Source: Pseudobdellovibrionaceae bacterium (GTDB taxonomy: Bacteria; Bdellovibrionota; Bdellovibrionia; Bdellovibrionales; Bdellovibrionaceae). From it: 64,000 nt of DNA. Shown here piece by piece: positions 1 through 64,000 of the stretch (its first letter is position 1; the number at the start of each line of letters is the position of its first letter). Below the pieces are notes generated by a model. It did not search any database. It worked only from the letters and a program-made list of their open reading frames with translations, and was not told where the DNA came from. The stretch is from positions 248,001 through 312,000 of the forward strand of contig CANFQX010000001.1 of the NCBI GenBank assembly GCA_947449255.1, written 5' to 3'. Made by a program: the position numbers and the translations under genes.

Positions 1-20
1 AACTGGATCAGTTTTTAAAT

Positions 21-929
21 GTGACGGAAAAAATATTTAAAAAAACGAAGCTAAAAAATATCAGTCCGAATATAGAATCGATAAGACCTTCCATCAAGGA
101 TTCAAAGAAGTTTTCACAGCAAACACTTTCCCCAAAAATTCTCCTGACCGGTGCCACGGGTCACCTCGGCTCGGAGATCGCAAAGCAGCTCTTGCCGCTG
201 GGCTTTTCATTGCATCTTGTGGATTTTCAACATGATAAACTAGCCGCGCTAAAAAAATCTTTAGAAGAAATCATTGCTCAATCTAAAATTGACAACATCA
301 CTCTTCAAATTGATGTTGTGGACTACCTCAATAAAAAAATGTTCCATGACTGGCTCTGCACTTTAAAACAGGACAATTCGAATTCCTTTGCTGGACTCAT
401 TCACTGTGCTGGTGTGGTCGAGACCTCCTTGTTTGAAGATCTCTCCACTAAAAAAATCGAGGAGCTGTTCGAGGTCAATGTGGAAGGTCCTCTGCTTTTA
501 ACTCATGCTTTTTTAACGGACCTCAAAAGTCCTAGCGCCTTGGGGGTTTTAAATGTGGTGTCCTCCACAGGACGCTGCGGTTCGCCTCTGCTTGCTGTTT
601 ATTCAGCCACCCATGGAGCCATGTGGAGCCTTGGAGAGTCCTTGGCTCGGGAATATCAAGATCAAAACTTAACCATCACAACTTATGTGGCGCCAGCCAT
701 GCATTCTCCTATGCAAAAACGCATGGGACGAGTCAGTCTGAGGTTTTTTAGAATGAGTGGCACTTTTGACTATGAAGTCGTAGAGCATGTCGCGGCCGAA
801 GCCCTTGCCGTTTTTTTAGGGAAGAAGAATTTTTACTTGTCAAAAATGAATCGTTTAAAAATTATAATGAATTCGATCTATCCCCATTTTATCGATAAAA
901 AAATATCCAAAGTGTGGCGGAAGGATTAA
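21..929 (+). CDS. SDR-family oxidoreductase-like protein
   Basis: Rossmann-fold short-chain dehydrogenase/reductase. The nucleotide-binding glycine motif TGATGHLG lies at residues 43-50, the structural Asn in EVNVEG near 151-156, the catalytic-region Ser in VVSST near 181, and Tyr194 in VYSATHG. The usual YxxxK lysine is replaced by His198, so the classical Ser-Tyr-Lys triad is incomplete and enzymatic activity is doubtful. The first 40 residues are a Lys/Ser-rich lead-in not typical of SDRs. The start is uncertain: GTG at 21 has no visible ribosome binding site, and the frame stays open back to the window edge, so the real start may lie outside. Substrate unknown. Confidence 0.8.
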   Translation: MTEKIFKKTKLKNISPNIESIRPSIKDSKKFSQQTLSPKILLTGATGHLGSEIAKQLLPLGFSLHLVDFQHDKLAALKKSLEEIIAQSKIDNITLQIDVVDYLNKKMFHDWLCTLKQDNSNSFAGLIHCAGVVETSLFEDLSTKKIEELFEVNVEGPLLLTHAFLTDLKSPSALGVLNVVSSTGRCGSPLLAVYSATHGAMWSLGESLAREYQDQNLTITTYVAPAMHSPMQKRMGRVSLRFFRMSGTFDYEVVEHVAAEALAVFLGKKNFYLSKMNRLKIIMNSIYPHFIDKKISKVWRKD

Positions 930-963
930 AAAAAATCTTATTGATTCCTCCACAGAGTCACTT

Positions 964-2175
964 ATGATCATTATCGTGAAAAATATTAAATTGCCCCCTA
1001 AAAAAGCTTCCTTTGTATTGATCATATTTGCTTCAGTGAGCCTTTTCTTTGCAGCTCAAAAAAGCTCGGCTTACCCTGATTTTATTGGCTATGGATATTC
1101 ATCTTGCATCACCTGCCATTATAATGGACTGGGGGGCGGAGCTCTGAATGACTATGGCCGAGCCCTCTTTGCAACGGAAATCACAGCCCGGGATATTTAT
1201 CCAAGCAGCACAGACGATGAAGAAATCGGCGCGCAATCTGGTTTTTTTGGCAAAAGTCCACTCCCGTGGTGGATTCGTCCTGGAATTAAATACCGAGGTC
1301 TTTGGTTCCAAACCAATCCCGGCAGCGAGCTAAGAAAAGAAAAATATGTCAATATGCAAGAAGAGGTGAACTTAAACCTCTTTGCTGACAAAAAGCAAAA
1401 TCTATCGCTTATCTCGACCTTTTCCTATGCCGACAAATACCCTCCTCATGCGGACAACAAAGAATGGAGCTGGTATATCAAGGAAAGTTACTTGCGCTGG
1501 AAGGCCAATAACAATCTGTGGTTTTACTTAGGGCAAATGGACAAGGCCTTTGGCCTTCGCAATATCGACCACACTGCAGCGAACAGATCCATCAATCAAA
1601 GCACAGTGCTCAGTCAATTCGACCAATCTGTAGGAGCGATTGTCCATCTGACTTATTCGAGTTGGGACTTTGCTGGAAATCTTTTTCTGGGCAACGCCTA
1701 TGAACTTGATTCTGAAAAACAAAAGGGCCTAGCTTTCACCGGAGAATATCAACTTGAAGAGAAATTTAAAATGGGGGGCTCAGTCCTTGCCTCTGAAAAC
1801 GATCTGACACAATGGAAACTGGCGTCGGTCACATCACGCCTAGGCCTCACCAAGGGCAGTTCTTTGATTGCGGAATTGGGTCTTAAAGAGGAAAAAAATA
1901 AAACAACATCAACCAGACTGCTGGGCAACTATATTTGGATTGAGTCACTGATTTCTTTACGACGAGGATACAATCTGATTTCATCCATCGAGACCAGCAA
2001 AAAAGATTTAACCAACTCTTCATCTGAAAATTTAAAGTGGAGTCTAGGAGCGATGATTTTTCCACTTCCTCGCACGGAACTCAGATTTATGGTCGTCAAT
2101 AGCAAAACCTATCAGGAGGCCACCGGCCATTTTGACAATTGGAGTTTGCAATCCCAAGCACATATCTCCTATTGA
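964..2175 (+). CDS. Exported c-type haem / outer-membrane-like protein
   Basis: An N-terminal hydrophobic signal segment (about residues 15-36, ending near SSAYPDF) shows export. Just after it comes one c-type haem motif CITCH (Cys48, Cys51, His52) in a Gly-rich setting. The remaining 300 residues are rich in alternating aromatic/polar strands (for example the stretches around residues 140-260 and 300-403) and end in a polar/aromatic strand, which looks like an outer-membrane beta-barrel. I infer a barrel carrying one covalent haem at its periplasmic N-terminus, perhaps for electron transfer or anion uptake. No specific family is recognised. The next gene starts 47 bases downstream on the same strand and encodes another exported barrel-like protein. 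Confidence 0.7.
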   Translation: MIIIVKNIKLPPKKASFVLIIFASVSLFFAAQKSSAYPDFIGYGYSSCITCHYNGLGGGALNDYGRALFATEITARDIYPSSTDDEEIGAQSGFFGKSPLPWWIRPGIKYRGLWFQTNPGSELRKEKYVNMQEEVNLNLFADKKQNLSLISTFSYADKYPPHADNKEWSWYIKESYLRWKANNNLWFYLGQMDKAFGLRNIDHTAANRSINQSTVLSQFDQSVGAIVHLTYSSWDFAGNLFLGNAYELDSEKQKGLAFTGEYQLEEKFKMGGSVLASENDLTQWKLASVTSRLGLTKGSSLIAELGLKEEKNKTTSTRLLGNYIWIESLISLRRGYNLISSIETSKKDLTNSSSENLKWSLGAMIFPLPRTELRFMVVNSKTYQEATGHFDNWSLQSQAHISY

Positions 2176-2222
2176 GTTTCATAAAACAACATTTCACCTA
2201 TGGACACAGAGTCAGAGACCCT

Positions 2223-2840
2223 ATGAAAAATAAAATGCTATCTCAAATTGTTGTCTTATTTCTTAATTTTTTAATATCCATGGCCTTGCTGATGTCTATG
2301 CCACAAACGGCCAAGGCGGAAGATGCCAATCCTCCTGAGGATTCAAAAAATCGATCAATCGGCATATCGACTTTGCAATGGAGCGAGAGCCTGAAAATCA
2401 CTCAATCCGGAACCTCAGAGAACGAAGTCGCAAATTACAGTGGGATCTCATTGAATCTAAGAAAAGACATGTCCTATCCCTTATGGGGTTGGTTTTACGA
2501 GGGCTTTATTGGCCAAGGACAAGCCAATTCAGGTGGCAACACAAGTTTAAATTACCAAAAAGACAAACTTAATTTTTCAATTTTTGGAGTTCATTCAGGA
2601 CTTTTTTACCAACTGTCTCAACAAATAAGAATGGGTCTTTCCTTGCTGGCTTACCAGCGAAACATGGATTGGAATTCAGCAACACCTGGAGTTTCTGTAG
2701 AATCCATAAGTGCCTTTAACTTAATGCCCCTTATTGATTTAAGCTTAAGTATTTCTAGGGACTTTGCTTTTTATCAGGAAATAGGCCCTCTCAATTCAGA
2801 GGGCACTTTTTGGAAATTAGGTTTTGCCTATAAATTTTAA
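2223..2840 (+). CDS. Exported hypothetical protein, barrel-like
   Basis: The start is taken at the ATG at 2223. The frame is open further up to 2139, but that would overlap the preceding gene, and from 2223 the protein begins MKNKMLSQ followed by a clean signal peptide ending near QTAKAEDA. The mature part of about 170 residues has alternating hydrophobic/polar strands (FAYKF at the C-terminus, with a terminal Phe typical of outer-membrane barrels). I do not recognise a family. It probably shares a transcript with the haem protein upstream. A hairpin with a following T-run lies within its last 20 codons (2785-2811). Confidence 0.6.
   Translation: MKNKMLSQIVVLFLNFLISMALLMSMPQTAKAEDANPPEDSKNRSIGISTLQWSESLKITQSGTSENEVANYSGISLNLRKDMSYPLWGWFYEGFIGQGQANSGGNTSLNYQKDKLNFSIFGVHSGLFYQLSQQIRMGLSLLAYQRNMDWNSATPGVSVESISAFNLMPLIDLSLSISRDFAFYQEIGPLNSEGTFWKLGFAYKF
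2785..2811 (+). terminator. Hairpin plus T-run inside the 3' end of a CDS
   Basis: Perfect 7-base arms GCCCTCT (2785-2791) and AGAGGGC (2798-2804) with a 6-base loop, followed after two bases by TTTTT (2807-2811). It looks like an intrinsic terminator but sits 30 bases before the stop codon of the coding sequence, so its activity is uncertain. Confidence 0.3.
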
Positions 2841-2929
2841 ACCGGGCTATTCCCAAGTTGAATCAAATGACAGAATCTTTCCAGGTTTCTTTAACTTTTT
2901 TTAGAACTTAAAAAATGAAACTAAAAGCA

Positions 2930-4387
2930 TCACAAAGAAAGACCAGGAAAATGTGTCCCAAGGGTGGTTCTTAAATCTTCCCAATCTAACCAGTCATTAT
3001 TTTTCTCTGAAGGATGATCTGTTTCATTTCCAACAGTGTCATCTGCTCCGGCTAATCCTGCAGCTGGTTCCGCAGTAGCTTGAACAGCTTTATTCGTGTA
3101 GGCAGTGAGTAAGTTTGAATAGAGATTCCACTCTCGAATATAAACGCTAATGCTCGCATAATGCTCATAGGCATCATCATAACAGGTCCAAACATTTGGT
3201 CTTGTATCACGAGTGCCGTAGTAATTTGTGAGATCGGTAAAGGCACGAACACTTGATGTTGCACTATCCAGCCAATTGGCAATCCACATTGAACTTCCAT
3301 AGAGCGAATAAAGCTTGTCACCGGTCTTCCAAGAACCAAAATTGGTTGTAGTTGCAGCTGTAGCTTTAACTCCAAAAGCACTGAGTGGTTCAATAGCATT
3401 TGCATCAACAATATTGACGGAACGTCCAAGGGCTGAATTTCGGAACTTTTTTTCCTGTAAAAGTTTTTTTAATTCCGGTTCAGTCATACGAACATATTTG
3501 GGCTTGCTTTGAAAGTTAGAATTTTTGGCATTTTTCGAATGAGCTACGAAATTATTTTTTTGACTAGCCAAGCGATAAATTGTTCTTTGCGGCCAACCGT
3601 CTTTAATATCTTGAGTAACAAAAGCTGGACCCGTCAAGCAGCTAGATGTTTTTCCTGCCCAATTTCCCGTGGAAGCGGTGTAGGTTGTCGAAGTTCCATC
3701 GGACGAACCAACATTTAAAGCATATTTTCCTTCGCAGCAGTTTGGAGCAGCTGCATCGTCCTGTGTGACGGTATAATTGTATAAACAGGTGGGTGTGCCA
3801 TTAATTATTGGCACTTTTGCAAGCGCAGCTGCACTGGTATATAGGATTCCATTTACAGTCGCTTTATATGTTGCATCTTGATTAATCGCACCAGTTGTTG
3901 AGTTGACCACATACTCCAAAGTCGTTGGGATGAGACTTGTGCCATCGCTTTCAATGGCAGGAAATTTAAAAAAATAGCTGGCATCCTGAGTCAGGTAGGA
4001 GCAATTTTCAAAGGGTGGAACATTATATTCAAGCTCAACTCCCAAATGCATCAGATCAAGTTCCGTAGAATCGAAGATGCATGAAATATCCCTGTTCGCG
4101 GCAACGGTATCATTTAAATCAACGAAACAGGCCGTATTCCAGTCGGTTGATTTATGAATATGTCGTAAGGCCCCTTGGACGACCTTTTGATTCACATAAA
4201 AATAATCATTTGAAATTGCAGCGGCTGGCGGAGTCACTCCACCGGTAGATGCTGTTCCCGTGCTTACCGGTATGTCTCCCGCTCCTGAATCTCCACTGCA
4301 GCCAGCTAAGGCCATAGCCGTGCACATGAAAAATAGAATGATTTTTTTTGGAGCTTTATTTGATCCCAAAATCTCAAAATTTGACAT
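2930..4387 (-). CDS. Predicted lipoprotein, function unknown
   Basis: Start chosen at the ATG at 4387, which has a strong GGGGAGGA ribosome binding site 7-8 bases upstream; a TTG two codons earlier is too close to it. The protein opens with a short n-region, a hydrophobic stretch (IILFFMCTAMALAG) and the lipobox LAGC, so it should be a diacylated lipoprotein. A Ser/Gly/Thr-rich linker follows. The body is Thr/Ala/Asn-rich with scattered Cys, including a CC pair (NCCEGKY), which suggests disulfides in the periplasm or at the cell surface. No domain is recognised. An inverted repeat lies just upstream (4401-4442). Confidence 0.65.
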   Translation of the reverse strand: MSNFEILGSNKAPKKIILFFMCTAMALAGCSGDSGAGDIPVSTGTASTGGVTPPAAAISNDYFYVNQKVVQGALRHIHKSTDWNTACFVDLNDTVAANRDISCIFDSTELDLMHLGVELEYNVPPFENCSYLTQDASYFFKFPAIESDGTSLIPTTLEYVVNSTTGAINQDATYKATVNGILYTSAAALAKVPIINGTPTCLYNYTVTQDDAAAPNCCEGKYALNVGSSDGTSTTYTASTGNWAGKTSSCLTGPAFVTQDIKDGWPQRTIYRLASQKNNFVAHSKNAKNSNFQSKPKYVRMTEPELKKLLQEKKFRNSALGRSVNIVDANAIEPLSAFGVKATAATTTNFGSWKTGDKLYSLYGSSMWIANWLDSATSSVRAFTDLTNYYGTRDTRPNVWTCYDDAYEHYASISVYIREWNLYSNLLTAYTNKAVQATAEPAAGLAGADDTVGNETDHPSEKNNDWLDWEDLRTTLGTHFPGLSL

Positions 4388-4400
4388 TTCCAAATCCTCC

Positions 4401-4442
4401 CCTGGACTTAACTAGAGTATCAAGTATGAGACTCTAGCCAGG
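4401..4442. promoter_or_regulatory. Inverted repeat upstream of lipoprotein gene
   Basis: Nested inverted repeats: CCTGG (4401-4405) with CCAGG (4438-4442), and CTAGAGT (4412-4418) with ACTCTAG (4431-4437). It begins 14 bases upstream of the lipoprotein start codon. It may be an operator or a leader hairpin; the sequence cannot decide between them. Confidence 0.35.
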
Positions 4443-4564
4443 CAACTCAAAGCGCCTATCCAGGATTGATTCAGGACTAAAGTAAATTCATTCCTTTCTA
4501 AAATTTAAAAGACTCTTCGCTCTAAAATCATTGGAGCTCACTCCAGGTGTTCGCTCAATCTTTT

Positions 4565-5047
4565 TTATTTCACTGGGACCGCGACGTGAATGACTACGAT
4601 GTCTTCCACACCAACGCCCATATAGTTGATGTCCTTAATTCCATAGTCTGCGATATTGACTTTAAAATCGGCTTTCAATATTTTTCCTTCGATTTTAAAT
4701 GTTCCCGCGACGTCTTTTTCGATCCCGCGAATTTTTAATTTCCCTGATCCTTGACCTGCTTTTCCAGAAGCAGAAACCAAAATCGCATCGGGATAAGTTG
4801 CCGTGTCCAAATATTTTTGTGTGTGCTTGTCTCGCAATTCAAGTCCCGTTTTTAGACCTTTTAAATTCACAGTAATATTCTCTGCTGTCACCTGATCACC
4901 TTTGGCTACGGCGAAGCCCTTAATATCTGATGTTTTGGCCTTAAAATCTCCCATCGGATTTAAAGTGATATCGATGGTCACGGATTGTGCTAGGGCCGTA
5001 TTGATAAATCCAACTGTTATAAAAAGGGCAGCGATAAATGTTTTCAC
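4565..5047 (-). CDS. YceI-like periplasmic protein
   Basis: A 160-residue exported protein. The GTG at 5047 is chosen because GAGGAG sits 9-10 bases before it and translation from there opens directly with the signal peptide (VKTFIAALFITVGFINTALA). The mature part has the YceI-like lipocalin pattern: alternating beta strands, a central DKHTQKYLDTATYPDAIL segment and later KLKIRGIEKDVAGTF and KADFKVNIADYGI. YceI proteins form a lipocalin-like fold that binds isoprenoid-type lipids in the periplasm; the ligand here is unknown. It is a single gene, with lplA downstream of its promoter region on the same strand. Confidence 0.75.
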   Translation of the reverse strand: MKTFIAALFITVGFINTALAQSVTIDITLNPMGDFKAKTSDIKGFAVAKGDQVTAENITVNLKGLKTGLELRDKHTQKYLDTATYPDAILVSASGKAGQGSGKLKIRGIEKDVAGTFKIEGKILKADFKVNIADYGIKDINYMGVGVEDIVVIHVAVPVK

Positions 5048-5181
5048 TAAGGTGGTCTCCTCTGTATTTTTTGATACCATTGAGTATGGGAGCTGCTGCC
5101 CAATATCTCAATAAAAATTGCGCTAAAAAATATGAACTGGATGATCATCAAGACATTATAAAGGCCAAATATTTAAAATAA
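5038..5181 (+). CDS. Possible small protein antisense to the yceI start
   Basis: A 47-codon reading frame from the ATG at 5038, preceded by AAAAAGGG about 9 bases upstream. It reads a short hydrophobic segment (residues about 7-20, YFLIPLSMGAAA) followed by a charged tail rich in Lys/Asp (KKYELDDHQDI). The first 10 bases overlap yceI antisense. The rest lies in the yceI-lplA gap. Coding status is unproven; no homology is known to me. Confidence 0.25.
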   Translation: MFSLRWSPLYFLIPLSMGAAAQYLNKNCAKKYELDDHQDIIKAKYLK

Positions 5182-5187
5182 ATGATC

Positions 5188-6219
5188 CTAAATCTCAACC
5201 TCACTGCAAAGCCAGCCTGCAATCTCCTGGAGTCCCATGCGGTGATCAGGATATTCAGAGATGATAGATTCAAAAGTTTCCTGTATCCTTTTTGTTTTAA
5301 AATTTTGACCTCTGAGTTGACTTGTGATCGTCTCAACCAGATCTGGATAGAGGCAGTCAGTATTGATTTGAAGTTCTTTAATGACACCTTCATCAATTTT
5401 AAAATGAAAATCAAAAAAGCCCATTGTTAAATAACCATCCAATTTGAGATTAAACTCCAAGGTCTTTCCATACAGCCATTCCCAAGAGCTTAAATTTTCA
5501 AATTGTTTTCTTAATTCAGGAATTTCTTTTAGGCTGTCCATATTTAGAAACTCAATCTCGGCCCTGGCTCCATAAAACTTCTGAAATGTCCGCACCATGG
5601 CTTCAACAATCAATTCATGTCCAAGATGAGCATATTCGGGCTGTGCAACCTCATTTAAGTTAATCACTCTGGAGCGTACGGACTCTGTTCCCTTGGCCTG
5701 AAGTTTTTTTGGATTTGGAGTCAGGTATTGAACTAAACGATTCAAATCTGCATGCAATAATAAAGTCCCATGATGAAATGCACGGTCGCGACTTTCACGA
5801 TAAGCACTGCCACTGAACTTACGAGCTCCATCGGCGAAAGGGATCAATAAATCGTTCCTCCCTGACGCCTCTCCGTAAATTCCAAAACTCTTTAGCGCAT
5901 CGAGGATGATTTGAATATTATTTTCCTTACGATAGGATTCCTTCGGAGATAAAAAGGTAAAGTTGCTGTTTCCGAGGTCATGGTAAACAGCCCCACCCCC
6001 AGTTGTCCGACGCGCAAGCTGGATTTGATCTTCGTTCATTTTTGCTAAATTGCACTCTGACCAAGGATTTTGGTTGCGGCCAATGACGACAGTTTCCTGA
6101 TTCCTCCACAGAAATAAAACCTGGGAGCCAGGATCTAGATTGTGAAAGATCCACTCTTCTGTGGCCAGGTTCAGATAGGGGTTTAAACTGTCTGAGAGGT
6201 AAATTTTTAAATGAGACAT
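5188..6219 (-). CDS. lplA: Lipoate-protein ligase A
   Basis: Adenylates lipoate and transfers it to the lipoyl domains of 2-oxoacid dehydrogenases and the glycine cleavage H protein in the cytoplasm. Recognised from the N-terminal NLATEEW segment, the WRNQETVVIGRNQNPW block, and the lipoate-binding RRTTGGGAVYHDLGN motif (near residues 70-84), followed by the conserved GRNDLL and KFSGSAYR stretch. The C-terminal 90 residues match the accessory domain of full-length ligases, and the length of 343 fits. No ribosome binding site is obvious at the ATG. It stands alone between yceI and a divergent S1-domain gene. Confidence 0.93.
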   Translation of the reverse strand: MSHLKIYLSDSLNPYLNLATEEWIFHNLDPGSQVLFLWRNQETVVIGRNQNPWSECNLAKMNEDQIQLARRTTGGGAVYHDLGNSNFTFLSPKESYRKENNIQIILDALKSFGIYGEASGRNDLLIPFADGARKFSGSAYRESRDRAFHHGTLLLHADLNRLVQYLTPNPKKLQAKGTESVRSRVINLNEVAQPEYAHLGHELIVEAMVRTFQKFYGARAEIEFLNMDSLKEIPELRKQFENLSSWEWLYGKTLEFNLKLDGYLTMGFFDFHFKIDEGVIKELQINTDCLYPDLVETITSQLRGQNFKTKRIQETFESIISEYPDHRMGLQEIAGWLCSEVEI

Positions 6220-6310
6220 GGGGGCAATATATACAAGACCAAAGGCAAATTGTCACCACCAAGGCCCCAAAAGCTTGTTATTGACCCGATCTTGAACTAA
6301 AACACCTCCC

Positions 6311-7171
6311 ATGCTTCAAATTGGAAACTTTAATAAATTAAAAATTGTGAAATACACTGACTTTGGCCTCTTCTTAGATGGGGAGGATCAAGGCGAAATT
6401 CTGCTGCCAAAGCGCTATCTTGCAGAAAACGAATCCGACATCCACAGACCTGGGGATATTTTAGAAGTCTTCATCTATTTGGACTCAGAAGACAGGCTCA
6501 TTGCCACAACCGAAACTCCCCTAGCCAAAGTGGGTGAATTTGCCAATCTCCGCGTGGTTGAATTGTCGTCTGTTGGAGCTTTCTTAGACTGGGGACTTCC
6601 TAAGGATTTATTTATGCCCTTCAGCGAAAGAGCCTATGCCCTTCGCGTCGGTCAAAGTTGCTTGGTCTATATTTATATCGATAAAAGTGGCCGAATCTGT
6701 GCCTCGATGCGGCTGAATAAGTTTATCAGCAAGGAATCTGGTGACTTCAAAGACGGTCAATCTGTTGATTTGATCATCGCCAACCCTACAGAGCTTGGCT
6801 TTAACGCCATCATCAATGGCAGCCACTGGGGAGTGCTCTTTCAAAATGAAATTTTTCAAGATCTAAAAACAGGTCAAAAAATTCCAGGTTTTATCAAACT
6901 GGTTCGTCCGGATGGTAAATTGGACCTGACCTTGCACAAAACTGGGAATTCAGGATCCGATGACATTTCTGAAAAAATCATGGATCTTTTAAAGCTTGAA
7001 AATGGCTTTCTAGAAATCAATGACAAAACTTCGGCTGAAATCATTTATGACCATTTTGGCGTCAGTAAAAAGAAATACAAGATCGCCCTTGGATCCCTTT
7101 ACAAAAAACGCTTGATCACCATCGATGAAGATGGCATTCGGTGGACCAAGGCTCCTATAAAAAAGATCTAG
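6311..7171 (+). CDS. CvfB-like S1 RNA-binding protein
   Basis: A 286-residue protein of the CvfB/YitL family: tandem S1-like beta-barrel domains followed by a C-terminal winged helix. Visible are the opening barrel (IGNFNKLKIVKYTDFGLFLD), a second barrel with VGAFLDWGLPKDLFMPF near residues 90-110, a third with GFNAIINGSHWGVLF, and the C-terminal YDHFGVSKKKYKIALGSLYK winged-helix recognition region. Family members bind RNA and influence gene expression post-transcriptionally; the target here is unknown. Its 3' end overlaps the convergent DJ-1-like gene by 17 bases. Confidence 0.85.
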   Translation: MLQIGNFNKLKIVKYTDFGLFLDGEDQGEILLPKRYLAENESDIHRPGDILEVFIYLDSEDRLIATTETPLAKVGEFANLRVVELSSVGAFLDWGLPKDLFMPFSERAYALRVGQSCLVYIYIDKSGRICASMRLNKFISKESGDFKDGQSVDLIIANPTELGFNAIINGSHWGVLFQNEIFQDLKTGQKIPGFIKLVRPDGKLDLTLHKTGNSGSDDISEKIMDLLKLENGFLEINDKTSAEIIYDHFGVSKKKYKIALGSLYKKRLITIDEDGIRWTKAPIKKI

Positions 7172-7913
7172 GCTGTCCATCCAAGTCACACCAAACTTTT
7201 TCAGGCAAAAAGCGCCCCTGGGAAATCTGATCGAGCAGCTTTACAACCTGCTCCCCTAGTGCTGTTGCAGATTCAGGATTTTGTCCGGTTACAAGCCTTC
7301 CACTGACGACCACATTTTCTGAAAAATTAGGGGCGACCATAACCTGTGCGCCGCTCTCTTGAAGTCTTGTTTGAAGTAAAAAGGGAACGAGGCGTTCAAA
7401 GCCGACAGCTTTTTCTTCGTCATTTGAAAAACAAGTGAGCTTGTGCCCTTGAATCAATAGGGACCCATCAGGGAGATGAACGTTCACCAATCCCGCTACA
7501 CCGTGACAAATAGCTGCCACAACACCATCATTTTCAAAAATCTCGGCTGTTATTTTTTGCATATTTTTATTTTCTGGAAAATCAAACACAGCCCCATGGC
7601 CGCCTGCAAAATAAATCGCACAGTATTCATCGGCGCACACTTGCCAAGGCCTTAAAGTGTGCTCCAGTTTATTTAAAAACAAAGAATTGTTCATCCATGT
7701 AATATTCAAAGGGTCATCCATTTTAACACCATCTAGCGGAGCTCTGCCACCCAAGGGACTGATAAAATCCACCTCGTAGCCGGCATTGACAAATTGATCG
7801 TAAGGATGAGTGATTTCAGATAAGTACGACCCTGTGACATGGCCACTTTCTCCAAGCGTGCTCGTGCTAGTTAGGACCATTAAAATTTTTTTTCCCTGAT
7901 GCGCTAAACTCAT
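7155..7913 (-). CDS. DJ-1/PfpI family (class I amidotransferase-like) protein
   Basis: Start taken at the ATG at 7913, with GTGAGG 6 bases upstream; the longer frame to 7955 adds 14 basic residues not typical of the family. The fold is shown by the N-terminal strand (KKILMVLTST), the Glu/Gly region GYEVDFISPLGGRAPLD, the YFAGGHGAVFDFP glycine turn, and the nucleophile elbow AICHGVAGL carrying the conserved Cys. It most resembles Hsp31-like members, which have been linked to glyoxalase or protein/nucleotide repair. Substrate unknown. It converges on the CvfB-like gene. Confidence 0.85.
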   Translation of the reverse strand: MSLAHQGKKILMVLTSTSTLGESGHVTGSYLSEITHPYDQFVNAGYEVDFISPLGGRAPLDGVKMDDPLNITWMNNSLFLNKLEHTLRPWQVCADEYCAIYFAGGHGAVFDFPENKNMQKITAEIFENDGVVAAICHGVAGLVNVHLPDGSLLIQGHKLTCFSNDEEKAVGFERLVPFLLQTRLQESGAQVMVAPNFSENVVVSGRLVTGQNPESATALGEQVVKLLDQISQGRFLPEKVWCDLDGQPRSFL

Positions 7914-8209
7914 CTTCGGCCTCACTTTTCGCAGCTGATTTATTAATAAAACCAAATCACAGTTTCAACAGCATTCCTTACAAGCTCAAAAATGAACACT
8001 TACTTGATCAGAAATTGATAAATCACATAGCTTTCAAAAAAAATTTTTTTGCCTTTTGAATTTGTCCTTCAAGTCTTAAATTTTGTGAAAAAACTTCCTG
8101 CCAAAAAACAGTTTCTCGATGGATGAATCCAAGGACTAACCTCAACAACAAATACCCTTTGACCTGGTTTAAATCCCGACGTAACAATCGCCGGCTCTGA
8201 GGTAATAAA
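7914..8209. other. Intergenic region between divergent genes
   Basis: About 300 bases between the DJ-1-like gene (minus) and the M1 peptidase gene (plus). AT-rich, with a long A/T tract near 8037-8048. It ends with the GAGGT ribosome binding site at 8199-8203. No convincing gene, hairpin or operator is seen; a minus-strand frame across it was considered and rejected. Confidence 0.5.
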
Positions 8210-10321
8210 ATGTATAGATCCCCAATGCTTTCGAAAGATCTGCATAGAGCCCTAATCAATGAACATCTTCAAAAATTAATTATTATTGTGGGTTTGCTTT
8301 TTTTTCTGTTGGTTTCACTCCAGGCCCCTGCACAAATCACCGACCAGGTTGTGCACCATAAATTAGACATTCAGCTCTTACCCACATTAAAAATGATCAA
8401 AGGACAAGACACTCTCACCTTTCCTGCGGGCTCCCCCCGCAAAATCAGCTTCGTCTTACACAAAAATTTAAAAGTAACTGTTCTTGGCCATGAAGACACG
8501 ATCATTGCTCTGCACTCGGCTTTCAAATCAGAGCCCTACACTGAGTATGGCCTCACCTTAGGATCCCAGGATAACCAAGTCTCTTTAAGTTATTCCGGTG
8601 TCATCTATGACCCCATCAAAGACAATAGCTCCGGGGGGTTGATTTCCTCTGAGGGTGCCACTCTTTTTGAAAATACCTACTGGTATCCTTCAGTCCTTGA
8701 TACTCAAAAGAATTTCGAGATCTCCATCAGGGCTCCCGCAGAATGGACGTCGCTCACCCAGGGGCAATTGGTCAGACATGAAACCAATGGCTCGACCGCA
8801 GTCACTCAATTTAAAGAAATATATCCTCAAGAAGATCTCTATTTAGTGGCAGGTCCCTTTAAAACCACCGAAACTGAAACCTCAGCAGGTAAAAGGTTGG
8901 GTATTTTGTTGCGAGAGGACAATCCCTCTTTGGCCCAAAGTTACCTCTCTGTTTTACCCGGTTATATTGAGCATTATTCAGAAATCATTGCACCCTATCC
9001 CTACGAGAGCTTTTCAGTCATCGAAAACCTTTGGGAGACCGGATATGGGATGCCAAGCTTCACACTCCTAGGCCCCTCAGTCATCCGCTTGCCCTTCATT
9101 TTAACTTCATCCTTGCCTCATGAAGTCCTGCACAATTGGTGGGGCAATAGTGTTTATGTCGATTATGAAAAGGGCAATTGGAGTGAAGGTCTCACCACCT
9201 ATATGGCGGACTATTGGCAGCAAGAACTTCTTCAACAAGACCGAAGTTACAGAATGAAGGCCTTGATGAACTTCGCTGATTTTGTTTCAGCAAATCCAGC
9301 CCTTGATTTTCCGGTTCGGCAATTTAAGGATCGCCACAATGCCAGCAGTCAGGCTGTGGGCTACAGTAAATCCATGATGATTTTTCATTTATTGGAGTTT
9401 CGCTTCGGAAAAGAACTCTTTAACAAAGCCCTGCAAGATTTTTACAACGAAAACCTCTATCAAAAAGCGAGTTTCAATGATCTGCAGTTGAGTTTTGAAA
9501 AGACCACCTCTACCAAACTGGGCGTCTTTTTTGATCAATGGTTAGATCGCAGCGGCGCTCCACTGATAGAATTGACTGATGTCAAAAATACCCAAAAAAC
9601 CGATGGAACCTTTCAGGCCACTTATATATTAAGCCAAAAACAGTCTGACCTCTATGAATTGGCCGTCCCCGTAGTTTTGACTTTGGACTCAGGCCAGGTT
9701 CTGCATCAACTTGCCAAATTAAATGAGAAAACTCAGAGATTTAATTTAGTTGCGGCTTCGCGCTTAAAAAATATTTCAGTAGATCCTGATTTTCATCTCT
9801 TTCGCCAACTTTACAATGAAGAAAGACCAACCACCCTGTCCTCAATATTGGGAAGCCCTTCACTGCACTTCTTTTTTAATGGAAACAAAGGGGACAGCCT
9901 GCAATTTATCCAAGCTTGGGTGGATGTCTTGGATGGGAAAAACCACCTTCATAACATCAATGACAGTTTTGTCTTGCCCAATGAAGGAGCCATCATTTTG
10001 GTGGGCAACAGTGACACCTTTGCTGAGTTCATGAAATTACAACTTGCAGAACAAGCCTTTCAGCTTTCAGAAAATGAAATGAGCATCAATGGCACAAGCT
10101 ATAAACTCAATGAGATCAGTTCTGTTTTAGTCAGTCGACTCAAACACCACCCCAATCAGTCCGTGGTTTGGGTGCGTTGGAATCAAGAGACCCCTCCCGC
10201 GGAATGGGCAAAGCGCTTGACCCATTATGGTAGCTCCGGTGTTTTGATATTCAAGGGACGACCCACCGTATTACAAACAACCTGGCCCGTGACGGACTCC
10301 CCACTTCAACGTAAGATGTGA
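8210..10321 (+). CDS. M1-family zinc aminopeptidase
   Basis: A 703-residue peptidase with an N-terminal signal/anchor segment (residues about 22-41) that places it in the envelope. The zinc site is complete: HEVLH (His304, Glu305, His308) and the third ligand Glu326 in WSEGLTTYMADYW. The substrate-recognition GAMEN block of classic M1 enzymes is replaced by a divergent IENLWETGYGMPSF stretch, as in other bacterial relatives of this branch. The C-terminal 250 residues contain no recognised motif. Start is supported by GAGGT 6 bases before the ATG. A tRNA gene begins 18 bases after the stop codon. Confidence 0.88.
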   Translation: MYRSPMLSKDLHRALINEHLQKLIIIVGLLFFLLVSLQAPAQITDQVVHHKLDIQLLPTLKMIKGQDTLTFPAGSPRKISFVLHKNLKVTVLGHEDTIIALHSAFKSEPYTEYGLTLGSQDNQVSLSYSGVIYDPIKDNSSGGLISSEGATLFENTYWYPSVLDTQKNFEISIRAPAEWTSLTQGQLVRHETNGSTAVTQFKEIYPQEDLYLVAGPFKTTETETSAGKRLGILLREDNPSLAQSYLSVLPGYIEHYSEIIAPYPYESFSVIENLWETGYGMPSFTLLGPSVIRLPFILTSSLPHEVLHNWWGNSVYVDYEKGNWSEGLTTYMADYWQQELLQQDRSYRMKALMNFADFVSANPALDFPVRQFKDRHNASSQAVGYSKSMMIFHLLEFRFGKELFNKALQDFYNENLYQKASFNDLQLSFEKTTSTKLGVFFDQWLDRSGAPLIELTDVKNTQKTDGTFQATYILSQKQSDLYELAVPVVLTLDSGQVLHQLAKLNEKTQRFNLVAASRLKNISVDPDFHLFRQLYNEERPTTLSSILGSPSLHFFFNGNKGDSLQFIQAWVDVLDGKNHLHNINDSFVLPNEGAIILVGNSDTFAEFMKLQLAEQAFQLSENEMSINGTSYKLNEISSVLVSRLKHHPNQSVVWVRWNQETPPAEWAKRLTHYGSSGVLIFKGRPTVLQTTWPVTDSPLQRKM

Positions 10322-10339
10322 TTTCAAGTGCTTTTGAAG

Positions 10340-10415
10340 GACTCCATAGCTCAACAGGATAGAGCGTTCGTTTCCTAAACGATTGATCCCCGTTCGAGTC
10401 GGGGTGGGGTCACCA
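10340..10415 (+). tRNA. tRNA-Arg (anticodon CCU)
   Basis: A complete cloverleaf can be drawn: acceptor arm GACTCCA (10340-10346) with TGGGGTC; D stem GCTC/GAGC; anticodon loop TTCCTAA (10372-10378) with anticodon CCT at 10374-10376; T arm CCCCG-TTCGAGT-CGGGG; discriminator A and an encoded CCA at 10413-10415. The first anticodon-stem pair is a T-T mismatch. Its 3' half lies antisense within the end of the J-domain gene. Confidence 0.95.
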
Positions 10416-11709
10416 TGTTTTCCACTTGCAAGCCAGCCTTTGAAAACCAATATTCGAGGTCCTGCACCTCTGCAAGCAAGTCCAACTTTCTTTTATAAAA
10501 GTTTGCTCGGATTTTTGCAATCACTGCACTATGGTTGTGCCTTGTAGAAAATCTCCATGCAGGATGCCTTTCATTCAATTTGATAGTTCTTTTTAGATTT
10601 TCAAGTTCTTGAGCTAAGACAATTGAACTTTGATAGATTTCATCCAAAGTTAAACTTCTGAGGTCTCCCTGGTGAATGAGGGCCATCATCTCTAATCTCT
10701 TTAACCTTACCAAATCCTTTGCAAGGTAGGCCTCTTGAGCCTCCTTCAGCATCTGTTCTGCAAAGGTCAGAGCTTCATAATCACAATCTTCCGTCTGCAA
10801 ATCCGGATGAAAGTAGCGCGCCAATTTATGGTAAATTGTTTTGAGGTTGAGTTCAGCAAGGACATAACCTTCAATTTGGGACTCTTTTGATGGCGAGTTC
10901 GAGTCGAGAATCAATTGATTCAGAAAACTCATGAGGTGTGAAGGCATTTTTTTGAGAATTTTATTTTTATAACCTTCACTGGCTGCCATCCACAGTTTGC
11001 CTAATAAAGGCCAATCACCAACTTCCATCGTGATTTTAAATAATTCCTTAAATAAAATCTCTCCTCGATTTTTTTCCAAGAAAAGTTTTTCTAAAGCTTC
11101 TGGACTGACTTCTTTGCCGTAATAATAAACGGCTCGGCTTTTTCGATTCAAGCCAGAAATATCTGGACACTCCTTGACCACTTGAACTGGTAAAATACAT
11201 TCAACGACAGGCTGTTTGTCGAAAAAAGAGCCGAAAAAATCCCCCTGGGGATTCTGCTGCCGCTTGATCTTTTCAGTTAGTTTTTTTTTGGCATACTCGA
11301 GGCGATGCTCTCTCAGCTTCGTGATAATAAATTTCCAATCATCATCCCCACTTTGAAATTGAAGTGCTTCATCTTTTAAAAAGAGAAATGCTGTTTGAAG
11401 ACTGACCGCTGAATTTTCTGCGATAGAATGGAGATGAATTTGAAGTTCCTGAAGTCGTTTTTGCCGCTGCTCAATGCCCAATAGTTCTCGAGTTTCTTCT
11501 CGAAAGGTCAATTGATACCAATTTTCATAAAGAAATTTATCAATGCTTAAAAAATCTTTTTGGGAAACTGCAAGTTTTTTGATCTTTTTTAGCAATGCCG
11601 CAGATGGCGAAAATAAATTCATGCGAAGTTGGTGATCATTGATCACCATCAGGTTTCGCTCTTTCGGATTTTCTAAATTATCTTCGAATGATCTCTCAGC
11701 GTTGTACAT
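10375..11709 (-). CDS. J-domain-containing protein
   Basis: A 444-residue, mostly helical cytoplasmic protein with a J-domain near its C-terminal third: helix II (IYHKLARYF), the HPD tripeptide at residues 301-303, and helix III (EALTFAEQMLKEAQEAYL). The HPD motif is what stimulates the ATPase of DnaK, so a Hsp70 co-chaperone role is likely. The remaining 290 N-terminal residues show no recognised domain, and no DnaJ zinc or Gly/Phe region is present. The stop codon lies inside the tRNA-Arg gene on the other strand, so the last 13 codons (TPPRLERGSIV) are antisense tRNA sequence. Natural C-terminus may therefore be recently altered. Confidence 0.75.
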   Translation of the reverse strand: MYNAERSFEDNLENPKERNLMVINDHQLRMNLFSPSAALLKKIKKLAVSQKDFLSIDKFLYENWYQLTFREETRELLGIEQRQKRLQELQIHLHSIAENSAVSLQTAFLFLKDEALQFQSGDDDWKFIITKLREHRLEYAKKKLTEKIKRQQNPQGDFFGSFFDKQPVVECILPVQVVKECPDISGLNRKSRAVYYYGKEVSPEALEKLFLEKNRGEILFKELFKITMEVGDWPLLGKLWMAASEGYKNKILKKMPSHLMSFLNQLILDSNSPSKESQIEGYVLAELNLKTIYHKLARYFHPDLQTEDCDYEALTFAEQMLKEAQEAYLAKDLVRLKRLEMMALIHQGDLRSLTLDEIYQSSIVLAQELENLKRTIKLNERHPAWRFSTRHNHSAVIAKIRANFYKRKLDLLAEVQDLEYWFSKAGLQVENMVTPPRLERGSIV

Positions 11710-11955
11710 AACTCATCTCGTGGAGAAGTTTTTTAACCTTCGGCGCACTTTTAAACAAGCTCTTTTTAGAGGCTCCTTGATATTTTAATTTCTCAAAAAA
11801 GTCCTCAAGCCCAGCACTGATTCTCAGCCTATTTATCGTTTGACGCTCCGGGATTTTTAGTCGTCTTCAAAGGTCACTTTGAAGCAAAAACCTTGCCTTC
11901 CTTTTTTTGTGGAGCGTTTATTTATTTTGGACAGTTCTTTGAATAGATTTCTCAA
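11696..11955 (-). pseudogene. Small gene split by a -1 frameshift
   Basis: Not visible as one long frame. A TTG at 11955, with AGGTG 3 bases upstream, opens 32 codons beginning RNLFKELSKINKRSTKK and ending FCFKVTFEDD at a stop (11857-11859). One base back, the neighbouring frame continues seamlessly as LKIPERQTINRLRISAG and runs to a stop at 11696, overlapping the J-domain gene start by 14 bases. Joined, the product would be 86 basic residues. Neither half has an ATG, and the second half has no usual start at its head. A frameshift mutation, a sequencing error or a programmed shift could explain this. Family not recognised. Confidence 0.4.
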
Positions 11956-12008
11956 TCACACCTGAAAGTGATTGCAATCCTCTGGGGCCTGCCTGCTAAT
12001 ATATTTGA

Positions 12009-13223
12009 ATGAAAATAAAAAACTTTGAAATTGGACTCACTGCTTGGATTTTTATTGCCCTGATTTTTGGTCTAGGTCTGGGGATTTGGTTTCCAGAAAT
12101 CGCTCACACGATAAAACCCCTGCGCACAGTTTTTTTAAATGGTGTTAAATGTATCATTGCTCCGCTGATTTTCTCATCCATTGTCATGGGCATCAACTCC
12201 TCTGGAGGAGTTAAGAATCTAGGACGTTTAGGTTTTCGTGCCCTGGTGTGGTTTGAACTGGCCACGACCCTGGCTTTGGCTATCGGTCTGTTTTTTGTAA
12301 ATTGGCTGCGTCCCGGTGATGGCCTGACCGTCGGTCATCAAATAGACCCTCTTCTTGCCCAGGCTGCACAAAATAAAATGAGCCTGGCCGGCTTTTTAGA
12401 GCATCTCTTGCCACACAACTTTATTGATGCCGTAGCCAAGGGTGATGTTCTGCAAATTGTGATTTTTTCTGTTATTTTTGGAATTGCGCTGTTAATGGCC
12501 GGAGAAAAGGGCAAACCTGTTCTGAATTTTTGCGATGGTTTATCTCATGTCATGTTTAAATTCACAGAATTGATTATGAAAATGGCCCCCATCGGAGTTG
12601 GTGCCGCCATGGCGGGGTCAGTGGCAGAGCATGGGCTCAGCGTCCTTCTGCCGATGGCCAAATTGGTCGGAACACTTTATTTTGCACTCTTGGTTTTTGT
12701 CTTGTTGGTCTTAATTCCTGGACTTGTTTGGGCTAAGGTGAATATCAAAGCCTTTCTTAAAGAGCTGCGTCCCAGTCTTGCTCTGGCCTTTGCCACAACT
12801 TCAAGTGAGTCCGCGTATCCGGGCGCCCTCCAGAGTCTTGAAAAAATGGGTGTGCCCAATAGAATCGCAAGCTTTGTTCTGCCGCTGGGCTATAGTTTTA
12901 ATCTAGATGGTTCAACCCTGTACCTTGCCATCGCTTCTATTTTTATTGCACAAGCGGCCCATATTGAATTGACCATATCCAGCCAACTCTCCATGATGCT
13001 AATGCTGATGCTCACGACCAAGGGTGTAGCGGCAGTACCGCGAGCCTCACTCGTGGTTCTTTCCGCCACTCTTGCAGCCTTCGGACTTCCTCTTGAAGGC
13101 ATTGTCCTGATTATGGGCGTGGATGAATTCATGGATATGGCAAGAACCTCAGTCAACTTGCTGGGAAATTGTGTAGCCACAACTGTCGTCAGCCGCTGGG
13201 AAGGCGAAAAATTAAATATTTGA
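12009..13223 (+). CDS. Dicarboxylate/amino acid:cation symporter, glutamate/aspartate type
   Basis: A polytopic inner-membrane transporter of the DAACS (GltP/DctA) family. The helical-hairpin motif TTSSESAYP, the cation-site LPLGYSFNLDGSTLY block, and the terminal GVDEFMDMARTSVNLLGN block are all present. The last block carries Asp and Arg in the DMxR arrangement used by glutamate/aspartate carriers to bind the acidic substrate, rather than the SEAR form of C4-dicarboxylate carriers, so acidic amino acid uptake with Na+ or H+ is favoured. The length of 404 fits. No ribosome binding site is seen at the ATG. It is a single gene converging on cheB. Confidence 0.9.
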   Translation: MKIKNFEIGLTAWIFIALIFGLGLGIWFPEIAHTIKPLRTVFLNGVKCIIAPLIFSSIVMGINSSGGVKNLGRLGFRALVWFELATTLALAIGLFFVNWLRPGDGLTVGHQIDPLLAQAAQNKMSLAGFLEHLLPHNFIDAVAKGDVLQIVIFSVIFGIALLMAGEKGKPVLNFCDGLSHVMFKFTELIMKMAPIGVGAAMAGSVAEHGLSVLLPMAKLVGTLYFALLVFVLLVLIPGLVWAKVNIKAFLKELRPSLALAFATTSSESAYPGALQSLEKMGVPNRIASFVLPLGYSFNLDGSTLYLAIASIFIAQAAHIELTISSQLSMMLMLMLTTKGVAAVPRASLVVLSATLAAFGLPLEGIVLIMGVDEFMDMARTSVNLLGNCVATTVVSRWEGEKLNI

Positions 13224-13230
13224 ATTAGGA

Positions 13231-13244
13231 CAGACGGAAGTCTG
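13231..13244. terminator. Hairpin between convergent genes
   Basis: CAGAC (13231-13235) and GTCTG (13240-13244) around a GGAA tetraloop in the 34-base gap between the symporter and cheB. It is followed by an A-run on the plus strand rather than a T-run, so it is at best a weak, rho-independent-like barrier. Confidence 0.25.
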
Positions 13245-13257
13245 CAAAAAAAATATT

Positions 13258-14787
13258 CTAGGAAGATTTTTTTTGAGCCTTCCTGTTTAATTTATAAATG
13301 ATCTGATCTGGACTGCCGCTCCAACAAAGGGCACCCATCTCTTCAGCCGCCCTGGGCATACCGTAAACCACACAGCTCTCCTTGGATTGCCCAATGGTGA
13401 AGGATCCTGAATCCTTCAACGTGCGCATCTCTTTGGCCCCGTCACTGCCCATCCCTGTCAACATGATAGCGACTGTGTGCCTGGCCATATTTGCTTTTTC
13501 TATAGAGCCAAACAGCACACTGACTGAAGGCATGAATCTATTGACCAATTCGCCAGTTTTAGGCTTCACAAACAACTGATCATTATTTTTTTCCACCAGC
13601 AAATGAGTTCCTCCGGCAGCAATGTAAGCCTGGCCTGGCAGCAGCGGAGTCAGCTCCCTGACCTCTTGGGTGATTCTGCCCGTTTGCTTCTGTATTCGCT
13701 CAGCATAAAGTCCTGTGAAAAGTGATGGCATGTGCTGAACAACGACGATGGGCGGACAATTCACTGGAAGCCCACCAATCAATTCACGAACAATTTCAGT
13801 CCCGCCGGTTGAAGATCCAATGGCAATCAATTTGTAATCGCTGAGTTGCATTTGCTTTTCATTGGCTGAGGAGTTCAGATTTTTTGCCTGATTGTCTATA
13901 GGTAAAAACAATTCTGATATCAGTTCACTCATCTCATCTGTCATCTGTTTAAAATTTGCAACCTGGGGTTTTTGAATGTAGGAAGAAGCCCCATTTGCCA
14001 GTGCATCAAACACAATATTACCCTCTAACATTGAACAGTCAGTCACCAGCACGCAGCGAGCGCCTGTGGTTTTTGCATAATCTTTGAAATTTGAGATTCT
14101 TAAAAAATCAGCCCCAGTTCCTTCTTCAAGATGCATGTCCAGAGTTATAAAATCAGGTTTGGTTTCTTTCATGCGATTGACTGCAGCCTCTGGACGGCTC
14201 TCAATCGCAACAATTTCGACATTGGGAATATCAGAAAATATTTTACTTAGAACTTTTTGGATGGGTTTGGAATCTTCGACAATTAAAACCTTGGTTTTCT
14301 TTTTTAAATCTAAAGAAAATTCGCTTTTTTGGATGAAGCTAATTTTATCATTTAGTTTTGAATTTCGATTTGGCATTGGGACAGGTGATTCGCCTTTTGA
14401 TAAAAAAATTTCTCCACTAACCTGGTTGATTTGCGCAATTTTTTTTGCATTGGAGGCAATCCATTTGCTCTTAGTCTTAATACCAAAACGTTGCAATTCA
14501 CTGAGGACTCGATCAACCTCAGAGGGCCCCTCTTTTATCGAAACAACGGTTGCGGCAAGGTGTTCTTTTTTGCACCCAGCTGCCTTAAATTCTTTCAAAT
14601 ACTCTTGGAGCTGCATTTCAACAGAAACCTCAGCCCCATTTTTATTTTTGGATCTGTCGATCGATGTCAACTGGCCAAACTTTAGGATTTTTGAGGTCTC
14701 ATCTTTTAAAACTAAGAAAAGAGTCTCGAATTGAAATTCAATTTGCTTGTCTTCACCCAATAAAATCGTCTGCAAATTTAAATTCAT
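13258..14787 (-). CDS. cheB: CheB chemoreceptor methylesterase with degenerate CheD-like N-domain
   Basis: Demethylates/deamidates receptor glutamyl residues to adapt the chemosensory array. Receiver domain at residues about 165-285: acidic pair ED171-172, phospho-acceptor Asp217 (ITLDMHL), Thr249 and Lys273. Methylesterase domain at about 318-505 with catalytic Ser326 (IGSSTGG), His352 (QHMPS) and Asp449 (GMGSDG), all intact. Residues 1-135 are an extra domain whose second half (EVDRVLSELQRFGIKTK and VSGEIFLSKG) resembles the end of CheD deamidases, without the GSC cysteine or catalytic His. It overlaps cheR by 4 bases (ATGA) and is the last gene of the operon. Confidence 0.93.
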   Translation of the reverse strand: MNLNLQTILLGEDKQIEFQFETLFLVLKDETSKILKFGQLTSIDRSKNKNGAEVSVEMQLQEYLKEFKAAGCKKEHLAATVVSIKEGPSEVDRVLSELQRFGIKTKSKWIASNAKKIAQINQVSGEIFLSKGESPVPMPNRNSKLNDKISFIQKSEFSLDLKKKTKVLIVEDSKPIQKVLSKIFSDIPNVEIVAIESRPEAAVNRMKETKPDFITLDMHLEEGTGADFLRISNFKDYAKTTGARCVLVTDCSMLEGNIVFDALANGASSYIQKPQVANFKQMTDEMSELISELFLPIDNQAKNLNSSANEKQMQLSDYKLIAIGSSTGGTEIVRELIGGLPVNCPPIVVVQHMPSLFTGLYAERIQKQTGRITQEVRELTPLLPGQAYIAAGGTHLLVEKNNDQLFVKPKTGELVNRFMPSVSVLFGSIEKANMARHTVAIMLTGMGSDGAKEMRTLKDSGSFTIGQSKESCVVYGMPRAAEEMGALCWSGSPDQIIYKLNRKAQKKSS

Positions 14788-15617
14788 TGCCCACCCCGAG
14801 GGCGGTATTGATAGACTGAGTTTCCGATCGCTTTAAATTCAGGCAACTCATCATGCAGAGATTCAGAAATGCCAAGGACTAGGTGTCCGTTGGGCTTTAA
14901 ATAATGACCTAGATTTTGACAGACCATCAATACTGTTGGACGGTCAAAATAGATCAATACATTTCTAAGAAAGATCACATCAAATTTAAAGGGCAAATCT
15001 AATTTGTCTTTGATTAAATTAAAAGGCTTAAATTTAATGGAACGGACTAGGGCCAACTCAAGTTCTTTCTCTATTTTGGCAGCATTTTTTGAGTTCTTTA
15101 GTAAGAAATCTTTTTGAATTGAAAACTCGGGTTCAAAGGGCAGGTTCACCGCTCTATCTAAAATAGGAGTCGAAATATCAGTCCCTAAAATTTTTATCTG
15201 ATTGCTATTTAAACCCTCTTTGAGCAACAAGAAAAGCAAACTGTAGACTTCGGCACCAGAGGAACAAGCTCCAGACCAAATACAGAATGGTTTCGATGTA
15301 TTCTGATAATGAGCAAGTTCCTTTTTTAACCACTGAAAATGGACGATCTCTCTAAACCACTCTGTTTTGTGAGTTGTTAAAAGTTCAATGCAAACTTGCA
15401 TTTCATCCCTGTCATCAAGGATTAAGTTCACATAATTATTTAAATCCTGAATTTGCAGTTCAATGAGCCTATTTTGAAGTCGGGACTGGATGAGATAATT
15501 TTTATCTGTCTTGATGCAAATCCCAGATCTTTGCTGAACAATCTCAGACAACCGCATTGAAGCGTCTTGAGTAAAGAGAGTTGTATTTCTTTGAGAAAGC
15601 TTTCTATTTGCATCCAT
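14784..15617 (-). CDS. cheR: CheR chemoreceptor methyltransferase
   Basis: Methylates glutamates on the chemoreceptor with S-adenosylmethionine, opposing CheB. The N-terminal helical domain (SEIVQQRSGICIKTDKNYL) is followed by the TTHKTEWFRE motif, the SAM-binding strand IWSGACSSGAEVYSLL, and the FLRNVLIYFDRPT block near the C-terminus, as in all CheR proteins. The length of 277 is usual. GGATAG precedes the ATG. It is separated from cheA by 11 bases and from cheB by a 4-base overlap, so expression with both is expected. Confidence 0.95.
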   Translation of the reverse strand: MDANRKLSQRNTTLFTQDASMRLSEIVQQRSGICIKTDKNYLIQSRLQNRLIELQIQDLNNYVNLILDDRDEMQVCIELLTTHKTEWFREIVHFQWLKKELAHYQNTSKPFCIWSGACSSGAEVYSLLFLLLKEGLNSNQIKILGTDISTPILDRAVNLPFEPEFSIQKDFLLKNSKNAAKIEKELELALVRSIKFKPFNLIKDKLDLPFKFDVIFLRNVLIYFDRPTVLMVCQNLGHYLKPNGHLVLGISESLHDELPEFKAIGNSVYQYRPRGGQ

Positions 15618-15628
15618 TGCTTCTATCC

Positions 15629-17419
15629 CTATCCAAAATTAGCAAACACATGAAGATTCAAGATCACACCAGGCGATCCATCCCCCAAAATTGTACCTGC
15701 GGCATATTCTGGTTTGGATTTAATTTCGTCCCCCAGAGGTTTTTGAACAACTTTTTGCATTCCAATAATGGAATCGACAAGAAAGGCTTTGTTTCCATAT
15801 TTTTTTGATATCAAGACGGGCAAATCAGATTTTTTATCTAATTTCTTATCGTTTCTATCCTTCTCTTTGAAATCAGGAATGGATCTGACTGAAGCAAGTT
15901 TTTCCCTCAAATCAATCAGCTCATAGATTTCATTTCGGATCTGAATGGCCGCATTGGAGCTGCTCACCTTTATACGATTTTCAACAGAGACCTTGCCGAT
16001 CTCGGTGATCTCGGAATTGGGAACCACAAATTTGTGAGAGCCCACTTCAACCACAGTTCCATTAAAAATGGCAAGAGAGAGCGGCACTTTCAATCTAAAT
16101 GTTGTTCCCACATCCATTTCACTTTGAATTTCGATTGTGCCCTTCAGCAGAGAAACTGATTCTTGGACCACATTCATGCCCACGCCACGCCCTGACAATT
16201 CGCTGACCGCCTCTTTCGTAGAAAAGCCATTTGAAAAAATCAAATGATAGCAATCTTGGACACTCATTTTTTCAGCTTCAGTAGATTTTATAATTCCCTT
16301 GGAAATGGCTTTCTGTTTGATCATTTCAGGATTCAAGCCCTTACCATCATCAGAAATTTCAATCCAAAGCTGCCCACCCACACGGCGCGCACTGATTCCC
16401 ACCCGCCCTTGAGTGTTTTTGCCTTTTCTTGTTCTTTCATCAGCATCTTCAATCGCATGATCGACGGCATTGCGGACCATATGAGTCAGTGAATCTGAAA
16501 GCGTATCAATTAGAGTTTTATCTATTTCAGTGTCCCCGCCCAACAAATCTATTTGAATGCTTTTGCTACACATTCTGGCAGCATCTCGGGTGGCTCTTTC
16601 GAGTTTTGTGAATGTCGGATTTAATTGCACCATCGTTAGCGACAGAGCATGACTTTGCAGTTCAAAAGTTAATTTAGTGAGCTGTGAAATGGTCTTTAGA
16701 ACCAATTCTTTATTGGCTTCGAGGTCATATTTGTACTGTTCCAGCGTCGTCTGCAATATGACTTGTTCGCCAAATGCATCTAAAAGATAATCTATTTTTG
16801 GCTTTTGAATTCTCAACACTTCTGTTTGTGTCGTTTTACTTGGGTCTTTGGATGCGACTGCCTCGGGAGGAGGCGGAGCCTGGGCACTGAGAGGTGCGTG
16901 TGCTATTTCTGGAGTTATATCTGCGGTGAGCTCAATTATGCTCTCTGCAGCAGCATTAGACTCCAGAACCTCAAATTTTTCAATCTCCGGTTCGACAATT
17001 TTTGGAGCCGCGTTTTCATTTTTATCAGAGCCATGTAAACGCCTTTCGATCTCATTCAAGATAGGCTCATGATCAAGCCTTGCAGCCTTGTCAGAAATAA
17101 GTAAGGCGATATCAGCCTTGAGTTGGTCTAGGCATTTGAATAAAAAGTCCAAGTGATATGGGGTCGCGGGAATGATGTTGTTTTTAATCGCTAGAATGAA
17201 ATCCTCAAGATGATGACCCATTTTAGCAATGTGTTCAAAACCTACGGCCTTTCCTGCGCCCTTCATATTATGACCAAGTCTTGCCAGTTCAGAAAATATT
17301 TTTTCAGAGCCAGGATTTTTTTCTAGAGCTAATGACAAGGCCTCAACACGACCTAAGCTGTCTAAGGTTTCCTGCAAAAAATCATCTTGAATTACTAACA
17401 GAAAATCATCATCACTCAT
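15629..17419 (-). CDS. cheA: CheA sensor histidine kinase
   Basis: Kinase of the chemosensory complex. HPt domain at residues about 5-110 with the phosphorylated His50 in LGHNMKGAGKAVGF; an Ala/Pro-rich linker (about 170-200); a dimerisation region; an ATPase domain with N box MVRNAVDHAIED, SDDGKGL and GRGVGMNVV; and a C-terminal CheW-like coupling domain (from about 450). No distinct P2 CheY-binding domain is apparent between HPt and linker. It sits between the MCP and cheR genes. With no cheY here, CheB is the only visible phosphorylation target. Confidence 0.95.
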   Translation of the reverse strand: MSDDDFLLVIQDDFLQETLDSLGRVEALSLALEKNPGSEKIFSELARLGHNMKGAGKAVGFEHIAKMGHHLEDFILAIKNNIIPATPYHLDFLFKCLDQLKADIALLISDKAARLDHEPILNEIERRLHGSDKNENAAPKIVEPEIEKFEVLESNAAAESIIELTADITPEIAHAPLSAQAPPPPEAVASKDPSKTTQTEVLRIQKPKIDYLLDAFGEQVILQTTLEQYKYDLEANKELVLKTISQLTKLTFELQSHALSLTMVQLNPTFTKLERATRDAARMCSKSIQIDLLGGDTEIDKTLIDTLSDSLTHMVRNAVDHAIEDADERTRKGKNTQGRVGISARRVGGQLWIEISDDGKGLNPEMIKQKAISKGIIKSTEAEKMSVQDCYHLIFSNGFSTKEAVSELSGRGVGMNVVQESVSLLKGTIEIQSEMDVGTTFRLKVPLSLAIFNGTVVEVGSHKFVVPNSEITEIGKVSVENRIKVSSSNAAIQIRNEIYELIDLREKLASVRSIPDFKEKDRNDKKLDKKSDLPVLISKKYGNKAFLVDSIIGMQKVVQKPLGDEIKSKPEYAAGTILGDGSPGVILNLHVFANFG

Positions 17420-17507
17420 ATTTTCATCTTTTCGCTGAAATATTTTTTATTAAAGCACTAACACAATCATTCAGCAGAGCATCACAAAGATGTTCTGCTG
17501 AAATTAA

Positions 17508-19298
17508 CTAAATCTTTTCCCAAGGGTCTTCGTGATTTTTGGAAGCTATCCCCGTATTGACAGATCTGGCCGGTTTATTTTTCGCCACTGGCCGTTTAAA
17601 GGGCACAACTTTATCAGAGAACTTAACCATTGGAGCATGATTGGACGTCGGTGCATGACGTGGTTTTCTGCTATGATTGGCTTGGGGTTGATATTCGTCC
17701 CTTGTGCGACCATAAATCAAACCTTCTAAATCACCAACCACATCAACAAGCATATCACCTTGTGAAGTTAGAGAAATGCTGTTTGACGAAATTTCTTCAG
17801 CAGAAGAAGCATTTTCTTGCGTCGCCTGACTGATCAACTGAATGCTTTGATTGATCTGTTGAATTCCTGAATTTTGCTCTTCGGAAGCTCGCAATATATG
17901 CTCTGCACCCGCCAAAATCTCTTTAGAAACCGTTTCAATATCTGACAACTGTTCAGCCGTTTTTTTACAAAGCGTCACACCTAGCATCACTTTTGAGCGA
18001 TTGAATTGAACAACCTCTTGGGCTTCTTTGATACTGTTCTTTACAATTTGACCGATTTCAGAGGCACTCTTGCCGCTCATTTGCGCCAAGTTCCCAACTT
18101 CTTGAGCAACGACGGCAAACCCACGACCGTGCTCGCCCGCTCTTTCAGCTTCGACGGAGGCATTGAATGACAGCAGTCTTGTTTGGAAAACAATTTCATC
18201 AATCAATTCAGTTTTTTCACCGATTTGCTCGATCAGTTTTGCAAGCACTTCAACTCTTGTATTTGCATCTGCGATTTGATTCATAGAATCTTGCAACTCC
18301 GCCATGGAAGCCGAACTTGAAGTCACTAGATTAGAAACTTTATGAGACATATCCACGGATTGTTGTGAACTCTTTAAAGCTGAAGTCAAAAGACCAGAGA
18401 TTTCCTCAAGGCTGGATGAGGTTTCCTCAACGGAGCTGGCCTGTTCCTGACTTGAACTTGCCAGTTGTTGACTTGATGCGGACATGCTTTCTGATGTTTG
18501 GCGAACTTCTAGACTGACTTCACTGACATGCTTAGCCAATCCACCCAAAGAATCTAAAGGTATACGAATCAAAAAGAAAGCAATGCCTAAAGAAAAGAGA
18601 CTGGCACCAATACCCCACAGAATTATCTCTTGAGTCGAGGCCTTTGACGCCGCTTGAACCGTGTCCAGACTTGAAATGATGGTGAAGGTCCCTTTGAGAT
18701 CTCCATCTTTCATATTCTCCATTTTATAGCCCAAGATGTCATGCTCATTGCCCCATGGACTTGTTGAAGGAGCTCCATGACATAACAAGCAGTTTCTAGA
18801 TTCAGCAATCCGCACAGGAACAGAGACTGAAATAGATCGGCCATCAGAGCTTTTTTGAACAACCTCTTTTAAAGTGACGTCGGATCTGAAGCTAGCAATA
18901 ACTTCTAGCTCAGTCATTGTTGCCTGATTGTCTTTATTACGAGCATTGTCTGAAGCCACTCGAAATTGATAGTGCTCTTTTTCAGCGCCTTCACGGCCAA
19001 TTTGAAATCCAGCAAAAATCGGCACACTTCTTAAAATTTTCATTTTTTGTTCTTCAGGAACCATTCCATAGCGAAACTGTTTCACAGTGTCCGAAATAAC
19101 CCCATTGAGTGTGTTCATTTGCGCGACGTAATGGGCACTGCGCTCAACCCTTGACAAGATGGCGCGAGATTTTTCAACCAGGCCTTGCTCTAAGTCATTT
19201 GTCAGTCGCTTGTTTGAAAAAAAGATGGCGACGGCGGTACAAAGTGTACACATACCAGCCATCGTTAATAAGATAATATTTCTAAAACTCAGTTTCAT
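17508..19298 (-). CDS. Methyl-accepting chemotaxis protein with haem-binding DUF3365-like sensor
   Basis: Chemoreceptor with two membrane segments (about residues 6-27 and 225-246) enclosing a periplasmic sensor of about 200 residues. The sensor carries CLLCHGAPS (Cys170, Cys173, His174) followed by a Trp/Gly segment, the pattern of DUF3365/Tll0287-type c-haem domains, so the input is probably redox, oxygen or a haem ligand. The cytoplasmic part has the signalling hairpin ([21 protein letters not shown]) near residue 380. A Pro/Lys-rich tail ends in DPWEKI, which resembles a CheR-tethering pentapeptide but lacks the final aromatic. GAGGAG precedes the ATG. It is co-oriented with cheW and cheA. 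Confidence 0.9.
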
Positions 19299-19319
19299 AA
19301 AAAACTCCTCAAGATTAAT

Positions 19320-19871
19320 TTAAGCTGGTATTTGTGTATTTAAAAAAATGAATTCGTTAATTCTTAAAGCCTTATTGAGATTCAAGATCGGAGCTAATTG
19401 GGCCCCATCTTTTTTAATGATACCGTCAAAGACATCTTTGTTATTCAGATTGTCGACAGCGTGATCAATATTCTCATCAGCTATAGCTAACACTTCTACA
19501 ACATCGTCAACGATGGCCCCAAACATGCGACCTGAGACCTCAGTGATAATCACACAAGGGCGTCTTGATTTATCAACTTCGCCCATGTTGCCAAGAAAAT
19601 TTAGACTTTTTTGCAAGTAAACTGCAGAGATTATTTTCCCTCGCAAATTGATAAGTCCCGCAAAGTAGTTTGGCATATTTGGCAGTGTTGATATTTGGCC
19701 TAAGCCAAGAACTTCCCGAACCGTTGTTAGTGGCAATGCAAAGGTGTTGGGACCCACCCGTAAAAACATGAACTTTTTTGCTCTGCTTTTTTTTAACTTT
19801 TGAATATTTGTATCCGCTCCAAGATCATGACTGTCAGAATGTGAACTGGCGCTGGAAGATTCGGTCGACAT
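19320..19871 (-). CDS. cheW: CheW coupling protein
   Basis: Links the receptor to CheA. The CheW SH3-like fold is shown by FMFLRVGPNTFALPLTTVREVLG, the LPNMPNYFAGLINLRGKIISAVYL core and the VVDDVVEVLAI strand. About 30 Ser/Asp-rich residues precede the domain. It is the first gene of the chemosensory operon; AAAGGAAA lies 8 bases before the ATG, and a small inverted repeat (AGAGA at 19890-19894, TCTCT at 19902-19906) lies just upstream in the divergent promoter region. Confidence 0.95.
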   Translation of the reverse strand: MSTESSSASSHSDSHDLGADTNIQKLKKSRAKKFMFLRVGPNTFALPLTTVREVLGLGQISTLPNMPNYFAGLINLRGKIISAVYLQKSLNFLGNMGEVDKSRRPCVIITEVSGRMFGAIVDDVVEVLAIADENIDHAVDNLNNKDVFDGIIKKDGAQLAPILNLNKALRINEFIFLNTQIPA

Positions 19872-20050
19872 TTATATTTCCTTTCACGGAGAGACAATTA
19901 ATCTCTTGCACTTCTCTTAGTATCGGCATTCTTTTGATTTAAAATACTAGGCAAGAGGCCAGGCAGACGTTTGCTACACAAAAGGCTCGGAAAATGGAAA
20001 CTTGGGTTTAAGATTGTTTCATTAATGCAAGTCCATTAACCTATGAAAAT

Positions 20051-21010
20051 ATGAAAAAAAATCATCTCTTTTCAAAAATTTTTTTTATTGCCGCATTCTT
20101 ATTTTTATCGAAATCCCCTGCCATCAATTTAGGTGCGGGTTTGATACCACCAAGCAAACAGCGGGGAATGATCAGCTATTCAGGGCAACTCCACAATAAA
20201 GCGGACTTTCCAAAGGGTTCGGCCTCGACCTCAATCCAGGAGCTGAACCTTTCAACTCCTGTGTATAAGACAGACCTTGAGGCCTACAGTGTAGGGCTTG
20301 AAGGCAATCAGCTGTCAATCACTCCAAGCCAAAATGGGTATTCGACTTTATCTGAGGTTCATTTAAGACTGGCTTACAGTCGCGTCCTAGAAGGAAATCG
20401 ATTGTTCACTTTTGCCACTAGATATGGCTCTGCCAGCGATCAGCCCTTTGCAGATTCAACGGTGAATACATTTGGAGCCACTGGATATTACTCTTTTTCA
20501 AATGATGAAACCAGTCGTTGGTTGTGGATCGTCGACTATGCCAACGACCGACCCATTCTTAATAATTTGCCTTTGCCCGGATTTGCTTATTTTTATAATC
20601 CAAACAAGAATTTTAAAGCTGTCTTTGGGGCGCCCTTCGCTTCAATGACATTGAATTTTGATAATTCCTTGTCCTTGGACTTTTTCACAGTTGTCCCCTG
20701 GGTCTTTAAATCCACTCTCAATTACAATCTTGATGAATATCGTAAATTTTACTTGGGCTTTAATTTTTCGCAACTCACCTATTATATTCTTGGCCGACAA
20801 AACTTAAAGGACCGCTTATTTTATGACGAGAAAAAGATCTTCATGGGAGCCAAATCGCCCCTATCAAAAAGCATTCTCGCTGATCTAGAAATGGGACAGG
20901 CCTTTGACCGAGCCCTCTTTATGGCAGAGGAATATCAATTAAATCCAAACAGCCCAATTCGAGTCGAAAATGCTTTTTATCTCAAGTTGAGCTTGTTGTT
21001 CCTTCTGTAA
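20051..21010 (+). CDS. Exported outer-membrane-like protein
   Basis: A signal peptide (residues about 1-25, FFIAAFLFLSKSPA) and a body of alternating aromatic/polar beta strands (for example YSFSNDETSRWLWIVDYAND and LGFNFSQLTYYILG) suggest a beta-barrel in the outer membrane. The C-terminus is a hydrophobic strand (FYLKLSLLFLL). Family not recognised. It is divergent from cheW; no clear ribosome binding site is seen. Confidence 0.6.
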   Translation: MKKNHLFSKIFFIAAFLFLSKSPAINLGAGLIPPSKQRGMISYSGQLHNKADFPKGSASTSIQELNLSTPVYKTDLEAYSVGLEGNQLSITPSQNGYSTLSEVHLRLAYSRVLEGNRLFTFATRYGSASDQPFADSTVNTFGATGYYSFSNDETSRWLWIVDYANDRPILNNLPLPGFAYFYNPNKNFKAVFGAPFASMTLNFDNSLSLDFFTVVPWVFKSTLNYNLDEYRKFYLGFNFSQLTYYILGRQNLKDRLFYDEKKIFMGAKSPLSKSILADLEMGQAFDRALFMAEEYQLNPNSPIRVENAFYLKLSLLFLL

Positions 21011-21108
21011 AAAATATGTTTCATTCTCAACTTGAGACATAAACTGAAATTAAATATTTAATCTATCAAATATTAAGAATTGTTGATTTAATTACGATGA
21101 GGGAAGAT

Positions 21109-21993
21109 ATGAATTCAATTTTGAAGGTCGTAAAAAAATGCAGTGCCTTTTTAATATTGCCATCTCTCCTCGTGCTTTCATCACAACAGGCTTTAGCTTT
21201 AAAAATAATAGCTGTTAAGAGCAACAAGGTTATGATTGATATAGAAAAAGACAGCCTAAATCTGAATGAACGCTTCTTTGCCATCGATGAAAACGGAAAA
21301 AAGAAGGGACTTTTAATTATTAAAAAAATTAAAGGTGACCGTGCCCTTGCCGAAATCTTAAAGGGAAATGTTCAAATAGAATTTTCATTGCAACTAAATC
21401 CTGGAGTTGCGGGCGAAGGCGATGCCACTTCAAGCACAAAATCCACGTCTTCCAACAGAAACAACAACAAGCGCGCCTGGGGTCTCAATGCGAGTTATAT
21501 TCAAAACTCTATGACGGTGAAGCCCTCTGGAGAAACAGTGAATATGACAGGTTCCAGTTACGGTCTCTTAGGTTTCTACCAAGTCACACTGGATCGTGAT
21601 ATTGCAGTCAGAGGTTCTGCTGGATACCAGGGGCTTACCGCAAAAGGATCCGCTCTAACTGCAGTTTGTACTGGTTCGAAGGATTGTGGCATTGATCTCT
21701 CCTATTTAAATCTAGATGCTTTGGTTCGCTATACTTTTTTTAGATTAAAAAATATGAATATTTGGGCTGGAGCAGGAATCAGCTTCTTGCTTGCGGTAAA
21801 TAAATCCAGCAACGCTGTGGAGACTTCAAAAATCACCACAAACCAATCCTTAAATGCTGAGATTGGCTTAGACTTTTTTATAAATAAAAATCAATATATT
21901 CCCCTCGAGCTCCATTACGGTCTTTTTCCCAGTACAAGCTCTTCCAGTGCCAATCAAATCAGTTTAACGACAGGATACGGCTGGACTTTCTAG
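21109..21993 (+). CDS. Exported outer-membrane-like protein
   Basis: Start at the ATG at 21109, which has GAGGGAAG 3-7 bases upstream; a nearer ATG at 21097 overlaps that site. The signal peptide ends near QQALALK. Residues about 30-105 form a small charged domain (KIIAVKSNKVMIDIEKDSL) followed by a Ser/Thr/Asn linker. From about 120 on, amphipathic strands (LGFYQVTLDRDIAVRGSAGYQ) and a terminal aromatic strand (SLTTGYGWTF) resemble an eight-strand barrel. A Cys pair lies in CTGSKDC. It could be an outer-membrane anchor joined to a periplasmic domain; no function can be assigned. Confidence 0.65.
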   Translation: MNSILKVVKKCSAFLILPSLLVLSSQQALALKIIAVKSNKVMIDIEKDSLNLNERFFAIDENGKKKGLLIIKKIKGDRALAEILKGNVQIEFSLQLNPGVAGEGDATSSTKSTSSNRNNNKRAWGLNASYIQNSMTVKPSGETVNMTGSSYGLLGFYQVTLDRDIAVRGSAGYQGLTAKGSALTAVCTGSKDCGIDLSYLNLDALVRYTFFRLKNMNIWAGAGISFLLAVNKSSNAVETSKITTNQSLNAEIGLDFFINKNQYIPLELHYGLFPSTSSSSANQISLTTGYGWTF

Positions 21994-22201
21994 ACTGAAA
22001 TCACACGAAATCTTAAAAGCGTTAGGCTTTAAATTGGCACCAGTAGGCCCCCCAAGGCCATTTTTGGGCCATCACCTTTGCCAAAAACAAATAGACCGAT
22101 CCTAAACACCCCTTTTGACACTAATTTTTTTGGACTCCTTTTTGCAATGGCAGCTGGGATGGCCATGCCGTGCTTGCCAGTTGAATGATGGAGATTCTGG
22201 G
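21994..22201. other. Intergenic region
   Basis: Holds imperfect GC-rich repeats (GGCCC near 22049 and GGGCC near 22068) separated by about 15 bases, possibly a leader or terminator hairpin. No gene is seen here. The GGAG ribosome binding site of the next gene lies near 22190. Confidence 0.3.
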
Positions 22202-23953
22202 ATGATTTTTTTAAAACTACGAAATATCAAATTGATTTTCTTGAGTCTGGTGGGATTGCCCTGCTTGGTGCTTGGGGCCGCTGATTTAAATCCTGAAATA
22301 TTAAACCCCCATCTCCTGCCTAAAGCGGTTCAGATTCGAGTCTCACCGCGAGGGATGGGATATTTTGAAAAAAATCTCACTCATATTTTGGGAAATATTG
22401 GGGTGAATTTAGATGAGGGCTATTTTCCAGCCATGACTTACACGATGGATAAACCCATTAAGCCTGACGATATCAAAGATACAAATTCTGAAGGGGCTAA
22501 CACCTACAAACAAATCACTGAATTGCTCAGCACTTGGCTGGTGGGCTTTTCCTTAAATCCCCATCTTTTATCTATGAAGATTGGCGAATCAGGATATTCG
22601 GCACAGTTCTCAAGATTTGCATTAGTGACTGACGAAAACGTCATGCAATTCCTAGGCAAAAAAGAAGGTGCCGTTTTGGCCATTGAGCTTGAGCTCAAAA
22701 AATTAACTCTTTCCACTGCATCCATTTTAGCCTGGGATCTTAATAATGAGTTCCTTGGGACCGCAGGACTTGAAAACGTTTCAATCACTCTAGGCGACGA
22801 AACGACACCACTTAAGATCCGCTTGCCCTTTTATGTCCACATGAATGCCGCTCACAGCATGGAATTTGAGGCACTTGAAATTGACAACAATCTCAATCAA
22901 ACTGCAATTGATATTCACTATCAAAAGCTGATTGTTCCAACATTTGCTGTCGAAGTGAATGGAAAAAAGTTTTATCTAAATAATCAAGAGCTAGACAAAA
23001 TTTTGGCCAGAGAGGCCAATGCCTTGATCGATAAAGTGCGCACAAATCTTGATGAATTTACACGAAAAAGTCTGCCCGATATACTCAACAAAAAAGCCAA
23101 GGAATATTTCAATGGAACCCTTGAGCAGGTGCAAGACATGTCACCCCCTGGCAAGGAAATTTCTGACAACAGACCCGATTTTAAATGGGGCTTACGATTA
23201 GATAGGATTGATTTAAATACTTCTCTGATCGTCGATGTGAATGCCTATGTCGAAGACACCCTCAATCTGCAAAGTTCACCACTGCGGTCTGCTGAGGCCC
23301 ACTCTGAGGTTTTATTCAATTTGCTTGCAACAGATCAATATGATGTCGCGATGAGTATCGATCGATCTTTGATCAATCGAGTGATGCAACTTTCATTTGA
23401 ACGCAAGAATTTTGAAAAAATAGAATCTGAAGGAACTCTTTTACGTTTGGTAGCCCCGCCGACAATTGATTTTGCGAATCCCCTTCCTGGGGTGACTTTA
23501 ACACCACAGGAGACCTTCGTAAAACTTCATGTCTCTATTGAAAATCAACCACATTCAATTTTCTTAAAAAAAGATATCATATTGAATTTTGACATCATCG
23601 CAAAGCTTGCTCAAGTTAAAGGCAAGGAAGGCCTGCAATTAATTCTTCTTAAAATTGATGCGAACTCAATGACCATGAATCCTCACTTTTTGTCAGTTTC
23701 AGGTAAGCTTTTAAATTCAGTTCTTAAAAATAAAGTTTATGAAGGTATTCGAAACACTTTGCGAGAGCTCAGCGCCCAATGGGAGACCACGCAAAGCAAT
23801 ATCCCCGGCTCTTTGCCCTTACCGCCCGACATTTTAGGCATTCGGTTTCAACTCAATCGCCTGCAAATGGATCGAACTGGGCATTTAGCAATGTATTTAG
23901 ATTATAATAAAAAAGTTCTTCAAAGGAATGGAAAAATAGGAGTTAAAAAATGA
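22202..23953 (+). CDS. Exported BPI/LBP-like (TULIP) lipid-binding protein, probable
   Basis: A 583-residue protein starting at the ATG at 22202 (GGAG upstream); a longer frame to 22115 would lack a signal peptide. The signal segment (residues 8-23) ends near GAADL. Two similar halves can be seen: the first with a long helix (ANALIDKVRTNLDEFTRKSLPDIL) after strands; the second with INRVMQLSFERKNF, VSIENQPHSIFLKK, and the final GSLPLPPDILGIRFQLNRLQ plus a GHLAMYLDY strand. This spacing of helix, PLPxP and last strand resembles the C-terminal barrel of BPI/LBP proteins. These bind lipid A or lipids. The match is by eye and moderate. Next gene overlaps by 4 bases. Confidence 0.55.
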   Translation: MIFLKLRNIKLIFLSLVGLPCLVLGAADLNPEILNPHLLPKAVQIRVSPRGMGYFEKNLTHILGNIGVNLDEGYFPAMTYTMDKPIKPDDIKDTNSEGANTYKQITELLSTWLVGFSLNPHLLSMKIGESGYSAQFSRFALVTDENVMQFLGKKEGAVLAIELELKKLTLSTASILAWDLNNEFLGTAGLENVSITLGDETTPLKIRLPFYVHMNAAHSMEFEALEIDNNLNQTAIDIHYQKLIVPTFAVEVNGKKFYLNNQELDKILAREANALIDKVRTNLDEFTRKSLPDILNKKAKEYFNGTLEQVQDMSPPGKEISDNRPDFKWGLRLDRIDLNTSLIVDVNAYVEDTLNLQSSPLRSAEAHSEVLFNLLATDQYDVAMSIDRSLINRVMQLSFERKNFEKIESEGTLLRLVAPPTIDFANPLPGVTLTPQETFVKLHVSIENQPHSIFLKKDIILNFDIIAKLAQVKGKEGLQLILLKIDANSMTMNPHFLSVSGKLLNSVLKNKVYEGIRNTLRELSAQWETTQSNIPGSLPLPPDILGIRFQLNRLQMDRTGHLAMYLDYNKKVLQRNGKIGVKK

Positions 23954-24462
23954 AATCGTTAAAACTTATCATCGTGAATGCGCTGACACTCATCATTGGT
24001 TTGGTGTTGTTAAGTGGCTCTTTCTCTGAAAGAAACGCAAACGCAGCCCGCTTTGAAATCATCCCCTCTTTGCAAATCAATCACCTCGGCAACCTTCGCG
24101 GCCAATATTTGACAGCGATCTACGCCATTGGCTCACGGCCGATCATCTCAACACATTCTTCCCAAGTGAATATTTCTCAAGTCAAAGAATCACGAACCAT
24201 ATACCTCACTGCCGATTCTATGACATTGCCTGCTGTGCAAGTTGAAAAGGAAGGATTTCGTCCCTCTTACAATATTGTGGTTTTTGTCGTTTCAACTCAG
24301 CCCAATTACAGTTGGATCAATGCCGATGGGTCTATTCCTCCTGGCATGACGGCAACGAAAAATCATGCCAGTTCATTGCTAAACTCAATCAATAAAACAG
24401 ATGTTGATGCCTTTGTTGCAGCCAATGGCCCAGAGGGTGTCTTGTCCATTAATTTAAATTAA
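23950..24462 (+). CDS. Small exported protein, function unknown
   Basis: A 170-residue protein with a signal segment (residues about 4-30). The ATG overlaps the stop of the BPI-like gene (ATGA), so the two are translationally coupled and probably work together. The mature part begins NAARFEIIPSLQ and contains strands such as RTIYLTADSMTLPAVQVEK; no domain recognised. Its stop overlaps the convergent amine oxidase gene by 4 bases. Confidence 0.6.
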   Translation: MKSLKLIIVNALTLIIGLVLLSGSFSERNANAARFEIIPSLQINHLGNLRGQYLTAIYAIGSRPIISTHSSQVNISQVKESRTIYLTADSMTLPAVQVEKEGFRPSYNIVVFVVSTQPNYSWINADGSIPPGMTATKNHASSLLNSINKTDVDAFVAANGPEGVLSINLN

Positions 24463-25973
24463 ATTTTTCTTGCGATGCTCGAAGCTGCTAGAAACCCTGT
24501 CTCAACAGCACCATTGAGTGTGCCAGCAAAATCTAAGCTGGCATGCTCCCCTGCGAAGAGAAAATTTCCATTAAATTCAGGCTCAGTGCTCACTCCCTTA
24601 AACCTCATGTACTCACCTTTTTTAAAATAAGCCATAGAGCCCCTAACCCAGGGCTTTGTTCCCCAATTGATGATCTGAGAGTTTTGCAATTTTTTTTCTG
24701 CGACATTAGGATAGATGGACTCCAAATCTTTAATGGCCTCGTGGATTGAAACTTCACCGGGATTGGCCCCTTTTACTCCTCCCGCTTGAAAACTCAATAA
24801 ACCCTTATCAAAGGATTGACCGCGTCCTGCGTCCCAATACTTCTGATTATAAAAATCGCCCGTGAAATTTCCAAGGTTTGCAGGAATCTTGCCACTTTTA
24901 ATTTTCCAAAACGGATCTGAAAAAGTCAAAAAACCTTTACTATGAGAAGCATAAGACTGCTTCATGATAGCTTCTTTTTTAACATTAGAAAAATTCATCT
25001 CTTGAACTCCATTCACCTGACTGAGCTTCGAAAAAGGCAGAGTGCAAATGATGTTCTTAGCAAAATACGTTTGATGACCTTGCGGCGTTTTAAAAACCAA
25101 TTCGAATTTTTCTTTGTTTTCGCTCATTCCTTCCAAAATATGCTCACTCTTAATGATATAATTTGGAATCACACCAGAGACTCTGGCATACAAAGCCGAG
25201 ATCAGGCGAGAAAGCCCACCTTCCAACCTAAAAGTGCGACGTCCTGCTAAAAGTGAACTCCCCCCTGATGACACGGTCGAAAGAAAATGCAGAGCTGATT
25301 GCTCATTGGCATCGACTCCAAAGCGAGAAACCGCCTGAATTTCAATCAGTTTCAGGATCAGTGGGTCCACTTCCTTCTGCCAAGTTTGCAATAAATCTTG
25401 AAGTGTTAAACTGTCATAATAACTGGACCGCTCAAAAAGCTGACTCTCTCGGTATGTCAGGCTTAAATTTTGATTTTTATAAAGATCCAGAGTCACATTC
25501 TGCAAGGGTTTAGACAAAGTCTTCATTCGATGTGCGATATCTTTAACTTTATAGATTTGCCCATCGAATTTAAAAAGATGACTTTCAAAACCAGCCATTT
25601 CTTTTATTTCAATGGCCGGAAGGTTCAGCTCCTCCAACAAGGTATGCAGGCTGTCATGGGTGTCATCAAAAAACTCGGCCCCCATCTCTGCAACAACAGA
25701 ACCGTCAGGCACTATCGAAACAGATTGGACGCGCCCCCCCATTCGGGAAGACGCTTCAAACAAGCGAAACGGAATTTTTCTTTTCTTGAGCGCATAAGCT
25801 GCAGAAAGCCCTGCGGCTCCACCACCCAATACAACAATCTCATCAGAGAGATCGCGCTTATTACCTAGAAACAGCGCATCCAAGTTAGCACACGCGTTCA
25901 GGGCCAAGGCCGAAGAACTCAATGCAGAAATTTTTAAAAACTCACGGCGATTGAAAGAACTTTTTGCCATCAT
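24459..25973 (-). CDS. Tat-exported FAD-dependent amine oxidase-like lipoprotein
   Basis: Start at 25973 (ATGATG preceded by GGTGAGG). The N-terminus carries a twin-arginine motif, NRREFLKIS, then a hydrophobic stretch ending LALNAC, which is a plausible lipobox, so folded protein with FAD is exported and perhaps lipid-anchored. Next is the FAD fingerprint EIVVLGGGAAGLSAAYALKK and EASSRMGGR, and near the C-terminus the amine-oxidase FAD block LFAGEHASLDFAGTLNGAVETGF. The family deaminates amines or desaturates substrates; the substrate here is not known. It is divergent from the 2-oxoglutarate oxygenase and convergent with the small exported protein. Confidence 0.85.
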   Translation of the reverse strand: MMAKSSFNRREFLKISALSSSALALNACANLDALFLGNKRDLSDEIVVLGGGAAGLSAAYALKKRKIPFRLFEASSRMGGRVQSVSIVPDGSVVAEMGAEFFDDTHDSLHTLLEELNLPAIEIKEMAGFESHLFKFDGQIYKVKDIAHRMKTLSKPLQNVTLDLYKNQNLSLTYRESQLFERSSYYDSLTLQDLLQTWQKEVDPLILKLIEIQAVSRFGVDANEQSALHFLSTVSSGGSSLLAGRRTFRLEGGLSRLISALYARVSGVIPNYIIKSEHILEGMSENKEKFELVFKTPQGHQTYFAKNIICTLPFSKLSQVNGVQEMNFSNVKKEAIMKQSYASHSKGFLTFSDPFWKIKSGKIPANLGNFTGDFYNQKYWDAGRGQSFDKGLLSFQAGGVKGANPGEVSIHEAIKDLESIYPNVAEKKLQNSQIINWGTKPWVRGSMAYFKKGEYMRFKGVSTEPEFNGNFLFAGEHASLDFAGTLNGAVETGFLAASSIARKI

Positions 25974-26046
25974 TGCCTCACCATCATAGGATGACAAGAC
26001 TTTGAGATAGAATCAATTCAAACTCAAAGAATTCGATAAGGAATAA

Positions 26047-26658
26047 ATGAGCCTCAATAAAAGCATCCTGAACAAACAATCCCTTTTCGCCGCTTTGGAT
26101 GAGCTGGCAACTCAGGGCTGGTCTGAGGCTCATGAAATATTTCCGTTGGATTATTGTGCCGGCCTTGCCCAAGAGTGTCAAAAATTGCATGCAGCTGGAA
26201 AAATGGACAAATCTGCTATTGGACGCGGAATCTCAAAATCAATTGAAAGTAAAATCCGCGGGGATGATATTTTTTGGCTCGACAATCATCCTTTTTTTGA
26301 AAATTTAGATTTTATGCTGCAGGCCTTAAATGAATCCTTTTTTTTGGGCCTAAAACAATTTGAAGCTCATTTTGCCTTCTATCCACCTGGTGCTGGGTAT
26401 GAAAAGCATCTTGATAATTCTCGAGGCCAAAATAATCGCAAAATTACCTTTTTACTTTATCTGAATGAAATATGGCAAGAGACAGATGGCGGCAAACTTG
26501 TCCTCTACAATCCTCAAGAGCCCACCAAAATGATTTGTAAGATTGCCCCGAAATTGGGAACATTTATTTTATTTAGAAGTGATTTATTTCCTCATGAGGT
26601 TGAAAAAAGCAGCGCCAATCGCTGCAGTTTGACCGGATGGTTTAGGGACGACAAATAA
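26047..26658 (+). CDS. 2-oxoglutarate/Fe(II)-dependent oxygenase (prolyl-hydroxylase-like)
   Basis: A 203-residue soluble enzyme with the double-stranded beta-helix iron site His121 and Asp123 (YEKHLDNS), distal His183 (FPHEV), and Arg192 for 2-oxoglutarate. The HxD motif is followed by KITFLLYLNEIW and DGGKLVLYN, typical of the prolyl 4-hydroxylase/EGL-like branch. These enzymes hydroxylate protein or small-molecule substrates. AAGGAA precedes the ATG. Its stop codon overlaps the start of the ABC subunit (TAATG), so the three genes form one operon. Confidence 0.88.
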   Translation: MSLNKSILNKQSLFAALDELATQGWSEAHEIFPLDYCAGLAQECQKLHAAGKMDKSAIGRGISKSIESKIRGDDIFWLDNHPFFENLDFMLQALNESFFLGLKQFEAHFAFYPPGAGYEKHLDNSRGQNNRKITFLLYLNEIWQETDGGKLVLYNPQEPTKMICKIAPKLGTFILFRSDLFPHEVEKSSANRCSLTGWFRDDK

Positions 26659-28454
26659 TGAGATCATTGTTTAAGGAAGTTATTTACACTCGCTTTTACG
26701 CGCGAATTTTTATTTTGCTGTCCTCTTTTTGTTCAGCACTCTTTGGCCTGTTTGGCCCTTTTTTTCAAAAGGAGTACGTGGACCGTTTGACTGGCGTCCA
26801 AGGAAAGATCTCTGTTCTGGCCCATTTCCCCCCAGAGACCTCGCCGCTATGGCTCATTTTGTCTGCTTTTTTTTGTATCTTAGTGGCTCAAGCCTTTATT
26901 CAAATGACGAATTACCTGGGTACTCGAGAGGCTCTGGTCTTGCAGCGCATTTTTGCAGAACGTTTATATAAAAAAACTTTGAACATGCAGGTCGATACAA
27001 TGAGCCACCGTCCCGTCGGAGAAATTGTCTCCTTGTATGCCACGGATGTTCAAGGTGCCACTGTCTTTTTAGATCAAACTCTGCCCGCTGGAGCCTCCAC
27101 ATTGTTCCCGCTTCTACTAGCACCCTTTGCTATCTCCTTGCTGTTTGAGATTCCTATTTGGCCCACGGTCCTTATCATGAGTCTGATGACAGCTTTGAAT
27201 ACCTTGATGGGCCTGCGCCAGTCGAAATTTTTTTATCAATTTAAACAATTGGCAGCGGAGCGGATCGGACTTGTTAATGAATGGATTCAAAATATTCGCA
27301 CCTTAAGAATTCTAGGTTGGACACAATATTTCGAAAAAAATATTTTTGAAAAAAGGGAAATCGAAACAAAAAATCGAGTTCAGATGGTCACCAATGGTCA
27401 AGTGATGAACTCCCTTTCCTCGAGCGTCACCTTTATTTTGAATATTATAGCGCTTGGAACTTTAGTCATCTATTCAAAAAACAAGATCACTGGAGGAGAG
27501 CTCTTTGCCCTCCTCTGGATTGTTGGAGTTTTTTTAACCAGGCCCTTTCGCCAAATGCCTTGGTTTTTTACTTTTGCCTTTGATTCGTGGACATCGCTGC
27601 AGCGTCTTGAAAAATATTTTGCCATTGAAAACAATCAAACCATTAAAGAACTGGCCGAAGAGAAAACGACAACTCAACCCACTCCAGATGAACGGTACGC
27701 CCTTCAAGTTCGAGGATTAAATTTAATGATCAGCAACCGACAAATTTTAAAAAACATCAATCTGGATGTTTTGCATGGCGAATTTGTTGCTATTGTCGGC
27801 GAAGTTGGCTCTGGAAAGTCAATGCTGCTGCTCTCCTTATTGAAAGAAACAGGGGCACAGTTTGATTTTTATCATATTGGCGCAATTGATGCCCAAACAC
27901 TCACTGCTGACAAAGTGCGAGAAAACTTTGCCTATGTTCCTCAAGAGGGATTTATTATGAGCGCAAGCTTGAGAGAAAACGTAGCCCTGCTCTACGACAT
28001 TGATCCCGACCGCGACCCCATGATTGAAGAGTCTTTAAAATTAGCACAATTTGATTTAAGCACTGAACGAGTTGGTAAGGGCTTGCAAACTGAAATCGGT
28101 GAACGCGGTGTTAATCTTTCGGGTGGGCAACGTCAGCGCGTGAGTCTAGCGCGAGTCCATCTGCACCAAGCCCCTATCTTGTTGCTTGATGATTGCCTCA
28201 GTGCCGTCGATGTGGATACAGAGCAAAAACTTTTTGACCAACTTTTAATAGGAGCTTGGGAAAATCGCACTCGCTTATTGGTCACTCACCGATTGAGTGC
28301 TCTGAGTCGCGTAGATCGCATCGTCTTTATGGAAAATGGCCAAATCATTGCTCAAGGAAGCTTCGAAGAACTTTTAGCTCGCAACGAAAAATTTCGCGAG
28401 TACACCACCACTGTGGCCCAAGTGAAGATTGATCAAGAGGTGATCCGTGGCTAA
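26658..28454 (+). CDS. ABC exporter subunit with degenerate Walker B (ABCC NBD1-like)
   Basis: A membrane domain of six helices (about residues 1-320) joined to an ATPase domain (about 350-590). Walker A GEVGSGKS at 381-388; signature LSGGQ at 487-491; Walker B ILLLDD at 507-512, in which the catalytic Glu is replaced by Asp512; H-loop His in VTHRLS near 546. This DD form and the following CLSAVD are characteristic of NBD1 of the eukaryotic-like ABCC (MRP/CFTR) group. It should therefore pair with the next gene, whose ATPase has the canonical Glu. The start overlaps the oxygenase stop, and the end overlaps the next gene by 8 bases. Confidence 0.9.
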   Translation: MRSLFKEVIYTRFYARIFILLSSFCSALFGLFGPFFQKEYVDRLTGVQGKISVLAHFPPETSPLWLILSAFFCILVAQAFIQMTNYLGTREALVLQRIFAERLYKKTLNMQVDTMSHRPVGEIVSLYATDVQGATVFLDQTLPAGASTLFPLLLAPFAISLLFEIPIWPTVLIMSLMTALNTLMGLRQSKFFYQFKQLAAERIGLVNEWIQNIRTLRILGWTQYFEKNIFEKREIETKNRVQMVTNGQVMNSLSSSVTFILNIIALGTLVIYSKNKITGGELFALLWIVGVFLTRPFRQMPWFFTFAFDSWTSLQRLEKYFAIENNQTIKELAEEKTTTQPTPDERYALQVRGLNLMISNRQILKNINLDVLHGEFVAIVGEVGSGKSMLLLSLLKETGAQFDFYHIGAIDAQTLTADKVRENFAYVPQEGFIMSASLRENVALLYDIDPDRDPMIEESLKLAQFDLSTERVGKGLQTEIGERGVNLSGGQRQRVSLARVHLHQAPILLLDDCLSAVDVDTEQKLFDQLLIGAWENRTRLLVTHRLSALSRVDRIVFMENGQIIAQGSFEELLARNEKFREYTTTVAQVKIDQEVIRG

Positions 28455-30330
28455 ATCAAATCGCCCCCTCCGCCCGAAACACCTGCACAAGGAGCAATCC
28501 GAAGCGGAAACCAAGGGAACAGCTCATTATAGTAAAAATATTTATTGGACTATTCTCATGACCTACAGGCCCTTTCTTGGGCAAATTGGATTGTGCCTTT
28601 TTTTAGGTATTTTTGGTCGCGCGTTGCTTTTAGCAAATACAAATATTATTGGCTTCTGGGTGGACAGTTTAGTTGGTAAGTCGACTCCTCTGAATCAAAT
28701 GAGCTCGGTCCAAATTGTTGAACTTTTACTGACTATGACACTTGTTGGTTTTTCTATGACCTTGATTTTTCGGGTTGGCTTTTCTAGGTTGTCGGCCAAA
28801 GCGATTTCCAATTTTTATGATGAAGTCACTTTGCGCACTTCAAGGCTGCCCATGGGATTCTTTGATACGACTCCTGCGGGTCGAATTATCACTCGTTTCT
28901 CAAGTGACTATGGAAATATCTTTCGACTTTTTGGCGGTCCCTTAGCAGAATTTATTTCAATTATATTTGACTTGATCATGATGGTTGTTCTGATTGGCAT
29001 AGCCAATCCCATCTATCTGATCTTTGTGTTTTTTATTGGGCTAGTTAATTTGCTTGTCTATCGGTTAAATCGTGACCACCTTCGTAAAGTGCGCCGTGAT
29101 CTCTCAGCCAGTCGTTCTCCAAGCATTGCTCACTTCGCCGAAACGACTCAAGGAGCCAGCACGATCCGCTCTTTTCGCAGACAAGATTCCTTCATCGAGC
29201 GCTTCGAAGATCTTGACCGCTATTACCTAGGACAAAAACTCTACACCACTCGAGAGATCATTGGCTTTTCTTTTCAAATGAACAGCATGAGTTCCTTGCT
29301 TCTTCTGATCACTGGGGTTGCAGCTTATTTTATGGTTGAAAAAAATTGGGCCAGCATCGGATCCGTGGGAGTCGCCTTTAGCTTCATCGCTCTTTCTGGT
29401 AATACCGTTCAGATGTTCTTTGAGTGGTTGACCCAATTCGAAGAAGCCATGATTGGTGTTGAACGGCTCGATCACTATCTAAGAATGGATATAGAAAAAG
29501 GCAATAAATTGCCTTCAACAGCCCATTTTCAAACGGGACATCCGGTCTATGAGTCTGATGCAGAGCGGAAGCTTTCGCAGCAAAGACTGACAGAGGATGC
29601 AAACGCCTCTGTAGAAATAAAAAACTTGTGGTTTAGATACCGAGAGGACCTTCCCTGGGTTCTCAAAAATCTAAACTTGGAAATAAAAGCAGGGGAACGA
29701 CTGGGGATCGTAGGTCGGACTGGCTCCGGAAAATCCAGCTTGATTCAAGCCTTGTTTTATCTTTATCCCATAGAGAAAGGTGAAATTTCTATTCATGGCC
29801 ATCATCCCCAAATTAATGGTGATGATGCTGGTGCTATCGATCTAAATTTATATCGCAAGGCTATGGCCTTTATCTCTCAAGATCCTATTTTATTTCGCGG
29901 CAGTTTAAGATTCAATTTGGACGTCGAAAATGTCTTTTCAGATGAAAAACTTAGAGCTGTTCTGCAACAAGTTGGGCTTTGGGATTGGGTCGACACACAA
30001 GCCCTTAAGCTCAATATGCCCATCGAAGAAAATGGTAAAAATTTATCATTAGGAGAACGGCAATTGCTCTGCATGGCACGTTGTCTGCTGCAGCAGTCAC
30101 CCATCGTTATTATGGATGAAGCCACAAGCTCTGTCGATCCTAAATCCGAGGAAATTTTGGTGCGAGCCACAGAGGAATTTTTTGCTCACCGAACGCAAAT
30201 TATTATTGCTCATCGACTGTCCACTTTAGCTAAGTGTGACCGCATCTTATGGCTGCAAAATGGGGAGATTTTCGAGCTGGGCCCTACGGATGAAGTTTTG
30301 CCAAGATTTAAAAAAGCTGAGCTTGTTTAA
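28447..30330 (+). CDS. ABC exporter subunit with canonical Walker B (ABCC NBD2-like)
   Basis: A 627-residue partner: membrane domain (about residues 30-345), then an ATPase domain with Walker A GRTGSGKSS, Walker B IVIMDEATSSVD with the catalytic Glu, and H-loop AHRLS. The signature motif is LSLGERQ instead of LSGGQ, as in NBD2 of ABCC proteins. In a heterodimer, this subunit's Glu with the first subunit's intact LSGGQ would form the one active site. The reading frame starts with GTG inside the previous gene. Export substrate unknown; one that an upstream hydroxylase acts on is an inference only. Confidence 0.9.
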   Translation: MAKSNRPLRPKHLHKEQSEAETKGTAHYSKNIYWTILMTYRPFLGQIGLCLFLGIFGRALLLANTNIIGFWVDSLVGKSTPLNQMSSVQIVELLLTMTLVGFSMTLIFRVGFSRLSAKAISNFYDEVTLRTSRLPMGFFDTTPAGRIITRFSSDYGNIFRLFGGPLAEFISIIFDLIMMVVLIGIANPIYLIFVFFIGLVNLLVYRLNRDHLRKVRRDLSASRSPSIAHFAETTQGASTIRSFRRQDSFIERFEDLDRYYLGQKLYTTREIIGFSFQMNSMSSLLLLITGVAAYFMVEKNWASIGSVGVAFSFIALSGNTVQMFFEWLTQFEEAMIGVERLDHYLRMDIEKGNKLPSTAHFQTGHPVYESDAERKLSQQRLTEDANASVEIKNLWFRYREDLPWVLKNLNLEIKAGERLGIVGRTGSGKSSLIQALFYLYPIEKGEISIHGHHPQINGDDAGAIDLNLYRKAMAFISQDPILFRGSLRFNLDVENVFSDEKLRAVLQQVGLWDWVDTQALKLNMPIEENGKNLSLGERQLLCMARCLLQQSPIVIMDEATSSVDPKSEEILVRATEEFFAHRTQIIIAHRLSTLAKCDRILWLQNGEIFELGPTDEVLPRFKKAELV

Positions 30331-30349
30331 ATCTTGACCCAATCATCTT

Positions 30350-32311
30350 TTAGTTTTTCGAGGGACTCCCAAAGGTTTGGACCCATTGTTGAATCATCGC
30401 TAATGTTCCCTTGCGGGCATTGGCGAACTTAACTCCATAAGCTTGATTGCTTGAATTCCATACAATTTGCCCTTGCACTTCGATCCTCTCACGACCATCA
30501 GGACTTGCAATTTGCATGGTCACAATTCCACCATTTTCGAGGGCTTGGTCTGTGCTAAAGGAAACTCCTCCTAAAGATATTGACCTCATGGAGCCCACAA
30601 TTTCCCGATCACCCATTTTTACGCGGATCTCTGAGTTCAAGTGGAAACGCTCATGACTGCGATGATCTTTGTGGCTGCGTCTTCGTAGGGCGAACCAGAC
30701 AATCATGGGGAGCAACATCAGTCCACCGACGACACCACCAGTAGGATTGGAACCACAGCGGCCAGGACCTTGATGAATTACATTTGTGATCAACCCACAT
30801 CCTCCAACACTGGTGCTGGTGCCCGAAGTCGTGTCACTAGCTGGCGTACGATACTGAGCCGCATAATTCGGTTGAAAGCTAGAAATATTGCTGCCTGCGG
30901 ATCCAAGGGCCGCCCCCACCAAGTTGGAGGTATTGACTCTGCCATTAGAAGACACATAAGCGCTCAATGCGGGAATGACATCGACACTGCTGATCAGCAT
31001 TTGCTTGATTTGATATCCGGTCAATGCAGAATTTTCTCTCCACGCCATTGCCGCAATACCACTCACAAAGGGAGCCGCCATACTGGTGCCACTCATATAG
31101 GCATATTTATTTCCAGGAACTGAACTCAAGACGTACTCACCAGGGCTAGCCAATTGAACAGAAGATCGACCATAATTTGAAAAGCCCGACAAGACATCAT
31201 AGGTCGACGTCGAGGCCACGGAGACGTTGCTTGGAACATCATAATTGGCTGGATACATCGGTGTTGAGTCATTGTTTGAACGATAATTCCCAGAAGCTGA
31301 AACAACAAGAACGGCATTGTTGTAGGCGTATGTTAAAGCCTCATGCAGAGCTCTAGAATAAGTTGGGCCTCCCCAAGAGTTATTGATAACTTGCGCCCCT
31401 TTATTGACCGCATAATAGATGGCATTGATGGCCGAAGACGTTGTTCCTGATCCATCTATACCTAAAAATTTTAAAGGCATAATTTGAATTTTTGATTCTT
31501 GCAAAGGACGAGCAAAAATATTTTGCCCCGCGCCAACAATGATGCCAGCAACATGGGTCCCATGACTTTCATCATCAAAAAAATTTGCCGTGTTGTTATT
31601 AAAATTCCAACCATTCACATCATCAACAAAGCCATTTTGGTCATCATCCACACCCGGCAAACCGGCAGCTTCGGCAGCATTGACCCACAAGGCCCCAGCG
31701 CCACCACTGGCCGTGGGCTGAAATAAGATATGACTGGAATCAAGCCCTGTATCCACAACGGCCACAATGACCTTGCCCTTAGCAGCTATATTCGACTCAA
31801 GGCTCCAAGAGCGCTGAACATCGTTGCCTAAGTTATTTTGATAAAATCCATTGTCAGCATAAGCGTCCCTATTTGTGATGATTTCCTGATAACTGTAAGA
31901 ACTTAAAGCGATACCTGCGGAAGCACTTGGATCAGCAGCTGCACTCTTGTACCAGCGGTAGTTGGGCTCCACAAATTCGACATCTGGATCATTTTTAAGA
32001 TCTTCAATATTGGCCACAGAATTGGCAGCCCCTGCTTTCACAGAAACGTGGTACATACCCATTTCTGGATAGGCTTTGCGCATCGTTGACCTGGCGGCAA
32101 GCTTAGTGCGCTGCGAGCGAACATTAACACCCGTGGAATTCTTATATTTGACTATGTATTCGCCTTGAACAACTTCCGGAGCCTGCCCGACTTGCGCCTT
32201 GGCTACTGAAATTCCAAAAACCAGATGCAAGGCCAAGAGGCCCCAAGGGCATGTGGCAAAAATGGATCCTAAATTTGAGTTCAGCACCAATGCCGATGAT
32301 CTCCGATTCAA
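30350..32311 (-). CDS. Subtilisin-family serine protease with TM segment and C-terminal PilZ domain
   Basis: Start taken at TTG 32311, because AAAGGAG lies 5 bases upstream and a signal peptide follows at once; the frame is open 27 codons further, with no ribosome binding site. Numbering from this start: inhibitor-like prodomain (about 45-120), S8 catalytic domain with Asp187, His250 (SHGTHVAG) and Ser410 (SGTSMAAP). A Gly/Pro linker with paired Cys leads to a membrane helix (about 526-543), a basic cluster (RRRSHKDHR), then a PilZ domain with RxxxR at 551-555 and SISLGG at 577-582. The first residue of the usual D/NxSxxG is Ser. The fusion places c-di-GMP sensing on the cytoplasmic side of an exported protease. 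Confidence 0.88.
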   Translation of the reverse strand: MNRRSSALVLNSNLGSIFATCPWGLLALHLVFGISVAKAQVGQAPEVVQGEYIVKYKNSTGVNVRSQRTKLAARSTMRKAYPEMGMYHVSVKAGAANSVANIEDLKNDPDVEFVEPNYRWYKSAAADPSASAGIALSSYSYQEIITNRDAYADNGFYQNNLGNDVQRSWSLESNIAAKGKVIVAVVDTGLDSSHILFQPTASGGAGALWVNAAEAAGLPGVDDDQNGFVDDVNGWNFNNNTANFFDDESHGTHVAGIIVGAGQNIFARPLQESKIQIMPLKFLGIDGSGTTSSAINAIYYAVNKGAQVINNSWGGPTYSRALHEALTYAYNNAVLVVSASGNYRSNNDSTPMYPANYDVPSNVSVASTSTYDVLSGFSNYGRSSVQLASPGEYVLSSVPGNKYAYMSGTSMAAPFVSGIAAMAWRENSALTGYQIKQMLISSVDVIPALSAYVSSNGRVNTSNLVGAALGSAGSNISSFQPNYAAQYRTPASDTTSGTSTSVGGCGLITNVIHQGPGRCGSNPTGGVVGGLMLLPMIVWFALRRRSHKDHRSHERFHLNSEIRVKMGDREIVGSMRSISLGGVSFSTDQALENGGIVTMQIASPDGRERIEVQGQIVWNSSNQAYGVKFANARKGTLAMIQQWVQTFGSPSKN

Positions 32312-32514
32312 GGGAACTCCTTTAGTGAGTGACCCCCCTCTCATCGGCAGAAAGTCTAGGCTAGTTGAGGGGAAAAGTAAAAAAACCTGCACCGAAGGAC
32401 AGGCCGAAATAATCTCTTTTTGAGACGAGCTAACTCCTTGAAGCTAGACTCAGGAACTGATACTTATGATCCGATAAATAACTGCGTAATATTTCAGAAA
32501 AGAGACTTCTTAGA

Positions 32515-33126
32515 ATGAAACATCTTCAGAAAATTTTCTTGCAAGGTCTGGTAACTTTTCTCCCCATTGCTCTGACCATTTATATCGTCTATGCCGGTAT
32601 TTCTATCGTGGACCGCATCTTGGGCGACACACTTCGACTGCTAATGCCAGTTTATATTCCGGGTCTTGGCTTTTTATTGACCATCCTGGTGATCTTTCTC
32701 TTGGGCTTTGTGCTGAACAACCTGATTGCCGTTGGGGCCTTTAAAAAAATTGAAAAAAACCTCATGAAGGTTCCGTTTATCAAAGCCATTTACTCGCCAC
32801 TGCGAGATCTGATGAACCTTTTTTCAAAAGGTGGCAGTCCTGGCAATTTAAGAACAGTGGTGTTAGCAGACCTTGGGGAAACGGGCATCCGAGCACTGGG
32901 CGTAGTCACTCGTGAAAATTTCAATGACATTCCTGCCATAGAAAAACACGCCAGCGACCGCGTAGCCGTTTATATCCCGCTAAGTTATGGCTTAGGGGGC
33001 TTCACTTTAATGATTCCAAGTTCAAAAGTAACTCCCATTGATATGCCGATAGAAAAAGCGATGAGCCTTGCCATCACTGGATGGGTTAAAACAGAACAAG
33101 ATGATCACGAGAAAAAGGATAAATAG
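32515..33126 (+). CDS. DUF502 family membrane protein
   Basis: A 203-residue inner-membrane protein. Two hydrophobic segments (FLPIALTIYIVYAGISIV near 15-33 and GLGFLLTILVIFLLGFVLNNL near 52-72) precede the conserved IEKNLMKVPFIKAIYSPLRDLMN block, and a soluble tail with ETGIRALGVVTREN. This is the DUF502 pattern; family function is not established. The next gene begins right after its stop. Confidence 0.85.
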   Translation: MKHLQKIFLQGLVTFLPIALTIYIVYAGISIVDRILGDTLRLLMPVYIPGLGFLLTILVIFLLGFVLNNLIAVGAFKKIEKNLMKVPFIKAIYSPLRDLMNLFSKGGSPGNLRTVVLADLGETGIRALGVVTRENFNDIPAIEKHASDRVAVYIPLSYGLGGFTLMIPSSKVTPIDMPIEKAMSLAITGWVKTEQDDHEKKDK

Positions 33127-34539
33127 ATGCAAGACAGCTCGCACTTAGAATCCACTATGAGCAAAGCCCTTTTCATCAACCAAGATCTTTCTCGCTACGG
33201 AGCTTTTGCTGAGATCGGCGCTGGACAAGAAGTGGCTCGACACTTCTTTCAGGCAGGTCAAGCTTCACAGACCATCGCTAAAACAATCTCTGCCTATGAC
33301 ATGGTCGTCAGTGATGATATTTATGGGAAAGAGCCAACGGGTCGCTATGTCTGCGAGTCGCGAGTGCTTAAAATGCTGTCTCATGAATACTCTCTTTTAA
33401 TTGATCGCTTAACAGTCCCACGCGGATCCCATTCTCGTTTTTTTGCTTTTGCAAACACAGTCGCGACCGCTTCGGCTTCAAATTCCAAGCAATCCCACGG
33501 CTGGATGGGAGTTCGTTTTCAATCTGAACCTGGAGCCGAGCCCAATGATATCATCCTTCATGTGCGCATGTTAGATCGCTATCGTTTGCAGCAACAAGAA
33601 GCCTTAGGAATTCTTGGTGTCAATCTGCTGAACTGCGCTTTCTATCATCTCAATGATATGCAAGGCTTCATCCCTAGTCTGATTGAGTGCCTCAAAGAGG
33701 GGCAAATTGTTATTGATGTTATTAAATTTCAGGGCCCCGATGTTCAACACTTTAACAATCGACTGATGAATCTTGAATTGGTTCGTCGCGGCCTGGCTGA
33801 AGCCATTTTATTTTCTCCACAAAATGAAATTCTAAATGTTGCTGATGCCATTTATGGAAAGTCCTTACTTATTCAACGGGGGTCCTTTCGTCCCGTCACG
33901 GTCACTCACTTGGATGTATTAAAAAAAGGCTTAGTCCAAATGCGCGCTGATATTCTAAAATCAGAGCACAAAGAAATCGACGTCTTGCCCGTGATGGAAT
34001 TGACCATGCACAATTTAGAAACGGATGGTCATATTGCAGAAAAGGATTTCCTCGACCGTGTGGAAATGCTCACGGCACTAGGCATCCATGTCCTGATTTC
34101 TAATTTCTTTTTATTTTATCGATTAAAGCGCTTTATTCGCCGCTACAATCCCCATTTTATGGCTATGGTGATCGGCGCAAGTCATTTAGAAAATCTTTTT
34201 ATGGAAAAGCACTATCAAGATTTAGAAGGTGGATTGCTTGAAGGGCTGGGAAAGCTTCTAGAGAAAAAAACGAAACTCTATATTTACCCACACAAAACAC
34301 CGCTGATTTGTCTGACAACGAAAAGTTTTTTTCCAGATCCTCATTTAAAACATATTTATTCTTATTTTATTGAAAACGAACAGATTGTGGATATTTCGGG
34401 CTGCGATGAAATTTCTGAATATTTGCACTCCAGTGATGTCATGAGCCTGCTCGAAAAGCAGGACCCTCTGTGGGAGAAACTGGTTCCCCCGCAGGTCAAA
34501 GAGCTTATTAAAAACAACAAACTCTTTGGATATAAATAG
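33127..34539 (+). CDS. Conserved protein of unknown function
   Basis: A 470-residue cytoplasmic protein. Widespread homologues share the strongly conserved segments SKALFINQDLSRYGAFAEIGAGQEVARHFF near the N-terminus and HGWMGVRF, FHVRMLD-like DIILHVRMLDR and EALGILGVNLLNCAFYH. Some databases label this family as TonB-dependent receptor, but there is no signal peptide, plug or barrel, so that name is wrong here. The glycine-rich GAGQE segment suggests nucleotide or sugar-nucleotide binding, which is unproven. The start ATG at 33127 follows the DUF502 stop directly with AAGGAT upstream; an ATG 10 codons later is possible. Confidence 0.6.
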   Translation: MQDSSHLESTMSKALFINQDLSRYGAFAEIGAGQEVARHFFQAGQASQTIAKTISAYDMVVSDDIYGKEPTGRYVCESRVLKMLSHEYSLLIDRLTVPRGSHSRFFAFANTVATASASNSKQSHGWMGVRFQSEPGAEPNDIILHVRMLDRYRLQQQEALGILGVNLLNCAFYHLNDMQGFIPSLIECLKEGQIVIDVIKFQGPDVQHFNNRLMNLELVRRGLAEAILFSPQNEILNVADAIYGKSLLIQRGSFRPVTVTHLDVLKKGLVQMRADILKSEHKEIDVLPVMELTMHNLETDGHIAEKDFLDRVEMLTALGIHVLISNFFLFYRLKRFIRRYNPHFMAMVIGASHLENLFMEKHYQDLEGGLLEGLGKLLEKKTKLYIYPHKTPLICLTTKSFFPDPHLKHIYSYFIENEQIVDISGCDEISEYLHSSDVMSLLEKQDPLWEKLVPPQVKELIKNNKLFGYK

Positions 34540-34559
34540 ACGGCTTTACCTGGATTTGG

Positions 34560-34575
34560 TTTGGCCTCAGCCAAA
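34560..34575. terminator. Short hairpin between convergent genes
   Basis: TTTGGC (34560-34565) and GCCAAA (34570-34575) around a CTCA loop lie in the 106-base gap between the conserved protein and hipA. No T-run follows, so terminator function is uncertain. Confidence 0.25.
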
Positions 34576-34645
34576 GACTGTAATAAACAACTAATAAAAA
34601 TTATATCGTATCGGTGAATCTATTCATTCCCCAATGAACCCGACG

Positions 34646-35956
34646 TTAAGAGTTCGATATTCTTTTAGATCTCTCGCTGAGCAATTCAAGAAAACTGCTT
34701 TTCAAATTTGCCGACAAAAAACTTTTTTCAATAAGATTTTCACTTTCAAAGAAAAGATCCAGCATTTTATCGCGCGCATTTTCCAAGATCTTTTTGTTGA
34801 GCTTTAAATTTTCTCCCAAAGCTAAGAAATCAGACCACTTTATTTTATTTTTTCGACCATTAAGCGGAAGAGCCAGCTCTTCCGAGTCCTCAGAGGATGG
34901 TATAAGTAAGCGAGTGTTTAAGAAGTCATATCCTGGACTCATACGGATGCGGCCTCCGCGAGGATCTCTCCATAAGGAGAAATTTTTGAGATGCATATCT
35001 GCATTTCCGATTAAAAAGGAAAAAAGCAAAATTTGAAAAAGCGTGAGTTTGTCGTCCTGAGGTTGTTCTGAATATTTGTCAATAATCTTACCCATGGCCT
35101 CGCTGGATCCGGTGTATTTCTGCGCAGTGCTTTTTTCTGAAAGCTGACAAAAATCCTCAACCTGTATTTTCTCACCATCTTGGCGGTCAAAGCGCTTTGT
35201 TATATAAGCCTTTTCGCCACTAGCTAGATAAATAAGACCACATTGAGCGACAGGAATTTCATGCAATTCAGCGAGTTTCATGCATAAGTGCTCATTCTCT
35301 GCCATCTCAGGATATTCATCGGAGGAAGGTTTCAGGATGAAGCGTCCGTCCAAACCCACAACAGTAAGTCGTTCTTTTTTGTTTTCAATGACCGAACCTA
35401 GTGAAAGTTTTTTTTGAACTCCAGTCAGGGTCATTCTTTGGTTAATTTGCAACAATGCTAAATTTTCAATGTCATCCATAGAGATGTCTATGAAAGGAGA
35501 ATGCGAAAAGCCAAAAGTCTTTTTTGCGCATTTCTGATGATAGGTGTCTACCCCCATCGGCAAGACCTCCATACAGACCAAACATTGGGTGGAATGAAAA
35601 TCATGCTGTCGTGGTTGCACAAATTTTTGTACTCCAGAAATATCTGAATAGTCCTGAGTTTCATCTGAAATATGGACGGCTCCAATACAATCTAAGCCTG
35701 TTGACAAAAGAAGCGCCATGCGATCATTTCTTTGAATTTTCCAATTTTTCTCAAGCAGGTTTAAGAGCCAACCCTCAGGAATGAGGCCATCAAAAAATGG
35801 AAATAGACTAGAAGAATGGTAGGTTTGACGGCTATTGGGAAGCGTCCAGCTCACGGATTGGCCATCGTTTTGATATTTGAACTCGAAGGAGCCATCGACT
35901 TTTTTTTCTATTTTTCCAGACGCCTTATTTTTAAAGTAAACATTTCCTATACTCAT
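34646..35956 (-). CDS. hipA: HipA-family toxin kinase
   Basis: Serine/threonine kinase toxin of a type II toxin-antitoxin pair. The N-terminal subdomain (FDGLIPEGWLL) is followed by a four-ligand zinc-finger-like insert (Cys125, Cys128, His140, Cys143), then the phosphorylated-loop region LTGVQKKLSL, the ATP-site TKRFDRQ, the catalytic GNADMHLKNFS (DxHxKN), and the YDFLNTRL metal-binding Asp. Known HipA kinases phosphorylate glutamyl-tRNA synthetase; the target here is unknown. It overlaps the antitoxin gene by 4 bases (ATGA), so the two are made together. Confidence 0.9.
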   Translation of the reverse strand: MSIGNVYFKNKASGKIEKKVDGSFEFKYQNDGQSVSWTLPNSRQTYHSSSLFPFFDGLIPEGWLLNLLEKNWKIQRNDRMALLLSTGLDCIGAVHISDETQDYSDISGVQKFVQPRQHDFHSTQCLVCMEVLPMGVDTYHQKCAKKTFGFSHSPFIDISMDDIENLALLQINQRMTLTGVQKKLSLGSVIENKKERLTVVGLDGRFILKPSSDEYPEMAENEHLCMKLAELHEIPVAQCGLIYLASGEKAYITKRFDRQDGEKIQVEDFCQLSEKSTAQKYTGSSEAMGKIIDKYSEQPQDDKLTLFQILLFSFLIGNADMHLKNFSLWRDPRGGRIRMSPGYDFLNTRLLIPSSEDSEELALPLNGRKNKIKWSDFLALGENLKLNKKILENARDKMLDLFFESENLIEKSFLSANLKSSFLELLSERSKRISNS

Positions 35957-36228
35957 GAGTTAGTGTCCCCATTTTTTGATTTTACTTCTAAGGTGGCCCC
36001 TAAAAAATTCAAAAGTTCAGTCACTTTGTCCAATCGCACGGTTTTCTTGCCCAGCTCAAATTCCTTAATAAAGCGAGCATTAAGACCTGAGCGAAATGCC
36101 ATGTCTTCTTGAGTGTATCCCAGTTCTTCACGACGATTTCGAACAAAAAGTGCAATCGGTGAAACTTCGGATTTGATTTGTTTTTTTGTCCGTCTTGAAT
36201 TTGTGGCGCTTTTTTTTTCCTTTGGCAT
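35953..36228 (-). CDS. hipB: HipB-like HTH antitoxin
   Basis: A 91-residue protein with a Cro/C1-type helix-turn-helix: VRNRREELGYTQEDMAFRSGLNARFIKEFELGKKTVRLDKV (about residues 27-70). A Lys/Arg-rich N-terminal tail of about 22 residues precedes it. It should bind the three palindromes immediately upstream to repress the operon and neutralise HipA. No ribosome binding site is seen at the ATG; the palindrome centred at 36248-36249 sits only 10 bases upstream. Confidence 0.88.
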   Translation of the reverse strand: MPKEKKSATNSRRTKKQIKSEVSPIALFVRNRREELGYTQEDMAFRSGLNARFIKEFELGKKTVRLDKVTELLNFLGATLEVKSKNGDTNS

Positions 36229-36237
36229 TTACATATC

Positions 36238-36259
36238 ATATACCCCGATCGGGGTATAT
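36238..36259. promoter_or_regulatory. Operator O1, perfect palindrome upstream of hipB
   Basis: A 22-base perfect palindrome with core CCCCGATCGGGG and flanking ATATA/TATAT, centred between 36248 and 36249. It lies 10 bases before the hipB start on the minus strand. Probably a HipB binding site. Confidence 0.7.
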
Positions 36260-36281
36260 TCAAAGAAAAACAATAAAAATA

Positions 36282-36296
36282 ACCCCTGATCGGGGT
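36282..36296. promoter_or_regulatory. Operator O2 upstream of hipB
   Basis: ACCCC (36282-36286) and GGGGT (36292-36296) around TGATC, the same half-sites as O1 with one extra base in the centre. Confidence 0.55.
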
Positions 36297-36324
36297 CTAA
36301 AAAATATTCAAACTGTATTTTAAT

Positions 36325-36338
36325 ACCCGTTCGGGGGT
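36325..36338. promoter_or_regulatory. Operator O3 upstream of hipB
   Basis: ACCCG (36325-36329) and CGGGGGT (36332-36338), a degenerate copy of the O1 half-sites. The three sites are spaced about 40 bases apart (centres at 36248, 36289 and 36331), roughly four helical turns each. Confidence 0.5.
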
Positions 36339-36396
36339 TAAAATATGCCTAGCGAGAGCTAATATCGCGCATCGTGCGCTTGAGGACAAAACTACT

Positions 36397-37980
36397 CTAT
36401 TTTTTTTGTCGATGATTTAAAAAATCAATCAGGCATTGCACAGCCTGGCCATTGCCACCAGCGGATAAAACCGCTCCTTGAGCCTTATCTGCCCATGAGT
36501 AGATATCTAAATGTGCCCATTTTTTTCCTCGGACAAATCTTTGCAAAAACAAAGCCGCAGTGATGGCTCCACCAAATCCTCCGCCAGAGTTTTTAAAATC
36601 TGCAAACGGAGAAGACATCTCGCCCCAATATTTTTCATAGAGTGGCATCCGCCAATTCAAATCCCCAGCTCGTTGTCCCGCCAGTGATAGCTCCTGAGCT
36701 AAAGCATCGTCATTTGAAAACAATCCAGCAATCTCTGCCCCCAAGCCCACTTTGATCGCCCCAGTCAGCGTTGCAACATCAATAACAACTTCAGCTTCAT
36801 CACTGCCCTTTTGAGTGCATGCCACATCCAAAACATCTGCTAAGACTAAGCGTCCTTCGGCATCGGTGTTGTCGATTTCGACTTTGAGTCCATTTCGCGC
36901 GGTCACCACATCACTGGGGCGAAATGATTTTCCATCCACTGAGTTTTCGGCAAGGGCTAAATAAAAATCCAAAGGCCCCGGGTATTGTGATTCTGAAGCC
37001 CACAGCGCAAGCCCCATCACCGTTGCGGCTCCTCCCATATCTTTTTTCATCAAACGCATGGCAGAAGAGGGTTTTAGATCCAATCCACCCGTATCAAAGG
37101 TGATGCCTTTTCCAACAAAGGCCACAGGTTTAAGTTTCGACTTTTTTGTTGGACGGTATTTTATGTGAACCATGCTGGGACCAAATTCAGCCCCACGCCC
37201 CACTGAAGAATGAAGCCCCATGCCCTCTTGATTTAATTTTTTGGCATCCCAAACAGCCACTTTGAATCCTGAATTCCATTTGATTTTTTTTACCGCCAAA
37301 TCAGCAAAGCTCTGAGGATTCAATTCATTTGGAGGCAAGTTCACAAGGTGACGAGCTAAGTTCACGGCCCTTGCATGTCCCAAAGCTTCCTTGATCAGAT
37401 CTTTAGAAACAGCTTGAGAATCTGTTTTCAAAAAAACTTGCGGCAGGTCTAATAATTGTTTTCCATCCATAAATTGACGGTAATTGTAGGCCGCCATATC
37501 AAAACCCACCAGAGCACCCAATTGATGAGCTTCACTCACTCCATAAAACTCCATCTGAATGGTTTTGAGTTGATTCACTTTAAAATGACTCACCAGGGAG
37601 CCAAACTGATCTCGAGCCCAGGAGTACTGCGCTTCATCAATGAAACCATGATGCCCAGCGCTTCCCTTTGATTGCGGCCTGAAAATCCAGACAGGCCCCT
37701 GCTGGCCAATAAAATAGGTCACTTCACGTTCATTTTTATTTAAAGCCTCTAATTGCCACGAAAGAGCATGGGTTTTAAAAAGGTCTAGGGCGCGATGAGT
37801 CTCCGAAGCCCCCAGGACGACAACGTAGCCAGTGGGCTCTCCATTGACAGCCTTTGTATGCTTATTGAATTCTTTAAAAGATTCAATCCAAGAGGGAATT
37901 TGAAACTTTGATGTTTTCTTGGAAACTCTTGGAGAACTTGCTTTTTTCATTTTTTTTGAACTGGTTCGAATTTTTGCCAT
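36397..37980 (-). CDS. pepA: Leucyl aminopeptidase (M17)
   Basis: Dizinc aminopeptidase that releases N-terminal residues from peptides. The C-terminal catalytic domain has the metal/active-site block VGKGITFDTGGLDLKP (Lys291, Asp296) and the M17 signature NTDAEGRLVLADVL at 371-384. Residues 1-45 are a Lys/Ser/Pro-rich lead-in; residues about 50-190 are the divergent N-terminal domain. The length of 527 is normal. It diverges from the endonuclease/exonuclease/phosphatase gene, with a hairpin (GCGCA/TGCGC, 36367-36379) downstream that lacks a T-run. Confidence 0.95.
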   Translation of the reverse strand: MAKIRTSSKKMKKASSPRVSKKTSKFQIPSWIESFKEFNKHTKAVNGEPTGYVVVLGASETHRALDLFKTHALSWQLEALNKNEREVTYFIGQQGPVWIFRPQSKGSAGHHGFIDEAQYSWARDQFGSLVSHFKVNQLKTIQMEFYGVSEAHQLGALVGFDMAAYNYRQFMDGKQLLDLPQVFLKTDSQAVSKDLIKEALGHARAVNLARHLVNLPPNELNPQSFADLAVKKIKWNSGFKVAVWDAKKLNQEGMGLHSSVGRGAEFGPSMVHIKYRPTKKSKLKPVAFVGKGITFDTGGLDLKPSSAMRLMKKDMGGAATVMGLALWASESQYPGPLDFYLALAENSVDGKSFRPSDVVTARNGLKVEIDNTDAEGRLVLADVLDVACTQKGSDEAEVVIDVATLTGAIKVGLGAEIAGLFSNDDALAQELSLAGQRAGDLNWRMPLYEKYWGEMSSPFADFKNSGGGFGGAITAALFLQRFVRGKKWAHLDIYSWADKAQGAVLSAGGNGQAVQCLIDFLNHRQKK

Positions 37981-38032
37981 GTTTTTCTCATTATTTTGTT
38001 TGAGCTTAAGATATAAACTTCTGTAAAATCAT

Positions 38033-39067
38033 ATGATGACGTGGACAAAGACCACAAATCTAAAATTGTGCTTACTCAACGCAGAGAACCTATTTCTGCA
38101 ATTTGATGCTGAGCCCACCAAGGATTTGTTAAAACTTTCAGAAATTGAGTGGCAAAAGCACAGTTCTTCTATTTATGAAAATAAAAATCTGAGGAAATGT
38201 CAGGAACTCGGTCGTGGCCTACTGGAGATTAATGCCGACATTATCATGTTCTGTGAAGTGGGTGGAATTGAATCCCTCAAAAACTTCAACCACCTATTTA
38301 TGAATGACTGTTACAGCCCTGTTTTGATTGAAGGAAACTCAGATCGCAATATCGATGTGGGTTACCTGATTCGAAAAAATACCCCCTTCTTTTTTGATAT
38401 TTTATCGAATAAAAGTCGACTGATCAACTACCTCTATCCCCATGAAAGATTGAGTTTGCAAAGTGGCTACCCTCTGGCCAACAAAGAAATCTCAGTCAGC
38501 CATAAATTTTCGAGAGATGTTGCTGAGCTGCGTTTATTCACCTCAGACAAAGAAAAGCCCTTCTTAATGATTTTACTCACTCACTTAAAATCGCGTCTTG
38601 ATCGGGATCGCATTGATCCAAATGGCTTTGAAAGACGACAAGCTGAGCTTAAAACTTTGCTCGAGATTTATAAAGAGCTCGAGCTCGCCCACCCCCTTGT
38701 CCCCATCGTGGTCGCCGGAGATTTCAATGGCAATGCCAGTCCTGCTGAAACGGATGAGGAATTTAAAGACCTCTACACCTTGACTGGATTAAAAGATGTT
38801 TTTGAACTGGCACTATTAAAGCCTGAAGACAGAGCCACTTTTTATCAAGTGAAAAACAATACACGAACTGAAGGACGGCAGATTGATTTTTGCTTTCTTT
38901 CTCCAACGCTGCAAGCTCACCTTAATCATAACTCGGTCAAGGCCTATCGCTACAAGACTGATTTCGGCGTAGAGCATGGCATCCCCAAAAATATGGAAGA
39001 AAAGCTACGTCTTCCCTCTGACCATTACCCGATTGTCTTTGAAATAGAAAACATCCCTTTTTCATAA
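38033..39067 (+). CDS. Endonuclease/exonuclease/phosphatase-superfamily protein
   Basis: Metal-dependent phosphodiesterase fold. Motifs are LLNAENLFL near the N-terminus (Asn and Glu ligands), MFCEVGGIESL, THLKSRLDRDR, VVAGDFNGNASP with catalytic Asp and Asn, and SDHYPIVFEIE at the C-terminus with the Asp-His pair. No signal peptide is seen, so a cytoplasmic enzyme is likely. Substrate could be nucleic acid or a phospho-compound; sequence cannot decide. An ATG at 38036 is an equal start. A GNAT gene follows 24 bases downstream. Confidence 0.85.
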   Translation: MMTWTKTTNLKLCLLNAENLFLQFDAEPTKDLLKLSEIEWQKHSSSIYENKNLRKCQELGRGLLEINADIIMFCEVGGIESLKNFNHLFMNDCYSPVLIEGNSDRNIDVGYLIRKNTPFFFDILSNKSRLINYLYPHERLSLQSGYPLANKEISVSHKFSRDVAELRLFTSDKEKPFLMILLTHLKSRLDRDRIDPNGFERRQAELKTLLEIYKELELAHPLVPIVVAGDFNGNASPAETDEEFKDLYTLTGLKDVFELALLKPEDRATFYQVKNNTRTEGRQIDFCFLSPTLQAHLNHNSVKAYRYKTDFGVEHGIPKNMEEKLRLPSDHYPIVFEIENIPFS

Positions 39068-39091
39068 CCCCCTTGACCAGACAGGCTTTCC

Positions 39092-39685
39092 ATGAAAACG
39101 CCAAGAGTTGTAATCTTTAAAAAAACCAAACGACTTTTCCTTCGCCCTCTACAACTTATGGATCATGAAAACTGGGCACAAGCCTACTCTTCTATGCATG
39201 CACCACAAAATGAATGGGATGAAACGAATTGGCTAGACTCTGAACTGAGCCTTAAAAAATTTAAGGAGCATTTAAAGAAGCACCAAGCTTGGCAAAATGA
39301 AGATCATTTTTATCAATTTGGAGTTTTTCGCAAAGATGATGGCCTACTGATAGGTTTTATAAATCTGATGGACATTTCTCGTGGTCTTTTTCAAAACGCT
39401 TATCTGGGATATCGAATTTACAACAACCACTGGGGGCAAGGCTACGCCAAAGAAGCCTGTCAAGCGGCAGTCGAAATCGCATTCAAAAACTTAAAACTTC
39501 ATCGTATCGAAGCCGGAATTGAACCCACCAACAAACGCTCCATCCGTGTTGCCAAAGCCATTGGTCTTCGCAAAGAAGGCTTAAGCCCAAGGCGTCTTTT
39601 ATTGAGGAATAAATGGATTGATCTTGTGCTCTATGCTGCGACCTCTGAAGAATTTGGCCTTAAATGGAAAAACCCTAAAAAATAG
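39092..39685 (+). CDS. GNAT N-acetyltransferase, RimJ/RimL-type
   Basis: A 197-residue acetyl-CoA-dependent acetyltransferase. The N-terminus TKRLFLRPLQLMDHENW is typical of the RimJ/RimL branch; the acetyl-CoA-binding loop is LGYRIYNNHWGQGYAKEA near residues 105-122, followed by LKLHRIEAGIEPTNKRSIRVAKAIGLRKEG. Family members acetylate ribosomal protein N-termini or small amines; the substrate here is not known. Confidence 0.88.
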   Translation: MKTPRVVIFKKTKRLFLRPLQLMDHENWAQAYSSMHAPQNEWDETNWLDSELSLKKFKEHLKKHQAWQNEDHFYQFGVFRKDDGLLIGFINLMDISRGLFQNAYLGYRIYNNHWGQGYAKEACQAAVEIAFKNLKLHRIEAGIEPTNKRSIRVAKAIGLRKEGLSPRRLLLRNKWIDLVLYAATSEEFGLKWKNPKK

Positions 39686-39814
39686 ACTCTTGAGTTTTTA
39701 TGATCTCCGACACTTTATAATAAAAGCCCTTTATTTTTATCTAGTCAGTCCTTGAAAATGAGTTTTCCACCCAAAGTGAAAACGAACGGTGAAAACAATC
39801 AAAAGGAAGACAAT

Positions 39815-40327
39815 ATGATAAAATGGCTGACAGTTGTATTGGGGTTTTTATTCGGTTCGCAAGCCTCCAAGGCATGGAATTTCAATGAGATCGCCATGGG
39901 CATCTATGAAGAGGCCCTGCATCGCAGCCGAAGGCCGATCGCTTTTCTGTTTTTGGGATTGGCCTCCGTCATTTTATTTTGCGGTGGTTTTTTTATGAGT
40001 CTGATCGATATCACTCGGCAATTTGATCTCACTGGTCATTTCTATCCAGGTGCGATTTTCTGGACTGGAGCGATTTTATCGGCCACCTTACTGCTTGCCC
40101 TAAGTTACATCTTCAGCAAAGTATGGACAGCCAATTTTCTCGATAAATCTCAGCCACAAACGCAAACTGAAAGCCATACCCCAAAGCTGCAAGAAGCTTT
40201 ATCGCTGTTGATCCTTGATCATATCGAAGAAAGAAAATTTAAAAGAGAAAAAGAGGAAAATTTAAGACAAACTTCAGAGACGAAAAAGACTAAAAAAAAT
40301 AGTCCCGAGATGGAAACTCCCTTTTAA
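39815..40327 (+). CDS. Membrane protein with two TM segments, function unknown
   Basis: Start at ATG 39815, with AAGGAAG 5 bases upstream; the frame is open to 39752 but the earlier part lacks one. Two hydrophobic segments (PIAFLFLGLASVILFCGGFFMSLI and GAIFWTGAILSATLLLALSYIF) are followed by a charged Lys/Glu-rich tail likely to lie in the cytoplasm. This arrangement resembles small holin-like or phage-shock-like membrane proteins, but no family is recognised. The stop overlaps the convergent pdxH gene by 4 bases. Confidence 0.55.
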   Translation: MIKWLTVVLGFLFGSQASKAWNFNEIAMGIYEEALHRSRRPIAFLFLGLASVILFCGGFFMSLIDITRQFDLTGHFYPGAIFWTGAILSATLLLALSYIFSKVWTANFLDKSQPQTQTESHTPKLQEALSLLILDHIEERKFKREKEENLRQTSETKKTKKNSPEMETPF

Positions 40328-40911
40328 GGACTTCTCATAAAGGTCTTCCAACCTGAAGAACTTTTCTGATAAATATAGCGTTGATGCAAACGACCCGTTA
40401 AACCAAACCAAAACTCTATTTCATGGGGCTCAACCTGCCAACCACCCCAATGCCGTGGGCGAGGGACAGCTTGTCCCTCAAACTGCTTTTCAAATTCTTC
40501 TACACGAAGGGCCAGATGATTGTATTCAGGGATAACTTCACTCTGATTCGAGGCCCAAGCTCCGATTTGGCTGAGTCTTGGACGAGTTGAAAAATAAGCA
40601 TCACTTTCTGCTGCAGACACCTTCGAGGCAACACCAGTGATTCGAACTTGCTGCCAAATGGCAGGCCAATAAAAATTTAAACAGACGTTGGGATTATTTT
40701 CGATATCACGTCCTTTATGGCTTTCATAATTTCCATAAAAAACAAAACCCTGGGATGAGACTTCTTTAAGGTAAACTATACGAGCAGAGGGCATGCCCTC
40801 TTGACTTACCGTCGACAATGACATGGCATTGGCCTCAGGTATTTTTAGAGCAACCGCCTCTTTCATGAGGCGGTCAAAATGTTGATAGGGATCTAAATTC
40901 AAATCAAACAC
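40324..40911 (-). CDS. pdxH: Pyridoxamine 5'-phosphate oxidase
   Basis: FMN-dependent oxidation of pyridoxine/pyridoxamine 5'-phosphate to pyridoxal phosphate. Signature segments: PSARIVYLKEVSSQGFVFYGNYESHKGRDIE near residues 36-66, VCLNFYWPAIWQQVRITG, SRPRLSQIGAWASNQS-like TRPRLSQIGAWASNQ, and the C-terminal HWGGWQVEPHEIEFWFG. The 195-residue length lacks the N-terminal tail of the E. coli enzyme but keeps all core parts. Start codon is GTG. It converges on the membrane protein gene. Confidence 0.95.
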   Translation of the reverse strand: MFDLNLDPYQHFDRLMKEAVALKIPEANAMSLSTVSQEGMPSARIVYLKEVSSQGFVFYGNYESHKGRDIENNPNVCLNFYWPAIWQQVRITGVASKVSAAESDAYFSTRPRLSQIGAWASNQSEVIPEYNHLALRVEEFEKQFEGQAVPRPRHWGGWQVEPHEIEFWFGLTGRLHQRYIYQKSSSGWKTFMRSP

Positions 40912-40928
40912 AGGCTCTCTTTTTACTG

Positions 40929-41654
40929 CTATTTTTTAGCTTTTTTAGTCTCAACTGGATGAGCAGAGGCCGCTTTATCAGCTTTTTTCACGATATCAAC
41001 CAATTCAACTTCAAAAATTAAAACTGAATTTGGTGGAATTCCTGGGCGACCAGAAGGACCGTAAGCCAACTCAGGTGCGATGAATAGTTTTGCTTTACCG
41101 CCAACTTTCATAAGTTGCAAAGCTTCTGTCCAACCTGGGATAACGCCACCCACTGGAAATTCAGCTGGTTGACCTCTGTCGTAAGAAGAATCGAATTGCT
41201 CTCCATTCATCAAAGTTCCTTTGTAATGAACTTTAACGGTGTCTTCTTTGCTAGGACTTGCGCCCGCGCCTTCTTTAACAACGATATATTGAAGTCCACT
41301 TGCTGTGACTTTTACACCCGCTGCTGTTTTATTTTTTTCTAAAAACTCTTTGCCAGTTTTAGAGTTTTTGTCAGCTTGCTCAGTTTGTTTCTTCATTGTC
41401 ATTTCTTGAAGTTTCATCATTGCAGCTTGCATGTCTTCTTTAGACATTTCATTTTTGCTCACAGAAGCATCTTTTAATGCCTGAGACAATGCATCAGCAT
41501 CAAACTCAATATTTTGCTGTTTCAAATTTCCACCGATTTGTTGCCCAATCGCGTAGCTGGCTTTTTTTACATCTGAATCCAACTTTACTTTTTTAGTACA
41601 AGCGGCTGTGAATGCCATTGCTAGTGCAAGGCCTCCTATTACAAACTTATTCAT
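40929..41654 (-). CDS. FKBP-type peptidyl-prolyl isomerase lipoprotein (Mip/FkpA-like)
   Basis: Catalyses proline isomerisation in envelope protein folding. Signal peptide ends in the lipobox FTAAC, so it is probably an inner- or outer-membrane lipoprotein. An N-terminal helical dimerisation part (VKKASYAIGQQIGGNLKQQ) is followed by the FKBP domain (about residues 115-225): VKVHYKGTLMNGEQFDSSYDRGQPAEFPVGGVIPGWTEAL and AYGPSGRPGIPPNSVLIFEVEL. GAGGAGA precedes the ATG. A Lys/Ala tail follows. Confidence 0.93.
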   Translation of the reverse strand: MNKFVIGGLALAMAFTAACTKKVKLDSDVKKASYAIGQQIGGNLKQQNIEFDADALSQALKDASVSKNEMSKEDMQAAMMKLQEMTMKKQTEQADKNSKTGKEFLEKNKTAAGVKVTASGLQYIVVKEGAGASPSKEDTVKVHYKGTLMNGEQFDSSYDRGQPAEFPVGGVIPGWTEALQLMKVGGKAKLFIAPELAYGPSGRPGIPPNSVLIFEVELVDIVKKADKAASAHPVETKKAKK

Positions 41655-41813
41655 GCTGTCTCCTCACTTAAATGACCGTTTAGGTGATCATTAATTTTAT
41701 TGATCCTTAAGATGATCCCTAAGGTTGTTTATTTCTACAAGAAACAATCTTGCTCTGAATTTATAATTTTTCAAACAGATATTGCAGTATGTTATAGGAA
41801 GTTTATTTATGCC

Positions 41814-42671
41814 CTAGAATTCAACTCGAAAATAAAGATTCCCCTCGGGCAAAATATTTCCAAGAAAGTTGGAGTCCGAAAGCCCCCCGCCAAGATAAAC
41901 ACCGTGTCGAAGCCGCTCTTCAAAGGTTGCTGAAACCTTATCTTCAAAGCTGCAACCAAACTGAGCTCCAAATGATAAAATGGCGGAACCCTTGCCGCAG
42001 GCTGCATAGGATAGTCCCATATTGAAATTTGAGCCAGCAAGCTTATTCGTTTCAACCGAAATGGCTTTTTGCTGCCCAAACTCCATGCCCTTTTCTTCGG
42101 AACGGCCATCAATCTTTAATCGAACCACATAGGCATCAGCAATAGCTTTTACCTCTGGCACTGAATTTCCGACACTGGCCAGCACCTGCAAAAGTGAAAT
42201 CGCTACATCTCCGCCAGTTGCTGTTGCATTGGCATTCACTCCAACCAAACTCTCCTGTGCTGGAGGCTTTACGCCTGAAAATAATTTTTGAATGGCTTCA
42301 TCCACATTCACTATTAGGTCCGGAGCTTTCTCAAAGACTTCCAGCAAGAACTGATCTATATGATATTTTTTGTAATATTCAAGATAGGTCACCCTATCTA
42401 TAAGTTTAGCTATATCGACCATATTATTTTTTTTGGGGGTAGAGCTGAGCGAATCGAAAACATGATCCAGTTCACAATGACAATAGGGTGAGGCTCCAGC
42501 CTCAGTCCTTTTCGACTCGCTCAATTTAAAGGCTCCAGAAGTGGCCGTCAACTCTGAAGCCCGAGCTTTAGAGCAAGAAATCAGGGCTGCACTAAAATGA
42601 GATGCCACCAATAAAGTCAACGACATCCACATCTGTTTTTTTAGCTTTCGCGAACCAGTAATTTTGATCAT
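41814..42671 (-). CDS. Exported protein, function unknown
   Basis: A 285-residue protein with a basic n-region (MIKITGSRKLKKQ), a hydrophobic stretch and a Cys near the cleavage site (AALISCSKA), possibly a lipoprotein. Start at 42671 has no clear ribosome binding site. It holds two Cys pairs (CHCELDH; CGKG..CSFED). The middle is hydrophilic helical (residues 80-200). The C-terminus looks like beta hairpins (VYLGGGLSDSNFLG and LYFRVEF). No family recognised. Confidence 0.55.
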   Translation of the reverse strand: MIKITGSRKLKKQMWMSLTLLVASHFSAALISCSKARASELTATSGAFKLSESKRTEAGASPYCHCELDHVFDSLSSTPKKNNMVDIAKLIDRVTYLEYYKKYHIDQFLLEVFEKAPDLIVNVDEAIQKLFSGVKPPAQESLVGVNANATATGGDVAISLLQVLASVGNSVPEVKAIADAYVVRLKIDGRSEEKGMEFGQQKAISVETNKLAGSNFNMGLSYAACGKGSAILSFGAQFGCSFEDKVSATFEERLRHGVYLGGGLSDSNFLGNILPEGNLYFRVEF

Positions 42672-43008
42672 AACTTAAGGGTTTCAAGATCTATTCCAAG
42701 AATTCACACAGAGAATGAACAAGGGCTATAATATCAATTCAAAGCCATCCAAAGATCCCTGAGGCCTCAGACCGAAGAGGGTTCATTAGAAGGACTCACT
42801 GCTCGGTGTAGAGAACTTGGACAGGACTGTCGAACTTATTTCAAATCGCGCCCCTCTGCGTCCTAAAAAAATGCAACTAAAACCCATCCAAAAATCCGCA
42901 TGATGAAAGAAGCACATTAGCAAAAAAAAGCCCGCAAAGTCTTGAGCAGGCGACTTGCGAGTCTTCTCAAAAAAAGGCATAATTAAATCATAAAGGAAGA
43001 CTTATTTT
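42672..43008. other. Intergenic region of 337 bases
   Basis: Between two divergent exported-protein genes. The only structure I see is a small hairpin (GACT at 42951 with AGTC at 42959) in an A-rich setting near 42920-42985, and AAGGAAG before the next ATG. Reading frames here have no start codon with a ribosome binding site. No gene called. Confidence 0.5.
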
Positions 43009-43425
43009 ATGAAGCCCCGTCTTGTCATTTTTTCTATTTCCTTATTTTTTGTTTTAGCTACAAAAGCTCAAGAGACTCACTCCACAAGCTCCCGAACAAA
43101 TCTTTATGAACAAGAAGCTGCAAAAGATGAAAGCAAAACTTTTACTGCAAAAGTAAGAATCGTTCGCGATATTTCCGATGATCTTGAAGTTTTTTTTGAA
43201 GGTGAAGTGGCCAAGGGCGCCTACACTTTGCCTCGCCAAACCAAAGGCTATGCAGCAATACTCAAAACCCTCGAAGCGAGCAAAAAAGCAGAGGGCCAAT
43301 CTGTCACGGTGACCGCCGACAAGGAAAAAAACATCATCTCTGTCGAAGCTTCAAAAAGCAAACCCGGCTTTGTTCCACCCTCAGATCCCAATAAGAAGTG
43401 GGATTTTGGCAAAATGCCAGATTAG
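43009..43425 (+). CDS. Small exported protein, function unknown
   Basis: A 138-residue protein with a signal peptide (SISLFFVLATKAQE). The mature part has a beta-rich segment (FTAKVRIVRDISDDLEVFFEGEVAKGAYTLP) and ends PPSDPNKKWDFGKMPD. No family recognised. AAGGAAG precedes the ATG. It lies 113 bases upstream of the response-regulator gene on the same strand. Confidence 0.6.
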   Translation: MKPRLVIFSISLFFVLATKAQETHSTSSRTNLYEQEAAKDESKTFTAKVRIVRDISDDLEVFFEGEVAKGAYTLPRQTKGYAAILKTLEASKKAEGQSVTVTADKEKNIISVEASKSKPGFVPPSDPNKKWDFGKMPD

Positions 43426-43493
43426 CTCACAGTTTAAACCCCAGTTTCATTCATATTAGCTCAGGCAAAGATTTGATCTTGCGTATGGACATA

Positions 43494-43520
43494 GAAAGTG
43501 AGATTTTTTAAATCACTTTC
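43494..43520. promoter_or_regulatory. Inverted repeat upstream of response regulator
   Basis: Perfect 8-base arms GAAAGTGA (43494-43501) and TCACTTTC (43513-43520) with an 11-base A/T-rich spacer, ending 18 bases before the regulator start codon. Half-site centres are 19 bases apart, about two helical turns. A candidate operator, possibly for autoregulation. Confidence 0.45.
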
Positions 43521-43538
43521 GGAAAGGATCCAGAGGTC

Positions 43539-44222
43539 ATGCGTATTCTCGTCGTTGAAGATCAAGTCAAAATGGCAAATTTCCTCAAAAAAGGTCTCAA
43601 CGAAGTTGGATATGCCGTCGACATAGCCGAAAGCGGCACTTCTGCGGAAAGCTATATGGCTCAAGGTGAATACGATCTCGTCATTCTTGACGTCATGTTG
43701 CCTGATCAAAATGGCATAGACACGGCCAGACACCTTCGCCGTGATGGCTATGCGGGCCCCATTTTGATGGTAACAGCTCTCTCCACCACCAAAGATAAAG
43801 TCAATGGCCTGGATGCAGGAGCCGATGACTATCTAACAAAGCCCTATTCTTTTGATGAACTGCATGCCCGAGTTCGAGCCTTACTGCGTCGCAAAGCACC
43901 AAATGGAGCCTCCGTCACGAGCACCTTGAAATATGCTGATTTAGAACTGGATCTTATTCAACGCAAAGTCCGCAGATCAGGACAAGAAATCACTTTGACC
44001 TCCAAAGAGTTTGCCTTGCTGGAATATTTCATGCGCAACCCCGAAAGACCTTTGGGAAGGGTGTCCATTGCCGAACATGTTTGGGATATTCATTTTGATT
44101 CCGAAAGCAATGTGATCGACGTCTATATCAATCTCTTAAGAAAAAAAATAGATGCTCCATTTTCAAAAAAACTTCTCCATACAGTTGTTGGCACGGGCTA
44201 TGTTCTTAAAGAAAATATATAA
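43539..44222 (+). CDS. OmpR/PhoB-type response regulator
   Basis: A 227-residue transcription regulator: receiver domain (residues 1-118) with ED pair, phospho-acceptor Asp51 (LVILDVMLPDQNG), Thr in MVTAL and Lys in LTKPYSF; winged-helix DNA-binding domain (about 128-222) with TLTSKEFALLEYFMRNPERPL and VDVYINLLRKKID. AGAGG lies 1-6 bases before the ATG. The histidine kinase gene overlaps its 3' end by 23 bases, so they form a coupled two-component pair. Confidence 0.95.
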   Translation: MRILVVEDQVKMANFLKKGLNEVGYAVDIAESGTSAESYMAQGEYDLVILDVMLPDQNGIDTARHLRRDGYAGPILMVTALSTTKDKVNGLDAGADDYLTKPYSFDELHARVRALLRRKAPNGASVTSTLKYADLELDLIQRKVRRSGQEITLTSKEFALLEYFMRNPERPLGRVSIAEHVWDIHFDSESNVIDVYINLLRKKIDAPFSKKLLHTVVGTGYVLKENI

Positions 44223-45657
44223 GCCTTTTTCAGTTTTCAGTATTCGTTTAAGGCTTTCCTTAATATTTGTCGCTATCTTTGGCGCCACCACGATTTTATT
44301 TAATATGTTCATCTTCAAAATGATGATCGATAATCTTCAGCAAGACTTTGATGATGCCCTATTTAACTATGCCGTCGATGTCTCTCAGGGAGTCGAAATT
44401 GGCCTTAAAGGCGACTTGAATTTTCCACCCCTACGTCTAGATCATGGAAAAATTCTGCCCTTTCCCCTAGGAACAGCGCTGATTCAAGTTCGCCATGCTT
44501 CTGGAGCTGTGCTTGCTCGAGTGGGAAATTTTGGCGAATTCAATCCTCCCTACAAAAAAGATTTTGAACGCATAGGCGGCGGCGACGAAGCCACCTATCA
44601 CACCATTGAACACATCAGCAATATTCCATCGGCTGAGGCCGACTCCTACAGGTTGATTTCATTTCCATTAGATAATGCTTCTAAACCTCAATTGCTCTTG
44701 CAAATTGCGGTTCCCATGACACTCTTAGAAACGCAAATTTCGAATCGCCTGACGCTGATGGAAATAGGAATTCCTTTTATTCTGATCATCGCCACTTTGG
44801 GCGGTGTCTTTTTATCCGCAAGAGCCCTCGCTCCGGTAAAAAATATGATTGAAATCACACAAAACATTAAAGCCAGTGAGCTCTCAACAAGGGTCCCCGT
44901 TCCTCTTGCAAATGACGAAATTAAAAAGTTAGCTCTGACCCTCAATGAAATGTTGAGCCGAATTCAAAAGGCCTTTCAAAGTCAGGAACGCTTCATTGCT
45001 GATGCCTCCCATCAATTACTCACTCCACTGACAATCTTAAGGCAAGAATTAGAACTTTTTAGAAAAAATCCCAGCCAAGACTCCGATTCTTTTATTAAAA
45101 GCTCGATTCAAGAGGTTGATATTTTATCAAAAGTTATTCAGGAAATGCTACTCTTAGCCCGAGCTGATGCCGGACTTGGCGCCTTAAACTTACAAGAACT
45201 ATCTCTTGAAGATCTTGTCTTTGAAGCTCTCTCGCGCTGTGAAAAGCTCGCTACATCAAAATCGATCAAACTGAAACTCAATATCAATAATGAGACTTCT
45301 GAAGATCGAAAAATGATTCTGGGAGACAACGATTTACTGGGAAATCTAGTATTCAATATTGTTGAAAATGCCATCAAATACTCCCCCAACAATGAAGTTG
45401 TCTCAATCCGTGTCACTCACAGAGAGAAAACCTGTGAGCTGGTCGTCGACGACAATGGTCCAGGAATACCTCAAGAGCAGCTGCCCTTTATTTTTGAGCG
45501 CTTTTCACGGGGAACCAATATGGGATCCCAAATAAAAGGCTTTGGATTAGGTCTAGCCATTGCTCAGAAAATAGCCATTCTTCATGGTGCAAAGCTAAGT
45601 GCCGAAAATCACACAGGAAATGGCGCAAGGCTGACTTTTGAGATTAAAAATATTTAA
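44200..45657 (+). CDS. Two-component sensor histidine kinase
   Basis: A 485-residue membrane kinase starting at ATG 44200 within the end of the regulator gene; an upstream frame to 44152 is less likely. Two membrane segments (about residues 15-40 and 185-210) flank a periplasmic sensor of about 145 residues, followed by HAMP (APVKNMIEITQNIKASELS), HisKA with phospho-His in DASHQLLTPLTILRQE (QLL replaces the usual ELR), and a HATPase domain with NIVENAIKYSP, VDDNGPGIP and GFGLGLAIAQKI. It phosphorylates the upstream regulator. The stimulus is not known. Confidence 0.94.
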   Translation: MFLKKIYKPFSVFSIRLRLSLIFVAIFGATTILFNMFIFKMMIDNLQQDFDDALFNYAVDVSQGVEIGLKGDLNFPPLRLDHGKILPFPLGTALIQVRHASGAVLARVGNFGEFNPPYKKDFERIGGGDEATYHTIEHISNIPSAEADSYRLISFPLDNASKPQLLLQIAVPMTLLETQISNRLTLMEIGIPFILIIATLGGVFLSARALAPVKNMIEITQNIKASELSTRVPVPLANDEIKKLALTLNEMLSRIQKAFQSQERFIADASHQLLTPLTILRQELELFRKNPSQDSDSFIKSSIQEVDILSKVIQEMLLLARADAGLGALNLQELSLEDLVFEALSRCEKLATSKSIKLKLNINNETSEDRKMILGDNDLLGNLVFNIVENAIKYSPNNEVVSIRVTHREKTCELVVDDNGPGIPQEQLPFIFERFSRGTNMGSQIKGFGLGLAIAQKIAILHGAKLSAENHTGNGARLTFEIKNI

Positions 45658-45695
45658 TCTCCTTTTCATTTCAGATTTAACCCCCTCTGCTACCT

Positions 45696-45726
45696 TTGAC
45701 TTATTCCAATATTGGAAAACTTAATA
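45696..45726 (+). promoter_or_regulatory. Promoter with palindrome in a long spacer (MerR-like architecture)
   Basis: A TTGACT -35 box (45696-45701) and a TTAATA -10 box (45721-45726) are 19 bases apart, with a perfect palindrome TTCCAATATTGGAA (45704-45717) in between. Overlong spacers with an internal dyad are typical of promoters activated by MerR-type regulators. Ends 18 bases before the start codon of the small exported protein. Confidence 0.4.
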
Positions 45727-45743
45727 ACCATTAGGAGGTTACT

Positions 45744-45956
45744 ATGAAAATCGCTACTATTTTGATGTCTCTTGTTTTTGCTGGTGTTGTTGCTCAAGCT
45801 AACGAAGCTGCTCCTGCTGCTACTACTGCTGCTCCTGCTGCTCCTGCTGCAGAAGTTAAAAAAGAAGAAGTAAAAGCTGAGAAAAAAGCTACAAAAAAAC
45901 ACGCTAAAAAAGCTGCTAAAACTGAAGAGAAAAAAGAAGAAGCTGCTCACCACTAG
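45744..45956 (+). CDS. Small Ala/Lys-rich exported protein
   Basis: A 70-residue protein with a signal peptide (MKIATILMSLVFAGVVAQA) and a mature part composed almost entirely of Ala, Lys, Glu, Pro and Thr, ending in EEKKEEAAHH. A strong AGGAGG ribosome binding site lies 6 bases before the ATG, and a strong intrinsic terminator follows 35 bases after the stop, so it is a well-delimited gene. Polycationic, probably disordered; it may bind DNA, LPS or peptidoglycan. Function unknown. Confidence 0.85.
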   Translation: MKIATILMSLVFAGVVAQANEAAPAATTAAPAAPAAEVKKEEVKAEKKATKKHAKKAAKTEEKKEEAAHH

Positions 45957-45990
45957 TTGAGTGCTTCGAGCTTTACGCTCTAAGTGAAAA

Positions 45991-46018
45991 AGGGAACCGC
46001 AAGGTTCCCTTTTTTTTT
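45991..46018 (+). terminator. Intrinsic terminator
   Basis: Perfect 8-base stem AGGGAACC (45991-45998) and GGTTCCCT (46003-46010), GCAA tetraloop, then a run of nine T to 46018. Classic rho-independent terminator for the small exported protein gene. Confidence 0.92.
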
Positions 46019-46049
46019 GTTTTCGACAGATATTATTTTGCAACGCAAT

Positions 46050-47057
46050 TTAATAATCGCAGGGTGCAACGATCGGCTTGTCACTGCATTCCACTTTACT
46101 TTTCTGTGAGTCCACTTTCATAGATTCAATCCAACGACCACTTCCATCACAGCGCTGACGAACACAAGAAACACCCTCTAAACTAGTCCTACACTTTTTA
46201 GCTTCATTCTCTGGATTGCCAACACAAGTCCAAACGCAATCGTTGTATTTCGCACTGGGCGAATTGCAAATCATGCTGCTTTTGGTTTTTTTCGATAAAA
46301 CTAATTTTTCTTTTTTCTCGGGTTGCCTGAATTTTAGAATCTGAAGTCCTTCTTTTTTAAGAAGTTTTTGATGCTCGCGAACTTCATCTGGGCTGATCAA
46401 TTCGACCGGCAAGAAACGACCCCTGGGAATTTTTTTTCCTCTTAGCAATTCATCAAATACAAATTCACCGGATTCAACAACTCCTTCAAAGGTGGCTTCT
46501 GAGCCCTCACTCACCCTTTTAGAATCCTCCCCATTCAATATCGAAAACAGAGCCTCGCCCTTAAAAGTTTTTAGATTGGCCCTGCCCGTCTCTGAATTTA
46601 AGGTGAAATAAAAATCACCAGAGGGCAGAAAAGACTCAAAGACCTCAGACTTTAGGGTTGATGGAGCCTCAGAATTTTTCTCATCAGAAAAATTCTGCCA
46701 GCGGAGCTGACCTTTTTTTAAAAAAACCTCGGGGGTTTTATGATCTGAAGGCTCCGTTGAGGAGATCATAATTTCAGTCTCGCCAAACAACGTCAACGTC
46801 TGCAGGGGGTTTAAAAAGATTTTAACACTAGAACCAGGGAGTGATTCTATGTGCGCTCGAGCTTTCAATGGCATAGATTTTTTTAAATCTATTTTTTTAT
46901 TGTCTTCAGTCACCAAAAAGGCTTTTCCTTCGACCTGCCCGATGATCGGAGGTTTATCTGCAGCAAGACTTTCAATGGGCACAAGTATAAAAATAAATAA
47001 TATAGCTTTGATTGTGTCGACTATAGTTTTTTGAAAAAGCTTATTTGTTTTTAACAT
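46050..47057 (-). CDS. FecR-like exported protein with Cys-rich tail
   Basis: Start at ATG 47057, with GGGAG 7 bases upstream; it overlaps the glycosyltransferase gene by 17 bases. A signal peptide (IKAILFIFILVPIESLA) is followed by a FecR-like domain (VEGKAFLVTEDNKKIDLKKSMPLKARAHIESLPGSSVKIFL and FGETEIMISS), a beta-helical periplasmic fold. A C-terminal Cys-rich region (residues about 265-335) carries nine Cys, with MICNSPSAKYNDCVWTC and CVRQRC, suggesting a disulfide-stabilised module. Role unknown; probably envelope-associated. Confidence 0.7.
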   Translation of the reverse strand: MLKTNKLFQKTIVDTIKAILFIFILVPIESLAADKPPIIGQVEGKAFLVTEDNKKIDLKKSMPLKARAHIESLPGSSVKIFLNPLQTLTLFGETEIMISSTEPSDHKTPEVFLKKGQLRWQNFSDEKNSEAPSTLKSEVFESFLPSGDFYFTLNSETGRANLKTFKGEALFSILNGEDSKRVSEGSEATFEGVVESGEFVFDELLRGKKIPRGRFLPVELISPDEVREHQKLLKKEGLQILKFRQPEKKEKLVLSKKTKSSMICNSPSAKYNDCVWTCVGNPENEAKKCRTSLEGVSCVRQRCDGSGRWIESMKVDSQKSKVECSDKPIVAPCDY

Positions 47058-47835
47058 TCTCAATCTCCCAGTGCTTGGCGAACCTCAGGAAAATTGAATA
47101 AGATGCACCAACAGCAATTATAAATCCTGGCATCCCATCTAAAAAGCCTCGCTTAAAAAAATAGCACTCTATAAATTTTGAAATGGGCTTGGTAAAAAAC
47201 TTCACATAGGAAAAACTTTTTCCTGAATCCGTAAGCTTTTGGGCTCCCAAGGTTGAATAGCGATCGTTCGTGATGACTTGATCACTGAGGTCATCGAAAA
47301 CCCAGTGCAAAATGGGATTTTTAAAATAGCCAATCTTCTTAACTTCGACTTTTTCATGCAACACTTCTGAATTCCACTGTGATATCATCTTATTAAAAAA
47401 TCTGAGCTGGTAATCAGGATACCAACCGCCATACCCTATCCAGCGACCCAAATGGAAAGATTTCCGGGGAAAATAATAACCCATCTCAGAGCTTAAAGTG
47501 GCATAAGAATTCTGAATTTCTGCGCCCAACTCAGGACTGAACGCCTCATCAGCATCCAGTGATATAATCCAAGAATTTTTTGCTAGACTGGCTGCAAAGG
47601 CCTTTTGAGGCCCAAAGCCTCGCCATTTTTCTTGAAAAACAAGGGCACCACACTTTTTTGCTAATTCAACCGTGCAATCCGAAGAGAAACTATCAACAAC
47701 AATCACTTCATCAGCGAAGGGAGCTGAACGAATGCATCGCTCTATATGAGCCTCTTCATTGAAAGTGATGATAACAAGAGATATTGGGAGTTTAATCACG
47801 CTTTTAATGTTCTCTGCTGACGAAGGTCTTGTCAA
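47041..47835 (-). CDS. Family 2 glycosyltransferase (LPS core WaaE/KdtX-like)
   Basis: Transfers a sugar from a nucleotide donor, probably in LPS core assembly. Nucleotide-binding strand ISLVIITFNEEAHIERCIRS, then EVIVVDSFSSDCTVELAKKCGA, WRGFGPQKAFA, and the metal-binding SLDADEAF (DxD). YYFPRKSFHLGRWIGYGGWYPDYQLR and VLHEKVEV are typical of the WaaE-like branch. The start codon is uncertain: TTG at 47835 is used, with GTG at 47799 an alternative. The 3' end overlaps the FecR-like gene. Confidence 0.88.
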   Translation of the reverse strand: MTRPSSAENIKSVIKLPISLVIITFNEEAHIERCIRSAPFADEVIVVDSFSSDCTVELAKKCGALVFQEKWRGFGPQKAFAASLAKNSWIISLDADEAFSPELGAEIQNSYATLSSEMGYYFPRKSFHLGRWIGYGGWYPDYQLRFFNKMISQWNSEVLHEKVEVKKIGYFKNPILHWVFDDLSDQVITNDRYSTLGAQKLTDSGKSFSYVKFFTKPISKFIECYFFKRGFLDGMPGFIIAVGASYSIFLRFAKHWEIENVKNK

Positions 47836-47881
47836 ATGATTCCCAACTCGCTACAGTTTTTGAACTGAAGGATAATACAAC

Positions 47882-48517
47882 ATGAAATATAAAAAATTTG
47901 GCCTTTCATTTTTTCTTTTCGTTTGCACAAGCGTAATAATCAGCACTCCGGCAAAGGCTTACTTAAGTCTTGCCGAATCAGGAGAGTTGATTCCAAAGCA
48001 TGGCTACCAACTTGGTCTAGAAACCCAGGCGCTCACCAATCTCAATAGTGGTTTAAATCTCAATTTGTTATTAGATGCTCCGGTCAATGACTCGACGACC
48101 GCCCGCTTGGAGCTCGGTGGTGGATCTATTGATTTTAATGCCTTTGCCAGTTTGAAATGGATGCCCTTTCCTGATGTCGACAACCAGCCAGCCATGGGTC
48201 TCAGATTTGGTGCAGGCTTTGCCCGCGATGAAAACCAAAACTTTGTGCAAGCCCAAGTGTCCCCACTGATCAGCAAAAAATATGAGATCGAATACGGGAT
48301 GACCGTCCCCTATTTTGCGCTGCCATTTACTTTGATCAATAATAAAGACGAAACTTTTATAGCGACAAACGTCACCGTGGGTTCTGAATTCCAACATCGC
48401 GAATGGAAAACATTCACCGTCGGAGGCGAGATTGGCCTGGATTTAAATAAATCTTGGTCCTATGTCTCATTGTTTGCAAAGTTCCCTTTCGAAAGCAGTA
48501 AAGGATTTGGTAAATAA
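47882..48517 (+). CDS. Exported outer-membrane-like protein upstream of mreB
   Basis: A 211-residue protein with a signal peptide (FFLFVCTSVIISTPAKAY). The body shows amphipathic strands (TARLELGGGSIDFNAFASLKWM and WSYVSLFAKFPFE). AAGGAT precedes the ATG. One base separates its stop from the mreB start. No family recognised; probable barrel. Confidence 0.6.
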   Translation: MKYKKFGLSFFLFVCTSVIISTPAKAYLSLAESGELIPKHGYQLGLETQALTNLNSGLNLNLLLDAPVNDSTTARLELGGGSIDFNAFASLKWMPFPDVDNQPAMGLRFGAGFARDENQNFVQAQVSPLISKKYEIEYGMTVPYFALPFTLINNKDETFIATNVTVGSEFQHREWKTFTVGGEIGLDLNKSWSYVSLFAKFPFESSKGFGK

Positions 48518-48518
48518 T

Positions 48519-49562
48519 ATGTTTTCATGGTTTTTTAAGAATGAGGCAGGCACTGCTGCAGATCTCTATGTGGATTTAGGAACAGCTAACACACTGATTG
48601 CCGCTCGCGGCAAGGGCGTGATTCTCAACGAACCCACACTGATAGCCTACCAGCAAATCAATCAGACCAAAAAAAGAGTCATTGCTGTTGGTTTGGATGC
48701 AAAAGAAAAACTTGCGAAAAATCCAGGCAATATTTTTGCACAAAAGCCTATTCGGGATGGCGTTATTGCTGACTTTGAAACAACTGAAGTCATGTTGAAG
48801 CATTTTTTGAATGCTCCTGGAGTAAAGTCGGCCTTTTCAAGACCAAGAGTCGTGGTTTCGCTTCCTTATGGCGTCACCGAGGTTGAAAAAAAAGCCGTGA
48901 TTCAATCCTGCAAAGCCGCGGGAGCAAAGGATGTCTTTTTAATCGACGAACCTATGGCTGCCGCCATTGGCTCGGGTTTAAATGTCAAAGCGGCCGAAGG
49001 CTGCATGATTGTTGATATGGGCGGGGGCACGACTGAGGTTGCGGTCATTGCTTTAGCAGATATCGTTTATTGCCAAGCGGCTCGCATAGGTGGCCATAAA
49101 TTAGACACAGCCATTGTGGACTTTTTTAAACGCACCAAAAAATTTATCATCAGTGAGCCTGTTGCTGAACAGCTCAAGGTCGCCATTGGCACAGCCGTTC
49201 CCAAGAAAGACATTCGCTATCTCACTGTTTCGGGACGCGATGCTGATACAGGGATGATCAAGGATATGGAAATCAGCTCCGAAGACGTGGGCCTAGCCAT
49301 GAATGGCTGCATCCAAGAAGTCATCAATGCTATTCATCGGGCTTTAGAACACACTCCCCCTGAACTCGTCTCTGATATTATCGAAAGAGGCGTGGTGCTT
49401 GCTGGTGGTGGCGCGTTGATTAGAGATTTTGATATTCGGATCCAAAACGAAGTTCGCTTGAATGTTCGAATCGCTGAAAATCCTTTGGTCGCCATTGCCA
49501 TGGGTGGAGAAAAAGTTCTCAGCGATCCTGAATTATTGGATAAAATTCAACTTGAAGTTTAA
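48519..49562 (+). CDS. mreB: MreB-type actin homologue
   Basis: A 347-residue actin-fold ATPase forming membrane-associated filaments that guide peptidoglycan synthesis and cell shape. Start at ATG 48519, where the conserved MFSWFFKN membrane-binding amphipathic helix begins. Visible are phosphate-1 DLYVDLGTANTLIAARG, VVVSLPYGVTEVEKKAV, the connect/phosphate-2 VDMGGGTTEVAVIAL and the adenosine motif VVLAGGGALIRD. Typical length. Unusually, mreC and mreD do not follow; the next gene is convergent. Confidence 0.95.
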   Translation: MFSWFFKNEAGTAADLYVDLGTANTLIAARGKGVILNEPTLIAYQQINQTKKRVIAVGLDAKEKLAKNPGNIFAQKPIRDGVIADFETTEVMLKHFLNAPGVKSAFSRPRVVVSLPYGVTEVEKKAVIQSCKAAGAKDVFLIDEPMAAAIGSGLNVKAAEGCMIVDMGGGTTEVAVIALADIVYCQAARIGGHKLDTAIVDFFKRTKKFIISEPVAEQLKVAIGTAVPKKDIRYLTVSGRDADTGMIKDMEISSEDVGLAMNGCIQEVINAIHRALEHTPPELVSDIIERGVVLAGGGALIRDFDIRIQNEVRLNVRIAENPLVAIAMGGEKVLSDPELLDKIQLEV

Positions 49563-50531
49563 TTAAACGGGGGTCAATCTAGAGCCCCCTTTGATATCTG
49601 CTTTCAGCAACTCCTGAAGTCTTTTTGAAACCACTCCGGGAAGCCCTGTGCCTATTTTGTTTTCTTCATACTGAACCACGGGCAACACATCTAAAGTTGT
49701 TCCTATCATCATCAATTCCAAAGCAGATTTAATTTCAACTTCTGAAATGTCCCGCTCAGTCAGTGAATGAATGAGTCCTTCTTTTTGCAGCGCCTTTGCC
49801 AACTCAAAGACCCGCAACATTGTCGTCCCTTTTAATATTTGATGAAGCCTAGGATGAACCAGGTTCTTGTTTTGATCCAGAACAATCAAATTTTCGGTGC
49901 TCGATTCCGTCACAAAACCATTTTGATCAAAGCCCACCGTAAAATCCAAATGGCGATCGATGCTTTCTTTTTTCATCAAAACATTTTGTAAATAGTTGCA
50001 GGATTTAATGCGGGCAAACCAGGGATCTTTGACTGGAATCTCGCTTTTGCCTATTTTTGCACCTATGGTGTACTTCTCCTCTGGCAGGGTTTTAAATGCT
50101 GAGACCACCAGATACATTTGAGAAGCGACGACCTCATAAGGATTGGTCGTAAATCCACCAGGTCCTCTTGAAATATAAAGCCGCAACAGGGCATTTTTCT
50201 GGCCCGATAAAATAATCGTTTCAAGAATAGTTTTTTTAATTTCTGCAAGACTCATGGGCAGTGGCAGAGAAATGAGCGCTGCGGATTGATTGAGGCGCTC
50301 CAGATGCTCGTCCATTAAAAAGACTTTCCCCTCAATCACTTTAATCGCTTCAAAGACACCATCCCCACGATGAACCATATGATCATCAATGGGCACCATC
50401 ATCAAGGCTGGATCAGTCACCACCCCTCCCCACCAAGTGCTGTACATGGCGTGGTAAGTCTCTTGGGCAGGATATTTATTGTCCATTAATTTCTTTTGCA
50501 TTTCACTTGGGCTAAGCAAGATGAGGGCCAT
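49563..50531 (-). CDS. Class IV PLP-dependent aminotransferase
   Basis: Fold-type IV enzyme of the branched-chain / D-amino acid aminotransferase and aminodeoxychorismate lyase group. DHMVHRGDGVFEAIKVIEGKVFLMDEHLERL near residues 48-75, the PLP-lysine region ARIKSCNYLQNV (Lys in IKSCN), and FVTESSTENLIVLD with the conserved ESS/EN pair. The length of 322 is slightly long, with a 20-residue lead-in. Which product is made cannot be told from the sequence. The stop abuts the mreB stop. Confidence 0.88.
   Translation of the reverse strand: MALILLSPSEMQKKLMDNKYPAQETYHAMYSTWWGGVVTDPALMMVPIDDHMVHRGDGVFEAIKVIEGKVFLMDEHLERLNQSAALISLPLPMSLAEIKKTILETIILSGQKNALLRLYISRGPGGFTTNPYEVVASQMYLVVSAFKTLPEEKYTIGAKIGKSEIPVKDPWFARIKSCNYLQNVLMKKESIDRHLDFTVGFDQNGFVTESSTENLIVLDQNKNLVHPRLHQILKGTTMLRVFELAKALQKEGLIHSLTERDISEVEIKSALELMMIGTTLDVLPVVQYEENKIGTGLPGVVSKRLQELLKADIKGGSRLTPV
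49569..49589. terminator. Hairpin at the convergence of mreB and the aminotransferase
   Basis: GGGGG (49569-49573) and CCCCC (49585-49589) lie directly after mreB and within the last codons of the convergent gene, followed by TTT on the plus strand. Possibly a bidirectional terminator. Confidence 0.35.
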
Positions 50532-50647
50532 GAAAACTCACTTTTTTTTATGGTGGAATGGGAAAACTTTCCCCTGAGATGAGTTAACCCTAACACAGCC
50601 AATTGATAAATTTATAAATTGAAAAAATAACGCGCTGAGTGGCAAAA

Positions 50648-50662
50648 AGGTACGGCGTACCT
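50648..50662. promoter_or_regulatory. Hairpin in the metG leader
   Basis: AGGTAC (50648-50653) and GTACCT (50657-50662) with a GGC loop lie 47 bases before the metG start codon. An AATTTATAAATT palindrome (50608-50619) lies upstream and could carry the -10 box. Confidence 0.3.
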
Positions 50663-50709
50663 CAGGGGATGAAGGTATGATATTTGGTTTGGAGAGAAGG
50701 AGCTTTTAG

Positions 50710-52818
50710 ATGATGTCGCAACGTAAAATTTTGATCACCTGTGCCCTGCCCTATGCCAATGGAAATATTCATATTGGGCATTTGGTGGAATATCTTCAAG
50801 CTGATTTTTGGGCACGTTTTCAAAATATGCGCGGCCATGAGTGCACTTATATTTGTGCGGATGACACCCATGGCACTCCCATCATGGTGAAAGCCCGGGA
50901 ACTGGGAATTACACCCGAAGAATATATTGCGCAAAGCTTTCAAGAGCACACTCAAGATTTTGCCGATTTTCAGGTTCATTTTTCTCATTATGGCTCGACC
51001 AACTCTCCTGAAAATAAAGCTCTCTGTGAGTATTTCTATAAAAAAATGGTCGAGGGAAATCACACGCGCTCGCAAGCGATTCAGCAGTTGTTCTGTGAAC
51101 ATGATAAAATGTTTTTACCAGATCGCTTTGTAAAGGGCACTTGCCCAAAATGCGCGGCCCGCGAACAGTATGGGGACTCCTGTGATGTTTGTGGTGCGAC
51201 TTACACCCCGGCAGAACTTAAAGATGTGCATTGCTCGCTCTGTGGAACCGCGCCCATTTTAAAAGACAGCGAAAGTATTTTCTTTAAGCTCAACGATTTT
51301 AAAGACTATCTTGAAAAATGGATTCCAGCACATTGTTCCTCTGAAATTTCAAAAAAAATGCTCGAATGGTTCAATGAAGATCTGCATGATTTAGATATTT
51401 CCCGAGATGAACCTTATTTTGGTTTTGCAATCCCTGGAACGAACAATAAAAAATTCTTCTATGTTTGGGTGGACGCTCCGATGGGTTATATGTCCACGAC
51501 TGAACAATGGGCCAAAACTCAAGGAAAAACCTTAATAGACATATGGCAGGATCCTTCCCGCGAAATTTATCATTTCATCGGCAAAGACATTGCCAGATTC
51601 CACACCATTTTCTGGCCGTCCTTTTTGAAGGCCGCCGAACTGCGAGCGCCCAATCATGTCTTCGTCCATGGTCATCTCATGGTCAATGGCGAAAAAATGT
51701 CAAAATCGAAAGGCACTTTTATTGCCGCTCGCACCTACTTGAAACATTTAAATCCTGAATACCTGCGCTACTATTATGCGACGAAATTAAATAGCTCTGT
51801 CGATGATATCGATCTTAATCTTGAGGATTTTGTGGCCCGAGTGAATTCGGATCTGATTGGAAAAATCACGAACTTAGGCTCTCGTGGCGGCCAAATGTTG
51901 AAAAAGAAAATGGACGGCCTCATGAGCACTCCGGATCCAGAAGGGATGAATTTAATTATTCAAGCCCAACAAACTGGAAAGCTTATCGCCAGCCATTTTG
52001 AGGCGCGTGATTTTGGCAAGGCCATTCATGAAATTCGTGGCATTGCCGATGATGCCAACAGATACTTTGACGAGAAAGCTCCTTGGAAAAATCTCGAGCA
52101 AGATCCACAGGCCACGAAGCAAGTTCTAACCACCACCTTGAATATCTTTAGAATGCTGGCCATTTATCTAAAGCCCATTTTGCCCAACTACACTTTAAAA
52201 GTTTCTAAGCTTTTGAATGAGGCTGATTATCAGTGGTCTGACATTGAAACCGTTCTTATGAATTGTCCTATCAATGACTATGAACATCTTGCCACTCGCA
52301 TAGAGACAGACAAAGTGAATGCCATGGTTGAGGAAAGCCGCAAGATCAACGAAGATCTTCAGCTTGCCAAAAAGGCGGCCTCCACAGCCGACAATCAAAC
52401 TCAAGCTTCGAACAAAAACAAAACTGCTGCAGCAACAGGGAATGCAAAATCGGGAGCAGCGACACCAACTGCAAGTTCTGACAAACCTGCAGAGATCGAT
52501 TTTTCTGATTTTGAAAAAGTCGAGCTCAGAATTGGACAAGTCATCGAAGCTGAAGAAATTAAAGAGGCTGATAAGCTTTTAAAACTCAAAGTGGATATTG
52601 GCGGCGGACAGGTTCGACAAATCATTGCGGGAATAAAAGCAGCTTACAAAGCGGAAGATCTTTTGGGCCGAAAACTTTTGGTCTGTGTTAATTTAAAACC
52701 TCGAAAAATGAAATTTGGTATTTCAGAAGGCATGGTTTTAGCTGCTGGAAATGGCGGCAGTGATCTTTTTGTATTGGCTGCGGATGAGGGTGCTCAAGTC
52801 GGCCAACGGGTCAAATAA
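50710..52818 (+). CDS. metG: Methionyl-tRNA synthetase with C-terminal tRNA-binding domain
   Basis: Charges tRNA-Met with methionine. Class I features: HIGH-type motif GNIHIGHLVEYL near residues 18-30, zinc knuckle with Cys pairs CPKCAAREQYGDSCDVCG and CSLCG (about 145-180), and KMSKS in GEKMSKSKGTF near 335. The anticodon-binding helical domain is followed by an Ala/Thr/Lys-rich low-complexity linker (about 555-590) and an EMAP-II-like OB-fold (DFEKVELRIGQVIEAEE to the end) as in dimeric bacterial enzymes. AAGGAG lies 7 bases before the ATG. The SpoU methyltransferase gene overlaps its stop. Confidence 0.96.
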   Translation: MMSQRKILITCALPYANGNIHIGHLVEYLQADFWARFQNMRGHECTYICADDTHGTPIMVKARELGITPEEYIAQSFQEHTQDFADFQVHFSHYGSTNSPENKALCEYFYKKMVEGNHTRSQAIQQLFCEHDKMFLPDRFVKGTCPKCAAREQYGDSCDVCGATYTPAELKDVHCSLCGTAPILKDSESIFFKLNDFKDYLEKWIPAHCSSEISKKMLEWFNEDLHDLDISRDEPYFGFAIPGTNNKKFFYVWVDAPMGYMSTTEQWAKTQGKTLIDIWQDPSREIYHFIGKDIARFHTIFWPSFLKAAELRAPNHVFVHGHLMVNGEKMSKSKGTFIAARTYLKHLNPEYLRYYYATKLNSSVDDIDLNLEDFVARVNSDLIGKITNLGSRGGQMLKKKMDGLMSTPDPEGMNLIIQAQQTGKLIASHFEARDFGKAIHEIRGIADDANRYFDEKAPWKNLEQDPQATKQVLTTTLNIFRMLAIYLKPILPNYTLKVSKLLNEADYQWSDIETVLMNCPINDYEHLATRIETDKVNAMVEESRKINEDLQLAKKAASTADNQTQASNKNKTAAATGNAKSGAATPTASSDKPAEIDFSDFEKVELRIGQVIEAEEIKEADKLLKLKVDIGGGQVRQIIAGIKAAYKAEDLLGRKLLVCVNLKPRKMKFGISEGMVLAAGNGGSDLFVLAADEGAQVGQRVK

Positions 52819-53627
52819 TGGATCCTCGAAATAGAAAACAAATTGAAACCATTCATCGCCTGGGCTTAAAACTTGAAAAGTCAACCACAGGCGAACTTCA
52901 GTTTTCTATGAATCAAGAAAGCCTTTTTGACTTGCGTCAACTTGAACATCTAAAGAACTTGATTTCAAATCTCAGCAGCTCTGAGGATCTTGACCTTGCA
53001 AGACTGGCTTCCATTGAAAAACACCTGACACCAGGGATGACCTTAAAACATTTTGTCAGTTTTATGATTCCCTTTGAGCGCCTCTTGCATAAAAATTTGC
53101 AAGACGATGATTTTTTGGTTTCAAGCCAAGATCACCCTGCAGCCCAGGCCAATCTTGCCAAGTTCCCACTGGTCTTGGTTCTTGATAATATCCGCTCCGC
53201 ATTCAATGTGGGTTCCATCTTTCGGACGGCAGAATGTCTTGGCGCAAAAAAAATTATGCTGTGTGGATACACACCACTGCCCACGCAATGGAAAGTTGAA
53301 AAAACCGCCATGGGCACCGAAGATTATTTGGAATGGGAAGAGGGTGGAAAGACCTTCGATTGCATTCAAAATCTAAAGCAACAAGGTTATTGGATCATTG
53401 CCCTGGAAACGGCTGAAAAAGCCCAGGACCTTTACTTGGAATTTCCACATCAACCGACAGCCTTTATTTTTGGAAATGAACGCTTTGGACTCGATCCTGA
53501 GATCTTAAAAATAGCAGACGATATTCGCATCATACCGCTTCATGGTCGAAAAAATTCTTTAAATGTAGGCGTCACAGCAGCCATCGCTGGTTTTGAATGG
53601 GTTCGACAGTGGAAAATCAAAAAATAA
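52818..53627 (+). CDS. SpoU-family (TrmH-type) RNA 2'-O-methyltransferase
   Basis: S-adenosylmethionine-dependent 2'-O-ribose methylation of tRNA or rRNA. A 120-residue N-terminal extension precedes the knotted SPOUT domain: LVLDNIRSAFNVGSIFRTAECLGAKKIMLCG, FIFGNERFGLDPEIL and IPLHGRKNSLNVGVTAAIAGFEW, the three SpoU motifs. Target nucleotide unknown. The ATG overlaps the metG stop by one base (TAATG), suggesting coupled translation. Confidence 0.92.
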   Translation: MDPRNRKQIETIHRLGLKLEKSTTGELQFSMNQESLFDLRQLEHLKNLISNLSSSEDLDLARLASIEKHLTPGMTLKHFVSFMIPFERLLHKNLQDDDFLVSSQDHPAAQANLAKFPLVLVLDNIRSAFNVGSIFRTAECLGAKKIMLCGYTPLPTQWKVEKTAMGTEDYLEWEEGGKTFDCIQNLKQQGYWIIALETAEKAQDLYLEFPHQPTAFIFGNERFGLDPEILKIADDIRIIPLHGRKNSLNVGVTAAIAGFEWVRQWKIKK

Positions 53628-53629
53628 AA

Positions 53630-54400
53630 ATGACTGCTCTTGGACATTTTATAAGCGATCAAGTTCACGCTTACGAAGCCGGTCGGCAACCTGATGCCGC
53701 GCACTCTTTGGGTTGTATTCAATTGAACTCTGGTTTTAATTTTGAACAAGCGCTGATCGGCCTAGAGGGCTGTGCAAGGATTTGGGTTCTTTTTGTTTTT
53801 CATCACAATGAGCATTGGAAGCCGATGGTCCTGCCACCCCGAGGATTAAGTCATAAAATCGGCGTCTTTGCGACCAGGTCCCCTTACCGTCCCAATCCCA
53901 TTGGCATGAGCTGTTTAAAAATAGAGCGTATAGATACAGCCAACTTGCGCATTTACGTTGAGGGCGCAGATATTTTAGATGGGTCGCCGATCTTGGACAT
54001 TAAGCCTTATATCGCCTATGCCGATTCATTTCCTGCTTGCGAGCCTGATTGGCTAAAAACAGCAGAAAAATTTCAGGTGCACTTTTCTGCAAGAACAGAA
54101 GAACAATTAAACTGGTTGGAAGCGAAGGGTGTTTCGCAATTGCGGGGTTTTCTTTTACACCAATTGGAGTACGAGCCCACCAATTTTAAGAAAAAACGTT
54201 TGATAAATAAATCATCACAAAATTTTGTGCTTGCCTACCGCACGTGGAGAGCCGAATTTCAATTGATGGATAAGAATGTCAGTGTGATTCAAATTTTTTC
54301 TGGATACTCAGAGATGGATTTAGCAAACAATGAAGATCTTTATTTAGATAAAGAACTTCATTGTTTATTTAAGAAACGCTTTTTCTCTGAGACTATTTAA
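53630..54400 (+). CDS. trmO: tRNA m6t6A37 methyltransferase TrmO (TsaA-like)
   Basis: N6-methylates threonylcarbamoyladenosine at position 37 of tRNA-Thr. The ATG at 53630 is chosen since the family begins with this TALGHFISDQVHAYEAGRQP segment; a longer frame to 53597 would overlap the previous gene. Motifs: WVLFVFHHNEHWKPMVLPPR, GVFATRSPYRPNPIGMSCLK and DILDGSPILDIKPYIAYADS. Neighbours (metG, SpoU) fit a translation role. It ends 20 bases before the convergent RCC1-lipoprotein stop. Confidence 0.93.
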   Translation: MTALGHFISDQVHAYEAGRQPDAAHSLGCIQLNSGFNFEQALIGLEGCARIWVLFVFHHNEHWKPMVLPPRGLSHKIGVFATRSPYRPNPIGMSCLKIERIDTANLRIYVEGADILDGSPILDIKPYIAYADSFPACEPDWLKTAEKFQVHFSARTEEQLNWLEAKGVSQLRGFLLHQLEYEPTNFKKKRLINKSSQNFVLAYRTWRAEFQLMDKNVSVIQIFSGYSEMDLANNEDLYLDKELHCLFKKRFFSETI

Positions 54401-54420
54401 AATAATTTAAGGTCATTGAC

Positions 54421-57400
54421 TTAGGGCGCCGCCTGCATCACGGGCCTAGGGAGCCACAACATCGAAGCGCTATTTATCGCGCTTTTCACACTATCGCCCC
54501 AGCATTTAATCAGCCCAGTCGTTGTTACACCGCAGGCAAAATCTTTGCCAACACTGACTTTGCCATAGGCCGTTCCCGAATCAATGATTGCGGGACTGGT
54601 TCCGCTCATTTGCCCCCAGCATTTCAAAATTCCCTCAGTCGTGATGCCGCAGGTGTCATTATCTCCTGCAGATATATCAATATAGGTAGTTCCAACATCA
54701 ATATTTGCGGGAGCAGTCGTTGGAGAAAATGGTGATGTGCCATTCCCAACTTGTCCCGATATGTTAGCCCCCCAGCATTTCAAATCTCCAGCAGCCGTGA
54801 TTCCACAGGCATGAAAAACAGCCACTGTGACACTGTCATATTGGACCCCTCTATCCACATCGACAGGGGTTAGTCGTTGGATTTGTGTTTTATCACCAAC
54901 CTGATTTAAATTATTTTGTCCCCAGCATTTCAAAGCTCCTGCCGTCGTGATTGCACAGCTTGTTGCCCCGGACTTAGATATCGCCACCTTAGAGTACTTT
55001 AATCCGCCACTAACAATCACAGGAGACTCACGACTTGCCGTTGTCCCATCGCCCAATTGCCCATTTCCATTTTGCCCCCAGCATTTCAAAACACCAAGAC
55101 TGGTGATTCCGCATGTATATCCTATGCCGGCAGAAATTTGAGTGTAGGTGCTTTCAGAATCTAGGACATGAGGAGTTTTAATTTGAACATTTGCGCCTGG
55201 GCCACACTCGTTAAGGTAGTTGCTCCCCCAGCATTTTAGAATTCCTGCCGTTGAAATTGCACAAGTGTGATCCGCTGAAATTGAAAACTGTGAATATTCA
55301 CCGCCAACATCGACAGCCCTTGGGGTAGCATTTTGCATCAATCCCCGGCCCCCATTACCCCAGCATTTTAACGCCTTTGTATTCGTGATTGCACAGTTCC
55401 CGGACAAACCTACATCGATACTGCTGTAGATAGCGCTGTTGTCGACAACAAGTGTTGGTGCTTTTATTATGTCATTGGTCGTGCCTTTCCCCAATTGGCT
55501 ATAGGTGTTGTCTCCCCAACAATACAATCGGCCTGAGGCTTTAATGGCACAGGTGTGATTATTTCCTGTACTCAAATTAATAAAGCTGGAACTCGAGATC
55601 ACTTCTTGAGGCAAAGATCCATGGATATGACCTTGGTTTTTCTGGTCGGCGATTTGACTATTATCATTATTACCCCAACAGCGGATTTTTCCCGTTGTGG
55701 AAAGTCCACAACCATGCTGATTTCCCAGGTCAAGTTGGGTGTAAGAATAATCTGAATCTATCGTCATTGGCGACAAAACCTGTGATGGCGAAGAAACGCC
55801 TAAACTAAAAAATTCATTTTTACCCCAACAACGAATTTTATTCGCAGCCGTCACACCGCAGGTTTTATATACACGCGCACCAATAGAGATATAATTAGTG
55901 CCTGAATCGATCACCTTGGGGGCAGTGCTTGGAGAAGTCGTCCCATCGCCAATTTGACCATAAAAATTATTTCCCCAGCATTTTAAGACATTGCCAGTGG
56001 TGATCGCACAAATATGCGAATTCCCCACGCTGACTGATTTGTAGGCGACACCGCTATCAACAACAGTGGGTGAATAATTATAACCATAGATTACAAATTT
56101 TGCTCCCCAGCATTTTAGAATTCCTTGGGTTGTAAGGCCACAGCTTGTACTGTTCCCCACTGAAACTTCGGAGTAAGTCTCACTCGCATCCACAGCCACA
56201 GGGAAATTGCTATCACCACCAGAAATAAGGCCAATTCCCAGTCGTCCGTTACTATTACTTCCCCAGCACTTAAGCAACCCGGTGGCCGTAATCCCGCACG
56301 AATTATTTGCTCCAACCGAAACCTTGCTATAATTATTTGCATTATCTACGGACACAGGACTATTTTTGCTGCTGGTCGTTCCATCTCCAAGCTGCCCCAC
56401 TGAATTGCTCCCCCAGCATTTCAATTTGCCGCTGGTCGTGATGGCACAAGTGCTATTGTCGCCGGCACTCACCATGGAATAAAGAAAATCATTGAGGTTT
56501 CCTCCGTCACTGTCATTGATGCGGTTCTCCTGCGCAGCAACAGCCTCAACAGCGGCATGATCCGTCCCCGTCAGCCTGATGATCAGACTTTTTGAGGCAT
56601 TGGATGAAAGATTTCTTAGAGTGCTGTAAGTGACAGATGCAGAGCTCTGTCCTGCGGGAATGGTGACGGAACCTGAAATTAAATTGTGATCACTTGCGGT
56701 GGCCGTGCCCTCGACAACATAAGAAACGACGACCGGATAGGGTTTGATATCACTGACCACTAGCGTGAAGGACTGTGCTGCATTTTCTGTCATCACCGAA
56801 CCTGAGTCAGAAAAATAAACATAGGCCAAATTGTCTTTAATCCAAGTGTTTTTCCAAAATGACAAATAACGGGTGTTGGTTTTACCGGTCACACAGAGGG
56901 TTAAATTACTGCCATTAGGAAATTGGGTCAGACTATCCGTCAGTGAATTTATAATATCAACGGCTGATCCATAATTGATGTAAGACGCACAATCATCGGT
57001 CGCTTCGCTAAATAATTTGTACCTGTACTGGGTCACATTGGTCGATGCCACAGCTATATTCAAGGCGGCTGAAGAATCCACAGTTTCTGGAAGATTGGCA
57101 AGCCCCAAGGGTGAAAGTGCACTCAGAACCGGGGAAGAAGGCAAGGTCATAGTCACAACTTGTGGAGTCGTTGCAAGGTCCAATTGACTGGGCTGTGTCT
57201 TTAAATAAAAGTTGCGTCGCGGTCCTGATTGCAAGTCCTCTAGCAAAGTTAAATTGATTGTGGCCGTGTCACTTCCCGATGGGAAGATCACTTTACTGTT
57301 CACTGCATTGAAATCTATCCCCTCGGTCGCGGTATTGGCCTCGGAAAAATAGGCCACCTCAAAAAGATCTAAACTGGGTGCGGACAATTTAAGATCATAA

Positions 57401-58140
57401 GTCACACTGCCCGCTGATGAAAACATTTGGCTTTGAGACACGACACTGGGTCCGGCTTGAAAAGGTGCTGTCGTGAACAGGGGGCCAACATTGTCTAAAG
57501 CATCTGTCGCGCGCAGCTGGACGGCATAGATTTTTCCATCAGTCAGAGCCAGTCCCACGATTTTTTGCGCCAGGGTGTTCCTATCAAAATTAAACCAATC
57601 CGTGATGGCCAACTGATCTCCATATTGAATAACTCGGCCCTCAATTTTTTTCAATTCGGATGATGCATCACTGACATTGCCAATATCAAATTCTGGAGTC
57701 TGACCTAATTGAGAATGGTTGAATTTTAATTGAGTCTGGGCAATGGTGGGACCCGTTCGGTCAATCAGGATTGGTAAAGAGATGCACTCGCTGACAAATT
57801 TCGAACTGTTACGAAACACTATGAAAATGGTATGTGCACCATCTGTTTCAGGCAAATTGATCGTTTTTACTGTGGCGTAAGGTCCCCATTTTGCATTGAG
57901 GGGCCGACAAGGCTCGTTGATAAAAAAAGCAACTTCCACTGCATCTTGGGAAGACAATAGGACATTTAAGGAGCGGCTGGATGTCACAGTCCTGTGATCC
58001 TGAATTTCCGCCAAACCTTTCGGATTGTTTTCAGGGCCAAAGACAACAGACTGTTTCTTTTCTAAACAAGAAACCTGAAATGCCAGCATGAAAATAACAA
58101 AGGCAACATCCATTGCCGCCTTAAAGCTCATTTTAATCAT
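54421..58140 (-). CDS. RCC1-repeat lipoprotein with Calx-beta-like domains
   Basis: A 1239-residue envelope protein. Signal peptide ends in lipobox FQVSC, so it should be lipid-anchored; ATG at 58140 or 58131. Residues about 30-230 hold immunoglobulin-like strands, about 235-335 and 455-545 resemble two Calx-beta domains. From about 555 to the end there are 14 RCC1-type repeats of roughly 45-50 residues, each with C-x-IT-x-x-G-x-L-K-CWG and often QLGDGT; both Cys per repeat are nearly invariant. RCC1 propellers usually bind partners on their face. Surface or adhesion role is inferred. An AT-rich palindrome lies upstream. Confidence 0.85.
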   Translation of the reverse strand: MIKMSFKAAMDVAFVIFMLAFQVSCLEKKQSVVFGPENNPKGLAEIQDHRTVTSSRSLNVLLSSQDAVEVAFFINEPCRPLNAKWGPYATVKTINLPETDGAHTIFIVFRNSSKFVSECISLPILIDRTGPTIAQTQLKFNHSQLGQTPEFDIGNVSDASSELKKIEGRVIQYGDQLAITDWFNFDRNTLAQKIVGLALTDGKIYAVQLRATDALDNVGPLFTTAPFQAGPSVVSQSQMFSSAGSVTYDLKLSAPSLDLFEVAYFSEANTATEGIDFNAVNSKVIFPSGSDTATINLTLLEDLQSGPRRNFYLKTQPSQLDLATTPQVVTMTLPSSPVLSALSPLGLANLPETVDSSAALNIAVASTNVTQYRYKLFSEATDDCASYINYGSAVDIINSLTDSLTQFPNGSNLTLCVTGKTNTRYLSFWKNTWIKDNLAYVYFSDSGSVMTENAAQSFTLVVSDIKPYPVVVSYVVEGTATASDHNLISGSVTIPAGQSSASVTYSTLRNLSSNASKSLIIRLTGTDHAAVEAVAAQENRINDSDGGNLNDFLYSMVSAGDNSTCAITTSGKLKCWGSNSVGQLGDGTTSSKNSPVSVDNANNYSKVSVGANNSCGITATGLLKCWGSNSNGRLGIGLISGGDSNFPVAVDASETYSEVSVGNSTSCGLTTQGILKCWGAKFVIYGYNYSPTVVDSGVAYKSVSVGNSHICAITTGNVLKCWGNNFYGQIGDGTTSPSTAPKVIDSGTNYISIGARVYKTCGVTAANKIRCWGKNEFFSLGVSSPSQVLSPMTIDSDYSYTQLDLGNQHGCGLSTTGKIRCWGNNDNSQIADQKNQGHIHGSLPQEVISSSSFINLSTGNNHTCAIKASGRLYCWGDNTYSQLGKGTTNDIIKAPTLVVDNSAIYSSIDVGLSGNCAITNTKALKCWGNGGRGLMQNATPRAVDVGGEYSQFSISADHTCAISTAGILKCWGSNYLNECGPGANVQIKTPHVLDSESTYTQISAGIGYTCGITSLGVLKCWGQNGNGQLGDGTTASRESPVIVSGGLKYSKVAISKSGATSCAITTAGALKCWGQNNLNQVGDKTQIQRLTPVDVDRGVQYDSVTVAVFHACGITAAGDLKCWGANISGQVGNGTSPFSPTTAPANIDVGTTYIDISAGDNDTCGITTEGILKCWGQMSGTSPAIIDSGTAYGKVSVGKDFACGVTTTGLIKCWGDSVKSAINSASMLWLPRPVMQAAP

Positions 58141-58152
58141 GTCTTAATTATC

Positions 58153-58169
58153 GGCAGAATTATTCTGCC
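58153..58169. promoter_or_regulatory. Palindrome upstream of RCC1-lipoprotein gene, overlapping a GCCGATAA box
   Basis: GGCAGAAT (58153-58160) and ATTCTGCC (58162-58169) form a perfect 8-1-8 palindrome ending 13 bases before the start codon. On the minus strand the sequence GCCGATAA (58148-58155) overlaps it; this matches the sigma-28 (FliA) -10 consensus, but the -35 region is only roughly similar (TTCAG). Confidence 0.4.
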
Positions 58170-58401
58170 ACTGAAGAGCAAAGACTTGTGATCACCACAA
58201 CCGCTGTCTTATTCTGAAACAAAAATTATTTTTATTTGTTTAGGCCTTTGATTGCACTTTCATAAACTCGACGGAGGTCCCCAAAACAGCTCTGCTCTTG
58301 TCTAGATTTACATCACTACTCTTGAGATTCTAAATAAAAAAACCGAACACATCAACAACCGGAAAATGCCTTTACTCTTCTCGAAAAGAAAGGGGGAAAA
58401 T

Positions 58402-59220
58402 ATGAATCTTGCGGCTATTTTAGGATTGCTTTTTTCAATTGCCATTGGAACTTACTCGATTCTGGAATCGACAAAAAATCCAAAACTATTCCTTAATGGA
58501 CATGCTATTATTATCGTCCTTGGAGGTACGTTCACCGTCGGGCTGCTCTCTTTTCCCTTTGCCCGGCTTTTTGCCGCCTTCAAGATTGTCGTGCGAAAAG
58601 TTTTTGGACGAGAAAAATTAGATTATCTCGGTGTCATCAAGCAAATTGTCGAAATTTCTATAGCTTATCGCAATGATCCAAAATCTGTTATGGGCCTTCT
58701 CTCTCCCAAAACACATCCCTTTCTCACTGATGGAATCAAGCTCATTGTTGATTATGGATTCAATGCCCAGGAAATCGATGCGATTCTTGAAAACTCTGTG
58801 GCCGGAAAGAAAAAAAGAGACCGTGAAGAAGTCAAAGTTTGGCACACTCTTTCTAGATTTCCACCCGCCTTTGGACTTTTAGGTGCCACACTAGGGATGA
58901 TTTCACTGCTAGAAACTTTAGGTGAACCTGGCTCTCAGGACCGCATTGGTCCTGCAATGGCAACAGCCCTGGTCGCAACTTTTTATGGTTTGATGGCAGC
59001 CAATCTTATTTTTATTCCCATCGCTGAGCGCCTTGCCGAAGTCTCTTCCAACGACATCATTTTACGAAATATAATAAAAAGAGGCATTATTCTTGTTGCC
59101 GAAAAGAAACACCCTTCTTATATCGATGAGTATTTGAATTCATTCTTACCGCCTGGAGCCAGGGCCAACTCTGGTCAAGGTCCAGAAAATGTAACGAGCA
59201 AAGGGCCTTTGAAGGCATAA
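58402..59220 (+). CDS. motA: Flagellar/gliding stator protein MotA
   Basis: Ion-channel stator subunit. ATG at 58402 has AGGGGG 5-8 bases upstream and starts at NLAAILGLLFSIAIGTY; a longer frame to 58366 adds 12 charged residues. Four membrane segments; conserved cytoplasmic loop KKRDREEVKVWHTLSRFPPAFGLLGATLGMISLLETLG near 145-185, with charged residues used for rotor interaction and the channel Thr/Ala in TALVATFYGLMAANLIFIPIAERL. The motB gene starts 63 bases later. Confidence 0.95.
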   Translation: MNLAAILGLLFSIAIGTYSILESTKNPKLFLNGHAIIIVLGGTFTVGLLSFPFARLFAAFKIVVRKVFGREKLDYLGVIKQIVEISIAYRNDPKSVMGLLSPKTHPFLTDGIKLIVDYGFNAQEIDAILENSVAGKKKRDREEVKVWHTLSRFPPAFGLLGATLGMISLLETLGEPGSQDRIGPAMATALVATFYGLMAANLIFIPIAERLAEVSSNDIILRNIIKRGIILVAEKKHPSYIDEYLNSFLPPGARANSGQGPENVTSKGPLKA

Positions 59221-59283
59221 CAGCCAAATAAAATGAAATGGGTAGAACAAACCAAGATAGAAAAAAGAAAGGAGTGAAAAAAT

Positions 59284-60333
59284 ATGAGCGATCACAATGA
59301 TTCCGATGATGAAAATTCAATGGCTCACGATGAAAGCAACTGGCTTGTTTCTTATGCCGATATGATGACACTTCTCTTCGGTTTTTTTGTATTGATGTAC
59401 TCCCTTTCTCGCCTTGATCCCAGTAAATATGTGGTTATCAGTAAAGACATTGCAAAATATTTTGGCGGTCAGGTCAAGTTTGGCAGCCAGGCTGGACAAA
59501 AAGTGACAATTGATAAACTCAACGAGGTGCTCTTGTCTATGGGTCTTGTGGCTGGACAAAGTAAAGATTTTCAAATTCAGGCAGGAGATGAAAACTCTAT
59601 TTTATTAAAGTTGAAGGATGCCGTTTTGTTTGCGCCAGGCAGTGATCAATTGAGCGAACTCAGTCGAGATATGCTCGAAAAAGTTGAAGTCACCTTAGCA
59701 AATTTTAAAGATCTCACCATGGTCAATATCGAAGGGCACACGGATGACAATCCAATCACCAGCGCTCGCTTCCCTTCCAATTGGGAACTTTCAAGTGCGC
59801 GCAGTGCTCGAATTGCACGCCTCTTTTTTGAAAAGGGACTGAAGCAGGCTCAACTAGTTTCTGAGGGCTATGCGGAGTCACGCCCCCTCGTTCCAAATCG
59901 TGATGACGAAGGGACTGCCATTCCGGAAAACCAATCCTTAAATCGTCGAGTCGTGATTCGATTAAAATTTGAGAATCCCCAAGCTCAGAATGCCAATGCA
60001 AAAATGGTTCTTGAAAAAATTGGTGCTGAAGTTATCCAAGGAAAACCAAAATCACCTACAGAGGATGCCACCAAGATCAGCGAGACTACGAAGGAACAGC
60101 GTCTAGCTCCCGACGCAGATCTAGATACTAGATTCCAAGAGGCGCAAGCCAGACTGGAGGAGGCAAAAAAGAAACTTCGCAGTACGGATGAAGAAAAACG
60201 CAAGAAACTAAAAATAGAGGACCTGGAGAAAAAAATAAAAGACGTCGAGAATAAAATTCAGCAAGGTGCCACCGCTCCAACTGGCGAAACGACGACCACC
60301 GCAGCTCCGAAAAAACAGGAAGGCGCAAAATGA
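59284..60333 (+). CDS. motB: Stator protein MotB with extended coiled-coil tail
   Basis: Partner of MotA. Asp26 in the single membrane segment (LVSYADMMTLLFGFFVLMYS) is the ion-carrying residue. The periplasmic OmpA-like domain (about residues 120-235) binds peptidoglycan: VNIEGHTDDNP, NWELSSARSARIARLF, NRRVVIRLKF. Residues about 240-349 are an extra charged tail with a coiled coil (FQEAQARLEEAKKKL and KIEDLEKKIKDVENKI) and a Thr-rich end not found in the usual MotB. AAGGAG precedes the ATG; it overlaps the next gene by 4 bases. Confidence 0.94.
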   Translation: MSDHNDSDDENSMAHDESNWLVSYADMMTLLFGFFVLMYSLSRLDPSKYVVISKDIAKYFGGQVKFGSQAGQKVTIDKLNEVLLSMGLVAGQSKDFQIQAGDENSILLKLKDAVLFAPGSDQLSELSRDMLEKVEVTLANFKDLTMVNIEGHTDDNPITSARFPSNWELSSARSARIARLFFEKGLKQAQLVSEGYAESRPLVPNRDDEGTAIPENQSLNRRVVIRLKFENPQAQNANAKMVLEKIGAEVIQGKPKSPTEDATKISETTKEQRLAPDADLDTRFQEAQARLEEAKKKLRSTDEEKRKKLKIEDLEKKIKDVENKIQQGATAPTGETTTTAAPKKQEGAK

Positions 60334-61190
60334 TGCTTTCCAAATTAAAATCAGCAATAAATGCATGTGGCCTGATCCTGGTGGTGTCGGGATGTGCCGG
60401 TAAGTACGTCATCAACACCTATCCCGCAGGGGCAAAGGTCTATGTCAAAGATGTCCTTACGAAAGAACGGAAATTACTTGGTGTTTCACCAATTCAAGTT
60501 TTAGAGGAATCCAAACTTGGCGAAGTGTTTTTTATTGAATTTGAAAAGGAAAGTTATCAAAACAAAGAGGTTATGATCAAGGTCAATGCCGGCGAAAGCC
60601 TCACTGTGACTTCACGACTAGACCCCTTGAGCGCTGAAAAAACTGGCGATGGCACAAATTCAGCAAAAAATGATGACAAAAATCCTCCGCAGCCGCCTCC
60701 TAAAGATGATCAAAAGAAAAAAGACTGGCAGGCTGAAATTGATGATTTAAAACTCCGCGTCGCCCTGCTTGAAAACACCTCCAGTGTCTATAAAGACGCT
60801 ATCTTTTCGGCTCGCTACAAGGGAGGTCCCGCAGCCTTTGATCGCGACGACAATCAACGATTGATTGGATTTTTATTTGAGGGCCAGCAAGCCATCATGA
60901 AGGGTGATTACAAGTCTGCAAACCTAGCCCTTGATAAGGCCATACAAATTGACGAGTACTCATCCCAGGCTTGGCTTTTAAAAGGTTCTGTCGCCTATCT
61001 CAATAAAAATCTTCCAGACGCCAAAAAAGCCTGGGAGCGCACCTTAAAGATTGATCCCTATAATAAGTCCGCCTATCATTATTTGGGTGAGGTTTATAAA
61101 CGTTTAGGAATGACTGAGTTGCCCGCGAAAGGTCCTGAAACACGCTATCCAACTTCCGTCAGGGAACTAGAAAAGCGAAAAGATTTATAA
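60330..61190 (+). CDS. PEGA/TPR lipoprotein in the motAB operon
   Basis: A 286-residue lipoprotein with lipobox VVSGC (Cys22). A PEGA-type beta domain (NTYPAGAKVYVKDVLTKERKLLGVSPIQVLEE) lies at about 27-105, then a Pro/Lys/Asp linker, a short helix and TPR repeats (about 170-265: GDYKSANLALDKAIQIDEYSSQAWLLKGSVAYLN and DAKKAWERTLKIDPYNKSAYHYLGEVYKRLG). PEGA domains are found in surface-protein assembly proteins. Overlap with motB (ATGA) suggests a stator-associated role in the periplasm. Confidence 0.85.
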   Translation: MMLSKLKSAINACGLILVVSGCAGKYVINTYPAGAKVYVKDVLTKERKLLGVSPIQVLEESKLGEVFFIEFEKESYQNKEVMIKVNAGESLTVTSRLDPLSAEKTGDGTNSAKNDDKNPPQPPPKDDQKKKDWQAEIDDLKLRVALLENTSSVYKDAIFSARYKGGPAAFDRDDNQRLIGFLFEGQQAIMKGDYKSANLALDKAIQIDEYSSQAWLLKGSVAYLNKNLPDAKKAWERTLKIDPYNKSAYHYLGEVYKRLGMTELPAKGPETRYPTSVRELEKRKDL

Positions 61191-61287
61191 GATTTCTTTG
61201 TTCAATTCAATTATAGGCTTGCAATAAAGCCTCATAGAAAATTCAATAGGGAAAGCTTTATTTTTCGGGAACAAGGTGACCTCTGAG

Positions 61288-61923
61288 ATGAGAACAATAA
61301 ATTTAAACCAATCTCATTATCTATTGCTTTGCCTCTTCGCAACTTTCACACTGGGCAGCTGCAGAGCCTTCGCCTTCATCACCTCAGACACAACTCTAAG
61401 TTTGGGTGTCAGCAGCAATACGCTCACTCTCTCCAACACCTCCCAAACGATCACTTCAAGCTCCACAATTGATTTTTCATACAATGCCTACTACCAACCC
61501 TTGCGCTCAGCCTTCATCATGAATTTCACTGAATATGCAAGCAGTAACATCGGCAGTCTCAATCAAATTCGCATAGGCTTTGGTCTGCGCTGGTATCTGT
61601 TTGGAGTCAATGGCGAGCGGTATATCGTTGACAGCCAAACTGACGGACGGCTTTTTCGCCCCTCGCCGTTTTGGAGTTTAACCGGAGGCATGACAACTAT
61701 TTCAGTGCCCGCGATCAATAAAGACCCCGGCCAGTATTTTAACGCTGTTGCCCTGGACTGGGATCTGCGAGCTGGTGTTGAAGTCCCACTCAATCGATAT
61801 TATTATTTAGTCACGCAGTTGAGTCTATTGAGTTCTTTACCAACCTACAACTCTAGCACCAATGAGAGCATCGGCTATCAAGGTATAGGATTTCTCATCG
61901 GACTCAAGGCCACGAGTTTTTAA
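61288..61923 (+). CDS. Exported outer-membrane-like protein
   Basis: Start at ATG 61288, with AAGGTG 10 bases upstream; an in-frame GTG at 61276 overlaps it. A signal peptide of about 25 residues contains LGSCRAFAF, so it may be a lipoprotein or have an alternative cleavage site. Amphipathic strands (TIDFSYNAYYQPLRSAFIMNF, IGFGLRWYLFG) and a terminal IGFLIGLKATSF suggest a barrel of about 8 strands. No family recognised. Confidence 0.55.
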   Translation: MRTINLNQSHYLLLCLFATFTLGSCRAFAFITSDTTLSLGVSSNTLTLSNTSQTITSSSTIDFSYNAYYQPLRSAFIMNFTEYASSNIGSLNQIRIGFGLRWYLFGVNGERYIVDSQTDGRLFRPSPFWSLTGGMTTISVPAINKDPGQYFNAVALDWDLRAGVEVPLNRYYYLVTQLSLLSSLPTYNSSTNESIGYQGIGFLIGLKATSF

Positions 61924-61971
61924 AACTCTCGTTGGAGCTTATTCACCGCTGTGTTTAGAAAGGTGTTCCTC

Positions 61972-62910
61972 ATGTTAAATAAAAGAAACACAACCTGGAT
62001 CTTCTCTTTCTTCTTAGTCGCTTGTGCTATTTGTTGTTTTATTTTCTACTTCAGCAAGAGTAAACAGACTTCAAAAGAAAAAGTCGTACTCTCAGATATT
62101 TTAAAGAAAGATAAAATTTCAATGAGCACCTCTCCCTGGGGATCAGCTTACAAAAAAGATGAAGTTGAACCACTCCTTAAAGCATTGAGCTCTGAACTTC
62201 CAAAAAATGCTGAAAATTTTTTCCAGTTTTCAATTCATTACTTTGATGTCAAAGAGCCCGTTAATCTAAGTCCTGCACATTTGCAACAATTGATCAGCGA
62301 GACATTTAGCTTCCTTGAAAAAACTAAAAATATAAAGGCAACGGCTCGGTCTCGGACATTACTATTTCCTTTTATAAAAAGATTAAGGGGTCTTGGACAA
62401 GACACAGTTTTAAAAGAGGGACTTTTAAAGTGGACTAAAAAATGGAGTCCCAATGAAATTCACTTCATTGACGCCCTCGACGTCTTGGTTGGAATAAGCC
62501 CATTTGATGAAAATCTTTTAAAAACATGTCTAAACGTTCTAAAATCGGCTCCGGACCATGAAACCTTTGAAATTTCACAAATACTCCAAGACCTCAAAGA
62601 TCCGAAGGCCAAAACACTTTTCCTAAATACCATTGCAGCTCACTTCAATAAAGCGAGCCCGCAGCAACAGCCCCTCTACTTTAAAATTCTAATGCAAAAC
62701 TCTTCGCAAGCGATTTTAGATCTTGATCCAAAGATTAAATTTGCACTACAACAGAACTCTGATCTTTGGGTGGATGCCATTTTAACATCGGCCACCTTTG
62801 CCAAAGTTCCAAAGATCTTTAAGCCCTATATCGAAAAAATCTCCCAGGATAGATCACGCCCCTATTTTCAGCAACGAGCCCAAGCTGTGCTGAAGGTCCT
62901 CGGGGCCTAG
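61972..62910 (+). CDS. Membrane-anchored helical protein, function unknown
   Basis: Start at ATG 61972 with AAAGGTG 6 bases upstream (an earlier GTG at 61951 has none). A membrane anchor (residues about 8-30, WIFSFFLVACAICCFIFYF) is followed by about 275 mostly helical residues with Leu-rich repeats spaced like HEAT/ARM helices (LKALSSELPKN, LKTCLNVLKSAP). No catalytic motif is seen. It may be periplasmic scaffold. Not recognised. Confidence 0.55.
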   Translation: MLNKRNTTWIFSFFLVACAICCFIFYFSKSKQTSKEKVVLSDILKKDKISMSTSPWGSAYKKDEVEPLLKALSSELPKNAENFFQFSIHYFDVKEPVNLSPAHLQQLISETFSFLEKTKNIKATARSRTLLFPFIKRLRGLGQDTVLKEGLLKWTKKWSPNEIHFIDALDVLVGISPFDENLLKTCLNVLKSAPDHETFEISQILQDLKDPKAKTLFLNTIAAHFNKASPQQQPLYFKILMQNSSQAILDLDPKIKFALQQNSDLWVDAILTSATFAKVPKIFKPYIEKISQDRSRPYFQQRAQAVLKVLGA

Positions 62911-63021
62911 CTGACTTTAGGCTTCAACTCGACCCCGCCCAAGCTGAATAGACCCGACCATTTAAAATTACCCTTCCCAAAAAAATTCTATTAAAATGGA
63001 GAGAATTAGAGAACGTGTTAA

Positions 63022-63032
63022 GGGCTAAGCCC
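63022..63032. promoter_or_regulatory. Small palindrome upstream of the coiled-coil membrane protein gene
   Basis: GGGCT (63022-63026), A, AGCCC (63028-63032), about 35 bases before the next start codon. Weak candidate for an operator or leader hairpin. Confidence 0.2.
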
Positions 63033-63065
63033 CTCGTTCATGGAAATACTTAGAGGAGCCGTTCA

Positions 63066-63830
63066 ATGGATTTATTCGCAATACCGGCAAGTCATTTTAT
63101 CAGTGCCTTCAGTTTTATCCTACCGGATGCCGGAAATCTAAATATTAAAACCTTATCTTACTTTCAATCTTGTTTTCTTATTTTTAGCCTCTATTTTACC
63201 GGTTTTTTCTTAGTTGCCATGGCACTCATTTACCTGTTTAGTTTTTTAAAAAATACCCAAAAATATTTAACAAGGTATCTAAGCACTTTATCTTATCGCA
63301 ATGAAAAAATAAAACCTGTCACACTGGCCCTAGCGACGAAAATAGTCGAAAAAGAATTTGAAGTTCTGGGGTCAAATTATTTTATACTAGAGCCTGACAA
63401 TTCAAGTCCTCCAAAAGGAAATACTGAAACCGAGCCAAAGCGCCCAAAAATGTTCTCTTTTTCAAAACAGCAACAGACTCGCCAAAAAATAAAAAAATTA
63501 AAGGAAGAGCTGAATGCTTCTAAAATTGAAATCGTGGCACTGGAAACAGAGCGACTCAAGTTGCAAGAAGAAGTTGAAGGAATAAATCACCTCTGGGAAG
63601 TCACTTCCGCTGAGCTTAAAGATCTGCGTGCTAAGCACCAATCTTTGCTAGAGAGAGCCCTTATCGTTTCTCCTAAAGATAAAAGTGGAAAATTTAAAAA
63701 TCCTTCCATCAATCCTGAAAATAATTATGCTTCACATAAAACAATCTCTCCCGATGTTCAATTTATTGAACAAGAAATGAGACAAGATTTGGATTTCACT
63801 TCCCAGGAACAAACCCATCCATTGACCTAA
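63066..63830 (+). CDS. Membrane protein with cytoplasmic coiled coil, function unknown
   Basis: A 254-residue protein. Two hydrophobic stretches near the N-terminus (about 8-25 and 30-63, IFSLYFTGFFLVAMALIYLF), then a basic region and a long coiled coil (about 135-200: QQTRQKIKKLKEELNASKIEIVALETERLKLQEEVEGINHL). The C-terminal 55 residues are hydrophilic and probably disordered. AGAGGAG lies 6 bases before the ATG. No family recognised. Confidence 0.55.
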   Translation: MDLFAIPASHFISAFSFILPDAGNLNIKTLSYFQSCFLIFSLYFTGFFLVAMALIYLFSFLKNTQKYLTRYLSTLSYRNEKIKPVTLALATKIVEKEFEVLGSNYFILEPDNSSPPKGNTETEPKRPKMFSFSKQQQTRQKIKKLKEELNASKIEIVALETERLKLQEEVEGINHLWEVTSAELKDLRAKHQSLLERALIVSPKDKSGKFKNPSINPENNYASHKTISPDVQFIEQEMRQDLDFTSQEQTHPLT

Positions 63831-63851
63831 GGTCCCTGAAAGCCCATTCAA

Positions 63852-64000
63852 CTAATGTGCCGTGCAGCGGATCCATGAACCGATTGGGGAAGACTCACCG
63901 CGGGACATGTCCAAAATAAAATAATTTTCTGGATTAATTTTATCCCAATAAATCAGACGATGATCTGGTTTTTCACTCCATTCCCTACCGTAAATTTCCA
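63852..64000 (-). CDS. C-terminal end of a gene cut by the right window edge
   Basis: On the minus strand a frame enters at the right edge and continues for 48 codons to a TAG at 63852-63854. It reads as real protein: EIYGREWSEKPDHRLIYWDK, then NPENYFILDMSRG and SWIRCTAH at the end. Too short to assign to a family. The gene lies mainly outside the window. Confidence 0.6.
   Translation of the reverse strand, partial: EIYGREWSEKPDHRLIYWDKINPENYFILDMSRGESSPIGSWIRCTAH

Follow-up and report, generated by a model that had tools for sequence, protein, structure and literature searches.

A chemoreceptor gene lies among chemotaxis genes in the 64-kb stretch of Pseudobdellovibrionaceae DNA analysed here (the window), and the outer part of the protein bears a CxxCH motif. 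The locus thus raises the question of whether this receptor carries a haem outside the cytoplasm and what such a haem would sense. An earlier reading of the DNA (the original prediction) had proposed a chemoreceptor with a periplasmic haem-c domain of the DUF3365/Tll0287 pattern, and Pfam, the predicted fold and the relatives all support this proposal. The frame at 17508-19298 is a real one of 596 amino acids with an ATG start; it lies on the minus strand, which the original prediction left unstated, and a GAGGAG read by eye stands immediately 5' of the start codon. We give a probability of about 0.5 to the reading that the protein is a periplasmic receptor for NO or redox state, equipped with its own kinase and belonging to the sCache_heme family. 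The features of the locus are as follows.

19320..19871, minus strand: CheW (PF01584).
17508..19298, minus strand: putative haem-c Cache chemoreceptor (MCP), 596 aa (ORF, Pfam, predicted fold).
19221..19277, minus strand: TM1, residues ~8-26 (hydropathy maximum).
18666..19217, minus strand: periplasmic haem-Cache (Tll0287-like) domain, residues 28-211 (PF11845, AlphaFold model, match to 5b82).
19116..19118, minus strand: Met61, candidate distal haem ligand in the turn that follows helix 1 (alignment of 92 rows, model).
18777..18791, minus strand: CLLCH haem-attachment motif, residues 170-174, with His174 as the expected proximal ligand (CxxCH kept in 92/92 rows).
18711..18713, minus strand: Met196 (Trp in 69/76 rows without Met61).
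18693..18695, minus strand: Lys202 (His in 68/76 rows without Met61).
18567..18626, minus strand: TM2, residues ~225-244, unbroken into the cytoplasmic helix, without HAMP match (hydropathy, model).
17823..18320, minus strand: MCP signalling domain, residues 327-492, including the hairpin-tip sequence (Pfam).
15629..17419, minus strand: CheA with Hpt, dimerisation, ATPase and CheW-like domains (Pfam).
14784..15617, minus strand: CheR methyltransferase (Pfam).
13258..14787, minus strand: CheB (receiver and methylesterase) with a 160-aa N-terminal extension (Pfam).

The receptor consists of TM1, the periplasmic Tll0287-like domain, TM2 and the MCP signalling domain, in this order. PF11845 matches residues 37-208 (E 1.2e-19, 71.6 bits against a cut-off of 24.1; 75.7 bits when the genome was searched) and MCPsignal (PF00015) matches residues 327-492 (E 3.1e-33, 115.5 bits), while Pfam gives no HAMP match in the receptor. 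The haem motif named in the original prediction was located at residues 170-184, and it stands above chance, with a CxxCH in 0.08% of 20,000 shuffles of the receptor protein. Only two ORFs of at least 110 aa in the window contain a CxxCH, namely 17508-19298 and 964-2175. The Trp/Gly block said to follow the motif is present; 42 of 53 relatives share Trp182, but the residue after it is variable (Lys 26, Gly 25, His 1 and Asn 1; n=53).

The sensor domain was modelled by AlphaFold from a 49-row alignment, with a pLDDT of 94.3 and a pTM of 0.88. Tll0287 (5b82) is the sole PDB match of this model at E ≤0.001 (Foldseek E 4.5e-7), and VIA-align superimposes the two with Z 14.1 over 151 residues (rmsd 3.0), with extracellular WalK/YycG domains ranking next at Z 8.1. 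By sequence, the window domain alone reaches Tll0287 at E 0.25, a profile of 11 receptors places it first among PDB sequences (E 4.2e-5), and the profile with three stand-alone relatives added reaches it at E 3.2e-32. Fold alignment A2 comprised the window receptor and 48 of 53 loci, and A4 the window receptor and 35 of 53; L187 and L166, whose domain is incomplete, and L144, L164 and L179 were left out of the fold alignment. By this prediction, the sensor region is a single Cache fold of the Tll0287 type. The full-length model reached a pLDDT of 81.9 and a pTM of 0.45, a low value as regards how its parts are placed relative to one another. In this model the CxxCH falls on a short helix (171-174) flanked by strands 155-163 and 201-210, and the N-terminal part has a helix at 5-60, a turn at 61-62 and a helix at 63-74. 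The model also has one helix at 212-386 that runs from TM2 straight to the hairpin tip. HAMP was found in 4 of the 36 full-length members scanned and was absent in 32, the window receptor included. The hairpin tip (~residues 364-390) occurs in two types among the haem receptors compared, FQTNLLALNA and FQTKLLSFNAS; the tip of the window receptor is of the latter type, with E before RAGE where the compared relatives show A. This tip variant may fit the operon's own CheA.

In all, 92 sensor rows were aligned and used for a tree; L187 and L166 were dropped for their incomplete domain, a sensor was not added when its core duplicated one in the set, and the G071 copy is represented by L148, which lies on a contig of the same length (5,261 bases). 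The CxxCH is present in 92/92 rows, and the outside part of the receptor is very likely to carry covalently attached haem. None of the 92 rows, window receptor included, has a domain Cys beyond the CxxCH. The haem of Tll0287 is reported to be ligated by Cys and His (PMC12889525). Outside the haem motif its aligned stretch has one Cys, in the segment AVCAPVG, and this is therefore probably the axial ligand. The corresponding region of the window receptor is two residues shorter and Cys-free, and when stand-alone relatives are aligned with the receptors the AVCAPVG Cys falls in a two-residue gap adjoining Pro93, a Pro in 92/92 rows.

Three further positions distinguish the pocket of the window receptor, and together with the missing second Cys they are features absent from the original prediction. 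Position 61 is Gln in 70 of the 92 rows, Met in 16, Ser in 4 and Leu in 2. The 16 Met61 rows have Met (11), Gln (3), Leu (1) or Phe (1) at position 196 and Arg (13) or Lys (3) at position 202. Among the 76 sensors lacking Met61, Trp predominates at 196 (69, against Tyr 4, Met 2 and Phe 1) and His at 202 (68, against Arg 4 and Val 4). The smaller set of 54 rows (window and 53 loci) has Arg or Lys202 in all 16 sensors with Met61, His (28), Val (4), Arg (2) or a gap (1) in the 35 with Gln61, and Arg202 in the two with Leu61; one row has a gap at 61. The Leu61 sensors of L159 and L165 are near-alike, both with Met196 and Arg202, and are labelled Silvanigrella and betaproteobacterium, respectively; the contig of the latter may be mis-binned. 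His56 was also considered as a distal ligand and set aside, being found in 1 of the 16 Met61 rows, that of the window receptor.

PF11845 occurs in 34 of 59 relative genomes, including 22 of 23 of the same genus; of 289 genomes sampled from the phylum, 120 have it. Among the matches listed, same-genus sensors share 38-47% identity with the window sensor, and the sensor of G071, from another genus of the same family, shares 56%. Scanning named genomes yielded 53 loci, of which the nearest 16 (L142-L157) are 48-59% identical to the window sensor; 14 of these 16 are labelled as Bdellovibrionota-type bacteria, with L150 and L157 as exceptions. L163 is the haem-receptor locus of Bdellovibrio bacteriovorus kdesi (NZ_CP102930.1), whose sensor has Gln61, Trp196 and His202. 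On the tree, the window receptor falls into a 10-row Met61 group (support 99/93) nested in a 19-row group (100/99), which unites all 16 Met61 sensors with two Leu61 sensors and one Gln61 sensor. An 18-row fork of Met61 and Leu61 sensors has support 94/93, below the star limit; the label test on the tree contrasted Met61 with Leu61 rows only, and the grouping was taken from the drawn tree. Covariation of positions 61, 196 and 202 was rejected as a proof of contact, because one origin of Met61 suffices on this tree and the differences at the three positions may therefore be one evolutionary step.

The genes around the receptor follow the order CheW-MCP-CheA-CheR-CheB on one strand. They likely form one operon, since they are separated by short gaps of 21, 88 and 11 bases and the last two overlap by 4 bases; none of the five is a stand-alone CheY. 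We searched 110 loci with the che proteins of the window; these loci are redundant, have unequal flanks and in some cases end at a contig end (L100 and L158 are the same place, as are L141 and L187). A CheA-like gene near the haem receptor was recognised in five of them (L087, L100, L155, L156 and L158) and in none of the other 105 redundant loci; CheW without CheA was found in L141 and L187, and a CheB in L101. Most haem receptors compared stand apart from che genes within the stretches examined, and the window receptor is the second gene of five.

Among 59 other genomes, the best match to the operon CheA is in G054, which belongs to a different family of the order (59% over 502 residues); the same-genus genomes have only distant CheA proteins (≤35% over long alignments). 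In G054 the 20 kb examined contain CheA, CheR and CheB as a group, and neither a receptor nor a CheW was recognised there. The operons of the next CheA matches, G042 (37%) and G050 (39%), contain a receptor without CxxCH, and in G024 (CheA 40%) no receptor was recognised near CheA. These comparisons suggest that operons of this type can carry several different receptors, the haem receptor being one of them. At the other end of the operon, residues 1-160 of CheB have no Pfam match. A CheD is fused at this N-terminal position in the related operons L232 and L233 and in the own-genome che locus L237, and a profile comparison of the extension with CheD gave a probability of 52% (P 1.5e-4); the LGSC motif of the three compared CheD sequences is absent from the extension, which may be a degenerate CheD.

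The genome (34 contigs, completeness 99.97) contains one PF11845 match, five MCP-domain matches, six flagellin matches and eight CheW-domain matches at four places, the window and contigs C6, C7 and C11. On C11, locus L235 has a CheR-CheB fusion (5568-7502, a 645-aa frame) beside MCP, CheW and CheA. The genome carries system-II cytochrome c maturation genes: contigs C6 and C10 gave matches to ResB and to cytochrome c assembly; system-I maturation was considered in their place and rejected, as the CcmF profile stayed below the cut-off.

Starting from the domains, the CxxCH, the predicted fold, the lack of a second Cys and of a HAMP match, the gene order and the maturation genes, we propose how haem, ligand, response direction and output might be connected. 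The receptor would be a transmembrane dimer whose periplasmic haem c is bound by covalent links to Cys170 and Cys173; the motif suggests His174 as the proximal ligand. The sixth haem position, without a Cys, would be open or weakly held by water or Met61, so that it could be occupied or freed by a redox change or by a small ligand, for which NO is the likeliest candidate. The N-terminal helix would then move and pass the signal through TM1 and TM2 and the single cytoplasmic helix, which has no HAMP, to the hairpin tip. There the activity of the operon CheA would be set through CheW, with CheR and CheB adapting the receptor. The output would be movement towards or away from a zone of NO or of a certain redox state, by a route to the motor that we assume, since the operon is without a stand-alone CheY. 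NO is preferred as the ligand because of the biochemistry of family members (PMC12889525; PMC8396549), an analogy with one HAMP-containing Pseudomonas protein and Geobacter domains, none of them close in sequence. The literature passages covered contain no tests of residues 61, 196 and 202.

Four other readings were weighed against this NO/redox receptor. The haem could function as a redox switch proper, in which Met61 coordinates the distal side of the reduced haem (His174/Met61) and is released on oxidation, the ligand change itself being the signal. Met61 lies in the turn that follows the first helix, is common to 16 rows that all lie inside one 19-row group, and co-occurs with the loss of Trp196 and His202; a switch of this kind has been proposed for GSU0935/GSU0582 with Met60 (PMC8396549). 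However, a single origin of Met61 would suffice, its association with 196 and 202 carries no statistical test and may be one event, and the two Leu61 sensors likewise have Met196 and Arg202. In addition, Foldseek matches the GSU0935 domain weakly (3b42, E 0.034), and Met61 and Met60 lie at different distances from the CxxCH His, 113 residues here against 84 in GSU0935. We regard the pure redox switch as a minority possibility. An extended form of it is more tentative: a mainly Bdellovibrionota group would have rebuilt the distal side (Gln61 to Met, Trp196 lost, His202 to Arg or Lys) and turned an open gas site into a His/Met redox switch, independently of Geobacter, and the window receptor would also have joined a dedicated CheA operon whose G042 and G050 counterparts carry a receptor without the haem motif. 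A receptor for oxygen, as the original prediction implied by proposing taxis assays across oxygen gradients, seems improbable. Its wider idea of a redox- or gas-sensing array agrees with the family literature, and both redox potential and oxygen are given as stimuli of DcrA (PMC8396549), but oxygen gradients would not be the best test, since the studied signal-fused sCache_heme protein is reported to bind NO, to form no stable oxygen complex and to autoxidise fast (PMC12889525).

The site might also have lost its haem. Asn169 and Glu185 replace residues that are Gly in 90/92 rows each, so that the haem site could be partly degenerate, and Val160 is another change at a mostly conserved position. 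Against an ordinary ligand-binding Cache domain without haem function stand the CxxCH, Pro93, Trp182, Asp187, Gly190 and Met193, all retained, and the predicted Tll0287 fold, and we consider this outcome very improbable. Alternatively, the operon may control a process other than flagellar movement. The absence of a CheY-like gene among its five genes and a CheA whose closest match is in another family rather than in the genus argue for such a role; CheR and CheB are present, though, and the flagellins and the three other che places of the genome could supply a CheY, which makes a non-flagellar output a minority possibility. The NO/redox receptor with its own kinase remains the preferred reading.

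The second haem protein that the original prediction had noted at 964-2175 is a plus-strand ORF of 403 aa, with a signal-peptide-like start followed by CITCHYNGLGGG with its CITCH. The motif is thus present, but the shared CxxCH is all that ties this ORF to the receptor gene ~15 kb away, and a link to the che operon was rejected, as nothing connecting the two was found beyond it. The ORF has no Pfam or NCBIfam match; its long remainder gives, on reading, the impression of an outer-membrane barrel, and a barrel with one N-terminal haem-c site is possible.

The family offers two natural residue sets on one scaffold that is mostly without HAMP, mainly within one phylum: Gln61/Trp196/His202 versus Met61/non-Trp196/Arg-Lys202. 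Their comparison bears on gas binding versus redox switching and on the need for HAMP. The locus further suggests periplasmic sensing of NO or redox state in bacteria of the Bdellovibrio type. Earlier publications already describe the family, its gas binding and its chemoreceptor members (PMC12889525; PMC8396549; PMC3460858; PMC3831638; PMC8694187). A literature search over titles, abstract starts and selected passages found neither the Met61/Arg-Lys202 group nor a che operon containing a HAMP-less haem-Cache receptor, and the main text of PMC12889525 contains no word beginning with Bdellovibrio.

Among the known systems, Tll0287 of Thermosynechococcus elongatus (PDB 5B82) is alike in predicted fold and haem motif; it is a stand-alone protein with Cys/His haem, whereas the window receptor has no second Cys and so lacks the axial Cys that marks Cluster 1. 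The likeness to Cluster 2 of sCache_heme, as this family is named in a 2026 preprint (PMC12889525), lies in PF11845, the CxxCH, the Cache fold and the fusion to a signalling output. The signal-fused member studied there, from Pseudomonas azotoformans, is reported to bind NO and release it slowly; it is without an axial Cys, as is the window receptor, but has a HAMP where the window receptor shows none and a predicted helix that continues unbroken from 212 to 386. GSU0582 (PDB 3B47) and GSU0935 (PDB 3B42) of Geobacter sulfurreducens are likewise MCPs with a periplasmic single-haem-c Cache/PAS-like domain. NO is reported to bind to both whether they are oxidised or reduced, and CO to the reduced form; in GSU0935 an axial Met60 is reported to bind the reduced haem, to leave on oxidation and to be displaced by NO or CO (PMC8396549). 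The two Geobacter receptors carry HAMP, in contrast to the window receptor, in which none was found, and the distal ligand of GSU0935 is a Met. An equivalence of Met61 with Met60 is not claimed here, as sequence and profile searches from the window domain and receptor profiles missed 3b42 and the Foldseek match is weak; 3b42 is also not among the 50 VIA-align entries listed. DcrA of Desulfovibrio vulgaris is likewise described as a chemoreceptor with a periplasmic c-type haem, responding to redox potential and oxygen, and it has an additional cytoplasmic PAS domain (PMC8396549). In conclusion, the haem-c receptor as a kind is already known from these systems, and the window protein belongs to a little-noticed branch of it, with a predicted altered haem pocket and a small operon of its own.

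Follow-up and report, generated by a model that had tools for sequence, protein, structure and literature searches.

Can a signal inside a bacterial cell control a protease outside it through a single polypeptide chain? This question was raised by a gene on the minus strand at 30350..32311 of the window, the whole 64,000-nucleotide stretch of Pseudobdellovibrionaceae DNA analysed here, which belongs to a genome of 3.2 Mb. The first-pass annotation had described the product as a subtilisin-type protease joined through a membrane helix to a PilZ domain and had proposed an inside-out switch driven by c-di-GMP. The gene, its coordinates, and its strand had been given correctly. The TTG start at 32311 aligned with the GTG starts of the orthologues in relatives, a ribosome-binding site (AAGGAG, minus strand, 32317..32322) was located upstream, and the reading frame, with its stop codon at 30350-30352, encodes a protein of 653 aa. 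All features of this gene given below are on the minus strand.

The protein begins with a predicted signal peptide (residues 1-39, ending in AKA before QV; 32195..32311), as judged from the sequence, its hydropathy, and the aligned signal peptides of relatives. A Fervidolysin_NPro-like prodomain follows (31961..32194; Pfam, residues 39-117, 6.4e-7). The subtilisin-type S8 catalytic domain (30962..31774) matched Pfam Peptidase_S8 (PF00082) over residues 180-450 at 1.7e-49, and deseasin MCP-01 was the nearest solved structure. The Asp-His-Ser triad was intact, as had been noted at first, and was accompanied by the oxyanion Asn; the residues concerned (D187, H250, N342, and S410) were invariant in 92/92 aligned homologues.

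Between the S8 domain and the membrane, the Gly-rich linker described earlier was present. The only strongly hydrophobic segment was a helix at about residues 525-542 (30686..30739) with a conserved proline, Pro535, followed by the Arg cluster R543-R545 (RRR, positive-inside; 30677..30685), and the earlier description of one helix and then an Arg cluster was confirmed. Behind the helix, 85 of 89 homologues had a net charge of +2 or more, and the sequence in front of it was close to neutral. This positive bias predicts that the PilZ domain is inside and the protease outside. The signal peptide, the single helix, and the charge bias all agree with the orientation proposed in the first-pass annotation, and we infer that the protein consists of an exported protease and a cytoplasmic PilZ domain.

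Whether the C-terminal domain is a genuine PilZ domain had been left to a profile search, an empty result of which was to count against the assignment. The search gave a clear match for residues 550-644 (30380..30664; Pfam, 4.1e-16), with a score of 59.6 bits against the curated cut-off of 22.5. This was the top of the ten PilZ matches in the genome, and the PilZ profile was also matched in 20/20 relatives. The RxxxR and SxSLGG motifs noticed earlier correspond to R551 and R555, which lie directly behind the Arg cluster (30647..30661), and to S577-I-S-L-G-G582 (30566..30583). In the 84 homologues with a complete tail, the residues R551, R555, G581, G582, G626, and F629 were invariant, and S579 was kept in 82. 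At the D/N position of (D/N)xSxxG, in contrast, the 84 sequences contained T in 50, S in 26, D in 3, C in 3, N in 1, and V in 1. Thus, by sequence, RxxxR of the c-di-GMP-binding PilZ domains was present in 84/84, whereas (D/N)xSxxG retained its S and both G with S or T mostly replacing the canonical D/N; we therefore file the domain as a PilZ domain only and not as a proven c-di-GMP receptor.

The replacement by T or S in 76/84 weakens the case for canonical c-di-GMP binding and would fit a PilZ domain that no longer binds a nucleotide and acts as a protein adaptor siting the protease, for example, at the invasive pole. PilZ proteins without a ligand are known from the XC1028/PilZ type, and the weak sequence matches of the domain included 3dsg and 3cnr, in which PilZ is labelled a 'type IV fimbriae assembly protein'. 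However, PilZ proteins without ligand binding typically lose RxxxR, whereas here both Arg residues and the GG pair were invariant. Furthermore, the best match among the structure profiles was YcgR-like YpfA (5vx6), and VCA0042 and Alg44 also appeared, weakly. We consequently regard the adaptor role as unlikely. AlphaFold models had low confidence and were too poor to use (mean pLDDT 38.7 for the whole protein and 54.6 for the tail).

The dN/dS of the PilZ domain was about 0.01-0.08 in close pairs and mostly equal to or below that of the protease. Such values, far below 1, indicate strong purifying selection on PilZ. Class-wide conservation, the invariant RxxxR and GG, and the very low dN/dS argue, at the level of sequence, that the PilZ domain is functional.

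Using a threshold of E up to 1e-70, homologues were found in 62/66 genomes of the family and in 20/20 genera, usually as a single copy, and in 138/369 genomes of the phylum; close homologues belonged to records of B. bacteriovorus and of other Bdellovibrio, whose genomes lie in the same genus. The full-length form occurred across the class Bdellovibrionia (families f1-f11, including a second order) and was confined to it, and other members of the phylum matched the S8 part only. An assembly artefact or a frameshift fusion is ruled out by the full-length orthologues in many genomes.

On a quick protease tree, an unfinished version in which some branches are long, PilZ-less members were scattered over several unconnected positions within the family. 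They were duplicates in three genomes (G014, G051, and G248) or members from reduced genomes (G221 and G249), and all of them ended just behind the Arg cluster. The simplest reading of these sequences is an ancestral S8-PilZ fusion followed by repeated loss of PilZ. The persistence of such members suggests that the protease can function without PilZ, and several losses of PilZ without loss of the protease might be taken to mean that PilZ is an unselected passenger. Given the 84 aligned full-length orthologues and a dN/dS far below 1, a passenger PilZ or an artefactual join is hardly credible.

In ten genomes checked that lack the S8-PilZ gene, 0-2 GGDEF and 0-1 PilZ genes were found, against 4-7 GGDEF and 7-18 PilZ genes in large genomes keeping the fusion; reduced genomes were intermediate. 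The scarcity of PilZ and GGDEF genes where the S8-PilZ gene is absent fits a role in c-di-GMP signalling and also simple genome reduction, since the two are confounded. Separately, we observed that the reduced Bdellovibrionales genomes G231-G234 and G252-G255 (1.4-2.0 Mb) had no detectable PilZ and 0-2 GGDEF genes, which amounts to a near loss of c-di-GMP signalling.

Comparison of gene neighbourhoods indicated no partner for the protein. Synteny with the S8-PilZ gene, seen in about 40 loci and within the family only, was shown by a divergent DUF502 membrane gene and by the 470-aa gene that follows it, which had no Pfam match (window 32515-34539); in other families, a SurA/PpiD-like gene was located upstream. 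An ABC exporter half-transporter pair at 26658-30330 of the window is convergent with the gene and was kept in some relatives only, and a HipA-like kinase gene (Couple_hipA and HipA_C) is located at 34646-35956.

Subsequently, we consider the tail between the protease and PilZ. The linker had been described as Cys-paired, and this did not hold as a feature of the family. Only C505, in a GGCG motif (30797..30799), was invariant (84/84 aligned); relatives did not conserve C519, and most of them had no further Cys between the prodomain and C505. A structural disulfide linking C505 to C519 is ruled out by the lack of conservation of the latter. C505 lay 12-42 residues before the membrane helix across the family, and the helix proline was kept in 24/24 of a sample.

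The earlier remark that the helix and the Arg cluster resemble a C-terminal sorting signal was borne out in relatives. In other Bdellovibrionales genomes, about two dozen other exported proteins (L143-L146 and L148-L162), with 1-3 per genome, actually end in a tail of GGCG, a Pro-containing helix, and Arg. These were matrixin-type M10 proteases, SCE4755-family LPMO-like proteins, C25/PorU-like giants, another S8 protease, and proteins of about 540 residues that form an unnamed family. In this genome and in HD100, by contrast, a tail profile search gave nothing convincing beyond the S8-PilZ protein, and the S8 paralogues of this genome (L010-L014) had no GGCG-helix-Arg tail; a genome-wide sorting tag in this genome is ruled out, as the S8-PilZ protein is its sole carrier.

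MYXO-CTERM is composed of a signature cysteine, a membrane helix, and an Arg cluster on exported proteins, and its enzyme, myxosortase, belongs to the CPBP superfamily (PMC11980579). The S8-PilZ tail likewise has these three elements. It differs in its long and variable Cys-helix spacer, its conserved helix proline, and its score, 15.2 bits (15.5 in the search of the genome) against the cut-off of 20 for the model TIGR03901, with a match that is not C-terminal; one of the tails in relatives just reached the cut-off (20.6). Unlike MYXO-CTERM proteins, moreover, the protein carries a further domain, PilZ, behind the tag, and the genome has no CPBP enzyme: PF02517 (CPBP, the myxosortase superfamily) gave no match here, in HD100, or in several other tag carriers, and it was not associated with tag carriage (11/24 vs 42/115, p=0.49). 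Myxosortase processing of the tail is thus not supported. Rhomboid as the tag enzyme was uninformative because it was present in all genomes tested. In view of the likeness, the score below the cut-off, and the missing CPBP enzyme, the tail is best described from its sequence as an anchor or sorting signal that resembles MYXO-CTERM but lacks the enzyme known for it, with PilZ following. The GCG tail suggests a Bdellovibrionota C-terminal anchoring or sorting signal that is unnamed by the NCBIfam models searched.

These observations bear on another explanation, in which GGCG, the Pro-containing helix, and the Arg cluster are a processing tag. An intramembrane protease would cleave within the helix or close to it, possibly following lipidation of the cysteine, and the S8 protease would be freed to the envelope surface; binding of c-di-GMP to PilZ would allow or prevent this cleavage. 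The occurrence of the tail at the C-terminus of unrelated signal-peptide proteins, the one such tail that reaches the MYXO-CTERM cut-off, the conservation of C505 and Pro535, and the PilZ-less members that stop just behind the Arg cluster are consistent with such processing, while the long, variable spacer with the low score of the S8-PilZ protein, the absence of PF02517 here and in HD100 and its lack of association with tag carriers, and the single tagged protein in each of these two genomes speak against it. We consider it rather unlikely. The specific form in which c-di-GMP on PilZ decides the processing of a cysteine-marked tripartite C-terminal tag and thereby gates the release of a surface protease seems improbable; if true, it would amount to C-terminal sorting under the control of a signal, carried out by an enzyme from outside CPBP.

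When the protein would be used was indicated by its promoter region. The upstream regions of 47 family members were scanned with the pattern TNAAN-N16-CCGA(A/T), allowing a spacer of 15-17, and a FliA-like box was found in 27, against 0.23 expected. The predicted FliA (sigma28)-like box of this gene is TCAAC-N16-CCGATG (32341..32369), and the published FliA attack-phase consensus of Bdellovibrio is TTAAG-N16-CCGATA. An extra conserved GACTT was also observed between the -35 and -10 elements of the box. In the genome presumed to be HD100, 18 PilZ matches were obtained, in agreement with the published number. Judged by gene spacing, Bd2545 is very probably the orthologue in HD100. The HD100 PilZ genes at 2430859 and 2454682 presumably are Bd2524 and Bd2545, which are 21 genes apart. 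A microarray study in 2010 found Bd2524, Bd2545, and Bd3100 to be down-regulated on leaving attack phase. The FliA-like box and these data on Bd2545 together make it very probable that the S8-PilZ gene belongs to attack phase.

Taken together, these findings lead us to regard as probable that the protein is an anchored periplasmic subtilase of Bdellovibrionia that c-di-GMP controls from across the inner membrane. Sec would export the protease in a type I topology, removal of the prodomain would activate it, and the one helix, within the cysteine-marked, proline-containing tail, would anchor it to the inner membrane. On the cytoplasmic side, the PilZ domain would sense c-di-GMP, or a cyclic dinucleotide related to it, and relay its state via the helix. 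In known complexes (VCA0042 and BcsA), PilZ clamps c-di-GMP with the RxxxR loop. Because this loop directly links the helix to the PilZ barrel, and lies right behind the Arg cluster, it appears placed to transmit binding to the helix; clamping of the ligand would shift the helix position or the oligomer state and, in turn, protease activity, clustering, or release. The switch would operate during attack phase, in which expression of the gene is expected and most diguanylate cyclases are made, so that a signal within the cell could govern a protease outside it while prey are attacked. The inside-out switch of the first-pass annotation is therefore partly supported: its topology and its PilZ-based link fit the sequence evidence.

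The architecture itself has been catalogued. A survey in 2008 (Tripathi and Sowdhamini, PMC2605481) contains 'Subt-PilZ' NP_969350.1 in B. bacteriovorus, labelled 'Signalling'; this has the same architecture and is almost certainly the HD100 orthologue, probably Bd2545. The survey's passages on Subt-PilZ give the domain pair without topology, tail, conservation, or regulation. No functional work on Subt-PilZ was found in the literature searched, the scope of which did not include the main c-di-GMP network paper, and the class-wide conservation, selection, Cys/Pro tail, and promoter were not described in that literature.

The protein would unite an exported protease with a receptor of the c-di-GMP type in a single chain, and this in bacteria with c-di-GMP-dependent prey entry. 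Prey entry of Bdellovibrio depends on c-di-GMP (DgcB), and, to our knowledge, most of its PilZ proteins have no assigned output. The output of the S8-PilZ protein, proteolysis, is measurable, and hence the link between the second messenger and prey invasion is directly testable. Alg44, a component of alginate export, has an N-terminal PilZ domain, one membrane helix, and a periplasmic domain. It is alike in that a cytoplasmic PilZ is joined via one helix to a periplasmic domain, with c-di-GMP inside and the effect outside, whereas in the S8-PilZ protein the PilZ domain is C-terminal and the outside part is an enzyme. LapD-LapG, which consists of a degenerate EAL receptor and a separate cysteine protease, shares no domain with the S8-PilZ protein but is alike in outcome, as proposed here for the latter: cytoplasmic c-di-GMP controls periplasmic proteolysis.
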